Assembly (NCBI GenBank): GCA_035295165.1
Contig: DATGJN010000015.1
Span: 1-48,974, forward strand
Length of the DNA stretch: 48,974 bases
Source: a bacterium
GTDB lineage: Bacteria > Sysuimicrobiota > Sysuimicrobiia > Sysuimicrobiales > Segetimicrobiaceae
Reading direction: 5' to 3'
Shown: positions 1 to 48,974 of the stretch, one piece after another
Position numbering within the stretch: the stretch's first letter is position 1
Layout: every line of letters starts with the position of its first letter
Position numbers and translations under genes: made by a program
The notes under the pieces: generated by a model
What the model saw: the letters and a program-made list of their open reading frames with translations, nothing else
What the model was told of the DNA's origin: nothing
Database searches by the model: none

Positions 1-1446
1 CGGCTGCACACGGAGGCGAAGACGCGGGTCACGTTCGAGGACGTGGCGGGGGTGGAAGAAGCGAAGGAGGAGCTCGAGGAGATCATCGAGTTCCTGCGGC
101 ATCCGAAGAAGTTCCAGGCGCTGGGGGCGAAGATCCCGCGGGGGGTGCTGCTGGTCGGCCCGCCGGGGAGCGGGAAGACGCTGCTGGCGAAGGCGATCGC
201 GGGCGAGGCGGGGGTGCCGTTCTTCTCGATCTCGGGCAGCGAGTTCGTGGAGATGTTCGTCGGGGTCGGGGCGAGCCGGGTGCGCGATCTGTTCGATCAG
301 GCGAAGAAGTCGGCGCCGTGCCTGGTGTTCATCGACGAGATCGATGCGGTGGGGCGGCAGCGGGGCGCCGGGCTCGGCGGCGGGCACGACGAGCGGGAGC
401 AGACGCTGAACCAACTGTTGGTGGAGATGGACGGGTTCGACCCGAACTCGGGGATCATCGTGATCGCCGCGACGAACCGGCCGGACATTCTGGACCCGGC
501 GCTCTTGCGGCCGGGGCGGTTCGACCGGCGGATCGTGGTGGACAACCCGGACGCGAAGGGGCGGCGGGCGATCCTGGACGTGCACGCGCGGGGGAAGCCG
601 ATCGGGGAAGACGTGAACCTGGACGTGCTGGCGCGGCGGACGCCGGGGTTCAGCGGGGCGGATCTGGCGAACATGGTGAACGAGGCGGCGCTGTTGGCGG
701 CGCGGCGGAACAAGAAGCGACTGGGGAAGGCGGAGTTCGACGAGGCGATCGAGCGGGTGATCGCGGGGCCGCAGCGGAAGAGCCGGATCCTGGGGCCGAA
801 GGAGCGGGAGCTGACGGCGTACCACGAGGGCGGGCACGCGCTATTGGGCAAGCTGGTGCCGCAGGCGAACCCGCCGCACAAGGTGACGATCCTGCCGCGG
901 GGGATGGCGCTGGGGTACGTGATCCCGCTGCCGCAGGAGGAGAAGTACACGCTGACGCGGGGGGAGATCCTGGCGAACATCACGGCGATGCTGGGCGGCC
1001 GGGTGGCGGAGGAGGTCACGTTCGGGGAGATCACGACCGGGGCGGCCAACGACTTCGAGAAGGCGACCGAGCTGGCGCGGAAGATGGTGACCGAGTTCGG
1101 GATGTCGGACAAGCTCGGGCCGCTGACGCTGGGGACGAAGCACGGGCCGGTGTTCCTGGGGCGGGACCTCGTGGAGAGCCGGAACTACTCGGACGAGATC
1201 GCCTACGAGATCGACAAGGAGGTCCGCCGCATCATCGACGAGTGCTACAGCCAGGCCCGGCAGCTACTCTTCGCCCGCCACGACCTGCTGGAGCGGATCG
1301 CCAAGGCACTGCTGGAGCGGGAGTCGCTCGAGAGCGACGAGCTCGATGCGCTCATCGCGGGTCAGCCCCTGCCGTCGAACACACCGGCGCCCGCGACGGC
1401 CACGGCGACTCGGGATCGTGCCGTCGTCGCGACAGCCAGCACCTAG
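1..1446 (+). CDS. ftsH: ATP-dependent zinc metalloprotease FtsH, 3' part (5' end outside window)
   Basis: The reading frame is open from base 1, so the N-terminal transmembrane part is missing and what remains is the AAA+ and protease region. FtsH is a membrane-anchored hexamer that unfolds and degrades membrane and regulatory proteins. Visible are Walker A GPPGSGKT, Walker B ([11 protein letters not shown]), the second region of homology ([21 protein letters not shown] begins near base 466) and the zinc site HEGGH, a match to HExGH in which the usual alanine is glycine. The C-terminal tail after the protease domain is short and Ala/Thr-rich, and it diverges from the family. Codon use is odd: up to about base 1190 Arg is almost always cgg and Gly mostly ggg, while the last 250 bases use cgc/gcc like the neighbours. 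Identification is secure. Confidence 0.96.
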
Positions 1447-1512
1447 CGCCGGCAGCCGTGCGGCCCCAGAGCCGCTCCCACACAGATCCCGACGTTCCTC
1501 CGAGGCGCGTCT

Positions 1513-1538
1513 GTGCGAAATACTCTCGCCGCCGGATA
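1513..1538 (+). promoter_or_regulatory. 26-bp shared element upstream of the aldehyde dehydrogenase gene
   Basis: The block reads GTGCGAAATACTC, three variable bases, then CCGCCGGATA. The same element (21 of 26 identical) lies at 10873-10898 before the DUF779 gene. In both cases its first base is exactly 120 bases before the chosen ATG. It could be an activator site or an alternative-sigma promoter. Its protein partner is unknown. Confidence 0.6.
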
Positions 1539-1615
1539 CCCAGTATCGGTCCGTGAGCGTACGTTGAATGAGGGCCAAGGATCGGTCCCATTCCTCGTGT
1601 TTGCCCCCGATGGTG

Positions 1616-1623
1616 AAAGGAGG
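1616..1623 (+). promoter_or_regulatory. Strong ribosome binding site deciding the ALDH start
   Basis: AAAGGAGG lies 9 bases before the ATG at 1633. It fixes that start over the longer open frame that begins at 1513. Confidence 0.8.
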
Positions 1624-1632
1624 AACGTAATC

Positions 1633-3168
1633 ATGTCGATGCAGACCGTTCCGCGAAACATCCTCGATCCGGTTCGCGCTCAGCTCAAGCTGCAGGCGCG
1701 TTACGACAATTTCATCGGCGGCCGATGGAGGGCGCCGGTACAAGGGCAATACTTCACCGACACGAGCCCGATCAACGGAACGCCCCTCTGTGAGGTGGCG
1801 CGGTCGACCGCCGAGGATGTTGAGCTCGCGCTCGACGCCGCGCACGTCGCGAAGGATTCCTGGGGGCGTACGGCTCCGGCCGTTCGAGCCCAGATCATGA
1901 ACAAGATTGCGGATCGCATCGACGCAGGGCTCGAGGTCCTTGCTCTCGCCGAGACGATCGATAACGGCAAGCCGATCCGGGAGACCCGCGCCGCCGACGT
2001 GCCCCTGGCGGCCGATCACTTCCGGTACTTCGCCAGCTGCATCCGTGCCGAGGAAGGCACGCTGGCCGAACTCGACAACGACACCGTCGCCTACCACTTC
2101 CGCGAGCCGTTGGGCGTGGTCGGCCAGATCATCCCGTGGAACTTCCCACTCCTGATGGCGGCGTGGAAGCTGGCTCCGGCCCTGGTTGCCGGCAACTGTG
2201 TCGTGATCAAACCCGCCTCGCAAACACCGCTGAGCCTGGCGCTGCTGATGGGCATGATCGGCGACCTGCTTCCGCCCGGCGTGCTGAACGTCGTCAACGG
2301 CTATGGGTCCGAGGTCGGCGCGCCGCTCGCGTCGAGCCCCCGGATCGCCAAGGTGGCGTTCACCGGCGAGACGACCACGGGCCGGCTGATCATGCAGTAC
2401 GCCTCCGAGAACCTGATTCCGATGACATTGGAGCTCGGCGGGAAGTCGCCGAACATCTTCCTGGCCGACGTGATGGACGCCGACGACGAGTTCCTCGACA
2501 AGGCGCTGGAAGGCTTCGCGCTGTTCGCGTTTAACAAGGGCGAAGTCTGCACCTGCCCGTCGCGGGCCCTGATCCAGGAGGCGATCTTCGACAAGTTCAT
2601 GGAGCGCGCCGTGCCTCGGGTCGCCAAGATGACGCTGGGCAACCCGCTCGACCCCGCGACCATGGTCGGCGCCCAGAACTCCAAGGACCAGCTCGAAAAG
2701 ATCCTGCGCTACATCGACGTTGGGAAGCAGGAAGGCGCTCGCTGCGTGACCGGCGGCGAACGTGCCTACCCGGGCGGCGACCTCGACAACGGCTACTATG
2801 TGAAGCCGACGGTGTTCGTCGGACACAACAAAATGCGCGTCTTCCAGGAGGAGATCTTCGGTCCGGTGCTGTCGGTGACCACCTTCAAGACGGTGGACGA
2901 GGCGATCGCGATCGGCAACGACACGCTCTACGGCCTCGGGGCTGGCGTGTGGTCGCGCAACGGCACGGACGCGTACCGCGTCGGGCGCGAAATCAAGGCC
3001 GGCCGCGTCTGGACCAACTGCTACCATGTGTACCCCGCCCATGCGGCGTTCGGCGGGTACAAGCACTCCGGGTTTGGCCGGGAGACGCACAAGATGATTC
3101 TGGAGCACTATCAGCAGACCAAGAACCTGCTCGTTAGCTACAGCCCGAAGGCGATGGGATTCTTCTAG
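1633..3168 (+). CDS. Aldehyde dehydrogenase (acetaldehyde-type, ExaC/AldB-like), 511 aa
   Basis: This is an NAD(P)-dependent aldehyde dehydrogenase that oxidises short aldehydes, probably acetaldehyde, to the acid. Full length for the family. The nucleophile Cys306 sits in the motif [12 protein letters not shown], whose double-Cys CTC form is typical of the ExaC/AldB branch. The general base Glu267 is in [11 protein letters not shown], and the cofactor-site motif PWNFPLLM is present. The start at 1633 follows an AAAGGAGG site. The gene is preceded by the 26-bp element shared with the distant DUF779 gene, and followed by a perfect GC hairpin. ALDHs of this branch are often found beside DUF779 genes in other bacteria, which fits co-regulation. 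The exact substrate is inferred. Confidence 0.93.
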
Positions 3169-3189
3169 GCGAGAAGGCACCGCAACGGC

Positions 3190-3223
3190 GCGCCGCGGGG
3201 TGGTGGATCAGGCCCCGCGGCGC
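3190..3223 (+). terminator. GC hairpin after aldehyde dehydrogenase (terminator-like, no U tract)
   Basis: An 11-bp perfect stem (3190-3200 with 3213-3223, core CGCCGCGGGG / CCCCGCGGCG) closes a 12-base loop 21 bases after the stop codon. There is no following T run, so it is a hairpin-only terminator candidate. Confidence 0.5.
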
Positions 3224-3279
3224 CGGCGTGTGCCGGGATCCAGTGTCTCTTGCCACGCGTCGTTCGGCGTGATCGGTCG

Positions 3280-3288
3280 TGGTAGAAT
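3280..3288 (+). promoter_or_regulatory. Extended -10 promoter candidate for the N-ATPase operon
   Basis: TGGTAGAAT matches an extended -10 (TGnTAnAAT) about 66 bases before the atpD start. No convincing -35 is visible at 16-18 bases, so this rests on the extended -10 alone. Confidence 0.4.
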
Positions 3289-3341
3289 TGGCGTACGTGA
3301 TCGAATGCCGTGGCCGCCGCAAGGCGAACGCGGCGGCGTGA

Positions 3342-5207
<1,866 letters not shown>

Positions 5208-5215
<8 letters not shown>

Positions 5216-5450
5216 CGCGCGCCGAGGACGCCGGCCGGCCTTCTGGCAGGCGATGATCGAGCTGACGACGCTGGGCTGGCTCATCGCGCTGCCGATCGCC
5301 GCCGGTGTGCTCCTTGGCCGGTATCTCGACGTCCGCCTGGGGTCCGGAGCGGTCTGGACGCTCTCGCTCCTTGGCGCCGGCATCGCGGTCGCCGGCCTCG
5401 ACGTCTACCTGGCGTTGCGCCGGGTGTTGACCGGGAGCCGCCGTGAATAG
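5208..5450 (+). CDS. atpQ: N-ATPase accessory subunit AtpQ (AtpI-like), 80 aa
   Basis: Small membrane protein with two transmembrane helices (about residues 16-37 and 45-68), resembling the AtpI/ATPase-gene-1 family. It occupies the third position, where AtpQ is always found in N-ATPase operons. The ATG at 5208 overlaps the end of atpC by 8 bases and gives the usual short length. The role is thought to be assembly of the c ring or ion supply to it. This is inferred from the family, not visible here. Confidence 0.85.
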
Positions 5451-5715
5451 CCTCGTGGTGTTCGTCGCGGCCGGCCTGGGCGCGGGCACGCTGCACGCGC
5501 TGGCGTTCCGCCGTCTCGCCGTCGGGCTGCTGACCGTGTGGGGGTCACCGCTCGCCTTCGTCGGGGCGAGCGCCGGACTGCGAGTACTGGCGGCGCTCGC
5601 CGGCCTCCTCACACTCCGGTATTGCGGCGCCGGTGCCGCGTGCGCGGGGGCCCTCGGGTACTGGCTCGGGACCAAGGCGGTCGTGGCCCTTGCCGCCGTC
5701 GAAAGGAGTCGGTAG
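5443..5715 (+). CDS. atpR: N-ATPase subunit AtpR, 90 aa
   Basis: Small hydrophobic protein with about three membrane helices. It occupies the fourth, N-ATPase-specific position and fits the AtpR family by length and by intramembrane arginines (FRRLAVGLL and LRVLAALAG). GTG start at 5443, overlapping atpQ by 8 bases. AtpR is diagnostic for this ATPase class. Its function is not established, although helping c-ring assembly has been proposed. Confidence 0.85.
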   Translation: MNSLVVFVAAGLGAGTLHALAFRRLAVGLLTVWGSPLAFVGASAGLRVLAALAGLLTLRYCGAGAACAGALGYWLGTKAVVALAAVERSR

Positions 5716-5717
5716 CG

Positions 5718-6377
5718 GTGGAGTTGGAACGACGCGTCGTCCTGTGGATCGCCGGCGTACCGGTCACGACGACCGTGGTGTCCACGACGGGGATGGTCGC
5801 CGTGCTGTCCGTGCTGGCCGTCCTCGCCGGCAGGACCATCCGGGCTCGGCCCAGTCGCTGGCAGGCGGTGGCCGAGTGGGGCGTTCGGGGGGTGGAAGGG
5901 CTGCTGGACGAGGTGGTTGGCGACGGACGGAGGTACCTGCCGCTCGTCGCCACCCTCGGCCTCTTCATCCTGGTCGCCAACCTCATGAGCGCGCTCCCGG
6001 CGGTCGAGGCGCCGACCGCGGACGTGAATACGCCGGCCGCGCTCGCGATCATCGTCTTCTGCTCGGTGCACTACTACGGCATGCGAGAAGCGGGCGTGTT
6101 GGGCTACTTTCGGAGGTTCACGCAGCCGGTGCCGCTGTTGTTGCCCATCAATATCCTGTCCAACCTGACGCGGACGTTCTCGCTCGCGATCCGACTCTTC
6201 GGCAACATGGTTTCGCACCAAATCATCGTAGCGATCCTGCTGCTGATTCTGCCGCTCGTGGTGCCGGCGGTCCTCGAAGTTTTCGGGATGTTCATCAGCG
6301 TTCTGCAGGCGTACATTTTCACCGTCCTGACGATCGTCTACATCGGCGGGGCGGTGCGCGCGGGGGGGGAGCTCTAG
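5718..6377 (+). CDS. atpB: N-ATPase subunit a (membrane stator), 219 aa
   Basis: Membrane stator subunit that forms the two ion half-channels against the c ring. The essential arginine is in [10 protein letters not shown], the family signature, and the C-terminal pair of long helices ([17 protein letters not shown]) is present. The GTG at 5718 is preceded at 9 bases by GAAAGGAG (5701-5708), which overrules the longer frame starting at 5538. The protein is somewhat short compared with housekeeping a subunits but normal for N-ATPases. It lies directly before the c gene, one base away. Confidence 0.94.
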
Positions 6378-6378
6378 G

Positions 6379-6921
6379 ATGTCTCCGGATCTGTTTGCCC
6401 TCATCAGCATGGGCGCCGCCGGCGTGGCAATCGGCGCAGGCGTGATCCTACCCGCTCTCGGACAGGCGCGGGCTGCCTCTCGGGCCATCGAGGCCATCGC
6501 CAGGCAACCCGCGGCCGCGCCGGTCATCACCCGCAATCTGTTCGTCGGGCTCGCGATGATCGAGTCGCAGGCGCTCTACGTCCTGATCGTGGCGCTGATC
6601 CTTCTCTTCGCGAACCCGCTGGCCGGCCTCGTACCGGCGGCGGTCGCCCGCGGCGGCCTGGCCATCTGGCTGCTTGCCGGCTCGGCCGCGGCGGCGGCCC
6701 TCGCCATCACGCTGGGGACGATGGGAAGCTCGCTCGGCCAGGGGCGAGTGACCGGCGCCGCGCTGGAGTCGATCGCCGAACAGCCGGGGGCCGGCGACCA
6801 GATTTCCACCACGCTGTTCGTCAGCCTCGCGCTTCTGGAGTCCCTCGCGCTCTACGCGCTCATCGTCGCGCTGATCCTTCTCTTCGCCAATCCGTTGGTC
6901 GACCAGATGTTCCGTCGGTAG
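6379..6921 (+). CDS. atpE: N-ATPase subunit c, fused double hairpin, 180 aa with two ion sites
   Basis: Rotor-ring proteolipid. The usual c subunit is about 80-100 residues with one hairpin. Here two hairpins are joined in one chain, with four membrane helices. Each half keeps the sodium-type ligand set: Gln29, Glu62, Ser63, Tyr67 in the first and Gln121, Glu154, Ser155, Tyr159 in the second, 92 residues apart. The residue equal to Ilyobacter Thr67 is Gln64 or Leu156. The polar loops are ARQP (first) and AEQP (second), so the loop arginine is lost in the second half. Both halves end in [11 protein letters not shown]. Sodium coupling is an inference from these ligands. A carboxylate with Ser and Tyr can also occur in proton-coupled N-ATPase rings. 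Confidence 0.93.
6592..6611 (+). repeat. First copy of a 20-bp exact direct repeat within atpE
   Basis: The sequence at 6592-6611 is identical to 6868-6887, 276 bases (92 codons) downstream in the same frame, coding for the end of each outer helix. It marks the internal duplication of the c subunit. Confidence 0.9.
6868..6887 (+). repeat. Second copy of the 20-bp direct repeat within atpE
   Basis: Exact copy of 6592-6611 in the second hairpin of the fused c subunit. Conservation at the base level suggests either a recent duplication or ongoing gene conversion between the halves. Confidence 0.9.
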
Positions 6922-6924
6922 CAC

Positions 6925-7683
6925 GTGCTACACTTCCAGTTCTCCACCATCGTGTTCCAGATCGTGAACTTCTTCATCCTCTTGGCCGTGTTGACGTGGT
7001 TCCTCTACCGGCCGCTGCTGCAGACCATGCGGCGACGGGAAGACGACATCGCCGCGCGGCTACGGGATGCCGAGGAGCGCGCCCGTCGCGCCGACGCCGA
7101 ACGTGCGCAACTGGCCGAGGAGGCCGTGCAGGCTCGGGCCAACGCGGAGGCCCTGCTCACCCGCGCTCAGGCCGAAGCAACCCAGACGCGCCAGCGCCTG
7201 CTGGACCAGACCAAACAGGAAGCCGCGCGCTACGCGGAGGAGGCGCACCAGCGGATCGAAGAGCAGGAGCGGGCCGTCCGGGAACGTCTCGAGGACACAG
7301 TCCGGAAGACGGCCGTCGCGATGGCCGGCAGCCTCATTCAGCAGGCCGCCGGGCCCCCGGTGCATCGCGCCCTCATCGAGCAACTGCTCACGGGAACCCT
7401 CGCGCCTGAGGGGATCCAGCGGGACCTGCTCCACCGGGCGGTCTCGCGTTCGAACGGCGCGATGACGGTCGAGGTGGCGTACCCCCCCTCTCCCGAGTTG
7501 ACGGAGCGGATCCGCGAGGCGATCGCGCGCCTGCTCGGCGTGACCGACCGCCGCGTGGAGATCGTCGTCCGCGTGGACCCGTCGCTCCGCGCCGGCGCTC
7601 GGATCGTCGTGGAAGACGTCGTCGTGGACCTGAGCTTGAACCGTATCCTCACCGAACTCGAGCACAAGGACGCATCGCACTAG
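6925..7683 (+). CDS. atpF: N-ATPase subunit b with delta-like C-terminal domain, 252 aa
   Basis: Peripheral stalk subunit. Residues 1-30 contain a membrane anchor (FQIVNFFILLAVLTWFLYRPL), residues 30-130 form a long charged coiled coil, and the last 100 residues form a globular part resembling the delta/OSCP C-terminal domain. N-ATPase operons have no separate delta gene, so this fusion replaces it. The GTG start at 6925 lies 3 bases after the atpE stop. Length and layout match the class. Confidence 0.92.
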   Translation: MLHFQFSTIVFQIVNFFILLAVLTWFLYRPLLQTMRRREDDIAARLRDAEERARRADAERAQLAEEAVQARANAEALLTRAQAEATQTRQRLLDQTKQEAARYAEEAHQRIEEQERAVRERLEDTVRKTAVAMAGSLIQQAAGPPVHRALIEQLLTGTLAPEGIQRDLLHRAVSRSNGAMTVEVAYPPSPELTERIREAIARLLGVTDRRVEIVVRVDPSLRAGARIVVEDVVVDLSLNRILTELEHKDASH

Positions 7684-7695
7684 GAGATGTGAGCG

Positions 7696-9216
7696 ATGGA
7701 CTGGGAGCGTGATGTCGCGAAGGTGCTCGCAGACCTGGAGGCGCGGACACTCGACGTGGATTTCCGGCCGCGCGTCGAGGACATCGGCCGCGTGCAGCGG
7801 GTCGGCGACAGCGTGGCGTTCGTCGAAGGTCTGGGCGGCGCGACCGCGGACGAGATCGTCGTGTTCGCAAACGGCGAGCTGGGCCAGGTGTTCGATCTCG
7901 ATCGCGACATCACGGCATGCGTGCTCTACGGCGCGGAGGAAGGCGTCACGGCGGGTTCTCCCGTGTTTCGGACGGGCCGCACGCCCGCGATGCCCGTGGG
8001 GGAATCCCTGCTCGGACGGGTGGTGGACGCGCTGGGCCGGCCCCTCGACGGCCTGGGGCCGATCCTCGCCACCGAATCGAGAGAGATGGAGCAAGAAGCG
8101 CCCGGGCCGCTGGACCGACAGCCGATCCGCGAGGCGCTGTTCACCGGGATCAAGGCCATCGACGCGGCCATCCCGATCGGTCTCGGCCAACGAGAACTGA
8201 TCCTGGGCGACCGCGAAACGGGAAAGAGCGGCCTCGCCATCGACACGATCATCAATCAGCGCGACAGCGGTGTCGTCTGCATCTACGTGAGCGTGGGCCA
8301 CAAGCGGGCCTCGGTGGTCGAGCTCGTCGAGGAGTTCCGGAAATACGGCGCCCTGTCACACAGCGTGGTCATCGTGGCGGATGCGGGAGACCCCGTGTCC
8401 CTCGTGTACCTCGCCCCGTACGCGGGATGCACCCTGGCAGAATGGTTCGCGTATCGCGGCGGGCACGCCCTGATCGTGTACGATGATCTGTCCCGCCACG
8501 CGGAAGCCTACCGAAGCTTGTCCCTGATCTTGCGTCGACCGCCCGGGCGGGAAGCCTATCCGGGCGACGTGTTCTCGGCCCACGCCCGGCTGATGGAGCG
8601 GGCGTTCAAGCTCAGCGAGTCGCGTGGCGGGGGCTCTGTGACCGCGCTCCCGATCATCGAGACGCAGCAGGGCGACATCGCGAGCTTCATTTCCACGAAC
8701 CTCATCTCCATGACGGACGGCCAACTGTACCTGGACACCGCGCTGTTCACCCAGGCCCAGTTGCCGGCCATCGACATCGGGCGGTCGGTCTCGCGTGTGG
8801 GCCGGGACGCGCAGCCCGGCGCCATGCGCGATGCGGCGGCAAATCTCCGGCTGGAAATCGCGCAGTATGAGGAGGTCAGGGGCTTCGCGCGATTCGGCGC
8901 CATCCTGGACGAAGCGACCAGGGCGCAGATCGCGCGGGGAGAGCGACTGACCCGTGTGCTCGGGCAGTCGGAGCGACAGGTGGTGCCGCTCGCGGTACAA
9001 GTCGCGGAACTGTGGGCGTTGAAGTCCGGGCTGTTGGACGACGTGGCGGCGAAGCTCGTCCCGGAATTCGAGCGCCAGTTGGTCGCGCTCACCGCGGAAT
9101 TTGCCCACCTGGGTCCAGAGGTCGTCGCGGCGCCCTCCATCGGGCCCGAACTCGCCCGCGATCTCCGCCGTTGGGCCGAAGCGGCCAAGGACCGGCTCGG
9201 GAGACCCGGGGGCTGA
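7696..9216 (+). CDS. atpA: N-ATPase subunit alpha, 506 aa
   Basis: Non-catalytic nucleotide-binding subunit of the F1 head. The P-loop is GDRETGKS (residues 171-178), a variant of the usual GDRQTGKT. YVSVGHKRASV and the arginine-finger region SISRVG-like segment (GRSVSRVGRDAQ) are visible. ATG at 7696 with AGGAG at 7682-7686 overlapping the atpF stop. Followed by a one-base overlap with atpG (TGATG). Confidence 0.95.
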   Translation: MDWERDVAKVLADLEARTLDVDFRPRVEDIGRVQRVGDSVAFVEGLGGATADEIVVFANGELGQVFDLDRDITACVLYGAEEGVTAGSPVFRTGRTPAMPVGESLLGRVVDALGRPLDGLGPILATESREMEQEAPGPLDRQPIREALFTGIKAIDAAIPIGLGQRELILGDRETGKSGLAIDTIINQRDSGVVCIYVSVGHKRASVVELVEEFRKYGALSHSVVIVADAGDPVSLVYLAPYAGCTLAEWFAYRGGHALIVYDDLSRHAEAYRSLSLILRRPPGREAYPGDVFSAHARLMERAFKLSESRGGGSVTALPIIETQQGDIASFISTNLISMTDGQLYLDTALFTQAQLPAIDIGRSVSRVGRDAQPGAMRDAAANLRLEIAQYEEVRGFARFGAILDEATRAQIARGERLTRVLGQSERQVVPLAVQVAELWALKSGLLDDVAAKLVPEFERQLVALTAEFAHLGPEVVAAPSIGPELARDLRRWAEAAKDRLGRPGG

Positions 9217-10109
9217 TGGAGAACCTCGAGACACTCCGAGCGCACCGCCAAGGCATTCAGCGTCTGGTGCCGATCCTGGAAGCTGTTCGGTCCGTCGCCG
9301 AGATCGCGTGGCGCCGAGCCGAACGCGGCGCGCTCCCGTTGCGCCGCTACAGCACCCAGGTGCGAGATATGTTTGAACGCGTGCTGCTATCGTTGGACGA
9401 GGCGCAGCGTGAGGCGTTTCTCGGCGGCCGCTCGGCGTCGTCACCGATCGCCCTGCTCCTCGTCACGGCGGAGCGCGGGCTGGTTGGCCCCTTCAACAAG
9501 CGGCTCGTGGCCTACGGGCTGGAGTACGCGCGAACGCTCGCGGGAGAAGGGCGGACCGTGCGTTACCTCTGCCTGGGGACACGCGGGATCCGGCTGCTTG
9601 CGGGGGCGGGAGCGCCGCTACTCTACAGCCGGTCCCTCCCCTCCCTGGCCATTCCGGCCTACGTCGATGTACAGGAGATGGCCTTGGACCTCGTCGGCCT
9701 GGTGGAGCAGGGCGCGTTCGGACGCTTGCTCGTCGTGCACAACGCCCCGGTGCAGCGGTTCCAGTACGCGCCGACGACTCGGCTGCTCCTTCCCCCGGAC
9801 GTCCGAAGCGACACCTCGTCCCGCCCGAGGGTCGTCGTCAAGCCGGCCACGGACACGCCGACGCTCCTCACGCACCTGCTGACCGAGCACCTGCTTGTCG
9901 GCCTGTACCAGGCGGTGCTGGAATCAGCGATCAGCGAGCAACTGGCGAGGATCTACACGATGCGGCTCGCCGTGGACAACGCCGGCAAGCTCGTCGATCG
10001 CCTCACACTCGCCTACAACCGCGCGCGACGAAACACGATCACGAACGCGCTGCTCGAGGTCGTGAGCGCCTATGAGATGATGGCGCGAGGCGAACAGCCG
10101 CGTTCGTAG
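9216..10109 (+). CDS. atpG: N-ATPase subunit gamma, 297 aa
   Basis: Central rotor shaft. N-terminal and C-terminal helices form the coiled coil. The C-terminal signature RARRNTITNALLEVVSAYEMM corresponds to the gamma motif (usually NxARQxxITxEixEIvxGA). The N-terminal start MENLETLRAHRQGI is more divergent than in housekeeping gamma, as is usual for this class. ATG at 9216 overlaps the atpA stop. Last gene of the operon. It runs tail-to-tail with the gene at 10142. Confidence 0.93.
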   Translation: MENLETLRAHRQGIQRLVPILEAVRSVAEIAWRRAERGALPLRRYSTQVRDMFERVLLSLDEAQREAFLGGRSASSPIALLLVTAERGLVGPFNKRLVAYGLEYARTLAGEGRTVRYLCLGTRGIRLLAGAGAPLLYSRSLPSLAIPAYVDVQEMALDLVGLVEQGAFGRLLVVHNAPVQRFQYAPTTRLLLPPDVRSDTSSRPRVVVKPATDTPTLLTHLLTEHLLVGLYQAVLESAISEQLARIYTMRLAVDNAGKLVDRLTLAYNRARRNTITNALLEVVSAYEMMARGEQPRS

Positions 10110-10141
10110 GCGCGGTCGCAAGAGCGCCGCGGGCGCGCCGA

Positions 10142-10792
10142 TCACCACCACGCGGCCGTCGGAGGGCCGTACAGTTCGCGCAGCGCCCGAGCCGTAAAGG
10201 GCCAATGGCGGGCCCGAAAGGCTCGATACTGTCTCAGCATGTGCTGATACCGCCGATCGGATGTGTGCAGGCGGCGGTGCGGCATCCGGATCAACGCGCG
10301 CTCGACCTCCCAGACGTTGCGCTCGCTCAGGCGCCAGTCGCCTCGGACCAGTTCGTCGAGGCGGCCGAGGCCGTACCCGACGATGCGCCCGGATCCATCC
10401 ACGTAGGGATCGACGTAGCTCATGACCAGTTCACCGATGGTGCGGAAGACCGGCTTCCGTCCGTGGAGCCCCAAGTCCCGGGACCGCGCGACCGCGCCCC
10501 ACCGCCCCGCTTGCTGGAACAGGAACACCTCGTGGTCGAGTTCGTCTTGCGACTCCAGGTCCAGGACGAACGGCGGGTACCCGCGCAGCTCGAGCACCGT
10601 CGCCGCGGTCAGCACGGCCTCGATGCAGTTCGCTTCCCCGTGCCGGACGACGCCCCGGAACGTGCGCAGCGTCTTGCCGCCGTGCTCCCAGTTGTAGGGG
10701 AGCGACCGGAGAAACCCCTGCACTTGCCGGGGAGTCCGGTGCGCGCGAATAATCCGCCGCTCCGCCGGGGTGAACGCACTCAGATCGTGCAT
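10142..10792 (-). CDS. Transglutaminase-like protein of unknown function, 216 aa
   Basis: Cytoplasmic protein without signal peptide or membrane segments. The segment GEANCIEAV with Cys56, followed by LDLESQDELDHEVFLF with His87, resembles the Cys-His core of a transglutaminase-like papain fold. The pattern 'Cys, hydrophobic helix, Gly-x-P-P, DLES..DHxxxxF' occurs in uncharacterised bacterial proteins. A third catalytic residue is not evident. ATG at 10792 has GAGGAG about 11 bases upstream. It is divergent from the DUF779 gene across a 200-base region. Substrate and role are unknown. Confidence 0.7.
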   Translation of the reverse strand: MHDLSAFTPAERRIIRAHRTPRQVQGFLRSLPYNWEHGGKTLRTFRGVVRHGEANCIEAVLTAATVLELRGYPPFVLDLESQDELDHEVFLFQQAGRWGAVARSRDLGLHGRKPVFRTIGELVMSYVDPYVDGSGRIVGYGLGRLDELVRGDWRLSERNVWEVERALIRMPHRRLHTSDRRYQHMLRQYRAFRARHWPFTARALRELYGPPTAAWW

Positions 10793-10872
10793 GCGTGGCC
10801 GCTCCTCACTACGACCCGTCCGTTCCCGCGCGGCTGGCAGCGGTGGTCGACGACCCTTCGCGCGGGGCAGTC

Positions 10873-10898
10873 GTGTGAAATACTCCGTCCGCCCGATA
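10873..10898 (+). promoter_or_regulatory. 26-bp shared element upstream of the DUF779 gene
   Basis: GTGTGAAATACTC, three bases, CCGCCCGATA. Identical to the ALDH element at 21 of 26 positions and at the same 120-base distance from the start codon. It lies in the divergent gap between the transglutaminase-like gene and DUF779. Confidence 0.6.
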
Positions 10899-10992
10899 GT
10901 CGCCGCCGATCTGCGAACTTAGCATGGTCACGGGTACTATACGGCTCGGGAAGGCACGTGCTCCTTCGATTTCCGGCCGTCCGGAGGTTCCG

Positions 10993-11406
10993 ATGCCTGC
11001 CCGTGTCGTCATCAGCCCGAAGGCCGCGGCACTGGTCCGCCGCCTCCAGGAGCAGTACGGCCCGCTCATGTTCCACCAATCCGGCGGGTGTTGCGATGGC
11101 AGCGCGCCCATGTGCTTCCGCCGTGACCAGTTCCGCGTGGGCGCCGGCGACGTCCTGCTCGGCGTCGTTGAGGCGTGCCCCTTCTACATCGGCGGAGCCC
11201 AGTTCGAGACCTGGGCGCACACACAACTGATCATCGATATCGGACCGGCCGGCGGCGACAGCTTCTCACTGGAAATCCCGGAAGGCGTGCGCTTCGTCAC
11301 CCGTTCTCGGGTCTTCACGGGCGCGGAGGCGGCGGACCTCGACACCGCCGGTCCCCCGCCCCGCGGGCCTGACGCGCTGAACGTCGCGGAGGCGCACCCC
11401 CGCTGA
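10993..11406 (+). CDS. DUF779 family protein, 137 aa
   Basis: Small soluble protein of the DUF779 family, recognised by FHQSGGCCDGSAPMCF with its cysteine cluster and by the conserved ACPFYIGG region. The function is unestablished. The family is often encoded beside acetaldehyde dehydrogenases of the kind at 1633. Here the two genes are 7.8 kb apart but share an upstream element. The ATG at 10993 is preceded at 5 bases by GGAGG (10983-10987), which selects it over the longer frame. The Cys pair could bind metal or act in redox chemistry; this is only inference. Confidence 0.88.
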   Translation: MPARVVISPKAAALVRRLQEQYGPLMFHQSGGCCDGSAPMCFRRDQFRVGAGDVLLGVVEACPFYIGGAQFETWAHTQLIIDIGPAGGDSFSLEIPEGVRFVTRSRVFTGAEAADLDTAGPPPRGPDALNVAEAHPR

Positions 11407-11559
11407 ACGGCCCCGTGTCAACGTTGCTCAGCGAATCGAGAATCCTTCAGCCCACCCTTCCCGCGAGACGGGTGCCGAGGATCAATTCTACGCCCGATAC
11501 GCGCTCCTTCCACAGGGACGTATCATGAGGGTGTCGCTTGCTCGATGGGAGATGGCGTG

Positions 11560-11979
11560 ATGTTGGGATTCTCGAACCGTCAGCCTACCGATTCGCCCGC
11601 GCCCTCCAGGCGCCGCCGATGCGCGCGGTGTGGCTCGGAGGTCGCCTTACACTATGTCGGTCCAGGACGCTACTACTGCGAGTCTTGCCTTGGGCGCTTC
11701 CGGCACGCTCCCGATGTCCCATTCGACGTCGTCGCTGACGAGTGGACGGCTGAGCTCGGCGCCCTCCAGATCGCCGGAGAGCTCATCGCCGTGCGCCTGC
11801 CCATGGGCTTCTACGGACTGTGTTTGCTCACGGGCGAGAGCGCCTTCGAACTGACGACCCGCTCCATCCGGCGCCGATCACCCACCATCGGAACGGAGTC
11901 CCCGACCAACGCCCCCATCCACATGGCTCATCCCGGGTTCTCGCCAGGACCGAACGGGCGACGCCCATCGGGGCGGTGA
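11560..11979 (+). CDS. Small putative zinc-ribbon protein, 139 aa
   Basis: No family recognised. Residues 20-45 hold a compact two-knuckle motif, C21-x2-C24 and C40-x2-C43 (CARCG ... YYCESC), as in zinc-ribbon proteins. Residues 50-85 look like a folded segment (DEWTAELGALQIAGELIAVRL), and the tail is proline/arginine-rich and of low complexity. ATG at 11560 with GGGAGA upstream; ATG 11545 is an alternative. The last 40 codons look less convincingly coding than the first 90. Convergent with the CapA-like gene. Confidence 0.45.
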   Translation: MLGFSNRQPTDSPAPSRRRRCARCGSEVALHYVGPGRYYCESCLGRFRHAPDVPFDVVADEWTAELGALQIAGELIAVRLPMGFYGLCLLTGESAFELTTRSIRRRSPTIGTESPTNAPIHMAHPGFSPGPNGRRPSGR

Positions 11980-12111
11980 GTCGTCTCACAGACCGGCTTT
12001 CCGATCGAGACGGCCTGTCGTCTGCATTCGTTGGCCGATCCGCCCACCGCGGCGGGACGACCGACCTCAAGGAATCCGGCGTGCGAATTGGCTCAACGAG
12101 GAACGGTCCGG

Positions 12112-13086
12112 TCATCCGCCGATGCCGATCATGATGCCCTCCGGCGTCTCGGCCGTCTCAGTTCGCAGAGCGGCACATAGGCCGCGCATCCGCTGAACGA
12201 TCCGCGCCCGATCCGCCCCCTGCGCGAGCCCGGCCTGACACGCCCGGATCACGGTCGGGATCAATGTGAGGCGATACAACCTGCGATCCTCGACCTCTAC
12301 GCGCCAGACGAACGACTCGTCGTTCCGCTCGACGTCGTCGACCGCATAATCATCGACGTAGTCTCCGCAACTGAACAGAATCGGCTTGCCTCGATGGAGC
12401 GCCACTCCGCGAAAGACATGCGGACTGTGGCCGAACACGACATCGGCTCCCCGGTCGACAAACCGGTGGGCGGCTTCCACGTGGTCCGGCGGCGGTGTAT
12501 ATCCCCAGTTCGGACCCCAGTGGGCGGACACGACGACGAGGTCATGGTACGCCCGCACTTCTTCAATCGCATTCAACAGCTGGTTGAATCGCGGGTCGGT
12601 CGAGACCAGCGGCACGTAACAGACGCCCGGGGCGTCGGCATGGGCCTCCCACTCCGGCATGTTATCGGTAACGGCCAGAACGGCTACGCGAACGCCGGCG
12701 GCAGAGAATGTCGCGGGCCGCCAGACCGAGTCCGCAGACCTCCCCGCCCCTGCTGGCTGGATCTGGTGCCGCCCCAGCGTGGCGATGCAGTCCTCGAGGG
12801 CATCGCGCCCGAAATCGAGCGAGTGGTTGTTGGCCAAAGAGACAGCCGTCACGCCGGCCCCGGTGAGGACGGCAACGGTCCTGGAATCGGCACGAAATGT
12901 GAACGCCTTTTCAGGCCAGGGCTCGCCGCGGTCCGCAAGCACGCACTCCAGATTGAGGACCACCGCATCCGCGGCTCGCAGCACAGGCAGGGTATCTCCC
13001 CACGGATACAGGGGCGACGTGGCGGCCACCTGTCGGTTGACAAGCCGCCCCAGCATCACGTCGCCGAGCAGAATGAGCCTCAGCAC
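12112..13086 (-). CDS. CapA/PgsA-type metallophosphatase family protein, 324 aa
   Basis: Member of the PGA_cap (CapA) family, a calcineurin-like metallophosphatase fold first named from poly-gamma-glutamate capsule synthesis. The metal-ligand motifs are in order: LLGDVMLGR, NLEC, SLANNHSLDFG, SAHWGPNWG and GHSPHVFRG, all in the first 240 residues. No signal peptide or anchor is obvious. The GTG at 13086 puts LRLILLGDVML at the N-terminus as in relatives; an in-frame GTG at 13182 would add 32 non-conserved residues, and neither start has a strong ribosome binding site. No capsule genes lie nearby, so the physiological role is open. Confidence 0.85.
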   Translation of the reverse strand: MLRLILLGDVMLGRLVNRQVAATSPLYPWGDTLPVLRAADAVVLNLECVLADRGEPWPEKAFTFRADSRTVAVLTGAGVTAVSLANNHSLDFGRDALEDCIATLGRHQIQPAGAGRSADSVWRPATFSAAGVRVAVLAVTDNMPEWEAHADAPGVCYVPLVSTDPRFNQLLNAIEEVRAYHDLVVVSAHWGPNWGYTPPPDHVEAAHRFVDRGADVVFGHSPHVFRGVALHRGKPILFSCGDYVDDYAVDDVERNDESFVWRVEVEDRRLYRLTLIPTVIRACQAGLAQGADRARIVQRMRGLCAALRTETAETPEGIMIGIGG

Positions 13087-13332
13087 CGGCCACCCGCCGT
13101 CGGGCAACGCTCCGCAGAGGTGAGTGACACCCCGACGATTGGCGTTCGCGCTGGCGCTCCCAGCGCTTTGATAGTCGCTCACGGATCAGAAGGCAGGCCT
13201 CTCAACACCCGTCTTCCGACCGCGATGAGCGCCTTCGGCCCGCCCTCGCCGGGCGCCCCCGCGCGACCCGGTCAGTCAGATCACGGGTACGGGGCGGCGC
13301 ACCCGATCGACGACCGCGCAGGCGAACACCTC

Positions 13333-13854
13333 CTACGCGGGCGAACCCACGCCCGCAACGATTCCGGTCCGTGCCCGCACCAGTTGAGCGAAATCGGAGT
13401 ACGTCATCGTGATCATCGTGTCGTGACGCCCCGCGTTGAACAGGATCACCGGATCGCGCGCCAGCGCGCTGTCGACGAGGATCGGCACGCCGTACAGGTT
13501 CCCGAGCGGAGGCATCGCTCCGACTTCGCAGTCGGGAAAGACGTGGGCAAACTCTCGTTCGTCTGCCAGGCGAACATCCCACGCCCTGATGGCTTCCCGA
13601 ATCCACGCCAGGTTGACGTGCGTCGTTGCAGGGGCGACGACCATCACAAGCTTCCCATCCGCCACAACCATCACGACCTTGGCAACGAGCCGCCCCGGCA
13701 CGTGCTCCACCTTGGCCAAGTCCTGCGCGGTGCATCGAGGCGGGTGATGACTCACCTCATAGGCCACCCCTGCCTTCTCGAAATACTCCTTCAAGCGCTG
13801 GAGGCATCCTGCCCCAGGCGAAGATCGCGCCAGTGTCGGACCGATCCCTGTCAT
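13333..13854 (-). CDS. YbaK/ProX-type aminoacyl-tRNA deacylase domain protein, 173 aa
   Basis: Standalone editing domain of the YbaK/prolyl-tRNA-synthetase-associated superfamily, which hydrolyses mischarged tRNA such as Cys-tRNA(Pro) or Ala-tRNA(Pro). Features are the N-terminal LKEYFEKAGVAYEVSHHPPRCTAQDLA, the central LVAKVVMVVADGKLVMVV strand pair, and CEVGAMPPLGNLYGVPILVD, the conserved G-x-x-P-P-G region. The ATG at 13854 sits 8 bases after GGGGAGG; the GTG at 13863 overlaps that site and is less likely. Substrate specificity cannot be read from the sequence. Confidence 0.87.
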   Translation of the reverse strand: MTGIGPTLARSSPGAGCLQRLKEYFEKAGVAYEVSHHPPRCTAQDLAKVEHVPGRLVAKVVMVVADGKLVMVVAPATTHVNLAWIREAIRAWDVRLADEREFAHVFPDCEVGAMPPLGNLYGVPILVDSALARDPVILFNAGRHDTMITMTYSDFAQLVRARTGIVAGVGSPA

Positions 13855-13863
13855 TTCGCTCAC

Positions 13864-14307
13864 CTCCCCGGTGCGTCACCCCGCGTCCGCGCTCACTCAT
13901 TCCGCAGCCGCGTGCGACTGCCCTCAAGGTCCGTTTCCAACCTCACCGTACCATTGCAGGGCGGCCCCACACCATCGGGCATCGGGCCTATTCCTCGTCG
14001 AGACCGCCCCGCAGGACCCTCCACCCGCGACACGGACATGAAGTATTGCGCTCGCCCCATAGACGGCGCGAGGCGAGCAACTCGAGCGCGATCGCAGTCC
14101 CACCCAGCCGTCTGCGCCGGATCGGCGCATCGGTCCGACCCCGGTGCGCGCCACCGAGCGGCACCGATCCCACCCGTCACAACGGGACGGGGGGTACCCC
14201 ATCCGGGGCGCCCTCTCCTCGAGGCTTACGCCGCAATCGTGTCCACCCGGCCTCGACACTCGTTCGGGTGGTGCCCCGGGAACCGCCGGTCGTTGCCAGG
14301 TGGTGCG
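13864..14307. other. 444-base gap between the deacylase and dehydrogenase genes
   Basis: No convincing gene. It holds a weaker copy of the ALDH/DUF779 26-bp element on the plus strand at 14036-14061 (GAAGTATTGC ... CGCCCCATA) and a 10-bp GGGGTACCCC palindrome near 14187. Open frames here lack ribosome binding sites and family resemblance. Confidence 0.5.
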
Positions 14308-15294
14308 CTACCGTCGGTCCAGCGCCTCGGGATTGACCAGGCTCGGCGGCCGCTTGCCGGTGACGCCGGCGAGGCAGTTCTCCGCCGCGAGTACGGCCAT
14401 CTTGATGCGCGTGGCGATGCTCGCGCTCCCCAGGTGCGGCGGCAGCACAATGTTGTCCAGTCGGAGGAGCGGCTCGTTCGCCGACGGCGGCTCGCTTTCG
14501 AGCACGTCCAACCCCGCGGCCCAGATCGTCTTGTCGACGAGGGCGCGGTACAGGGCCTGCTGATCGATGATCGGTCCCCGCGAGATATTGACGATCACGG
14601 CGGTCGGCTTCATCAGCCCAAGCTCCCGTTCCCCGATCAGATGCCGCGTCTGCGGGGTCAGGCTGGTGGTGAGCACGACGAAGTCACTCCGGCGAAGCAC
14701 GTCGTCAAACGGCAGGTATGTCGCCCCCAGTTCCCGCTCGAGCCCTTCGTTCCGCCTCGGATCATGGTACAGGAGCGTCATGTTAAACCCGCGGCTCCGG
14801 CGCGCCACCGCGGAACCGATCCGCCCGAGACCGATGATTCCGAGCGTAGCGCCGTGCACATCCTGACCGGTCAACCCCATGATCTCCCATGTCTTCCATC
14901 GACCCGACCGCGTGAACTTGTCGCCTTCAACGACCCGCCGGGCGGCCGCCATCAGGAGCGCCCACGCCATGTCCGCAGTCGTCTCCGTGAGCACCTCTGG
15001 CGTGTTCGTGACCAGGATGCCCCGCTTCGTCGCCGCGCCGACGTCGATGTTGTCGTAGCCAACGGCGACCTGCGCGATCACCCGGCACCGGCGGGCCCGC
15101 TCGATCGCCTCAGCGTCCATCTTCTCGGTGAGCAGGCAGATGACTCCATCCACGTCCGCGAGCTCGCTCAGGAGCGTCTCTCGCGGGACGGGCTGATCCT
15201 CCCGCTCCCACATCCGATACTCCACCTTGCCCTCCAAGAGCTTCATCGCCGGCCCCGGCAGGGGGCGCGTGATGTAGATCCGCGGCATCGCCAT
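14308..15294 (-). CDS. D-2-hydroxyacid dehydrogenase (glyoxylate/hydroxypyruvate reductase type), 328 aa
   Basis: NAD(P)-dependent reductase of 2-oxoacids such as glyoxylate or hydroxypyruvate. The dinucleotide-binding motif GIIGLGRIGSAVARR is followed by the signature VNISRGPIID (catalytic Arg), LDVLESEP (Glu) and LPPHLGSAS (His), in the right order. Full length for the family. The ATG at 15294 follows AGGAGG at 6 bases. A short dyad lies just upstream at 15325-15347. Exact substrate among glyoxylate, hydroxypyruvate and phosphonate-like acids is not decided by sequence. Confidence 0.92.
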   Translation of the reverse strand: MAMPRIYITRPLPGPAMKLLEGKVEYRMWEREDQPVPRETLLSELADVDGVICLLTEKMDAEAIERARRCRVIAQVAVGYDNIDVGAATKRGILVTNTPEVLTETTADMAWALLMAAARRVVEGDKFTRSGRWKTWEIMGLTGQDVHGATLGIIGLGRIGSAVARRSRGFNMTLLYHDPRRNEGLERELGATYLPFDDVLRRSDFVVLTTSLTPQTRHLIGERELGLMKPTAVIVNISRGPIIDQQALYRALVDKTIWAAGLDVLESEPPSANEPLLRLDNIVLPPHLGSASIATRIKMAVLAAENCLAGVTGKRPPSLVNPEALDRR

Positions 15295-15624
15295 GAGCAG
15301 CCTCCTCTGCGTGCAACTCAGCGCGCAGGGGCGCGATACACCCCTGCCTATTCACTATAGGACGCTCGCAAATTCCGACGCCATCAGGTCCGAGCCCGAT
15401 TCTGCCGCTCGGGGCGCTCGCGGCGGTGCGGCGGGCCGAGCGCACGACCAGGGACGGCGATCCGCACGGCGAAAGCTGACACCGACTGGTTGGGCTTCGC
15501 CGCAAAGGTTGGGTGCCGGGCCGCCGATGCGCGCGGCGGAGGATGGCATCCAGGAGGCCGGCGGGGGACGAGGGGGCGCGATGACATCCCGACGGACAGC
15601 CGGCACGCTCGCGGAGGTGGCGCG
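15295..15624. other. 330-base intergenic region with a 7-bp dyad
   Basis: Divergent gap between the dehydrogenase (minus) and the ECF S component (plus). GCAGGGG / CCCCTGC (15325-15331 and 15341-15347) form a perfect 7-bp inverted repeat with a 9-base loop, 31 bases before the dehydrogenase start. The part before the S component contains two GGTTGGG copies and GC-rich potential stems, but matches no riboswitch I know. Confidence 0.5.
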
Positions 15625-16155
15625 GTGACGCGAACCGGGCACGTGACCCGGATGGCGCTCCTGATCGCCCTCGCCGCGGCGGCGACCATGGCCGTGCGGA
15701 TTCCCGTCCCGAAAACCGGCGGCTACATCAACATGGGCGACGCGGTGATCTACATCACGGCACTGCTGTTCGGCAGGACGTACGGAGCGGCCGTCGGTGG
15801 AATCGGCTCTGCCCTGGCCGACTTTCTCGGCGGGTACGCGGTGTTCGCTCCCTTCACGTTGATCATCAAGGGACTCGAGGGGTTCCTCGTCGGGGCCCTG
15901 GGGTCGTGGCGCGGCTCCGGGGACGCCGGGCGCCCGTACCTCGGTGCCGTCGTGCCGATCGTCGCGATCTGCGTCGGGGGAGCCGAAATGGTCGCGGGGT
16001 ACTTCATCGCGGAAGCGTACCTGCTGCACCTGGGCGTGGGCGCCGCCGGGTCGGAGGTGCCGGGCAACATCGCTCAGGTGCTTGGCGGGCTCGTCCTCGC
16101 CCTCATCATTGCGCCGGCACTCCGGCGCATCGTCGCGGGGCGCTCCGAGCCCTGA
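15625..16155 (+). CDS. ECF transporter S component, 176 aa
   Basis: Substrate-binding membrane subunit of an energy-coupling-factor vitamin or micronutrient transporter. Five to six membrane helices are visible, and the sequence TGGYINMGDAVIYITALLFG followed by ADFLGGYAVFAPFTLIIKGLEG is characteristic of the S-component superfamily. The GTG at 15625 has GGAGG (15613-15617) 7 bases upstream, so the 45 codons open upstream are excluded. No EcfA/EcfT genes lie nearby, so it probably shares a module encoded elsewhere (group II). The vitamin is not identifiable from sequence. Confidence 0.88.
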   Translation: MTRTGHVTRMALLIALAAAATMAVRIPVPKTGGYINMGDAVIYITALLFGRTYGAAVGGIGSALADFLGGYAVFAPFTLIIKGLEGFLVGALGSWRGSGDAGRPYLGAVVPIVAICVGGAEMVAGYFIAEAYLLHLGVGAAGSEVPGNIAQVLGGLVLALIIAPALRRIVAGRSEP

Positions 16156-16210
16156 ACGCGGCGGATCGTCGTGCACGCACCCGGAACACGCCGATCGGGT
16201 GTATGCCGGA

Positions 16211-16239
16211 TTGATCCGCGCGGCCGGCGGGCGTATTCA
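16211..16239 (+). promoter_or_regulatory. Weak sigma-70 promoter candidate for the ABC-2 operon
   Basis: TTGATC (16211-16216), 17 bases, TATTCA (16234-16239). The spacing is ideal and both hexamers are partial matches. It lies 60 bases before the ATPase start. Confidence 0.3.
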
Positions 16240-16299
16240 GATAGGTAGGGACGACGACGGTCAACATGCGGGTCGGATGAGGAAAGGACGGTCCTCACG

Positions 16300-17169
16300 G
16301 TGACGGGAGACGTACGTTCTGCGCAAGACGGCCCCGGTGCCGTCACGCCTGTCACCGACGGCGCCAGGGCTCCCGAGCCGGCCGTTCGCACCCGCGACCT
16401 CACACGACGCTTCGGCACGTTCACCGCCGTCGACGCGGTATCCATTGAGGTGCAGCACGGCGAAATCTTCGGGCTCATCGGGCCGAACGGGGCCGGAAAG
16501 AGCACCATGATCAAGATGCTGACGACGCTGCTGCCCCCCACCTCGGGCCATGCCTGGGTCGCCGGATTCGACGTGGCCGCTCAACCGTCTCTCGTGCGCC
16601 GCCGGATCGGCTACGTGCCGCAGCTGCTCTCGGCCGACGGCACGCTGACCGGGTACGAGAATCTTCTTCTCTCCGCTCAGCTCTACGACATCCCCCACCA
16701 CCGCCTGGCCGAGCGCATCCGAGAAGCCCTCGCGATGGTCGGGCTGGAGGACGCCGCGAACGACCAGGTGAACCGCTATTCGGGGGGCATGGTGCGAAGC
16801 CTCGAAATCGCGCAAGCCACCTTGCATCGCCCGACGGTGCTCTTCGCGGACGAACCGACCGTGGGGCTCGATCCCGTCGCCCACATGGCGGTCTGGGAGC
16901 ACCTCCATGAGCTCCGACAACGCCTCGGAATGACGCTGCTCGTCACCACGCACAACATGGAAGAAGCCGACCAGCACTGCGACCGGGTGGCGGTCATGCA
17001 TCACGGCCAGGTCGTAACCGTCGGCTCCCCCGCCGCCCTGAAGGCCCGGGTGGGTCTCGCCGCGAGCCTGAACGACGTGTTCATTCACTTCACCGGCGCC
17101 AAGCTCGAAGAAGGGGGGAACTTCCGTGACGTTCTACGTGCCCGCCGCACCGCCCGACGCCTTTCCTGA
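16300..17169 (+). CDS. ABC-2 type exporter ATP-binding subunit (DrrA-like), 289 aa
   Basis: Cytoplasmic ATPase of an ABC-2 exporter. Walker A GPNGAGKS, Q-loop YVPQLL, signature YSGGMVRSLEIAQ and Walker B VLFADEPTVGLDP with the H-loop TTHNM are present. The ABC signature is YSGGM, as in DrrA-type drug and lipid exporters. The first 30 residues are a non-conserved, Ala/Pro-rich extension. GTG start at 16300, with AGGAAAGGA upstream. The permease gene begins 44 bases before this stop. The exported substrate is unknown. Confidence 0.93.
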   Translation: MTGDVRSAQDGPGAVTPVTDGARAPEPAVRTRDLTRRFGTFTAVDAVSIEVQHGEIFGLIGPNGAGKSTMIKMLTTLLPPTSGHAWVAGFDVAAQPSLVRRRIGYVPQLLSADGTLTGYENLLLSAQLYDIPHHRLAERIREALAMVGLEDAANDQVNRYSGGMVRSLEIAQATLHRPTVLFADEPTVGLDPVAHMAVWEHLHELRQRLGMTLLVTTHNMEEADQHCDRVAVMHHGQVVTVGSPAALKARVGLAASLNDVFIHFTGAKLEEGGNFRDVLRARRTARRLS

Positions 17170-17950
17170 ACCTCCGGCGGCCCTCACGTTTCTCCGCCAC
17201 GTGTCCGCGGTGGCCGGGGCTGAGATCCGGAAGCTCCGTCACGACCCGCTCGAACTGCTGAGTCGGGCCATTCAGCCGACGCTGTGGCTGGTGGTGTTCG
17301 GCCAGGTCATGGCCCGGCTGCGAGGCGTCCCCACCGGGCGCCTCACCTATCTGGACTTCATGGCCCCCGGCATCCTGGCGCAGAGCGTGTTGTTCATCGC
17401 AATCTTCTACGGCATCGCCACCATCTGGGAACGCGATCTCGGCATTCTCCACAAGCTGCTCGTCAGCCCCGCGACCCGGACCGCGCTGGTTCTGGGCAAG
17501 GCGCTGTCGGCGGGCGTCCGCGCCCTCTCGCAGGCTGTCATCGTCTACGTCCTCGCCGTGCTGATGCGCATCGACGTGAACTTCCACCCCATGAACGTGA
17601 TCGGCGTGCTCGTGCTGATCATCATGGGGTCCGCGCTCTTCTCCATGTTCTCGGTCGTCATGGCCTGCCTCGTCAAGACGCGCGAACGGTTCATGGGCAT
17701 CGGGCAGATCCTGACGATGCCGCTGTTCTTCGCCAGCAACGCGATCTATCCGATCAGCCTGATGCCGGGCTGGCTGCGCACGCTCTCTGCGATCAACCCG
17801 CTCACGTACCAGGTGGACGCCCTCCGGGCGCTCATGGTCACGGGCGGCGTCAGCACCCTCGGCCTCGGGGTCGACTTCAGCGTGCTGCTGCTGGGCGTCG
17901 CCGTCTTCGTCGGGCTCGCCGCACGGTTGTATCCGAGCATGGTGACGTGA
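17126..17950 (+). CDS. ABC-2 type exporter permease, 274 aa
   Basis: Integral membrane partner of the preceding ATPase, with six predicted helices. Typical ABC-2 features are the N-terminal amphipathic segment EIRKLRHDPLELLSRAIQP, FMAPGILAQSVLF, the ERDLGILHKLLVSPATR loop and the late IYPISLMPGWLRTLSAINPLTY. GTG start at 17126 with a GGGGGG-rich site upstream; the 44-base overlap with the ATPase suggests coupled translation. Confidence 0.92.
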   Translation: MTFYVPAAPPDAFPEPPAALTFLRHVSAVAGAEIRKLRHDPLELLSRAIQPTLWLVVFGQVMARLRGVPTGRLTYLDFMAPGILAQSVLFIAIFYGIATIWERDLGILHKLLVSPATRTALVLGKALSAGVRALSQAVIVYVLAVLMRIDVNFHPMNVIGVLVLIIMGSALFSMFSVVMACLVKTRERFMGIGQILTMPLFFASNAIYPISLMPGWLRTLSAINPLTYQVDALRALMVTGGVSTLGLGVDFSVLLLGVAVFVGLAARLYPSMVT

Positions 17951-17999
17951 ACCGCGCGGGAACCGCGCGCCATGAGACCGTACAGAGGAGGAAGCCGAC

Positions 18000-18599
18000 A
18001 TGGTTGTGAAGGATTGGATGAGCAGCCCGGTCGTCACCGCCGCCCCGACGGCGAGCGTCTCCGCGGCGTTGAAGCTCATGTTTCAGCGAAAGGTCCACCG
18101 TCTCCCGGTCGTCGACGACCACGACAAGCTGGTCGGCATCGTGACGCGGGGCGCCCTCCTCGAACTGGACACCCCGTCGACCACCACCGCCATCGGCGCC
18201 GTGATGACCCCCACGCCGTTCACGACGCACCCGCTCACGCCGGTCGAGCACGCGGCCACGCGCATGCGAGATCTGCGGGTCGGGGCGCTGCCGGTGCTGG
18301 AGGACGGCCGGCTCGTCGGGATCATCACCGAGAGCGACATCTTTGACGCGTTTCTCGAGCTGCTGGGGGTCGGGCGCGGGTCGACGGTCACGATCGCCCT
18401 GGGGAACCTCGCCGCGGACCTCACGCGCGCGCTCGACACGATCGCCGCAGCCGGGGTGCCGCTGAACGGCGTGACGTCGCTCGCCCACCGCGGGAGCACG
18501 TTTGCGTTGTTCTCGGTGGACGAGAAGAATCGCCGCGCGCTGGTGCAAGCGCTGGCCAAGGTCGGCTTGAACCCGGCGGAGACGCACGTTCCGGGATAA
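18000..18599 (+). CDS. CBS-pair regulatory protein with ACT-like tail, 199 aa
   Basis: Soluble protein with two CBS motifs (residues 3-55: VKDWMSSPVVTAAP ... VDDHDKLVGIVTR; residues 66-118: VMTPTPFTTHPLTP ... GRLVGIITESDIFDAF), which together form a nucleotide-binding Bateman module. The remaining 75 residues (STVTIALGNLAADLTRALDTIAAAGVPL ...) resemble an ACT-like small-molecule domain, as in AcuB-type proteins. ATG at 18000 follows GAGGAGGAAG. It may report energy state to acetate or acetoin metabolism, which is inference from AcuB relatives. Confidence 0.88.
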   Translation: MVVKDWMSSPVVTAAPTASVSAALKLMFQRKVHRLPVVDDHDKLVGIVTRGALLELDTPSTTTAIGAVMTPTPFTTHPLTPVEHAATRMRDLRVGALPVLEDGRLVGIITESDIFDAFLELLGVGRGSTVTIALGNLAADLTRALDTIAAAGVPLNGVTSLAHRGSTFALFSVDEKNRRALVQALAKVGLNPAETHVPG

Positions 18600-18624
18600 G
18601 TGCATCGATCCGGGGACATGCGGT

Positions 18625-18659
18625 GCGCGGCCCGCCGGAAGGACCCCGGCGGGCCGCGC
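18625..18659. terminator. 14-bp perfect GC hairpin between convergent genes
   Basis: 18625-18638 pairs perfectly with 18646-18659 around a 7-base loop. It lies 26 bases after the CBS gene stop and 25 bases beyond the end of the minus-strand PTS remnant, so it can serve both directions. No T run follows on either strand. Confidence 0.6.
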
Positions 18660-18683
18660 GATCATCTCCCGCACATCGCGGGG

Positions 18684-19379
18684 TTAGGCGGCTGGCACCT
18701 GTGGCACCTGCACGACCGGCGCCGCCTTTGTGGGTTTCACGCGGAGCCGCCAGGCGGCCAAGAGCGCGAGGATCAGCACGACCGCAAGCCCCGCGAAGCC
18801 GAACCGGCCGGCCGTCACGAGCACCCACGTCATCGGGCTAGACCCGTCCATCAGAGAGGAGATGCTCGTGGTCCCGGCGGGGAACTTGAACCCCGCCTGC
18901 TGGGCCGCGACGGTGAGCACCGGCGAGATCCACGTCGAGATGTAGAGCCCGACGCGCTCAGGATCGCGGCCAGCGCGCCGGGCTGCTGGAAACTGGCCAC
19001 GAGATCCTGCAGGACGCCCACCATCGCCTCGGCCTGGTGAACGGCGAGCATAAACACGATCCGCACCGGCACCGTGTTCCCGGGGTTCCCCATTTCGCCG
19101 AAGGCGACGGGGGGCGGACCGCGCGGCGATTGCAATCGCCGGCTCCCGCACGTGCTCGACGTCGGCGTGCGGAATGGCCACCCCGATGTCGCCGACGGCC
19201 AGCCCCGTCGGGAAGGTGCGCTCCCGCGCGACCACCGCATCCTCGTACGTCGGGTGGACGCGCCCGGCGACGCGCAGGTCCTCCGCTAGACGACGGAGCA
19301 CGTCCTCCCAGGTCGCCGCGGGGAGCGTGAGCCGGATTAAATCGTCGGCGAGCAGCGTGCCGAGTTGCATCGTGCGCAT
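18684..19379 (-). pseudogene. Decayed galactitol-type PTS locus: frameshifted EIIA joined to the C-terminal tail of EIIC
   Basis: The first 80 codons (from ATG 19379 or 19370) are a PTS EIIA domain of the fructose/galactitol type, with the phosphorylation-site His in VAIPHADVEHV. At a run of six C on the coding strand (plus-strand G run 19109-19114) the frame shifts. The second frame carries the rest of EIIA (VAFGEMGNPGN, VPVRIVFMLAV, GVLQDLVASFQQPGALAAIL). At about 18960 the reading returns to the first frame as LYISTWISPVLTVAAQQAGF and a last membrane helix, which is the end of a GatC-type EIIC. EIIB and most of EIIC are missing. So a gatA-gatB-gatC operon has lost its middle and EIIA is broken. 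The single-base shift could also be a sequencing error in the homopolymer, but the deletion cannot. Confidence 0.75.
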
Positions 19380-19412
19380 CTCCCCTGCGGTCGGGCGAAC
19401 TCCCCTTCTCAA

Positions 19413-20396
19413 TTACGCCGTCAATACCTGCCGGACCGCAGCCACGATGTCCTCCTGTTGCGGCACGGCCGCCCGCTCGAGCTCGCGATTGTACGGGATC
19501 GGACACTCTTGGCCGCCGAGACGGACGATCGGCGCCTGGAGACTGTACAGCGCCTCGCTCTCGGCGATTCGCGCCGCGATTTCCGCCCCGATCCCTAGCG
19601 TCTTTACCGCCTCGTAGACGATCACCACGCGACCCGTCTTGCGAACCGACGCGAGAATCGTGTCGGTGTCCAGCGGACGCAGCGTTCGAGGGTCGATGAC
19701 CTCGACGCCGACGCCGTCCTGCGCCAGCGCGTCGGCCGCCGCCAGCGCGCGTGTGACCATGCCGGAGGTGGCCACGATCGTCGCGTCGGCGCCCTGCCGC
19801 TTCACGTCCGCCAGGCCGAGCGGGATTGCGGCGGCTTCCTCCGGAACGGGACCGCGAGTCCGGTACAGCAGCTTGTGCTCGAAGAAGATCACCGGGTTGT
19901 CGTCGCGGATGCTGCTGATCAACAACCCCTTGGCGTCCGCCGGCGTGGACGGCGCCACGACCTTCAGCCCCGGCACGTGCGCGAACCACGCTTCCAGGCT
20001 CTCGGAGTGCTGTGCGGCGGCGCCGGTCCCGGATCCGCCCGGCGTCCGCACCACCATCGGCACACGGGCCTTACCTCCGAACATGTACCGAATCTTGGCG
20101 GCCTGCAGCACCAACTGCTCCATCGCCAGCGTGATGAAGTCCGAAAACTGGATCTCGAGCACGGGTCGAAGCCCGGTCACGGCCGCGCCGATGGCACACC
20201 CCGTGATCGCCGCCTCGGAGATCGGCGTGTCCCGGATCCGCTCTGGACCGAACTCGGCGAGCAGCCCGTCGGTCACGCCGAACGCGCCCCCGTACACCCC
20301 GATGTCCTCGCCGAGCATGAACACGCGTTCGTCGGACCGCATCTCCTGACGCAGCGCTTCGCGCACCGCCTCCGCGTACGACAGTTCCCTCGTCAT
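19413..20396 (-). CDS. Pyruvate (or acetoin/branched-chain) dehydrogenase E1 component, beta subunit, 327 aa
   Basis: Beta subunit of a thiamine-diphosphate E1 of the alpha2-beta2 type. It contains [18 protein letters not shown], the cofactor-contact Glu in the [15 protein letters not shown] region, and the C-terminal transketolase domain ([18 protein letters not shown]). The ATG at 20396 overlaps the E1-alpha stop by 4 bases. Third in transcription order after E2 and E1-alpha. PDH, acetoin dehydrogenase and branched-chain enzymes cannot be told apart with certainty; malic enzyme upstream favours pyruvate. Confidence 0.9.
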
Positions 20397-21361
20397 GCGT
20401 ACACCCCGTCCAACAGCGTAGCCGGGTCCGGCTCCGGGCTGGACTCGGCGAACCGCACGGCGTCATCGATCGCCTCCCGCGCCCGTCCCGCGAAAGGTTC
20501 CGCAGCCGCCGCCGACAACACCCTCTCCGCAATCAGGCGCTGTTGAAACAGCACAATCGGGTCGCGCGTACGCCAGTCCTCGACCTCCTCGCGCGTCCGG
20601 TACCGCTGCGCATCGCTCTTGCTGTGCCCGCGATACCGGTACGTCAGGCACTCCAGCAGCGTGGGGCCCGCGCCTCGGCGGGCACGCTCCACCGCCCGCG
20701 TCGCCGCATCGTAGACAGCCAGCACGTCCATCCCGTTCACCTGCTCCCCCGGCAGGCCGTAGGCGGCCGCGCGGTCCGCAATGCGTTCGATCTTCATCGA
20801 CGTGTGCACGGGCATCGACATCGCATACTGGTTGTTCTCGCACACGTAGACGACCGGGAGCGTCCACACGGACGCCAGGTTCAGCGACTCGTGGAACGCC
20901 CCCTCGTTGGCGGCCCCGTCGCCGAAAAAGACGACGCACACCTGCGTCCCGCGGCGTATGTGAATGGACAACCCGACCCCCGCCGCAAGCGGGAGGCCTC
21001 CCGCGACGATGCCGTTGGCGCCCAGGATGCCTTCGTCCACGTCGGCGATGTGCATGCTGCCGCCGCGCCCGCGGCAATAGCCGGTCTCCTTCCCCAAGAA
21101 CTCGGCCATCATCCGGCGCACGTCGGCGCCCCGCGCGATGCAGTGTCCGTGTCCCCGGTGCGTGCTGAGGAGGTAGTCGCCCGGGAGCAACGCCGCGCAC
21201 ACACCCGTCGCGACCGCTTCCTGCCCCGCGCTGAGATGCATCGTGCCGTGCACGCGGCCGTGCGCAAAGAGGTCGTCCGCCCGCTCCTCGAACGCACGGA
21301 TCAGGTACATCGTCTGGAGCATCTTTACCGCGCTATCCGTCGAAAGCCCCTGCAGCGCCAC
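20393..21361 (-). CDS. Pyruvate (or acetoin/branched-chain) dehydrogenase E1 component, alpha subunit, 322 aa
   Basis: Alpha subunit binding thiamine diphosphate: the motif [23 protein letters not shown] ... ENNQYAMS is intact (written here as separate parts of the GDG-x-NN signature). [14 protein letters not shown] and [14 protein letters not shown] are further family hallmarks. GTG at 21361 follows GGAGG by 8 bases. The usual phosphorylation-loop region of mitochondrial enzymes is not conserved, as expected for bacteria. Confidence 0.92.
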
Positions 21362-21482
21362 CAGCGTTCCTCCTCATCGCCGCCCGGCCGACGAGCCGCA
21401 TCTCTGCCGCTCCGGCTCCGTCACGGCCCCACTCGTCCCGACCCGCGGTGTGTCGCCCAGCCTGGTTGCCGCCGCCCGCGTG

Positions 21483-22616
21483 CTACTCCGATGGCGGGTG
21501 TTCGAGACGGCTGCACAGATCGTCGAGGAACCGCGCGCCGTCGGCGCCGTCGGCAATACGGTGGTCCACCGCAACCGTCAGCTCGCACACCGGTCGCACG
21601 GCCACGACGCCGTCCACGACCCACGGCCGCAGGCGGACGGCTCCCACGGCGAGGATCGCGGATTGCGGCGGGTTAATCAGCGCCGTGAACGTGTCGACGC
21701 CAAGCATCCCGAGATTGCTCACGGTGAAGACGGCGTCGTGGATCTCGGTCATCCCGAGCTCGCCGGCCCGCGCCCTGGTCGCCAGCGCCTCGATCTCGCG
21801 GTGGATCACCGCGGGATCCTTGTGTGACGCGTCGCGGATCACCGGTACGATCAGCCCGTCGGACGTGTCCACCGCGATGCCGATGTCGATCGCATCGTGG
21901 ACCGCTACCGTCTCCCCGTCGAACGACGCGCGCATGCGCGGGTGCCCTCCCAGCACGCGGGCCGCCGCCCACACGATCACGGCCGTATAGGAGGTCGCGC
22001 CCCGTGCCGCGGCCGCCGCGGACATGTCGACGGCGCGCGTCAGGTACACGTGCGGAATCTCCCTGGCGCTCCGCAGCATGCGCTGCGCAATGGTCCGCCG
22101 ACGCGCCGACAGACCGACACCCGACGGGCGCGCCCGCGCGGCGAGCGCCGCGCGAACGTCGGCCTCCGTCACGCGCCCGGCGGGGCCGGTCCCCGTGATG
22201 GCCGACAGGTCGAGGCCCGCGTCGCGGGCGAGGCGACGCGCGACCGGCGTCGCCTCGCCCGGGCGTCCGCCCGGGGACGTCCCCGTGGGGCCGGCCGCGA
22301 CCGCACGAGGCGAACTCGCCGGTCCCGCCTCCCCGGGCCGCGGCGGCGCGGCTGGCGGTGCTTCTGGCGGAGACTCGCCGTCGCCCAAGATGTACGCGAT
22401 GACGGTCGTGGTCGCGACAGTGTCGCCAGGGGCGGCACGGATCCCTCCGAGCCGCCCCGACGCCGGCGCCTCGAGTTCCATGTTGACCTTTTCCGTCATG
22501 ACCTCGGCGATCGGTTCACCCTGCGCCACCGCCGCGCCCTCTTCCTTCAGCCAGCGGAGGATCGTCCCTTCCTCCATCGTCATCGAGAACTTCGGCAGGA
22601 TCACCGGAGTTGCCAT
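21483..22616 (-). CDS. Dihydrolipoamide acyltransferase E2, 377 aa
   Basis: Core of the 2-oxoacid dehydrogenase complex. It has one N-terminal lipoyl domain (VILPKFSMTMEEGTILRWL; lipoyl-lysine in TEKVNMELEAPASG), an Ala/Pro linker, one E1/E3-binding domain (ATPVARRLARDAGLDLSAI ... GRVTEADV) and the catalytic acetyltransferase domain ending in DHRIADGADGARF, with the active-site His. ATG at 22616 has AAAGGAG upstream; the longer frame to 22712 is excluded. It is transcribed before the E1 genes, which is the reverse of the common E1-E1-E2 order. No E3 gene is in the window. Confidence 0.92.
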   Translation of the reverse strand: MATPVILPKFSMTMEEGTILRWLKEEGAAVAQGEPIAEVMTEKVNMELEAPASGRLGGIRAAPGDTVATTTVIAYILGDGESPPEAPPAAPPRPGEAGPASSPRAVAAGPTGTSPGGRPGEATPVARRLARDAGLDLSAITGTGPAGRVTEADVRAALAARARPSGVGLSARRRTIAQRMLRSAREIPHVYLTRAVDMSAAAAARGATSYTAVIVWAAARVLGGHPRMRASFDGETVAVHDAIDIGIAVDTSDGLIVPVIRDASHKDPAVIHREIEALATRARAGELGMTEIHDAVFTVSNLGMLGVDTFTALINPPQSAILAVGAVRLRPWVVDGVVAVRPVCELTVAVDHRIADGADGARFLDDLCSRLEHPPSE

Positions 22617-22839
22617 CGCCGGACCACTCCTTTGGGTGCCGTAGGGCACGGTTGCGCGAACAGCCACCGGGCCGCCGTTCCCGGCGACCCGGCTCGAGCA
22701 CATCGAGGGCACACACGCCTACCCACGCCGCCTGAGTCTGACGAGGTGCCAGCTGCCTATGGACTAGCCATCCGTGCCGAGTCGCGACGCCGTGGCGCGT
22801 GTCCCTCTTCGACGCGGCTGCCCGCGGCGCCGCGCGCGT

Positions 22840-23511
22840 TTAGTCAGCGACGCGGCACGTGATGCGGTCGTCGATTTGGACCACGCCATCGATCGCCTCG
22901 ACCACACGCCGCGCCAGCTCTCGCTCGCATCGCGACTCCACCACACCCTCGAGGGACACGACGCCGTTCCGCACCCAGAACCGGAGGTGACTAAGATCGA
23001 TCCGGACCCCGTCGCGGAGCACCTGCCGCACGGCGGTCGCCACCGCCTCGTCGGGCCGCACGAGACCCCGAAGCACGTCCGCGCGGGATACGATCCCGAC
23101 GAGCCGCCCGTTCCGCACGACGGGGATCCGCTTGATGCGCTTGCGCAGCATCAGCTCCGCGATCTCACGGACGGAGGCATCGTCCCCAACGGTGATGACC
23201 GGTGTGGTCATCAGATCGCCCACGGTGACCCCGTGGGATTTCTCGATCCGGGCCGGCCGCTCCGCAGTCGCTTCGCCAAATGCGGTCCGCGGCGTCGCGT
23301 CCGCCGTCTCCTTGTGCAGCAGGTCGCCCTCGGTCACGATCCCGAGGATCTCTCCGTGCTCGGAGACCACGGGAATCCCGCTGATCCGACGGGTCAGCAT
23401 CAAATTCGCCACCTCGCGGACGTCGGCGGTAGGTCCCACGACCTCGACCGGGGACGTCATCACGTCTACCGCGGTCAAGTTACGCTGTGCGTCCTTCGTG
23501 GTCGACATCAT
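22840..23511 (-). CDS. CBS-pair plus BON domain protein, 223 aa
   Basis: Two CBS motifs (residues 12-68: AVDVMTSPVEVVGPTADV ... GEILGIVTEGDLL; residues 95-150: VGDLMTTPVITVGDDASV ... GRLVGIVSRADVL) form a Bateman module that should bind an adenine nucleotide. The last 70 residues (VRIDLSHLRFWVRNGVVSLEGVV) are a BON domain, often associated with membranes or polymers. ATG at 23511 follows GGAGG. It lies between malic enzyme and the PDH genes in the same direction, so it may be an energy sensor for this block. Confidence 0.9.
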   Translation of the reverse strand: MMSTTKDAQRNLTAVDVMTSPVEVVGPTADVREVANLMLTRRISGIPVVSEHGEILGIVTEGDLLHKETADATPRTAFGEATAERPARIEKSHGVTVGDLMTTPVITVGDDASVREIAELMLRKRIKRIPVVRNGRLVGIVSRADVLRGLVRPDEAVATAVRQVLRDGVRIDLSHLRFWVRNGVVSLEGVVESRCERELARRVVEAIDGVVQIDDRITCRVAD

Positions 23512-23556
23512 CGGTGTCCTCCCCCCGGGTGCGCGACGCCCGGCGTCCGCCGTCGC

Positions 23557-24900
23557 CTATCCGTGCGGTACCCGACCGTCTTCCGCCTCCCGGGCCTGCT
23601 GGGCCGCGGCCACCACCCGGCGTGCCGCGCAGATCCGGTCCCGCGCGACCCGCTCCAGTTCGTCTCGGCCGAGCCGCAGCCTCGCCACACCTGTCTCGAT
23701 CGCCTTGGTGCCAACCGCGGCTGCCACCCGCGGGTACACTTCCCACGCCGTCATGGGAGGGATCACCGCGGTCTCGCTCACGCCCATCTCGACGGCGCAG
23801 CGAGCGATCTCCTTGGCAGCTTCGATGCACATCTCGTCGGTGATCGTCCGCGCGCGTACGTCGAGGACGCCGCGGAAGATCGCCGGGAATCCGAGCGAGT
23901 TGTTGACCTGGTTCGGGAAATCCGAGCGCCCGGTGCCCACCACGCGGGCTCCCGCGGCGTGCGCGTCCCACGGCCAGATCTCAGGCTCGGGGTTCGCGCA
24001 GGCGAATACGATGGCGGAATCGTTCATCGTACGAATCCACTCCGGCCGGATGCTCCCGGGACAGCTCGCCGCGAGTGCCAGAACCACGTCCGCACGCCGC
24101 ATCGCCTCCGGGATACCGCCCTGCCGGTCCTCGGCGTTCGTCGCGCGGCACATCATCCACTTGTCCGGATACGCCCCGATCAGATCCGTCCGGCCACGGT
24201 GGAGCAACCCCTTCGTATCACACATGTAGATGCGTCCCGCATCCGCCCCGGCCGCGATCAACAGCCGCGTGGTCGCGATACCCGCCGCCCCCGCTCCGAC
24301 CACGGCGATGACGACCTCGTCGAGACGTTTGTCCACAACCCCAAGCGCGCCCAATAAGGCCGCGAGCGTCACGGTGGCCGTCCCCTGCTGATCGTCGTGG
24401 AACACGGGGATGTCCAGTTCGTGGCGCAACCGGCTCAACACGTGAAAACAATCGGGCTGCCGGATATCCTCCAGGTTGATGCCGCCGAAGCTGGGCGCGA
24501 TCAGGTGCGCCGCCCGGATCACGTCCTCCGCGTCGTGCGTCTCGATGCACAGGGGAATGGCGTCCACCCCGCCCAGGTACTTGAACAGGAGCGCCTTGCC
24601 TTCCATCACCGGCATCGCCGCCGCAGGGCCGATGTCACCCAGCCCGAGCACGCGCGACCCGTTCGTCAGGATCGCGACGCTGTTGCCGCGGTTGGTGAGG
24701 CTGAAGGACAACGCGGGATCGTCGCGGATGGCGAGGCACGGTTGAGCGACGCCGGGCGTGTACCAGATGCTGAACGCGTCCTGGCCGATGATCGGCACCT
24801 TGGGGACCATTTCGATCTTCCCGTGGTACGCCAGGTGGAGATCGAGCGCTTGTTTGTCATACCGTCGAGTCTGCACGGCGGAATCAGGTTGATTGCCCAT
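23557..24900 (-). CDS. Malic enzyme (NAD(P)-dependent, oxaloacetate-decarboxylating), 447 aa
   Basis: Converts malate to pyruvate and CO2. The N-terminal domain shows IWYTPGVAQPC (catalytic Tyr region), TNRGNSVAILTNGSRVLGLGDIGP and the metal-site stretch FGGINLEDIRQPDCFHVL with VFHDDQQGTA. The NAD domain has VVGAGAAGIATTRLL, and CANPEPEIWPWDA follows. It is the short bacterial form without a phosphotransacetylase domain. ATG 24900 is preferred with AGAGGGG upstream; GTG 24912 is an alternative. It lies upstream of the PDH genes on the same strand, so product pyruvate can feed them. Confidence 0.94.
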   Translation of the reverse strand: MGNQPDSAVQTRRYDKQALDLHLAYHGKIEMVPKVPIIGQDAFSIWYTPGVAQPCLAIRDDPALSFSLTNRGNSVAILTNGSRVLGLGDIGPAAAMPVMEGKALLFKYLGGVDAIPLCIETHDAEDVIRAAHLIAPSFGGINLEDIRQPDCFHVLSRLRHELDIPVFHDDQQGTATVTLAALLGALGVVDKRLDEVVIAVVGAGAAGIATTRLLIAAGADAGRIYMCDTKGLLHRGRTDLIGAYPDKWMMCRATNAEDRQGGIPEAMRRADVVLALAASCPGSIRPEWIRTMNDSAIVFACANPEPEIWPWDAHAAGARVVGTGRSDFPNQVNNSLGFPAIFRGVLDVRARTITDEMCIEAAKEIARCAVEMGVSETAVIPPMTAWEVYPRVAAAVGTKAIETGVARLRLGRDELERVARDRICAARRVVAAAQQAREAEDGRVPHG

Positions 24901-24970
24901 TGCCGACAACACCCCTCTTTGAGATCACTTGGCGCGGAACCAACCGGCCGCACCCGCCGGCGGATCGTGG

Positions 24971-25201
24971 CTAGGCCGCGCGCCCCGCGTCGAGCGCGTC
25001 CTTCCATTCCTGCAGCGCGACACGCTTCGCCCAGCGCGCGAGATCGACCGCGCGGTCGAGCGCGGTGAGAGCGTCCTGGACCTGGCTCGTGAGCATCCCG
25101 GGCCCCTCAAGTCTCGCCCTGGCGCGGCGCAGGTCCCCGGCGGCGCTGAGGAGCCGTTGCTCGATCGTCACGTACGTCAGGAACTCCTCGTCCACGCGCA
25201 T
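24971..25201 (-). CDS. Small helical protein of unknown function, 76 aa
   Basis: No family recognised. The sequence begins MRVDEEFLTYVTIEQRLL and is rich in Ala, Arg, Leu and Glu, with heptad-like spacing throughout, so an all-helical bundle or coiled coil is likely. A strong GGAGGAGGTGA site precedes the ATG at 25201 (GTG 25204 also possible), which makes translation credible. It is the first gene of the minus-strand block leading into malic enzyme, 70 bases away, and divergent from the amidase. Confidence 0.65.
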   Translation of the reverse strand: MRVDEEFLTYVTIEQRLLSAAGDLRRARARLEGPGMLTSQVQDALTALDRAVDLARWAKRVALQEWKDALDAGRAA

Positions 25202-25396
25202 CACGGCCCTCACCTCCTCCCGGTCCAGCCTACCAGGCCATAGCGCCTCGACCCATCGGGCGCCGGACCGATTCGGGCGCTGGGCTGGACGGATCGCCCC
25301 TCCCGGCCCGGCGCACGCCACGTGAACGAGGGGGGGCGCTCGCCGGCCGTGAAGTAAGGGCGAAGACGCGGGTCCTGGACCCCGGGAGGCCGACGC

Positions 25397-26821
25397 ATGG
25401 ATGCGACCGATCTGTGCTTTACGCCCGCTCTTGAGCTGAAACGCTTGATCGCCGACCGGCGGGTGTCGCCGGTCGAACTCGTCGACGCGCTTCTCGCCCG
25501 CATCGAACGTCTGAACCCTACCCTCAACGCCTATCTGACGGTGACGGCGGATCGCGCTCGCGCCCAGGCGCGCGAGGCGGAGGCACGCGCTCGAACCGAC
25601 ACGCTGCGAGGTCCGCTGGACGGCATCCCCTACGCCCTCAAGGATCTCGAGCCCACCGCGGGGATCCGCACGACGTACGGCTCGAAGTTCTTCGAGCACC
25701 ACGTGCCCGACGAGGACGGCGTCATCGCGGAGCGTCTCAGGAAAGCGGACGGCATCCTGCTCGGCAAGACGAACACGCCCCACTTCGGCCATAAGGACAT
25801 GACCGACAATCTGATCGGTCCCCCGTGTCGGAATCCCTGGAAGCTGGACCGGACGCCAGGAGGATCCTCCGGAGGCGCGGGCGCCGCGGTGGCGGCGGGG
25901 CTGATTCCGATCGCGCACGGCTCGGACGGGGCGGGGTCGATCCGGATCCCGGCGGCGTTGTGTGGTATCTACGGGCTCAAGCCCTCGTTCGGACGCGTGC
26001 CCTACCATCCGAACGCGGACTACTGGTCCGCCCGGTCCCACAACGGCCCGATGACTCGTACGGTTCGGGACGCGGCGCTGGCGTTGGCCGTCATGGCGGG
26101 TCCCGATGCGCGCGACCCGTTGACGATCGACGCGCCCCCGGAAGACTACCTCGCCGCGTGCGACGGCGATCTCACCGGACTGCGCGTGGCCTGGAGCGGC
26201 GACCTGGGGTTCGGCGCCGTGGATCCGGATGTGCGCCGCATCGCCGAAGCGGCGGCGCGGCGGTTCGCCACCGCAGGGGCTACGGTCGAGGCCCCCGCGG
26301 TGGACTGGCCCAACCCCCGCGATTTTCACAAGATCATCTGGGAGGTCGGGGTCGCCGCGCGGAACATCGATCGCGCGGTCGAGCGCCCGGATTGGATCGA
26401 GCCGAGCCTGGCGCAGATGCTGCTCAACGCCGGACAGTTGAGCGCGATCGAGTATCAACAAGCGCTGCTGGCGCGCACCGAGTTTCAGAACGCGGTCCGA
26501 CGCTTCTTCGAGACGTACGACCTGCTGCTGACGCCGCAGATGCCGGTCGGCGCGTGGTCCGCGGAGCCGGGTGCCGTCCAGGGACCTCGTGAGATCGACG
26601 GCCGGCCGACCCCCACCATCTTCGACCGGCTCCCGTTCACCTACCCGTTCAACCTGACCGGCCAGCCGGCCGCAACGGTACCGTGCGGCTTCACGTCAGA
26701 GGGACTGCCGGTGGGCCTGCAGATCGTCGGGCGGTGGCACGCGGACGCGCTGGTGCTCCGGGCGTCGGCCGCGTTCGAGGCGATCCAACCGTGGGCGCAA
26801 CACCGGCCGCCGGTGGGCTGA
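25397..26821 (+). CDS. Amidase signature family hydrolase, 474 aa
   Basis: Hydrolyses a carboxamide by the Ser-cisSer-Lys triad. The triad is visible as the Lys in IPYALKDLE, cis-Ser in RTPGGSSGGAGAAV and nucleophilic Ser in GSDGAGSIRIPAALCG. Length is typical. ATG at 25397 follows GGGAGG. The D-aminoacylase-type gene starts 7 bases after the stop, so the pair may process N-acylated or amidated amino-acid derivatives together. The specific substrate is not predictable; glutamyl-tRNA amidotransferase is unlikely because GatB and GatC are absent. Confidence 0.9.
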   Translation: MDATDLCFTPALELKRLIADRRVSPVELVDALLARIERLNPTLNAYLTVTADRARAQAREAEARARTDTLRGPLDGIPYALKDLEPTAGIRTTYGSKFFEHHVPDEDGVIAERLRKADGILLGKTNTPHFGHKDMTDNLIGPPCRNPWKLDRTPGGSSGGAGAAVAAGLIPIAHGSDGAGSIRIPAALCGIYGLKPSFGRVPYHPNADYWSARSHNGPMTRTVRDAALALAVMAGPDARDPLTIDAPPEDYLAACDGDLTGLRVAWSGDLGFGAVDPDVRRIAEAAARRFATAGATVEAPAVDWPNPRDFHKIIWEVGVAARNIDRAVERPDWIEPSLAQMLLNAGQLSAIEYQQALLARTEFQNAVRRFFETYDLLLTPQMPVGAWSAEPGAVQGPREIDGRPTPTIFDRLPFTYPFNLTGQPAATVPCGFTSEGLPVGLQIVGRWHADALVLRASAAFEAIQPWAQHRPPVG

Positions 26822-26827
26822 GGCGCC

Positions 26828-28429
26828 GTGGATCTGATCATCCGGCACGGCACGGTCGTTGATGGCACCGGCGCCCCGAGCGTACGCGCCGACGTCGGCA
26901 TCGCAGGGGGCGAGATCGTCGCGATCGGCGACCTGCGGCACCGACGCGGGGCCGCCGAGTGGGATGCGCGGGACCGCGTCGTCGCGCCCGGCTTTATCGA
27001 CATGCACACGCACTGCGACTTCACGATCTTCGAACGGCCGCAGGCAGACAGCTATCTTCTCCAGGGCGTGACGTGCATCGTCGTGGGCAACTGCGGGTTC
27101 TCTCCCGCCCCGCTGGAACCCCGCCGACTCGACGAGGTGCGGCAGTTCGCCGGGTTATTCGACGCCGATCTCCCGTGGTCGTGGCGCACGTTCGACGAGT
27201 ACCTCTCGGCCGTCGAACGGGAGCGGCCGGGCGTGAACGTCGTCTCGCTGGTCGGACTCGGGGCCGTGCGCATCGCCGCGATCGGCTTCGAGCAGCGCCC
27301 GGCGGCCGCGGCCGAGATCGCCGAGATGGCGCGGTTGGTCGAGGACGCGATGCGGGCCGGCGCGCGCGGGGTCAGCACCGGGTTGATCTACCCACCGGGC
27401 TCCTTCGCGGACACCGAGGAGGTCGTCGCGGTCGCGTCCGCCGCGCGGGCGGCGGGCGGCTTCTACTCGTCCCACATCCGGGGCGAAGGCCACACGCTGC
27501 TCCCAGCGATCCGCGAGGCGCTCGAGATCGGCCGACGCGCCGGGCTCCCGGTTCACGTGTCGCATCTCAAGGCCGCCGGGCGGCGCAACTGGGGTAAGGT
27601 CGCCGACGCGCTGCGCCTCCTCGACGAGGCCCGGGCGACGCAGGACGTCACCTTCGACCAGTACCCGTACACCATGGGAAGCACGTTGCTGGCCGCCGGC
27701 ATGCCGCAGTGGGCGCACGACGGCGGGATGCGCGCGCTGCTGCGCCGCCTCCGCGACGGTGTCGCGCGGCAGCGGATCGGCGCCGAGATCGACGCGGGCC
27801 TCCCCGGATGGCACAATCTCATCGGCGAGGCCGGCTGGGATCGGGTCTTCATCTCCAACAACCCGGCCCATCCGGAATTCAACGGCCGGACGCTCGCAGA
27901 GATCGGGCGACTGTGGGGCCGGACTCCCTGCGACGCCGCCTTCGATCTCTTAGTCGACAGCGACGGCGCGGTCGGCATGGTGGTCGGGATGATGTCCGAG
28001 GACGACGTCCGCACCGTGATGCGGCACCCGCTGATGCAGGTCGGGTCCGACGGTTGGGTCATGGGGCCGCACGGCCGTGCGGCGACCGCCCGGCCACATC
28101 CCAGGAGTTACGGCACGTTTCCGCGGGTGCTGGGCCCCTACGTACGTGACGAGGGCATCCTGACGCTCGAAGAGGCGGTGGCCCGCATGACCAGCCGGCC
28201 CGCTCGACGGCTGGGGCTGCGGCGCCGTGGGATCGTGCGGGTCGGGATGATCGCGGATCTCGTGGTGTTCGACCCGGTCCGGGTACGCGACACGGCCACG
28301 TACGCCGACCCGCACCGGTTTCCCGACGGCATCACGGCGGTCCTGGTGGGCGGGCGGGTCGCCGCGCGCGACGGGGCGCTCACCCCCGCTCGAACCGGCC
28401 ACGTCCTCCGCGGCGGCCGGGCGGCCTGA
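26828..28429 (+). CDS. N-acyl-D-amino-acid deacylase family amidohydrolase, 533 aa
   Basis: Amidohydrolase with the TIM-barrel metal sites: VAPGFIDMHTHCDF (first two His), GNCGFSPAP (the Cys ligand typical of D-aminoacylases), SSHIRGEGH, VHVSHLKAAG and a late SDGWVMGPHG Asp. The composite beta-sandwich is formed by the N-terminal IIRHGTVVDGTGAP and C-terminal ADLVVFDPVRVRDTATYADPH segments, a pattern specific to this family. GTG start at 26828. Likely removes the acyl group of N-acyl-D-amino acids. A GC hairpin overlaps its stop. Confidence 0.92.
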   Translation: MDLIIRHGTVVDGTGAPSVRADVGIAGGEIVAIGDLRHRRGAAEWDARDRVVAPGFIDMHTHCDFTIFERPQADSYLLQGVTCIVVGNCGFSPAPLEPRRLDEVRQFAGLFDADLPWSWRTFDEYLSAVERERPGVNVVSLVGLGAVRIAAIGFEQRPAAAAEIAEMARLVEDAMRAGARGVSTGLIYPPGSFADTEEVVAVASAARAAGGFYSSHIRGEGHTLLPAIREALEIGRRAGLPVHVSHLKAAGRRNWGKVADALRLLDEARATQDVTFDQYPYTMGSTLLAAGMPQWAHDGGMRALLRRLRDGVARQRIGAEIDAGLPGWHNLIGEAGWDRVFISNNPAHPEFNGRTLAEIGRLWGRTPCDAAFDLLVDSDGAVGMVVGMMSEDDVRTVMRHPLMQVGSDGWVMGPHGRAATARPHPRSYGTFPRVLGPYVRDEGILTLEEAVARMTSRPARRLGLRRRGIVRVGMIADLVVFDPVRVRDTATYADPHRFPDGITAVLVGGRVAARDGALTPARTGHVLRGGRAA

Positions 28430-28443
28430 GAACGGCCCGGCCG
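28414..28443. terminator. GC hairpin at the convergent amidohydrolase / lutC junction
   Basis: A 9-bp perfect stem (28414-28422 with 28435-28443, CGGCCGGGC / GCCCGGCCG) with a 12-base loop encloses the deacylase stop codon. It lies 22 bases beyond the lutC stop, so it could act on both transcripts. Confidence 0.5.
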
Positions 28444-28465
28444 TGGACGCCGGACCCGGCGGATG

Positions 28466-29137
28466 TTACTCCGGCGTCTGCGCAGATACCGCGTCGGTGA
28501 CCACGATCACGTGCACGTCTCCCGGCCCGTGGACGCCGGTGATGTGCTGCAGCCCGATGTCGGCGGTTCCGCTCGCTCCCGAGATGCAGCTCACCGCGTG
28601 CTCGAGCGGGCCCGCGCCGAGGACCGCGAAGAGATCGTCCAGCGCCGACAGCACGGCCGCCGCGCGCAGCACCGCGACGTGCACGGGCGGCACGAGCGAG
28701 AGCGCGCGCGGCTGCTCGGGCCGCGCGACCTCGACCAGCGTCGCGGTCTCCGCCACCGCGTATGTCGGCACCGTCACCCCCGCGTCGACCTGCGGTAGCG
28801 ACCCGTGCACCACCTCAGGGGAGCGCGGAACTTCCACGAGGGTGATCCCCGCGGCTTGAATGGCCGGCGCGATCCCGAGGCGATCCAGCCATGGATCGGC
28901 CGAGACCACGACGCGCCGGGCCTGCGCGAATTGAAGCACGTCCACGACCGCGTGGGCGGTGTCGGCGGACGGCACCTCCCGCCACGTCGCGTGGGGACGG
29001 CGCCACCGGGCCGCCATCTCGGCCAGCACGGTGGCGCGGTCGCGAGTCGGGGACGGCGCGAGGAAACGAGGCAACCCCCCCGGGGCCCGGGCCCCGGTCG
29101 CCGCGCGCACGCGCGCCAGGAACGCACTACGCTCCAT
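28466..29137 (-). CDS. lutC: Lactate utilization protein LutC, 223 aa
   Basis: LUD-domain protein, the third component of the LutABC L-lactate oxidation system. LUD hallmarks include VVVSADPWLDRLGI, AGVTVPTYAVAETATLVEV and the C-terminal ADIGLQHITGVHGPGDVHVIVV. ATG at 29137 overlaps lutB by 11 bases; the longer open frame upstream lies in lutB. No other catalytic domain is seen. Confidence 0.9.
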   Translation of the reverse strand: MERSAFLARVRAATGARAPGGLPRFLAPSPTRDRATVLAEMAARWRRPHATWREVPSADTAHAVVDVLQFAQARRVVVSADPWLDRLGIAPAIQAAGITLVEVPRSPEVVHGSLPQVDAGVTVPTYAVAETATLVEVARPEQPRALSLVPPVHVAVLRAAAVLSALDDLFAVLGAGPLEHAVSCISGASGTADIGLQHITGVHGPGDVHVIVVTDAVSAQTPE

Positions 29138-30566
29138 CGCCGTCTCGGCGATGCGCCGCCGAGCCCTCCCGGAACGAGTGCGAGGGCGGGGCCGGAAAAT
29201 CGCGATGACGGGTCCAACCGCCGAGCGGCCCCGGCAGCGACCGAATCCGATCCCCGCGCACGAACCGACGCAGCATGGCCCGCAGCCCCCGCCCGGCCCA
29301 CGCCCAGCGTCTCGCCGACGTCGCGGCCCAGGCGAACGCACGCATCCCGAACCGCTCGAACTCCGTGACGGCCTCGCCCGCCGCAGCCGCGCGCCGGCGC
29401 ATGACCAGGAGCAACCGCGGGAGGTCGATCTTGACCGGACACACCTCCGCGCAGTACCCGCACAGCGAGCTCGCAAACGGCAGCGTGCCCGCCTGCGCGA
29501 GCCCTCGATACAGCGGGGTCAGCACGGCACCGATGGGCCCCGAGTAGATCGAGCCGTAGGCGTGCCCGCCCGCGCGCTCGTAGACTGGACAGACATTGAG
29601 GCAGGCGCCGCAGCGCAGACATTGCAGCGACTCGCGGACCTCCGTATCGGCCAGGATGCGGCTCCGACCGTTGTCGAGCACGATGACGTGCAGTTCCTCG
29701 GGGCCGTCGGCCTCGCCCTGCCGCCGCGGACCGGTGATGAGCGAGACGTACTCCGCCATCCGGCCGCCGGTGGCGCTGATCGGGAGCACGCGCAGCATAA
29801 CCGCGAGCGCGGCGAGGTCCGGGACGAGTTTTTCCATCCCCATGAGCGCCACGTGCACGCGCGGCAGCGTCGTCACCATCCGCGCGTTGCCCTCGTTCTC
29901 GAACACGACCAGGGTGCCGGTGTCGGCGACGCCAAAGTTGACACCGGTCAGGCCCATCTCCGCACGCAGAAACCGCTCGCGCAGGTACGCGCGCGCGGCC
30001 CGCGTCAGTGCCTCCGGCTCGTCCGTGCGCGGCGCCCCGATCTTGTCGGCGAACAGCATGCCGACGTCGTGCGCGCTCTTGTGGATCGCGGGGGCGATAA
30101 AGTGGATCGGCGCCTCGCCCGCCAGTTGCACGATGAACTCGCCCAGGTCAGTTTCCGTGACCTCCAGCCCCGCGCGCTCGAGCGCGGGGTTCAGTTCGAT
30201 CTCGTCCGTCGTCGACGACTTGCTCTTGACGATCCGCCGGACCCCGTGCTGGCGGGCGAGGTCGCCGATGATGCGGCGGGCGTCGGCGGCGTCGGCGGCC
30301 CAGTGGACCTGCCCTCCCGCGGCGCGCACGTGCCGGTCGAAGCGGTCCAGGTAGTGATCGAGGTGCGCCAGCGTGTGCGCCTTAATCGCGCGCGCCTGCT
30401 CGCGCCACGTCTCCCACTCGGGGAAACCCTCGAGCACCCGCGCACGGTTCCCGCGGAAGGTGTGCATCGATCGCGACAGGTTCGCCTGGAGCAGCGGATC
30501 GGCGAGCGCCCGGCGCGCGTTCTCGATGAACTCAATCGGCGCCCCCGGTTCGTGGTCGGCCGTCAT
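29127..30566 (-). CDS. lutB: Lactate utilization iron-sulfur protein LutB, 479 aa
   Basis: Combines an N-terminal LUD domain (about residues 60-300; IVKSKSSTTDEIELN, GVNFGVADTGTLVVFENEGN) with two 4Fe-4S motifs, CLRCGACLNVCPVY and CGYCAEVCPVKID, and a C-terminal helical part. It passes electrons from lactate oxidation to a carrier with LutA and LutC. The ATG at 30566 overlaps lutA by 4 bases. The last 70 residues are Arg/Gly-rich and poorly conserved. Confidence 0.93.
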   Translation of the reverse strand: MTADHEPGAPIEFIENARRALADPLLQANLSRSMHTFRGNRARVLEGFPEWETWREQARAIKAHTLAHLDHYLDRFDRHVRAAGGQVHWAADAADARRIIGDLARQHGVRRIVKSKSSTTDEIELNPALERAGLEVTETDLGEFIVQLAGEAPIHFIAPAIHKSAHDVGMLFADKIGAPRTDEPEALTRAARAYLRERFLRAEMGLTGVNFGVADTGTLVVFENEGNARMVTTLPRVHVALMGMEKLVPDLAALAVMLRVLPISATGGRMAEYVSLITGPRRQGEADGPEELHVIVLDNGRSRILADTEVRESLQCLRCGACLNVCPVYERAGGHAYGSIYSGPIGAVLTPLYRGLAQAGTLPFASSLCGYCAEVCPVKIDLPRLLLVMRRRAAAAGEAVTEFERFGMRAFAWAATSARRWAWAGRGLRAMLRRFVRGDRIRSLPGPLGGWTRHRDFPAPPSHSFREGSAAHRRDGDGA

Positions 30567-31297
30567 CCGGACACCGCCTCGCCGGCGAGAATCTCCGCCA
30601 GATGCAGCGCGCGCACGCCGGCGCCGCCGCGCGACAACCCGCCGCCGACGTGCATCAGGCACGATGCATCGGTGCCCGTGACGACCGAAGCGCCGGTGCC
30701 GCGAATCGCGTCGATCTTAGAGCGGAGCATCGCGCCCGACACGGGGGCCATCTTCACCGCAAACGCCCCGCCGAAACCGCAGCACTCGTCGACGCCCGGA
30801 AGCGGCACGTATTCCAGACCCCGCACCGCCCGGAGCAGCCGCAGCGGCTGCTCGTATAGGCCGAGTTCGCGATACCCGTGACAAGAAGCGAGGTACGTGA
30901 CCCGCCCGTGGAACGTCGCGCCGACGTCGTCGACACCGAGCCGCTTCGTGAGGAACTCCGACAACTCGTAGGTTCGGTCACCTACGGCCGCCGCCAGTGC
31001 CAGCGACGCCGGGTCTCCCTCGAAGAGCACCGGGTAGAAGTGCCGGACCATGCCGGCGCAGGACCCCGACGGGGTCACGATGGCGTCGACGTCCGCAAAC
31101 GTCCGGAGGTGATGCGCCGCGACGCGGCGCGCCTCATCCCAGAAGCCGTCGTTGAACGGCAGTTGCCCGCAGCATGTCTGCCCGGCGGGCACGAGGACCC
31201 GTACGCCGAGCCGCTCGAGCACACGCGTCGTCGCACCGGCAACGCTGGGAAACAGGTGGTCAACCAGACAGGTGATGAAAAGCGACGCGCGTGTCAT
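30563..31297 (-). CDS. lutA: Lactate utilization protein LutA (CCG-domain), 244 aa
   Basis: Cysteine-rich protein of the LutA/YkgE family with two CCG domains that bind iron-sulfur clusters: ITCLVDHLFP with AGQTCCGQLPFNDG, and LASCHGYRELGLY with GVDECCGFGGAFAVK. It heads the lutABC operon. The ATG at 31297 has no obvious ribosome binding site. A divergent region with repeated CTGTGACT motifs lies upstream. Confidence 0.93.
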   Translation of the reverse strand: MTRASLFITCLVDHLFPSVAGATTRVLERLGVRVLVPAGQTCCGQLPFNDGFWDEARRVAAHHLRTFADVDAIVTPSGSCAGMVRHFYPVLFEGDPASLALAAAVGDRTYELSEFLTKRLGVDDVGATFHGRVTYLASCHGYRELGLYEQPLRLLRAVRGLEYVPLPGVDECCGFGGAFAVKMAPVSGAMLRSKIDAIRGTGASVVTGTDASCLMHVGGGLSRGGAGVRALHLAEILAGEAVSG

Positions 31298-31379
31298 GGT
31301 GGGTGGCTGGGACTTTCTCTCCGGGCCGGCGGGGCCCCTGCCCCAGGAAAGGGCGAATAACCTATGCAGCGCGCCACAG

Positions 31380-31453
31380 AGTCACAGCCCGCGCCAGTGT
31401 CAGGAAGTCACAGGGAGCGCCGCGGGCATCCCAGAGGCGAACGAGGTTTCGCC
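31380..31453. repeat. Repeated AGTCACAG motif and two hairpins in the lutA / miniprotein divergent region
   Basis: AGTCACAG occurs at 31380-31387 and 31406-31413, 26 bases apart (CTGTGACT on the lutA strand). GCCCGCG (31387-31393) can pair with CGCGGGC (31421-31427). GGCGAA (31436-31441) and TTCGCC (31448-31453) form a second hairpin with a 6-base loop. They could be operator sites for lut or an RNA structure in the leader of the plus-strand miniprotein. Confidence 0.4.
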
Positions 31454-31531
31454 CACGGCTCCGCGGGGTAAAAGGCCGGGCGGTAGGAAATTGGACGCGC
31501 TGCTTGGAAATCGTGAGAGGAGGTGGACACC

Positions 31532-31600
31532 ATGCTGATCCCGCTAATGATCCTCGCGGGACTGTTTCTGTGGGCGACCGGACACTTGATCCTGAGGTAA
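31532..31600 (+). CDS. Putative 22-residue single-helix membrane miniprotein
   Basis: A short ORF with an unusually good ribosome binding site: AGAGGAGGTGG at 31516-31526, 7 bases before the ATG. It codes for 22 residues beginning MLIPLMILAGLFL and ending TGHLILR before TAA, long enough for one membrane span with a basic C-terminus. Such peptides include KdpF and small transporter subunits, but no partner transporter lies nearby. It is divergent from lutA and preceded by 230 bases with repeats and hairpins. Coding is inferred from the site and hydrophobic composition only. Confidence 0.45.
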   Translation: MLIPLMILAGLFLWATGHLILR

Positions 31601-31834
31601 TCTGACACCCCCACGCTCCCATCGAACCGACACGCTAATACCCCGAGGGCTGCAGTTCACCCGCTTTGGCACGCCAGCGCATCTCCGCGATCTGCTGCTC
31701 CGTGACGTAGACAGGCGTACTGTCCGCGCCGTGCGCCGATCTTCCCGGGGGATGCCGGGATTCCGTTCTCGCCTACGACGACCCGGAGGTTCCGAAGGGT
31801 CGCGCGGTGCGGGCGCACCGGCACGCGGGGGTGG

Positions 31835-32329
31835 CTAGGGCCGGCGGCCGCGCGGGATGCGGGCGCCGAGCGCCTGGGCGATCCGCCGCGCCGCGTCCCG
31901 TTCCGCGATGCGCTCCCGTTTGTCGTACTCGTGGCGGCCGCGCGCCAGTCCAAGCTCCACCTTCGCCACCCCGTTCCGGAAGTAGAGTCGAAGCGGAACC
32001 AGCGTATAGCCCTTCTGCTCCGCGCGCTGGCCCAACCGGACGATCTCGTTGCGGTGCAGCAGCAGCTTGCGCGTCCGGAGCGGATCGTGGTTGTGGATGT
32101 TTCCCTGTGCGTAGGGGCTGATGTGCAGGTGATGCAGCCAGACCTCGCCGTTCTGCACGCGGGCGTACGCGTCTTGCAGGTTCGCACGGCCCGCGCGCAG
32201 TGACTTCACCTCGGTGCCGGTCAGCGCGATGCCGGCCTCGTGGGTCTCTTCGATCCAGTACTCATGGCGCGCGCGCCGATTCGTGACCACGACGCGGCTC
32301 TCGTCATCGACCTTTCCGCCCGCCGGCAT
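31835..32329 (-). CDS. smpB: SsrA-binding protein SmpB, 164 aa
   Basis: Binds tmRNA and brings it to stalled ribosomes for trans-translation. Signature segments are VVTNRRARHEYWIEET, GIALTGTEVKSLRAGRANLQDAY, HISPYAQGN and the C-terminal tail EYDKRERIAERDAARRIA. ATG 32329 is chosen, giving the normal length of about 160; the frame stays open further upstream. Last gene of the ABC-F / thioesterase / smpB operon, 4 bases after the thioesterase stop. No ssrA gene is seen nearby. Confidence 0.95.
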   Translation of the reverse strand: MPAGGKVDDESRVVVTNRRARHEYWIEETHEAGIALTGTEVKSLRAGRANLQDAYARVQNGEVWLHHLHISPYAQGNIHNHDPLRTRKLLLHRNEIVRLGQRAEQKGYTLVPLRLYFRNGVAKVELGLARGRHEYDKRERIAERDAARRIAQALGARIPRGRRP

Positions 32330-32333
32330 GGGG

Positions 32334-32720
32334 TCACCCCGCCCGCACGAACGTCCCACGCGCGTCCGCCAGACGTGTACCGTCCGGCAGCGTGAGGTGT
32401 GCCTCCGCGGAGAACACCCGTCCGCGATCCCGGACGACGGTCGCCGTGACGACGAGCCGCTGACCGATCGGCGCCTCGCGCCGGTACCGCACCTCGAGCC
32501 GCGCCGTCAGCGCCTCTCGCCCTTGCAGGTGCACGAGGTTCGCCATCGCGTCGTCCAGCGCCGCTGCGACGATCCCGCCGTGAACCACGCCCTCGTATCC
32601 CTGGTATTCCGGCCCGGGCGTGAACTCCGCGCGGATCCCCTGTGCTTCCGCGGCAAACCGCAACCGCAGCCCGATCGGGTTGTGCTGGCCGCAGGCGAAA
32701 CACCCCCCCGCGTCACGCAC
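32334..32720 (-). CDS. PaaI-type hotdog thioesterase, 128 aa
   Basis: Single hotdog-fold domain with the N-terminal CFACGQHNPIGLRL, the family's conserved EGVVHGGIVAAALDDAMA (HGG motif and helix carrying the catalytic Asp), then VRYRREAPIGQRLVV. GTG 32720 is preferred because it overlaps the ABC-F stop by 8 bases and has GAGG 8 bases upstream; ATG 32753 is possible but lies deep in the ABC-F gene. The acyl-CoA substrate is unknown. Confidence 0.87.
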   Translation of the reverse strand: MRDAGGCFACGQHNPIGLRLRFAAEAQGIRAEFTPGPEYQGYEGVVHGGIVAAALDDAMANLVHLQGREALTARLEVRYRREAPIGQRLVVTATVVRDRGRVFSAEAHLTLPDGTRLADARGTFVRAG

Positions 32721-34677
32721 CGGTCTGTTCCTCGGCGCTTTCGAGCTCGGCATACAGGGTCTCGAGCGCAGCGCTGACCTCCTCATAACGCCGCACCGTC
32801 AATCGCGCGCGATCGGCGTCGCGGTAGAGCTCGGGGTCGCCCATGAGGCGGCTGAGATCGGCCTGCTCACGCTCGAGCCCACCGATCCTGGCCACGAGCT
32901 CGTCGGCGCTCGGACCGGCCACGCGCCGCGCGACGGCAGCCGGGCGCGATCGGGTCTCACGACGCTCCCCGCCAGCGCTCGCGGAGACCTCCGCCTTTGC
33001 GGCGGGTGCGGGGTCGCCATCCCCGCGTGCCCGCGACGGGGCCGCGGCGGTCGCAGGCGCCGACCCCCGGGCAGCCAGCGCCCCTCGATAGGCGTGGTAT
33101 GGCCCCGCGGCCGCGGTCAACTCGCCGTTCCCAAGTACCAGCAGCCGTTCGGCGATGTGGTCGAGCAGGTACCGATCGTGCGACACGATCAGAACCGCGC
33201 CCGGAAACGCCCGCAGGGCGCCCTCCAACGCCTCAAGCGACGGGAGATCCAGGTGGGTCGTCGGCTCGTCCAGCAGCAAGAGGTCCGGACGGTCCAGCAC
33301 GAGCTTGGCGAGGGCGACGCGGCGCCGCTCGCCGCCGCTCAACTGCCCCACGCGCTTGTACGCGGTCTCCCCCGAGAACAAGAACCGTCCCAGCAGCGTG
33401 CGCACCTGCTCCGGGGACATCCGCCGCTCGCCCAGCACCTCGTCGAGCACCGTCCGTTCGAGGTCCAGGGTCTCTTCGGCGTGCTGCGCGAAGTACCCGA
33501 ACCGAACGCCGGGTCCCGGTTCAACCGTCCCGAACGTCGGTGGCTCGGCGCCCGTGACGATCCGAAGCAGTGTCGTCTTGCCCGTCCCGTTCGGGCCGAT
33601 CAGGCCCACCTTCTCGCCGCGCCGGATCTCAAACGAGACGTGGCGGAGCACCTCGGCGTGCCCAAACCGCTTCGTGACGTTCCGGGCGCGGAGCACCACC
33701 TGCGGCCCGCGACGGGGCGTATCCAGGCGGAACGAGAGCGTGCGGGCGGTCTTCGGCGCTTCGACCGGTTGGATTCTGGCGAGACGCTTCTCGCGCGACT
33801 TCGCCTGCCGGGCGTTTTGGCCCGCGTGGTTCCGTCGAATGTACTCTTTGAGCGCCTCGATCTCTTCCTGCTGGCGTTCGAACGCCTCCTGCTGCCGCGC
33901 GTGCCGGGCAACGCGCTCGGTCGCGTAGTAGGAGTAGTTGCCCGGATACTCGTCGATCCGTCCGCCGTCCAGTTCCAGCGTGCGCGTCGTCGCGGCGTCC
34001 AGCAGATACCGGTCGTGGCTCACGAGCAGCACGGCGCCCCGGTACTCGACCAGAAACTCCTGCAGCCACTCGAGCGCCTCGAGATCCAGATGGTTCGTCG
34101 GCTCGTCGAGCAGCAGCAGGTCCGGCGCGGAAAGGAGGAGCCGCGCCAGTGCCGCGCGCGACTGCTGCCCGCCGCTCATCGACGCCAAGGATTGCGTGTA
34201 TTGGCTCTCGCGAAAGCCAAGACCGGCGAGCGTCCGGCGGATCTCCGCCTCATAAGTAAACCCACCGGTCGTTTCGAAACGATCGCGCAGGCGACCGTAC
34301 TCTTCGAGGGCTTCGGCCAGGAGCGCGTCGTCCCCGTGCACCTCGGGGGCCGCCAACCGGACCTCGGCCTCGTGCAGGCGCCGTTCGATCTGCCGGAGAC
34401 CGTAAAAGGCCCCCGCGGCTTCTTCCCACAGGGTGTGGCCGTCGCTCGTGTCCGGCAGTTGCGCCAGGTAGCCGACCCCCGCCCCGGGCCGAACCGCGAC
34501 TGCGCCGTCGTCAGGCGTGTCGAGCCTCGCCAGCAACCGCAGCACGGTCGTCTTGCCCGCGCCGTTCCGGCCGACGAGGCCGACCTTGTCGCCCGGCTCG
34601 ATGGCAAAGGCGACGCCGGCGAGCACGGTCACGCCGCCGTACGTCTTTGTGAGATTGGACACGCTGAGCAGCGGCAT
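32713..34677 (-). CDS. ABC-F family ATPase (ribosome-associated), 654 aa
   Basis: Two ABC domains in one soluble chain without membrane segments. Walker A motifs are GRNGAGKT and GPNGTGKT; signatures are MSGGQQSRAAL and LSGGERRRVAL; both Walker B sites end LLLLDEPT-HLDL, followed by the H-loop VSHDRYLLD. The charged linker (EIEALKEYIRRNHAGQNARQAKSR) and a C-terminal coiled coil (from about residue 575) match Uup/YdiF-type ABC-F proteins, which act on the ribosome. ATG at 34677 is preceded by a clear promoter. Association with smpB suggests a role in translation stress. Confidence 0.93.
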   Translation of the reverse strand: MPLLSVSNLTKTYGGVTVLAGVAFAIEPGDKVGLVGRNGAGKTTVLRLLARLDTPDDGAVAVRPGAGVGYLAQLPDTSDGHTLWEEAAGAFYGLRQIERRLHEAEVRLAAPEVHGDDALLAEALEEYGRLRDRFETTGGFTYEAEIRRTLAGLGFRESQYTQSLASMSGGQQSRAALARLLLSAPDLLLLDEPTNHLDLEALEWLQEFLVEYRGAVLLVSHDRYLLDAATTRTLELDGGRIDEYPGNYSYYATERVARHARQQEAFERQQEEIEALKEYIRRNHAGQNARQAKSREKRLARIQPVEAPKTARTLSFRLDTPRRGPQVVLRARNVTKRFGHAEVLRHVSFEIRRGEKVGLIGPNGTGKTTLLRIVTGAEPPTFGTVEPGPGVRFGYFAQHAEETLDLERTVLDEVLGERRMSPEQVRTLLGRFLFSGETAYKRVGQLSGGERRRVALAKLVLDRPDLLLLDEPTTHLDLPSLEALEGALRAFPGAVLIVSHDRYLLDHIAERLLVLGNGELTAAAGPYHAYRGALAARGSAPATAAAPSRARGDGDPAPAAKAEVSASAGGERRETRSRPAAVARRVAGPSADELVARIGGLEREQADLSRLMGDPELYRDADRARLTVRRYEEVSAALETLYAELESAEEQTGA

Positions 34678-34718
34678 CGTTGTCGAGTCCTTTTCCGCGC
34701 GCGACGCGGACCTGCCCG

Positions 34719-34747
34719 AGTGTACTGGGCCCGGCCCGCAGTGTCAA
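34719..34747 (-). promoter_or_regulatory. Sigma-70 promoter of the ABC-F / thioesterase / smpB operon
   Basis: On the minus strand TTGACA (34742-34747), exactly 17 bases, TACACT (34719-34724). The -35 is perfect and the -10 matches at 4 of 6. Transcription should start near 34712, giving a leader of about 35 bases. Confidence 0.75.
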
Positions 34748-34763
34748 GCGCAGGCGATCGGGG

Positions 34764-35288
34764 TCAGGGGTTGTGCTCGCGCCCCCACTCGAGCGGACGT
34801 TCCTGCAGCAATTCCACGACGTGCGGCAGGATCGGCAGGATGACGTCCATCCACTCGCGCGCGGCTCGCGGGCTACCGGGTAGGTTGACGATCAGCGTGC
34901 GTCCCCGGATGCCCGCCACGGCCCGAGAGAGCATCGCGAGCGGTGAGCGCGCGGCGGTGGCGATGCGGGCCGCCTCTGGGATCCCTGGCACGTGCCGTTC
35001 GATCACCCGGAGCGTGGCCTCGGGCGTAACGTCGCGGGGCGCCACCCCGCTGCCGCCGGTGGTCAGAACCAGATCCACCTGCAGCGTATCGGCCATGTCG
35101 GCGAGGGTCCGGGCGATCGTCTCGAGGTCATCGGGCACCGCGACATGCGCCACGACGTCCGCGCCGTGTGCCGTGAGGATCTGCGCCAGATACTGGCCGC
35201 TCTCGTTCTTGCCCGTTCCGCGGCTCACCCGGTCGCTCGCGGTGAGAACGCCGCAGCGCACGCCGTGCAGCCGCTTCTCTTCGCTCAT
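34764..35288 (-). CDS. Molybdenum cofactor biosynthesis protein MogA/MoaB, 174 aa
   Basis: Adenylates molybdopterin before molybdate insertion. Family segments: GVLTASDRVSRGTGKNESG, DLVLTTGGSGVAPRDVTPEAT (the conserved TTGGTG-type loop, here TTGGSG) and the late LIVNLPGSPRAAREW. The ATG at 35288 overlaps the moaC stop by 4 bases. Third gene of the moeA-moaC operon. MogA and MoaB are not distinguished by sequence alone. Confidence 0.92.
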   Translation of the reverse strand: MSEEKRLHGVRCGVLTASDRVSRGTGKNESGQYLAQILTAHGADVVAHVAVPDDLETIARTLADMADTLQVDLVLTTGGSGVAPRDVTPEATLRVIERHVPGIPEAARIATAARSPLAMLSRAVAGIRGRTLIVNLPGSPRAAREWMDVILPILPHVVELLQERPLEWGREHNP

Positions 35289-35929
35289 CCGCGCCTCCCC
35301 AGCGCCTCGCGCGCCGGAGCCCCGGCGGGCCTCCGCGACGTCTTCGCGGCACGACGTCCGAGACCCCCGCGCATCCGCATCGCTCGAGCGGGCGCCACCA
35401 ACAGAGACTCGCCGGCGCGCGTGTACGTCCCCGACTTGCCTCCGGTCTTCCGGACCAACCGGATCCGACGGATCACCATGCCGCGCTCGATCGCCTTCAA
35501 CATATCGTACACCGTGAGACCGGCGACCGCGACCGCAACGAGCGCCTCCATCTCCGCGCCCGTGCGCCCGACCGTCCGGACCCGAGCCTCAATCTGCACG
35601 CACGACCGCCGGATGTCCGGGGTGAGATCCACAGAGACACCGGTCAACGGAATCGCGTGGCACAGCGGCACGAGCTCCCAGGTGCGCTTGGCGGCCGCGA
35701 TCGCCGCGACCTGTGCGACCGCGAGCGCGTCGCCTTTGCGTGCCGATCGGGAGGTAACCGCGCGCAGCGCGGCCCGCGTCATTCCGACCTCGCCGCGCGC
35801 CACCGCTTCGCGAACGGTCTCCGGCTTGTCGCCGACGTCCACCATGCGCGCCCGGCCGCGGGTGTCGAGATGCGTCAACCCGCGCACGCTCGAGCGGGGT
35901 CGTCGACGCGCGCCGGACCGGCGAGTCAT
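35285..35929 (-). CDS. moaC: Cyclic pyranopterin monophosphate synthase MoaC, 214 aa
   Basis: Second step of molybdopterin synthesis. LTHLDTRGRARMVDVGDKPETVREA opens the domain, followed by RKGDALAVAQVAAI, ELVPLCHAIPLTGVSVDL, GRTGAEMEALVAVAVAGLTVYDMLKA (the catalytic Asp/Lys) and KTGGKSGTY. These match the family closely. It carries about 16 extra basic residues before and 45 after the domain (RAMRMRGGLGRRAAKTS...), making it longer than the usual 160. ATG at 35929 overlaps the moeA stop by 4 bases. Confidence 0.93.
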   Translation of the reverse strand: MTRRSGARRRPRSSVRGLTHLDTRGRARMVDVGDKPETVREAVARGEVGMTRAALRAVTSRSARKGDALAVAQVAAIAAAKRTWELVPLCHAIPLTGVSVDLTPDIRRSCVQIEARVRTVGRTGAEMEALVAVAVAGLTVYDMLKAIERGMVIRRIRLVRKTGGKSGTYTRAGESLLVAPARAMRMRGGLGRRAAKTSRRPAGAPAREALGRRG

Positions 35930-37170
35930 GGAGGAAACAGGTGGACGTCGACCTCGGCGCCTTGGTCTACGGTCTCCTGCCCAGGCGGCACGACGACGAC
36001 GCCGTCCGCGCGGGTCATCGTCGTGATGATGCCCGACTTTCCGAGCAGCGGCACCGCCCACAACGCCTCTCCCCGCGTCTCGAGGTACACGCGAACGTGA
36101 TCTTCCCGGACGCCCGCCGACGGGACGCGGCGGTCCATCCGCGCCCGCACGACCTGCCCGAACGCGCGCGGCGCCTCGGCGCCGGCAAGACCCCGCAGCA
36201 TGGCGCGGACAAACACGTCGAAGATGACCATGCCGCTCACGGGGTTCCCCGGCAACCCGACGATCGGCGTGCCGTCCACGACCGCGAGGATCGTCGGTTT
36301 GCCCGGCTTGATGCTGACGCCGTGCACGATGACGCCGGGCTGGCCGAGCTCTCCGATGGCGCGCGCCACCGCGTCCTTCTCCCCCACCGACGTGCCGCCG
36401 CTGACGAGCACCAAGTCGCAGGACGCCCGCGCATCCGCGAGGGCGTGGAGCAGCACCTCGTACGTATCCTCGACGATGCCGTACGGCCGTGGTTCGCCGC
36501 CCTCCTGGCGGATCAGCGACGCGATCGCGTACGTATTCGCGTCGCGCACCTGCGCCGGGCCGGGACGGCGCGACGGCGGCACCACCTCGTCGCCGGTCGC
36601 GAGCACCGCGACGCGGGGCCGCACGAACACCTCGACCGCGACGATGCCGATCGCCGCGAGCAGCCCGACGTCCTGCGGCCGGAGGCGCACGCCGCGGCGG
36701 AGTGCGACGTCGCCCGCGCGCACGTCCTCGGCGCGGCGGATGATGTTGTCCCCAGGCCGCACGGGCCGCCCGACCGCGACGATGCCGTCGCCGCGGAGAT
36801 CGACGTCCTCCAGCATCACAACGGCGTCCGCGCCCGCCGGCAGCATGCCGCCGGTCGGAATACGGACCGTCCCCGCGGGCGCCACCGGGGTCTCCGCCGC
36901 CTCGCCCATCAGCACCTCGCCCGCCAGCGTGAGCGCCACGGGATCGCCCTCGCGGGCGCTGGCCACATCCTCGGATCGCACCGCGTACCCGTCCACCGTG
37001 GACCGATCGAACTCCGGCAGGTCCTCGGGCGCGACCGCGTCGCGCGCGAGGATGCGCCCAAACGCGGCCTCGAGCGCCACGCGCTCGGTCCCGCGAGGAC
37101 GGGGAGTGTACTGGCGGGCGAAGCGGGCCTTGGCCTCTTCGGGTGTGAGCAGTGTCGACAAACCGGGCAT
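35926..37170 (-). CDS. moeA: Molybdopterin molybdenumtransferase MoeA, 414 aa
   Basis: Inserts molybdate into adenylated molybdopterin. Features: DLPEFDRSTVDGYAVR (conserved N-terminal motif), VRIPTGGMLPAGADAVV, VAVLATGDEVV, DLVLVSGGTSVGEKD and GLPGNPVSGMVIFDVFV. ATG 37170 is chosen because the extended -10 at 37181-37189 would start transcripts close to it (leaderless). ATG 37179 is the alternative. First gene of the Mo-cofactor operon. Confidence 0.95.
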   Translation of the reverse strand: MPGLSTLLTPEEAKARFARQYTPRPRGTERVALEAAFGRILARDAVAPEDLPEFDRSTVDGYAVRSEDVASAREGDPVALTLAGEVLMGEAAETPVAPAGTVRIPTGGMLPAGADAVVMLEDVDLRGDGIVAVGRPVRPGDNIIRRAEDVRAGDVALRRGVRLRPQDVGLLAAIGIVAVEVFVRPRVAVLATGDEVVPPSRRPGPAQVRDANTYAIASLIRQEGGEPRPYGIVEDTYEVLLHALADARASCDLVLVSGGTSVGEKDAVARAIGELGQPGVIVHGVSIKPGKPTILAVVDGTPIVGLPGNPVSGMVIFDVFVRAMLRGLAGAEAPRAFGQVVRARMDRRVPSAGVREDHVRVYLETRGEALWAVPLLGKSGIITTMTRADGVVVVPPGQETVDQGAEVDVHLFPP

Positions 37171-37180
37171 CGCAAACATC

Positions 37181-37189
37181 AGTATAACA
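37181..37189 (-). promoter_or_regulatory. Extended -10 promoter for a probably leaderless moeA transcript
   Basis: Minus strand TGTTATACT at 37189-37181: TG, one base, TATACT. The expected start, 6-8 bases after the -10, falls within a few bases of the ATG at 37170. No Shine-Dalgarno fits in that space. Confidence 0.6.
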
Positions 37190-37223
37190 CAGGCCCCAGG
37201 GCGCGATGGTTCGGGCTCCGGCG

Positions 37224-38297
37224 TCACCCGAGGCGCCGTCCGATCTCCTCGCACAGCACCGCCGTGAACGCCCGCGTCCCGAGCGCGCCACCCATGTCGT
37301 GCGTCCGTCGCGCGGGATCCCGCAGCACGGCGTCCACCGATCGCTCGATCGCCTGCGCTCCGTGCGCGAGCCCGTCGATGCCACGCGTTCGCGCGATCCA
37401 ATCGAGCAGCATCGCCGCTGAGAGCACGAGGGCGATCGGGTTGGCCCGATCGTGTCCGGCGATGTCCGGCGCGGATCCGTGCTGCGCCTGCGCCACGCAG
37501 CGCGCGTCGCCCGCGTTGATCGCCGCGCCGAGCCCCAGGCTGCCGGACAGTTCCGAGGCTTCGTCGGAAAGGATGTCCCCGAACATGTTCGTGGTCACCA
37601 CCACGTCGAACCGCCGAGCGTCGCGCACAAGCAGCGCCGCCATCGAGTCGATCAGCTGCTCCGCGTACGCCACGTCCGGATACGCCTCGGCGACCGCGCG
37701 CACCTCGCGCAGGAACAGCGACTCGGACACCCTGAGCACGTTGACCTTGTGCACCGCGGTCACCGTGCGGCGCCGACGCCGCGCGATCTCGAACGCCGCC
37801 TGCGCGATCCGCCGGGAGCCGCTCGCCGTGACCTTGCGTATCGCGAGCGCGACGTCCGCCGTGGGCATGAACTCCCCGCTCCCCCAGTACATGTTTCGAT
37901 CGGCGTAGAATCCTTCCGTGTTTTCGCGCACAATCACCAGGTCCATCGGGGTGCGGCCGTAGTACGGCAGGCCCTCGCGCGAACGTGCGGGGCGGATGTT
38001 GGCATAGAGGTCGAAGGCGACCCGCAGTTCGGCGGACACGTTGACGCCGCCTTCCGCGCGCGGGGGATAGTCGGAGTGGGACACGGGGCCGAGCACGACA
38101 CCATCGGCCTGCCGCGCGGCCTCCAGCACCGATGCGGGCAGCGTCGTGCCGTCGCGCCGGAGGCGAGCGAGACCGATCTCGTGGGTCTCGAGCGTCAGAT
38201 CGAGGGACAGCCTGCGGTTCACGAGATCCAGCACCCCGACCGTGGCGTCCGAGATCTCCGGACCGATGCCGTCACCGGGCAACACGACGAGGCGCAT
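37224..38297 (-). CDS. Beta-decarboxylating dehydrogenase (isocitrate/isopropylmalate/tartrate family), 357 aa
   Basis: NAD(P)-dependent oxidative decarboxylase of a 3-substituted malate. GDGIGPEI opens the chain, LYANIRPARS carries substrate-binding arginines, VIVRENTEGFYA and the Tyr region, HKVNVLRVSES, and VVTTNMFGDILSDEASELSGSLGLG with the metal-binding aspartates. The substrate-specificity loop (GVNVSAELRVAFDL) does not match canonical LeuB or Icd closely. Tartrate dehydrogenase, homoisocitrate dehydrogenase or NAD-isocitrate dehydrogenase are possible. ATG at 38297 follows AAGGAGG. No leucine or lysine genes are adjacent. Confidence 0.88.
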   Translation of the reverse strand: MRLVVLPGDGIGPEISDATVGVLDLVNRRLSLDLTLETHEIGLARLRRDGTTLPASVLEAARQADGVVLGPVSHSDYPPRAEGGVNVSAELRVAFDLYANIRPARSREGLPYYGRTPMDLVIVRENTEGFYADRNMYWGSGEFMPTADVALAIRKVTASGSRRIAQAAFEIARRRRRTVTAVHKVNVLRVSESLFLREVRAVAEAYPDVAYAEQLIDSMAALLVRDARRFDVVVTTNMFGDILSDEASELSGSLGLGAAINAGDARCVAQAQHGSAPDIAGHDRANPIALVLSAAMLLDWIARTRGIDGLAHGAQAIERSVDAVLRDPARRTHDMGGALGTRAFTAVLCEEIGRRLG

Positions 38298-38615
38298 CGC
38301 GCCCGCCCTCCTTCCAGCGCGGCTCTACGCCGGGGTCCGCACCGTGGTGCCCGCGGAGGCGGCCGAGCCCGCTACCGCACGGTATCTCCGCAGCGAAATG
38401 GGCAATTCCCTCCTTGGATGCGCGGGACGCCCACGATGGATGTCGGCGTTGCACCTCATTGCGGGCACGGATCGTAACGAAAACGCCGCGAGCGGGGACG
38501 GGAACGGTCGGCGCCGAACGAGGAGTGATGCGCCGTGCCCCCGAACAGGAGCGGCGACCGGAGCGCGCGGGTCGGCCGGTGCGCCCGGACGAGTTTCGGG
38601 AGGGGCAACACGCCG
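38298..38615. other. 318-base divergent region between the dehydrogenase and pckA
   Basis: Contains the ribosome binding sites of both genes (AAGGAGG on the minus side, GGGAGGGG on the plus side) and a short GCACC-GT-GGTGC dyad near 38339-38350. No clear sigma-70 promoter and no small gene is visible. Confidence 0.4.
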
Positions 38616-40454
38616 ATGGTCAAGGAACTCGTCAAGAACCAGTCCCTACTCCAGTGGGTCGACGAGATCGCCGCGCTGTGCAAGCCGGACAAGATCCACT
38701 GGTGCGACGGCTCCCAGGAAGAGTACGACCGCCTGACCGACCTCCTGGTCCGGCAGGGGACGCTGCAGCGCCTCAACCCGGCGAAGCGCCCGAACTCGTT
38801 CGCCGCGTTCTCGGATCCCGGCGACACCGCGCGGGTCGAGAACCGCACGTTCATCTGCACGACCCGAAAACAAGACGCCGGGCCCACCAACAACTGGATC
38901 GAGCCGCAGCAGATGAAGCGCACTCTCCGGGCGCTGATGGACGGGTGCATGCGCGGTCGCACCATGTACGTCGTGCCGTTCAGCATGGGGCCCCTCGGGT
39001 CCCCGCTTGCACAGATCGGGGTGCAGCTCACCGATTCCGCGTACGCCGTCGCCAACATGCGCATTATGACGCGCATGGGCCAGCCCGTCCTGGACGTGCT
39101 CGCCGACGGCGCGTTCGTCAAATGCCTGCACAGCGTCGGCGCCCCGCTGCGGCCCGGCCAGCCGGACGTGCGGTGGCCGTGCAACGAGACGAAGTACATC
39201 GTGCACTACCCCGAAGAGCGCGCGATCGTCTCCTACGGCAGCGGGTACGGCGGCAACGCGCTCCTCGGCAAGAAGTGCCTCGCGCTGCGCATCGCGTCGT
39301 GGATGGCGCGCGACCACGGCTGGCTCGCCGAGCACATGGTGTTGATGGGCGTCACCTCACCCGAGGGCGAGAAGACGTACGTCGCCGCCGCATTCCCGAG
39401 CGCGTGCGGGAAGACGAACTTCGCGATGCTGGTGCCGCCGGAGCACTTCCGCCGCCAGGGCTGGAAGGCGACGACGCTCGGCGACGACATCGCGTGGATC
39501 CGACCGGGGCCCGACGGTCAGTTGTACGCGATCAACCCCGAGACGGGGTTCTTCGGGGTCGCGCCGGGCACGAACGAGACGACGAACCCCAACATCATGG
39601 CCACGATCAGCAAGAACACGATCTTCACGAACACCGCGCTGACCGCGGACGGTGACGTGTGGTGGGAAGGCCTGACCAACGAGCCGCCCGCCGGGCTGAT
39701 CGACTGGCAGGGCAACCCCTACGACCCGGACAGCGGGAAGCCGGCGGCGCACCCGAACGCCCGCTTCACTGCGCCCGCGAGCCAGTGCCCGTCGATCGAT
39801 CCTGAGTTTGAGAACCCGAACGGCGTCCCGCTGACCGCGTTGATCTTCGGCGGCCGTCGTACCACGACGGTGCCGCTCGTCTATCAGGCGGTCAACTGGA
39901 ACTACGGGATCTACCTCGCCGCGACGATGGGGTCGGAGACGACCGCGGCGGCGGAGGGATCGGTGGGCCGCGTCCGCCGCGACCCGTTTGCGATGCTGCC
40001 GTTCTGCGGGTATCACATGGGGGACTTCTTCAACCACTGGCTCCAGTTCGGCCGCGAACTGCCGAACCCGCCGCGGATTTTCGGCGTCAACTGGTTCCGC
40101 AAGGACAAGGACGGCCGGTTCCTGTGGCCAGGGTTCGGTGAGAACATGCGCGTCCTGAAGTGGATCGTGGACCGGTCTCGCGGCCGCGGGTACTCGGTGG
40201 AGAGCCCGATCGGCTGGATGCCGCGGTACGACGACCTCGACTGGGGCGGGCTCGAGGGCGTCACCCGGGAACAGTTCGAGCAGCTCATGGCGGTGGACCG
40301 CGAGGCGTGGACGCAGGAACTGTTGTCCCATGAGGAGCTGTTCGCGCAGCTGTACGACAAGCTGCCGAAGGAACTGATCTTCATCAGGGAGCTGACCCTG
40401 TCGAGCCTGTGGCGATCGCCGGAACACTGGCGCCTCGCGCCGGAGCGAGCATAG
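38616..40454 (+). CDS. pckG: Phosphoenolpyruvate carboxykinase (GTP), 612 aa
   Basis: Gluconeogenic enzyme converting oxaloacetate and GTP to PEP. The nucleotide loop is PSACGKTN (residues 261-268) with the reactive Cys264 characteristic of GTP-type enzymes. [12 protein letters not shown], the metal-site [20 protein letters not shown]-like [14 protein letters not shown] and [14 protein letters not shown] are present. Length fits the family. ATG 38616 after GGGAGGGG is preferred over the frame that opens at 38535. A GC hairpin follows the stop. Confidence 0.97.
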
Positions 40455-40483
40455 CGCCAGCCATCTCGGCCTCTCCGCACGCA

Positions 40484-40516
40484 TCGCGGCCGCTCCCGCC
40501 GGGGGGGCGGCCGCGA
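40484..40516 (+). terminator. GC hairpin after pckG
   Basis: 10-bp perfect stem TCGCGGCCGC (40484-40493) with GCGGCCGCGA (40507-40516) and a 13-base loop, 30 bases after the stop. No T run. Confidence 0.55.
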
Positions 40517-40757
40517 CGTGTGTGGGCGGGAACGTCGGCGACGTCAAGCGCCACCCAACGAGCGCCCGCGCCTCGATCGGACCCAGCGTGCGTTGCATGG
40601 TGACCGCCGCCCGTGTGCTGGGGCAGGCTCCCGCATGCGCGACGGCGCGCGGGCGTGTCAATCCCCCCACACCTCGACCCGACCGAAGCGGCCGGTCGAG
40701 ACGGTGTGGCGGGTCGCCGCCTCTGCCCACGTCCGACACCGGGAGCGCCGGGCAGGA

Positions 40758-40790
40758 TTGACACATGCACCCGCGGCTGCTACATGTGTC
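40758..40790 (+). promoter_or_regulatory. Sigma-70 promoter with overlapping 8-bp dyad (autoregulatory operator candidate) of the DtxR gene
   Basis: TTGACA (40758-40763), 17 bases, TACATG (40781-40786). GACACATG (40760-40767) and CATGTGTC (40783-40790) form a perfect 8-bp inverted repeat with a 15-base spacer that covers both promoter elements. The core CRYATG is shared with the NRAMP promoter dyad. Confidence 0.7.
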
Positions 40791-40822
40791 TTGTACCGTC
40801 GAGAGCGCATCGGGAGAAGTGT

Positions 40823-41470
40823 ATGCCCCTCATCACCGGCGTGATGGAAGACTACCTCAAGGCGGTGTACAAGCTGCAGCAGGGACGCGGCGCCGTCGCG
40901 ACGTCAGACCTCGCGAAGGAACTCCGCGTGGCGCCGGCGACGGTGACCGCGATGGTGCAGCGGTTGGCGCGCTTGAAGCTCGTCTCGTATCACCGGTATC
41001 GTGGGCTCACCCTGACCACGGCGGGTCAACGCATCGCGCTGGAAACGATTCGGCATCATCGGTTGATCGAGCTGTACCTCGCGCAACACTTAGGGGTCAA
41101 CCTCGACAAGGTGCACGACGAAGCGGAGAAGATGGAGCACGTGCTTTCCGACGATGTAGAGCTCCGCATGGCGGCCGCGTTGGGAGACCCCACGACGGAC
41201 CCGCACGGCGATCCGATTCCGTCGGCGGAGGGGACGATCCGCGACGTGCGGTATCCCGACCTGACCACGTTTGCTCCGGGCGCAACCGGCGTGGTGGCGC
41301 GCGTGAGCGACCGCGATCCCGCATCGCTGCGCCGCCTGGCCGAACTGGGCGTGCTCCCCGGGGTCAGACTCACAGTCTTGGCACAACGGAGCAGCGGATG
41401 CCGCGTAGAAATCGAGGGGCGCCACGTTACCCTGCCGCGAGCGCTCTGCGGCGACGTGTACATCCAGTAG
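40823..41470 (+). CDS. DtxR/MntR-family metal-dependent transcriptional regulator, 215 aa
   Basis: Metal-activated repressor controlling Mn or Fe uptake. Residues 4-65 are the winged helix (MEDYLKAVYKLQQGRGAVATSDLA, APATVTAMVQRL), 66-140 the metal-binding and dimerisation domain (RHHRLIELYLAQHLGV, HDEAEKMEHVLSDDV, HGDPIP), and 150-215 an SH3-like FeoA domain as in IdeR/DtxR. ATG at 40823 has GGGAG upstream; the frame open to 40613 crosses the promoter. Metal-ligand residues (Glu/His in KMEHVLS and HGDP) are kept. It is placed before an NRAMP transporter, which suggests Mn control. Confidence 0.93.
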   Translation: MPLITGVMEDYLKAVYKLQQGRGAVATSDLAKELRVAPATVTAMVQRLARLKLVSYHRYRGLTLTTAGQRIALETIRHHRLIELYLAQHLGVNLDKVHDEAEKMEHVLSDDVELRMAAALGDPTTDPHGDPIPSAEGTIRDVRYPDLTTFAPGATGVVARVSDRDPASLRRLAELGVLPGVRLTVLAQRSSGCRVEIEGRHVTLPRALCGDVYIQ

Positions 41471-41831
41471 CACAGAAGCGCCGCCGCACGCCTGGATTCG
41501 AGTGCCCTCGTCTTTGCCCGCTTCGCGCGGCCCGCGTGCTATCGGTGGCCGCCACCCACGACCGCACGATCTGGCAGGTGCCTCGGGGAGCCTCTCGCGC
41601 TGCCGCGCTCAATCGCAGAGATTCGGGGTTGACAAACTCCTTTCGTATGCTCTAAATTAATTTCATACGATCGTGGCCCGACATTACGGTTGTGCTCGAA
41701 TCGTGCGCTGTCATCAGCCTCGCTGCTTCGCCGGAAGCGGGGCGGTCGTGGTCCACGCAGGGAATGCATCGCTGCGGGTCCCGGCAACAGCACTGTCTAG
41801 CCTGGCGCGACGTAACGCTGGAGGGGAAGCC
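41471..41831. other. 361-base region with the NRAMP promoter, dyad and long leader
   Basis: Holds the promoter and dyad at 41629-41670, followed by about 165 bases of leader. The leader has some potential stems but does not show the conserved loops of the Mn-sensing yybP-ykoY riboswitch. No gene is supported. Confidence 0.5.
41629..41670 (+). promoter_or_regulatory. Sigma-70 promoter with 7-bp dyad operator before the NRAMP transporter
   Basis: TTGACA at 41629-41634 and an AT-rich -10 zone at 41651-41658 (TCTAAATT). TCGTATG (41643-41649) and CATACGA (41664-41670) are a perfect inverted repeat with a 14-base spacer centred on the -10. Repressor binding there would block transcription. The AT-rich patch is exceptional in this sequence. 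Confidence 0.72.
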
Positions 41832-43151
41832 GTGGCACGAGAGTATTCCGAGGTGAACATCAGCGCGCTGCCGCACCCAAAAGTCCAACTCGCGGCTCGC
41901 GACGCGATCGAGGGGAAAACCCGCGGGCTGCGCGCGATCCTGCCTTTTGTCGGGCCCGCCTTCATTGCGTGCATCGCCTATATCGACCCGGGGAACTTTG
42001 CCACGAACATCCAGGGCGGAGCGCAGTTTGGGTACGCCCTCCTCTGGGTTGTGTTGATGGCGAACCTGATGGCGATGCTGATTCAAAGCCTCGCGGCCAA
42101 GCTGGGGATCGCGACGGGTCTGAACCTCGCCGAGATGTGCCGCGCCCGCTTCGCACCGTGGGTGAGCTACGTCCTCTGGATCACCCAGGAGATCACGGCG
42201 ATGGCAACCGACCTCGCCGAGGTCCTCGGGGCCGCAATCGGGATCACCCTGCTCACGGGGATTCCCATGTTCACCTCCGCGCTGATCACCGGGATCGGCG
42301 TGTTCGTGATCCTGGCGCTCCAGGGCAACGGGTTTCGCCAGCTCGAGGCGTTCATCGGCGGCTGCGCGGGCGCGATCGCGCTGTGCTATGTGGCGGAGAC
42401 GTTCCTCGCCAAGCCGGACTGGGGGCAGGTCGCCCTGCACAGCGTGGTTCCCAGCTTGCCGGGGAACAACGCGGTCCTGCTGGCGGTAGGCATCATCGGC
42501 GCGACGGTCATGCCGCACGTGATCTACTTACACTCGGGTCTGACCCAGGGCCGCATCGTCCCGACGACCGAAGACGAAGCACGACGAATCTTCAATTTCA
42601 ACAAGATCGACGTCATCGTGGCGATGACGCTGGCGGGTTTGGTGAACATGGCGATGCTGTTCATGGCGGCCAAGGTGTTCCACTTTACCGGCCACGCCGA
42701 CGTTGCCGATATCAATTCAGCGTACAAGACGTTGACGCCGCTTCTGGGTGGCGCGTCGGCACTGCTCTTCGGCATCTCCCTCATTGCCTCCGGGATCTCG
42801 AGCTCGCACGTCGGGACAATGGCGGGCCAGGTGGTCATGCAGGGGTTCGTCAACTTTCGAATCCCGATCTGGCTCCGGCGGCTCGCGACGCTGATCCCAG
42901 CACTCGCGGCGATCTATCTGGGCCTGAACCCGACCATGACCCTTGTGGTCAGTCAAGTCGTCCTCAGCTTCACCCTCCCCATCCCGGTGATCACCCTGAT
43001 CGTCTTCACGCGCAATCGTGCCCTCATGGGGAAGCTCGTGAACCACCCGGCCGTGACGGCGCTGGCCATCGGCTGCGCCGCGATCATCCTGCTGCTGAAC
43101 GTGGTCCTGCTCTACCAGACCTTCGGGGGGCAGCTCCCGACGTTTGGGTGA
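41832..43151 (+). CDS. NRAMP-family divalent metal transporter (MntH-like), 439 aa
   Basis: Proton- or ion-driven Mn2+/Fe2+ importer with about 11 membrane helices. The metal site is visible: IDPGNFATNIQGG in helix 1 (DPGN motif) and VMPHVIYLHS in helix 6 (MPH motif). GTG at 41832 follows GGAGGGG at 5 bases; the frame open to 41673 lies in the leader. It follows the DtxR-type gene and its promoter has a similar dyad. The next gene, a universal stress protein, starts 3 bases after the stop. Confidence 0.93.
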   Translation: MAREYSEVNISALPHPKVQLAARDAIEGKTRGLRAILPFVGPAFIACIAYIDPGNFATNIQGGAQFGYALLWVVLMANLMAMLIQSLAAKLGIATGLNLAEMCRARFAPWVSYVLWITQEITAMATDLAEVLGAAIGITLLTGIPMFTSALITGIGVFVILALQGNGFRQLEAFIGGCAGAIALCYVAETFLAKPDWGQVALHSVVPSLPGNNAVLLAVGIIGATVMPHVIYLHSGLTQGRIVPTTEDEARRIFNFNKIDVIVAMTLAGLVNMAMLFMAAKVFHFTGHADVADINSAYKTLTPLLGGASALLFGISLIASGISSSHVGTMAGQVVMQGFVNFRIPIWLRRLATLIPALAAIYLGLNPTMTLVVSQVVLSFTLPIPVITLIVFTRNRALMGKLVNHPAVTALAIGCAAIILLLNVVLLYQTFGGQLPTFG

Positions 43152-43154
43152 TCG

Positions 43155-44186
43155 GTGGCGCCGAGCCGCGAGCCGAGGATGATGTCTGCGCCGCACCACC
43201 TGGGACCAACGCAGGAACCGAGGCCGCGTGCGGCCGCCGTGACCGTGCCAGTCACGGTGCAGCGGCTGGTGGTGTCGCTCGATGGGTCGCGTCTCGCCGA
43301 AGCCGTGCTCCCGATCGCCGCGCGGCTCGCCGAGGCGTTCGGTGCGACGATTGCGTTGCTCCACGTGATCGAGCAGGATGCGCCGTTCCGCGTTCACGGG
43401 GAGCCCCATTTGGCCACCCGGTTGGACGCGGAAACGTACCTGGCCGAGCTCGCACGCCAGCTCGCGGCGACCGGCTGCCTCGTCGAGTACCACGTCCATG
43501 AAGTGCCGGTCGGGAACGTCGCGCAGAGCATCGCCGCCCACGCCGAGGAGCAGCGGAGCGATCTCGTGCTCCTGAGCACGCACGGAGCCGGGGGCATCCG
43601 GGATGTGCTCTGGGGGTCCATCGCCCAGCAGGTGCTGCAGCTGAGTCAGCGCTCGACGCTGCTCGTGCGGGCGCGCGCCAATACACAGGCCGCCCCGGTG
43701 TTCACCCCGCGGACCATCATGGTGTCGCTCGACGGGACCGCCGCCGCGGAGGCCGCGCTCCCGCTCGCCCGCACCCTGGCGCGCGCGCTGGACGTGCACC
43801 TCCGCCTCGTGATGGTTGTCCCGACACTGGAAACCGTCGAGGGCAGGCAGTTCCCGCAGGCCACGTTTCTGCCGAGTGCGACCCGCGTGCTCCTGGATGC
43901 TCAGGGGGAGCAAGCCATGGCCTACTTGGAACACCTGGCGGCGTCCATGCGATCAACGGGAGTGCCCACCTTCGCTGAAGTGCGTCGCGGGGGCCCCGTG
44001 GCGGAACTGGCATCCGACGCCGCCGAGCACGCGGACGGTCTCGTTGTGGTCGCCACCCACGGCCGGGCGGGACTGCAGGCGATCTGGTCTCCGAGCGTGG
44101 CGGCGCGACTCTTGAAGCGCACGCAGGCGCCCGTCCTCCTCGTGCCGATCGTCGAGCCGGACTATCGCTCAGCGATCCTCTCCTAA
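43155..44186 (+). CDS. Tandem universal stress protein, about 343 aa
   Basis: Two UspA domains (about residues 35-175 and 185-335). The first has VVSLDGSRLAEAVLP at its start and the ATP-loop STHGAGGIRDVLWGS, which keeps the G-9x-GS end. The second has MVSLDGTAAAEAALP and ATHGRAGLQAIWSPS, in which the final Gly is Pro, so it may not bind ATP. GTG 43155 or ATG 43179/43182 may be the start; the first 30 residues are not conserved. Probably co-transcribed with the NRAMP gene. Confidence 0.88.
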   Translation: MAPSREPRMMSAPHHLGPTQEPRPRAAAVTVPVTVQRLVVSLDGSRLAEAVLPIAARLAEAFGATIALLHVIEQDAPFRVHGEPHLATRLDAETYLAELARQLAATGCLVEYHVHEVPVGNVAQSIAAHAEEQRSDLVLLSTHGAGGIRDVLWGSIAQQVLQLSQRSTLLVRARANTQAAPVFTPRTIMVSLDGTAAAEAALPLARTLARALDVHLRLVMVVPTLETVEGRQFPQATFLPSATRVLLDAQGEQAMAYLEHLAASMRSTGVPTFAEVRRGGPVAELASDAAEHADGLVVVATHGRAGLQAIWSPSVAARLLKRTQAPVLLVPIVEPDYRSAILS

Positions 44187-44287
44187 GACGCGGTCCCGGC
44201 CTTCCGTCGCCGGCAGACTCGACACCGCTGACCGCCCGTCGCGGTGCGAGGCGGCGGGCACCGGCGTCCCCACGAGCGGCCCTCGGG

Positions 44288-45463
44288 TCAGATCACGTTG
44301 AGCTCGACGAGACGCCGCCGTTCGAGGATGCGCGCGAACGACAGCGGCGTCAGATCCAGACTCCGGTACGCGCCGTCGACGATCAGTTCGGCGAGACCGC
44401 GTCCGACCGCCGGCGATTGCTGCAGGCCGTGGCCGCTGAAGCCGTTCGCGAAGAAGACGTTCGACAGCGACGGGTGGGATCCGACGACGCCGTTATGGTC
44501 GAACGTGTTCATCTCGTAATAGCCGGCCCAGCTCTTGAGGAGCTTGACGGCCTCGAACGGCCGTACCCGCGAGGCCAGGATCGGCCAGATCACATCGTAG
44601 AAGAGACGATCGTCGACCTCGAGTGGCGCGTCGTCGGGGTCGGCGCTGCCCTCCGCCGGGGACATGCCGCAGAGAAAGTTCGGGCCGTCGGCGCGAAACC
44701 ACACACCGGACGGGTCGATGACGAGCGGGCACCCGGACGCGGCTTCGCGGGACGCGATCATGAACACGCACCGCCGGCGCGCGCGGACCGGCAGATCGAC
44801 GTCGAGCATGGCGGCCACCGACGCCGCCCACGGGCCGGCGGCGTTCACGACGACGTCGGATGGCACGGTCGAACCGTCTGCAAGCACCGCAGCCCGCACG
44901 CGCGACCTCTCGCGTACAAATCCGGTGACTTCCTGCGTCACATAGCGCACGCCGAGCGACCGGGCCTTGCGACGGAAGGCCTGCAGCAGCGCGTACCCGT
45001 CGAACCAACCCTCGCCCGACAATCCCAGCGAGCCCGCCGCGACGCCCTCGGTCTTGAGCCAGGGGAACCGCGCCGCGAGCGCCGCCGGATCGAGCAGCGC
45101 GACGTCGACCTCGTGTTCCCGCTGAAGGCGGTGGTTGCGTTCGAGCACGGGCACCCCCGCCGGCGTCGCGAGGAACAGATACCCGGGCTCGTTCAATCCG
45201 ATGTCCGGCCGGTCGTCTTCGGTTCCCAGGCGCGCGCCGACGTCGCGAAGGAACTCGATGCCGAAGCGCGAGATCTCGATGTTGACGGCCGTCGAGAACT
45301 GCTGCCGGATCGCGCTGGCCGAGAGCGCGGACGACGCCCTGCGATAGGTCTGGTCCCGCTCGAGCACAACCACCTCGCCGGAGAAGCGCGGGTGGTTCGC
45401 GAGGAAGTAGGCGATCGAACTGCCGACCACCCCGCCCCCAACGACGACGACCCGGTCTGCCAT
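44288..45463 (-). CDS. FAD-dependent amine/amino-acid oxidoreductase (DAO family), 391 aa
   Basis: The N-terminal dinucleotide fold VVVVGGGVVGSSIAYFL binds FAD, VVNAAGPWAASVAAMLDVDLPVR is the second DAO signature, and the C-terminal SWAGYYEMNTFDHNGVVG ... FANGFSGHGLQQSPAVGR is typical of sarcosine/dimethylglycine-oxidase-like enzymes. ATG 45463 has GGAGGG upstream at a better distance than ATG 45472. Last gene in the threonine operon, so an N-methyl or secondary amino acid related to glycine (for example sarcosine) is a plausible substrate; this is inference. Confidence 0.9.
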   Translation of the reverse strand: MADRVVVVGGGVVGSSIAYFLANHPRFSGEVVVLERDQTYRRASSALSASAIRQQFSTAVNIEISRFGIEFLRDVGARLGTEDDRPDIGLNEPGYLFLATPAGVPVLERNHRLQREHEVDVALLDPAALAARFPWLKTEGVAAGSLGLSGEGWFDGYALLQAFRRKARSLGVRYVTQEVTGFVRERSRVRAAVLADGSTVPSDVVVNAAGPWAASVAAMLDVDLPVRARRRCVFMIASREAASGCPLVIDPSGVWFRADGPNFLCGMSPAEGSADPDDAPLEVDDRLFYDVIWPILASRVRPFEAVKLLKSWAGYYEMNTFDHNGVVGSHPSLSNVFFANGFSGHGLQQSPAVGRGLAELIVDGAYRSLDLTPLSFARILERRRLVELNVI

Positions 45464-45539
45464 CGCTCCCATCCCTCCGTCGGGCCTGGGGCATCGTGCA
45501 CCCCGAAGGCGTCGCGCGCCTCCGCGCGGGACCCGTCCG

Positions 45540-46340
45540 CTAGAACTCCATCACGCCATCGAGCCCGCGCCTCAGCCCGACGATCGTGCCGACCCGGCGG
45601 ATGGCCAGCAACGCGCCCTCCACGTAGGCGTCCGGGCTGCTCCCGGCATCATAGCGGAAGGCGACACGCTGATCCAGCACTCCGAAGAGGACTTCGGCCG
45701 AGATCACGTACCCGGGCAGCCGAATCGAGTGGACCTGAACGCCGTTCAGTGTCGCGCCTCGGCTCTCCGGCGGGCCCTGCGTCTCGGCGATGGGGACGGA
45801 CAGCTCCGGGCGTCCGACGCGGGAGAGCCGGTACGCCAGTTCTCGCGCGGTGCCGCTCGGCGCGTCCGGCTTTCCGGCGCTGGCATAGTCGATCACCTCC
45901 CACTGCGGGAGGTACTTGGCGGCCAGTTCCGCGCACTTCTGCAACACGACGACCGCAAGCGAGAAATTGCCCACCGCCAGCACGCCCCTGCGGTGCTGTC
46001 GCGCAAGCGCATCGATCTCGCCGAGGTCCTCGTCCGACAGCCCCGACGTGCCGATCACCACGTGGGCCCCTCGCCGGATCGCGGCGACGACGTTCGCCTT
46101 GGCGACGTCGGGGTGGGTATACTCGACGAAGACGTCGCACGCGGCGGCCAGCGCCTCGTCGGCCGAGCGGCTGAGCGGCGCCGTGAGGCGCGGGATGCCC
46201 AACACGTCGCCGACGCGGCGGCCGGCGTGCCGCCGCGACACCGCGGCCACCAACTCGAGATCGTCCGCGTCCGCGATCGCCCGCGTCAGCGTCGCGCCGG
46301 CCCAGCCGGTCGCCCCCGCCACGCATACCCGCAGCGCCAT
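45540..46340 (-). CDS. DapB-like dehydrogenase lacking the catalytic histidines, 266 aa
   Basis: Related to 4-hydroxy-tetrahydrodipicolinate reductase. NAD fold VCVAGATGWAGATL, FVEYTHPDV, GTSGLSDEDL, GNFSLAVVVLQK and GKPDAPSGTA all align with DapB. However, the DapB active-site HH (E. coli His159-His160) is replaced by Ala-Ser in DYASAGKPDAP, while the Lys (E. coli Lys163) is kept. It therefore probably does not make tetrahydrodipicolinate in lysine synthesis. It sits between kbl and an amine oxidase, so it may reduce or oxidise another amino-acid-derived imine. ATG 46340 follows GAGGAGG. Confidence 0.85.
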   Translation of the reverse strand: MALRVCVAGATGWAGATLTRAIADADDLELVAAVSRRHAGRRVGDVLGIPRLTAPLSRSADEALAAACDVFVEYTHPDVAKANVVAAIRRGAHVVIGTSGLSDEDLGEIDALARQHRRGVLAVGNFSLAVVVLQKCAELAAKYLPQWEVIDYASAGKPDAPSGTARELAYRLSRVGRPELSVPIAETQGPPESRGATLNGVQVHSIRLPGYVISAEVLFGVLDQRVAFRYDAGSSPDAYVEGALLAIRRVGTIVGLRRGLDGVMEF

Positions 46341-46388
46341 GCGTGCCTCCTCGGCCCGCCGGTCGTCGACGGCGGCAGCCGGGTTCCG

Positions 46389-47570
46389 TTACCCGATGAT
46401 CCGCATCTCCCGGCCGACCTTCGCGCACACCTCGAGCGCGTGGGTAAGATCGCCGCGCGTGTGCCCGGCGCTGACGATCGTGCGCACGCGGGCTTTGCCG
46501 CGCGGCACCGTCGGGTACGCGATCCCCAGCGCGAACACGCCCTCCTCGAACAGCCGGTCCGAGAAGCGCATCGCCTCGACCTCTCCGCCGATCATGATCG
46601 GCGTGATCGGCGTCTCGCTCATGCCGGTGTCGAACCCCAACTGGGACAGCCCCGCTTTGAAGAACCGCGTATTCTCCCACAGGCGCGCGATGACGCCGTC
46701 GTCGCGCTCGATCAGGTCGAGGGCGGCGATCGCGGTCGCCGCCACGGACGGCGGGTGCGACGTGCTGAACAGAAGCGGCCGGGCGCGCTGCATCAGAAAC
46801 TCGATGAGCGGTCGCCGGCCAGCGACGTAGCCGCCGAGGCAGGCCCACGCTTTGCTGAGCGTGCCGACCTGGATGTCGACCTGACCGTGCAGGCCGAAAT
46901 GCTCAACGGTCCCCCGGCCGCTCGCACCCATCACGCCGCTGGCGTGCGCGTCGTCCACCATCATGATCGCCCCGAACTCCCGGGCGAGCCCGCACAGGGC
47001 CGGCAGCGGCGCCACGTCGCCGTCCATGCTGAACACGCCGTCGGTGATCAGCAGCACGCGCCGGGCGCCTCGCGCCTCCTCCAAGCACCGGCGGGCCGCG
47101 CCGATGTCCTTGTGCGGAAAAATCTTGCGGTCGGCCCCGCTGAGCCGGCAGCCGTCGATGATGCTGGCGTGGTTCAGCTCGTCGCTAAGGACGACGTCGC
47201 CCTTGCCGAGGATCGCGGACACGGTGCCGGCGTTGGCGGTGAACCCCGACTGGTACAGGAGCGCCGCCTCGGTCCGCTTGAACGCGGCCAGCCGGCGCTC
47301 CAACTCACCGTGGATCGCCATGTTGCCGGCGATCGTCCGCACCGCGCCGGAGCCGACTCCGTCGGCGTCGATCGCGGCATGGGCGGCCGCCTTCAACGCC
47401 GGGTGATTCGCCAGGCCAAGGTAGTTGTTGGAACAGAGGTTGACGACGCGGCGGCCGTCGTACTCGCTCACCGGCGCCTGCTCGCCCCGGAGCTCCCGCG
47501 GCCAGCGGTACAGCCCACGGGCCCGCAGATCGTGCAACTCGTCATCGAGGAACGCGAGCGGATCGCTCAT
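46389..47570 (-). CDS. kbl: Glycine C-acetyltransferase (2-amino-3-ketobutyrate CoA ligase), 393 aa
   Basis: PLP enzyme of the alpha-oxoamine synthase family that splits 2-amino-3-ketobutyrate with CoA into glycine and acetyl-CoA. NLCSNNYLGLANHP, SGFTANAGTVSAIL, DELNHASIIDG, MMVDDAHASGVMG and the PLP-lysine GTLSKAWACLGGY are visible. ATG 47570 (8 bases after GGAGGGG) is preferred to 47576/47579. Identity as kbl rather than BioF or HemA rests on its place directly after tdh. Confidence 0.92.
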   Translation of the reverse strand: MSDPLAFLDDELHDLRARGLYRWPRELRGEQAPVSEYDGRRVVNLCSNNYLGLANHPALKAAAHAAIDADGVGSGAVRTIAGNMAIHGELERRLAAFKRTEAALLYQSGFTANAGTVSAILGKGDVVLSDELNHASIIDGCRLSGADRKIFPHKDIGAARRCLEEARGARRVLLITDGVFSMDGDVAPLPALCGLAREFGAIMMVDDAHASGVMGASGRGTVEHFGLHGQVDIQVGTLSKAWACLGGYVAGRRPLIEFLMQRARPLLFSTSHPPSVAATAIAALDLIERDDGVIARLWENTRFFKAGLSQLGFDTGMSETPITPIMIGGEVEAMRFSDRLFEEGVFALGIAYPTVPRGKARVRTIVSAGHTRGDLTHALEVCAKVGREMRIIG

Positions 47571-47613
47571 TCGCATCACCCCTCCGGCGCGCGCCGGCCG
47601 GTGGCCGCGGCCC

Positions 47614-48666
47614 CTAGGCCGTTTCGTCCACGGTGAGAATGACCTTCCCGCACTCGCCCGATCGCATCAGGTCGAACGCCTCGCGATGACGCGCCAGGGG
47701 AAACCGGTGGGTGATCACCGGACGGATGTCGAGCCCGGACGCCAGCAGCGCGCTCGCCTGCTGCCAGGTTTGCCACAGCCGCCGCCCAAAGATCCCCTGC
47801 AGGCGCAGTCCTTTGAAGACGATCTCGTTCGCCACGTCCACCTCGAACGGGCGGTGCGGGAGGCCGAGCAACGCCGCAAACCCGCCGTTTCGCAGCGAGG
47901 CGAACCCCGCATGCACCCCTTCGGGACTCCCGGAGAACTCGAGCAGGACGTCGGCGCCTTCGCCCCGCGTGATCTCGCGCACCGCGGCCGCGACGTCCGT
48001 CGTGCGCCCGTCCACGACCCGATCGGGACCGAGCGTCTGCGCGAGGGCCAACCGGTACGGGCTCACGTCTGCGGCCACGACCGGCGAGGCGCCGGCGCGA
48101 TGTGCGATCAGGATCGCGCACAGCCCGATCGGACCGCACCCCATGACCACCACCGATCGGCTGGTCAGATCCGTCGCCAGCGCGGTGTGGACCGCGTTGC
48201 CGAAGGGATCCATGATCGCGGACACGTCGCGCGGAACGCCCGGGTCCTGCTTCCACGCGTTGCGGGCGGGCAGTACGACGTAGTCCGCGAAGGCGCCGTC
48301 GCGATCCACCCCGATGATCTGGATCGATTCGCAGATGTGCGCCTCGCCGCCCCGACAGAGGTGACACCGGCCGCAGTTGAGGTGGCACTCGCCGGAGACA
48401 AAATCGCCCACGGCGACGTCATGCACCTCGGCCCCCACCTCCACGACCGTGCCGCAGAACTCGTGCCCGATCACGCGCGGCGGGTGCACCCGCGACGCCG
48501 CCCACGCGTCCCACTCGTCGATGTGGAGATCGGTCCCGCAGATGCCGCCGGCGTACACCTTGATCAGGACGTCTCCGGGACCGGCCCGGGGAATCGGCAC
48601 GGACCGGATCTCGAAGCCCGGCCCTCGCTCGGTCTTCACCAGCGCTCGCATCGCGCCCGTCGTCAT
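47614..48666 (-). CDS. tdh: L-threonine 3-dehydrogenase (zinc, MDR family), 350 aa
   Basis: Oxidises threonine to 2-amino-3-ketobutyrate. Catalytic zinc motif GGICGTDLHIDEWD and VIGHEFCGTV; structural-zinc cysteines in CHLNCGRCHLCRGGEAHIC; NAD fold VVMGCGPIGLCAILIA. Highly characteristic IMDPFGNAVHTAL and FGRRLWQTWQQASALL near the C-terminus. ATG 48666 (MTTGAMRALVK) has GGGGTGG upstream; ATG 48651 is possible. kbl follows 43 bases later. Confidence 0.94.
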   Translation of the reverse strand: MTTGAMRALVKTERGPGFEIRSVPIPRAGPGDVLIKVYAGGICGTDLHIDEWDAWAASRVHPPRVIGHEFCGTVVEVGAEVHDVAVGDFVSGECHLNCGRCHLCRGGEAHICESIQIIGVDRDGAFADYVVLPARNAWKQDPGVPRDVSAIMDPFGNAVHTALATDLTSRSVVVMGCGPIGLCAILIAHRAGASPVVAADVSPYRLALAQTLGPDRVVDGRTTDVAAAVREITRGEGADVLLEFSGSPEGVHAGFASLRNGGFAALLGLPHRPFEVDVANEIVFKGLRLQGIFGRRLWQTWQQASALLASGLDIRPVITHRFPLARHREAFDLMRSGECGKVILTVDETA

Positions 48667-48679
48667 CGGCCACCCCGCC

Positions 48680-48974
48680 TCAGGACGGCGCCCCGGCAAC
48701 GGTGAGGATCTGCCGATAGTTGTCGAGATCGGCGTGCGCGTGCTCGTCGGACGCCGTCATCGCGTACAGGGTCAACGCGGCCGTGCGGGCGACCGCCTCT
48801 CGGAGGTCCCGGACCTCGGGATCGGACGCCAGGATCGCGTTCAGATCGTAACAGCGGGTCGCCCGGTGCAGCAGGCGCAGGAACTCGAACTCCTGCGTGA
48901 GCGTCTCGGGCACGGCAGGGTGGCGGCGGAACTCGTGGAAGAGTGACTGCGGGCCCCCACCCTGCCGCGCTGCC
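48680..48974 (-). CDS. Unidentified protein, C-terminal 97 residues (5' end outside window)
   Basis: The frame is open to the window edge with a coding-like sequence (SLFHEFRRHPAVPETLTQEF, then FLRLLHRATRCYDLNAIL). I do not recognise the family. It looks helical and soluble, and ends VAGAPS. It is the first visible gene of the threonine operon, 13 bases before tdh. An internal GTG at 48913 is in frame, but coding resemblance continues upstream of it, so it is treated as partial. Confidence 0.6.
   Translation of the reverse strand, partial: AARQGGGPQSLFHEFRRHPAVPETLTQEFEFLRLLHRATRCYDLNAILASDPEVRDLREAVARTAALTLYAMTASDEHAHADLDNYRQILTVAGAPS

Follow-up and report, generated by a model that had tools for sequence, protein, structure and literature searches.

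A natural fused c subunit with two hairpins and two carboxylates, encoded in a divergent N-type ATPase operon of a bacterium and two haloarchaea

The size of the rotor ring and the number of its carboxylates set how many ions are moved per ATP, and V-type rotors presumably turned into dedicated pumps when the c-subunit hairpin was duplicated and one site was subsequently lost. Fused double hairpins in which both sites are kept are already known from A-type enzymes, and Acetobacterium woodii has a fused F-type c subunit in which one site is lost. In the part of the literature that we covered, we found no report of a fused N-type c subunit, nor of a fused c subunit of F/N-type with both carboxylates. 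In known rings, Gln32 and Glu65 of one hairpin form the site together with residues 63 and 66 of the adjacent one, and residue 67 lies nearby. Mulkidjanian et al. give Ser, Thr, Gln or Arg at position 67 for predicted Na+ enzymes and Leu, Ile or Val for predicted H+ enzymes, and name Gln65 of Enterococcus hirae NtpK as a direct Na+ ligand (PMC2359735).

The window, that is, the whole stretch of 48,974 nucleotides of bacterial DNA that was analysed, encodes an N-type ATPase operon with a c subunit of unusual length (Table 1). A sequence-only reading had claimed that this AtpE is a fused tandem hairpin, and the claim is borne out by an intact open reading frame, two matches to the Pfam c-subunit model PF00137 within the protein and the same architecture in two haloarchaea. 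It was also right that single hairpins are the norm for N-type c subunits: those of nine annotated plasmid N-ATPases measure 79-95 aa, and 44 of 44 N-like c subunits, a set taken from genome scans and sorted by a simple motif, are single. An AlphaFold2 model of AtpE, built from three sequences, has four long helices with a mean pLDDT of 89.5. The solved structure nearest by sequence is the fused c1 subunit of A. woodii (E 2.8e-18), which is also the best match in a fold search with the model (TM 0.74), followed by V-type double-hairpin subunits including E. hirae 2bl2. Since the genome is a draft and the window one of its contigs, we considered that an assembly or sequencing artefact might have joined two tandem atpE genes. 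This can be ruled out with near certainty, because the same fusion occurs in two further species, in one of them on a complete plasmid, and the offset between the halves is 92 residues in all three sequences.

Table 1. Genes of the operon and features of the fused c subunit in the window (positions of the window; codon and helix numbers refer to AtpE).
Feature	Position	Strand	Basis
atpD (beta)	3354..4820	+	TIGR01039, 626 bits; alternate-F1F0 model TIGR03305 below cut-off
atpC (epsilon), start within ORF 4706-5215	4817..5215	+	PF02823; 43% identity to Halogranum
atpQ (AtpZ/AtpI-like)	5208..5450	+	PF09527; 51% identity to Halogranum over 69 aa
Small membrane-protein ORF at atpR position	5443..5715	+	Two hydrophobic segments; named by position only
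atpB (subunit a), essential Arg in IRLFGN	5718..6377	+	PF00119; alignment
atpE, c subunit with fused double hairpin, 180 aa	6379..6921	+	ATG start, 0 internal stops, two PF00137 domains, relatives in Halogranum and Salinigranum
Hairpin 1, residues 1-77: helices 3-42 and 44-77, loop ARQP	6379..6609	+	AlphaFold2 model
Gln29 codon, half 1, Ilyobacter Gln32 position	6463..6465	+	Sequence
Arg42 codon, half-1 loop	6502..6504	+	Alignment
Glu62-Ser63-Gln64: carboxylate, hydroxyl ligand, Gln at Thr67/E. hirae Gln65 position	6562..6570	+	Sequence, alignment
Tyr67 codon, half 1	6577..6579	+	Sequence
Linker joining hairpins, residues 78-93, modelled short helix 80-91	6610..6657	+	AlphaFold2 model
Hairpin 2, residues 93-169: helices 93-134 and 136-169, loop AEQP	6655..6885	+	AlphaFold2 model
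Gln121 codon, half 2	6739..6741	+	Sequence
Glu134 codon, half-2 loop, replacing Arg	6778..6780	+	Alignment
Glu154-Ser155-Leu156: carboxylate, hydroxyl ligand, aliphatic Leu at Thr67 position	6838..6846	+	Sequence, alignment
Tyr159 codon, half 2	6853..6855	+	Sequence
atpF (long b, OSCP-like C-terminus)	6925..7683	+	PF00430 and PF00213 in one 252-aa protein
atpA (alpha)	7696..9216	+	Profile matches
atpG (gamma), start within ORF 9012-10109	9210..10109	+	PF00231

When 84,980 species genomes were scanned with a sequence pattern, one close fused relative emerged, in Halogranum amylolyticum (L004), and a plasmid search returned a second one on a complete plasmid of Salinigranum marinum (L031), where it is annotated as an ordinary AtpE. 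Both proteins have 182 aa and are 58-60% identical to the window AtpE. The other subunits of these haloarchaeal operons, with the exception of the R-position ORF, are likewise the closest to those of the window; the Salinigranum operon (L031 4543-5929) has atpC, an AtpZ/AtpI-like gene and atpB and leaves no room for an atpR gene. Further fused copies were found neither in 42 other genomes of the window's own phylum, nor in 391 other genomes of the Halogranum class, 392 of its phylum and 391 of its order (overlapping draws), 398 of the Ferrovibrio phylum and 45 of the FCPU426 phylum (most draws being samples), nor in viral contigs. The one additional match, from a search of the Halogranum family, has the same coordinates as the fused gene on the Salinigranum plasmid. 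The haloarchaeal operons widen the archaeal range of a 2025 survey, whose text mentions no archaeal N-ATPases outside the class of Methanosarcina (PMC11738941).

The eight site residues, the pair Q64/L156 and the pair R42/E134 are invariant across the three fused species, a conservation that is thinly sampled with three sequences of which two are close kin. A tree of c hairpins, built on few columns, groups the three first halves together (99/92) and leaves the second halves outside this clade. Since first halves separate from second halves, a single duplication came before the bacterial/haloarchaeal split. In the comparison of Halogranum with Salinigranum, half 1 has a dN/dS of ~0.09 and half 2 one of ~0.10, which indicates that purifying selection acts on both halves. 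The window gene has a 20-base exact match, in register, between its halves (6592-6611 and 6868-6887) that is absent from the haloarchaeal copies; recent gene conversion between the halves is possible (P 0.03 by codon shuffle). Two other kinds of unusual c subunit came up in the scans: an N-like one with Gly for the essential Glu, also lacking the Tyr (L070 1474-1743; G467:C41:35283-35513), which is apparently unable to carry ions, and those of four loci in the FCPU426 phylum (L110, L111, L112 and L117), which have a charged C-terminal tail of ~45 residues beyond helix 2.

The genes of the window operon are ordered atpD-C-Q-(R)-B-E-F-A-G (3354-10109). This is the N-ATPase order beta-epsilon-Q-R-a-c-b-alpha-gamma, with an ORF of no recognisable similarity in the R slot, which has no Pfam or NCBIfam match. 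Further N-ATPase traits are a longer b subunit (the 252-aa AtpF), the absence of a delta gene (atpH) from the operon and the coexistence with another rotary ATPase, an A-type operon on contig C20 whose subunits were read from its ORFs. A single-hairpin c subunit of about 80-100 aa, a usual rather than a defining trait of N-ATPases, is replaced here by one of 180 aa with two hairpins. The alpha, beta, gamma, epsilon, a and b subunits all score below the cut-offs of the NCBIfam 'alternate F1F0 ATPase' models, and c passes that of TIGR03322 only when its two matched stretches are summed, these cut-offs being a database rule and not the original N-ATPase definition. Phylogenies of beta, alpha and a unite the window operon with the two haloarchaeal operons in one clade (100/98 to 100/99), apart from the canonical N-ATPases that were sampled, and in the beta and alpha trees this clade sits between those and the F-types. 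V/A-type K subunits are encoded in V/A-type operons, and those of V-type have one carboxylate per double hairpin; AtpE belongs to an F/N-type operon and has both E62 and E154. On these sequence grounds we call the operon a divergent N-type ATPase.

In subunit a, the motif with the essential Arg is followed by His-Gln in the window/haloarchaeal clade (window 6189-6221), and in the other aligned N-types Gly stands in place of this His (FGNIMSG and similar). The His-Gln may be related to the fused ring. Aldehyde dehydrogenase and DUF779 genes are frequent neighbours, and the window has one of each (PF00171, 1513-3168; PF05610, 10924-11406) flanking the operon, as if the latter had been inserted between them. 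The window is syntenic at 1-1450 with three genomes from its own genus or family (L132, L133 and L134), but not beyond ftsH; what comes next in those genomes is common to the three and unmatched in the window. That the contig is foreign to its genome bin was considered and rejected, given that the adjacent FtsH is 93% identical to that of a same-genus genome and 90-92% identical to most of the family's best copies.

Each half of AtpE has the equivalents of Ilyobacter Gln32, Glu65, Ser66 and Tyr70. All eight residues had been named correctly beforehand (Q29, E62, S63 and Y67; Q121, E154, S155 and Y159), as had the retention of both carboxylates, E62 and E154. The residue after the Ser (Ilyobacter Thr67) had been omitted; it is Q64 in half 1 and L156 in half 2, in all three species. 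The description as 'two complete ion sites' has to be revised at position 67, where the sites are not equivalent. Gln at this position occurs in three of three first halves, and in none of the 44 N-like and none of the 27 F-like single c subunits sampled. Leu is common there (20/44 single N-like c subunits), so that Leu156 by itself is not necessarily a sign of a different ion. Counted by the Na+ rule of PMC2359735 (Gln/Glu32, Glu65, Ser/Thr66, Tyr70 and a polar residue 67), a site with helix 2 from half 1 (Q64) scores 5/5 and one with helix 2 from half 2 (L156) scores 4/5. The helix-1 Glu of the Burkholderia pseudomallei type, found in 37/44 N-like c subunits, is replaced by Q29 and Q121.

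The earlier assumption of equivalent sodium sites, with a uniform Na+ pump moving two ions per fused subunit, agrees with the invariance of Q, E, S and Y in both halves, with the salt-loving haloarchaeal hosts and with the prediction that about half of N-ATPases are Na+-specific, as given in the 2025 survey cited above (PMC11738941). It seems unlikely, however, since half 2 has the Leu of predicted H+ enzymes at the Thr67 position and the halves differ there in 3/3 species. Sequence alone does not settle the ion, because the c17 ring of the B. pseudomallei N-ATPase, the only measured N-type ring in the literature that we covered, is H+-specific although Na+ was predicted (PMC5376962). This measured N-type ring and Leu156 would fit a proton pump with H+ at both sites, a reading we find improbable: Q29 and Q121 stand in place of the helix-1 Glu of the B. 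pseudomallei ring, and Q64 matches an E. hirae Na+ ligand. The salt-loving hosts (two of the three members) and the full set of Na+ ligands at one site would favour Na+.

Our preferred reading, which we hold with even confidence for and against, is a homomeric, even-numbered N-type rotor with a carboxylate in each hairpin and two alternating, unequal sites, exporting cations that are most likely Na+ at one kind of site at least. A profile search of the window's genome found no other F/N-type c gene, and the Halogranum genome likewise contains none besides the fused one. As the only F/N-type c gene is fused, the ring would consist of fused subunits alone and have an even number of hairpins, in agreement with the sequence-only reading. 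Genetically fused c-rings are functional in Bacillus PS3 (PMC8809890). If the two hairpins are placed in the ring in the same order as those of E. hirae NtpK, hairpin 2 would supply Q121 and E154 to the site inside one polypeptide and hairpin 1 the M60 backbone, S63, Q64 and Y67, giving a full Na+ site of the E. hirae kind. The site formed where two polypeptides adjoin would combine Q29 and E62 with the L152 backbone, S155, L156 and Y159 and would have no polar ligand at the Thr67 position. Every hairpin of the ring would bear an ion-carrying carboxylate, and ATP hydrolysis would rotate the ring and export cations, most likely Na+ at least at the within-polypeptide site, alongside the cell's A-type ATPase. 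That the enzyme would pump rather than synthesise agrees with the general presumption about N-ATPases. The glycine motif, VLAGA and TGSGG in the window and AxGxAxAxG in B. pseudomallei, gives a hint of a large ring that is too indirect for a claim on ring size.

The halves also differ in the loop. The change from R42 to E134 is real and conserved in three species, but the earlier conclusion that only every second hairpin makes the standard loop contact is weak: among the 44 N-like c subunits, 29 have Gln at the loop position, 14 have Arg and one has His, and the epsilon partner position is non-acidic in the N-types aligned. The loop partner in Escherichia coli is Glu31 of epsilon. At its position we found Trp in the window/haloarchaeal clade and Gly, Ala, Ser, Phe or His in other N-types; it is acidic only in the F-types sampled.

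The asymmetry of the halves (L156, E134 and S117 for P25) could also be that of a V-type-like rotor that uses one site while the other is a relic on its way to loss, and both A. woodii c1 and E. hirae K lack one carboxylate. We regard this as very unlikely, since both carboxylates (E62 and E154) and the residues that accompany them have survived the bacterial/archaeal divergence, with similar purifying selection on the two halves. The rotor with two alternating, unequal sites that we prefer has a bolder form, in which the fusion fixes a strict alternation of Na+-competent and proton-type sites. The ring would then be a surviving intermediate that links symmetric rings of single hairpins to V-type rings with every second site lost, and the ratio in which it transports Na+ and H+ might be fixed; this form is doubtful. 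A natural F/N-type duplication with both carboxylates kept and one ligand position already changed would make the V-type path testable, since each site can be mutated on its own in a single gene.

The enzyme resembles canonical N-ATPases, among them that with the B. pseudomallei c17 ring (PMC5376962), in its gene order, in the long b subunit without a separate delta gene and in the presence of another rotary ATPase. It differs in the fused c subunit, in the helix-1 Gln in place of Glu and in the position of its operon outside the sampled canonical N-ATPases; its F/N-type ring would be forced to an even number of hairpins, compared with the 17 units of the known N-type ring. With the A/V-type K subunits of Methanothermobacter, Methanobrevibacter and Methanopyrus kandleri, as these are described in PMC2359735, AtpE shares a duplication of the hairpin in which the ion ligands are all kept, but it belongs to an F/N-type operon. 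It is similar to E. hirae NtpK (PDB 2bl2) in its four helices, in the Gln directly after the hydroxyl ligand of hairpin 1 (Q64) and in the Gln/Glu of hairpin 2 (Q121 and E154); NtpK has one site per double hairpin, whereas hairpin 1 of AtpE retains its carboxylate, E62. Lastly, A. woodii c1 (PDB 4bem chain J, 182 aa) is, like AtpE, a natural fused double hairpin in an F-type ring. In the alignment, however, its hairpin 2 has Gln for the carboxylate, whereas AtpE keeps both, E154 included, and the A. woodii ring also holds the single-hairpin c2 (nine chains in 4bem), whereas a single-hairpin F/N-type partner gene was not found in the window's genome.
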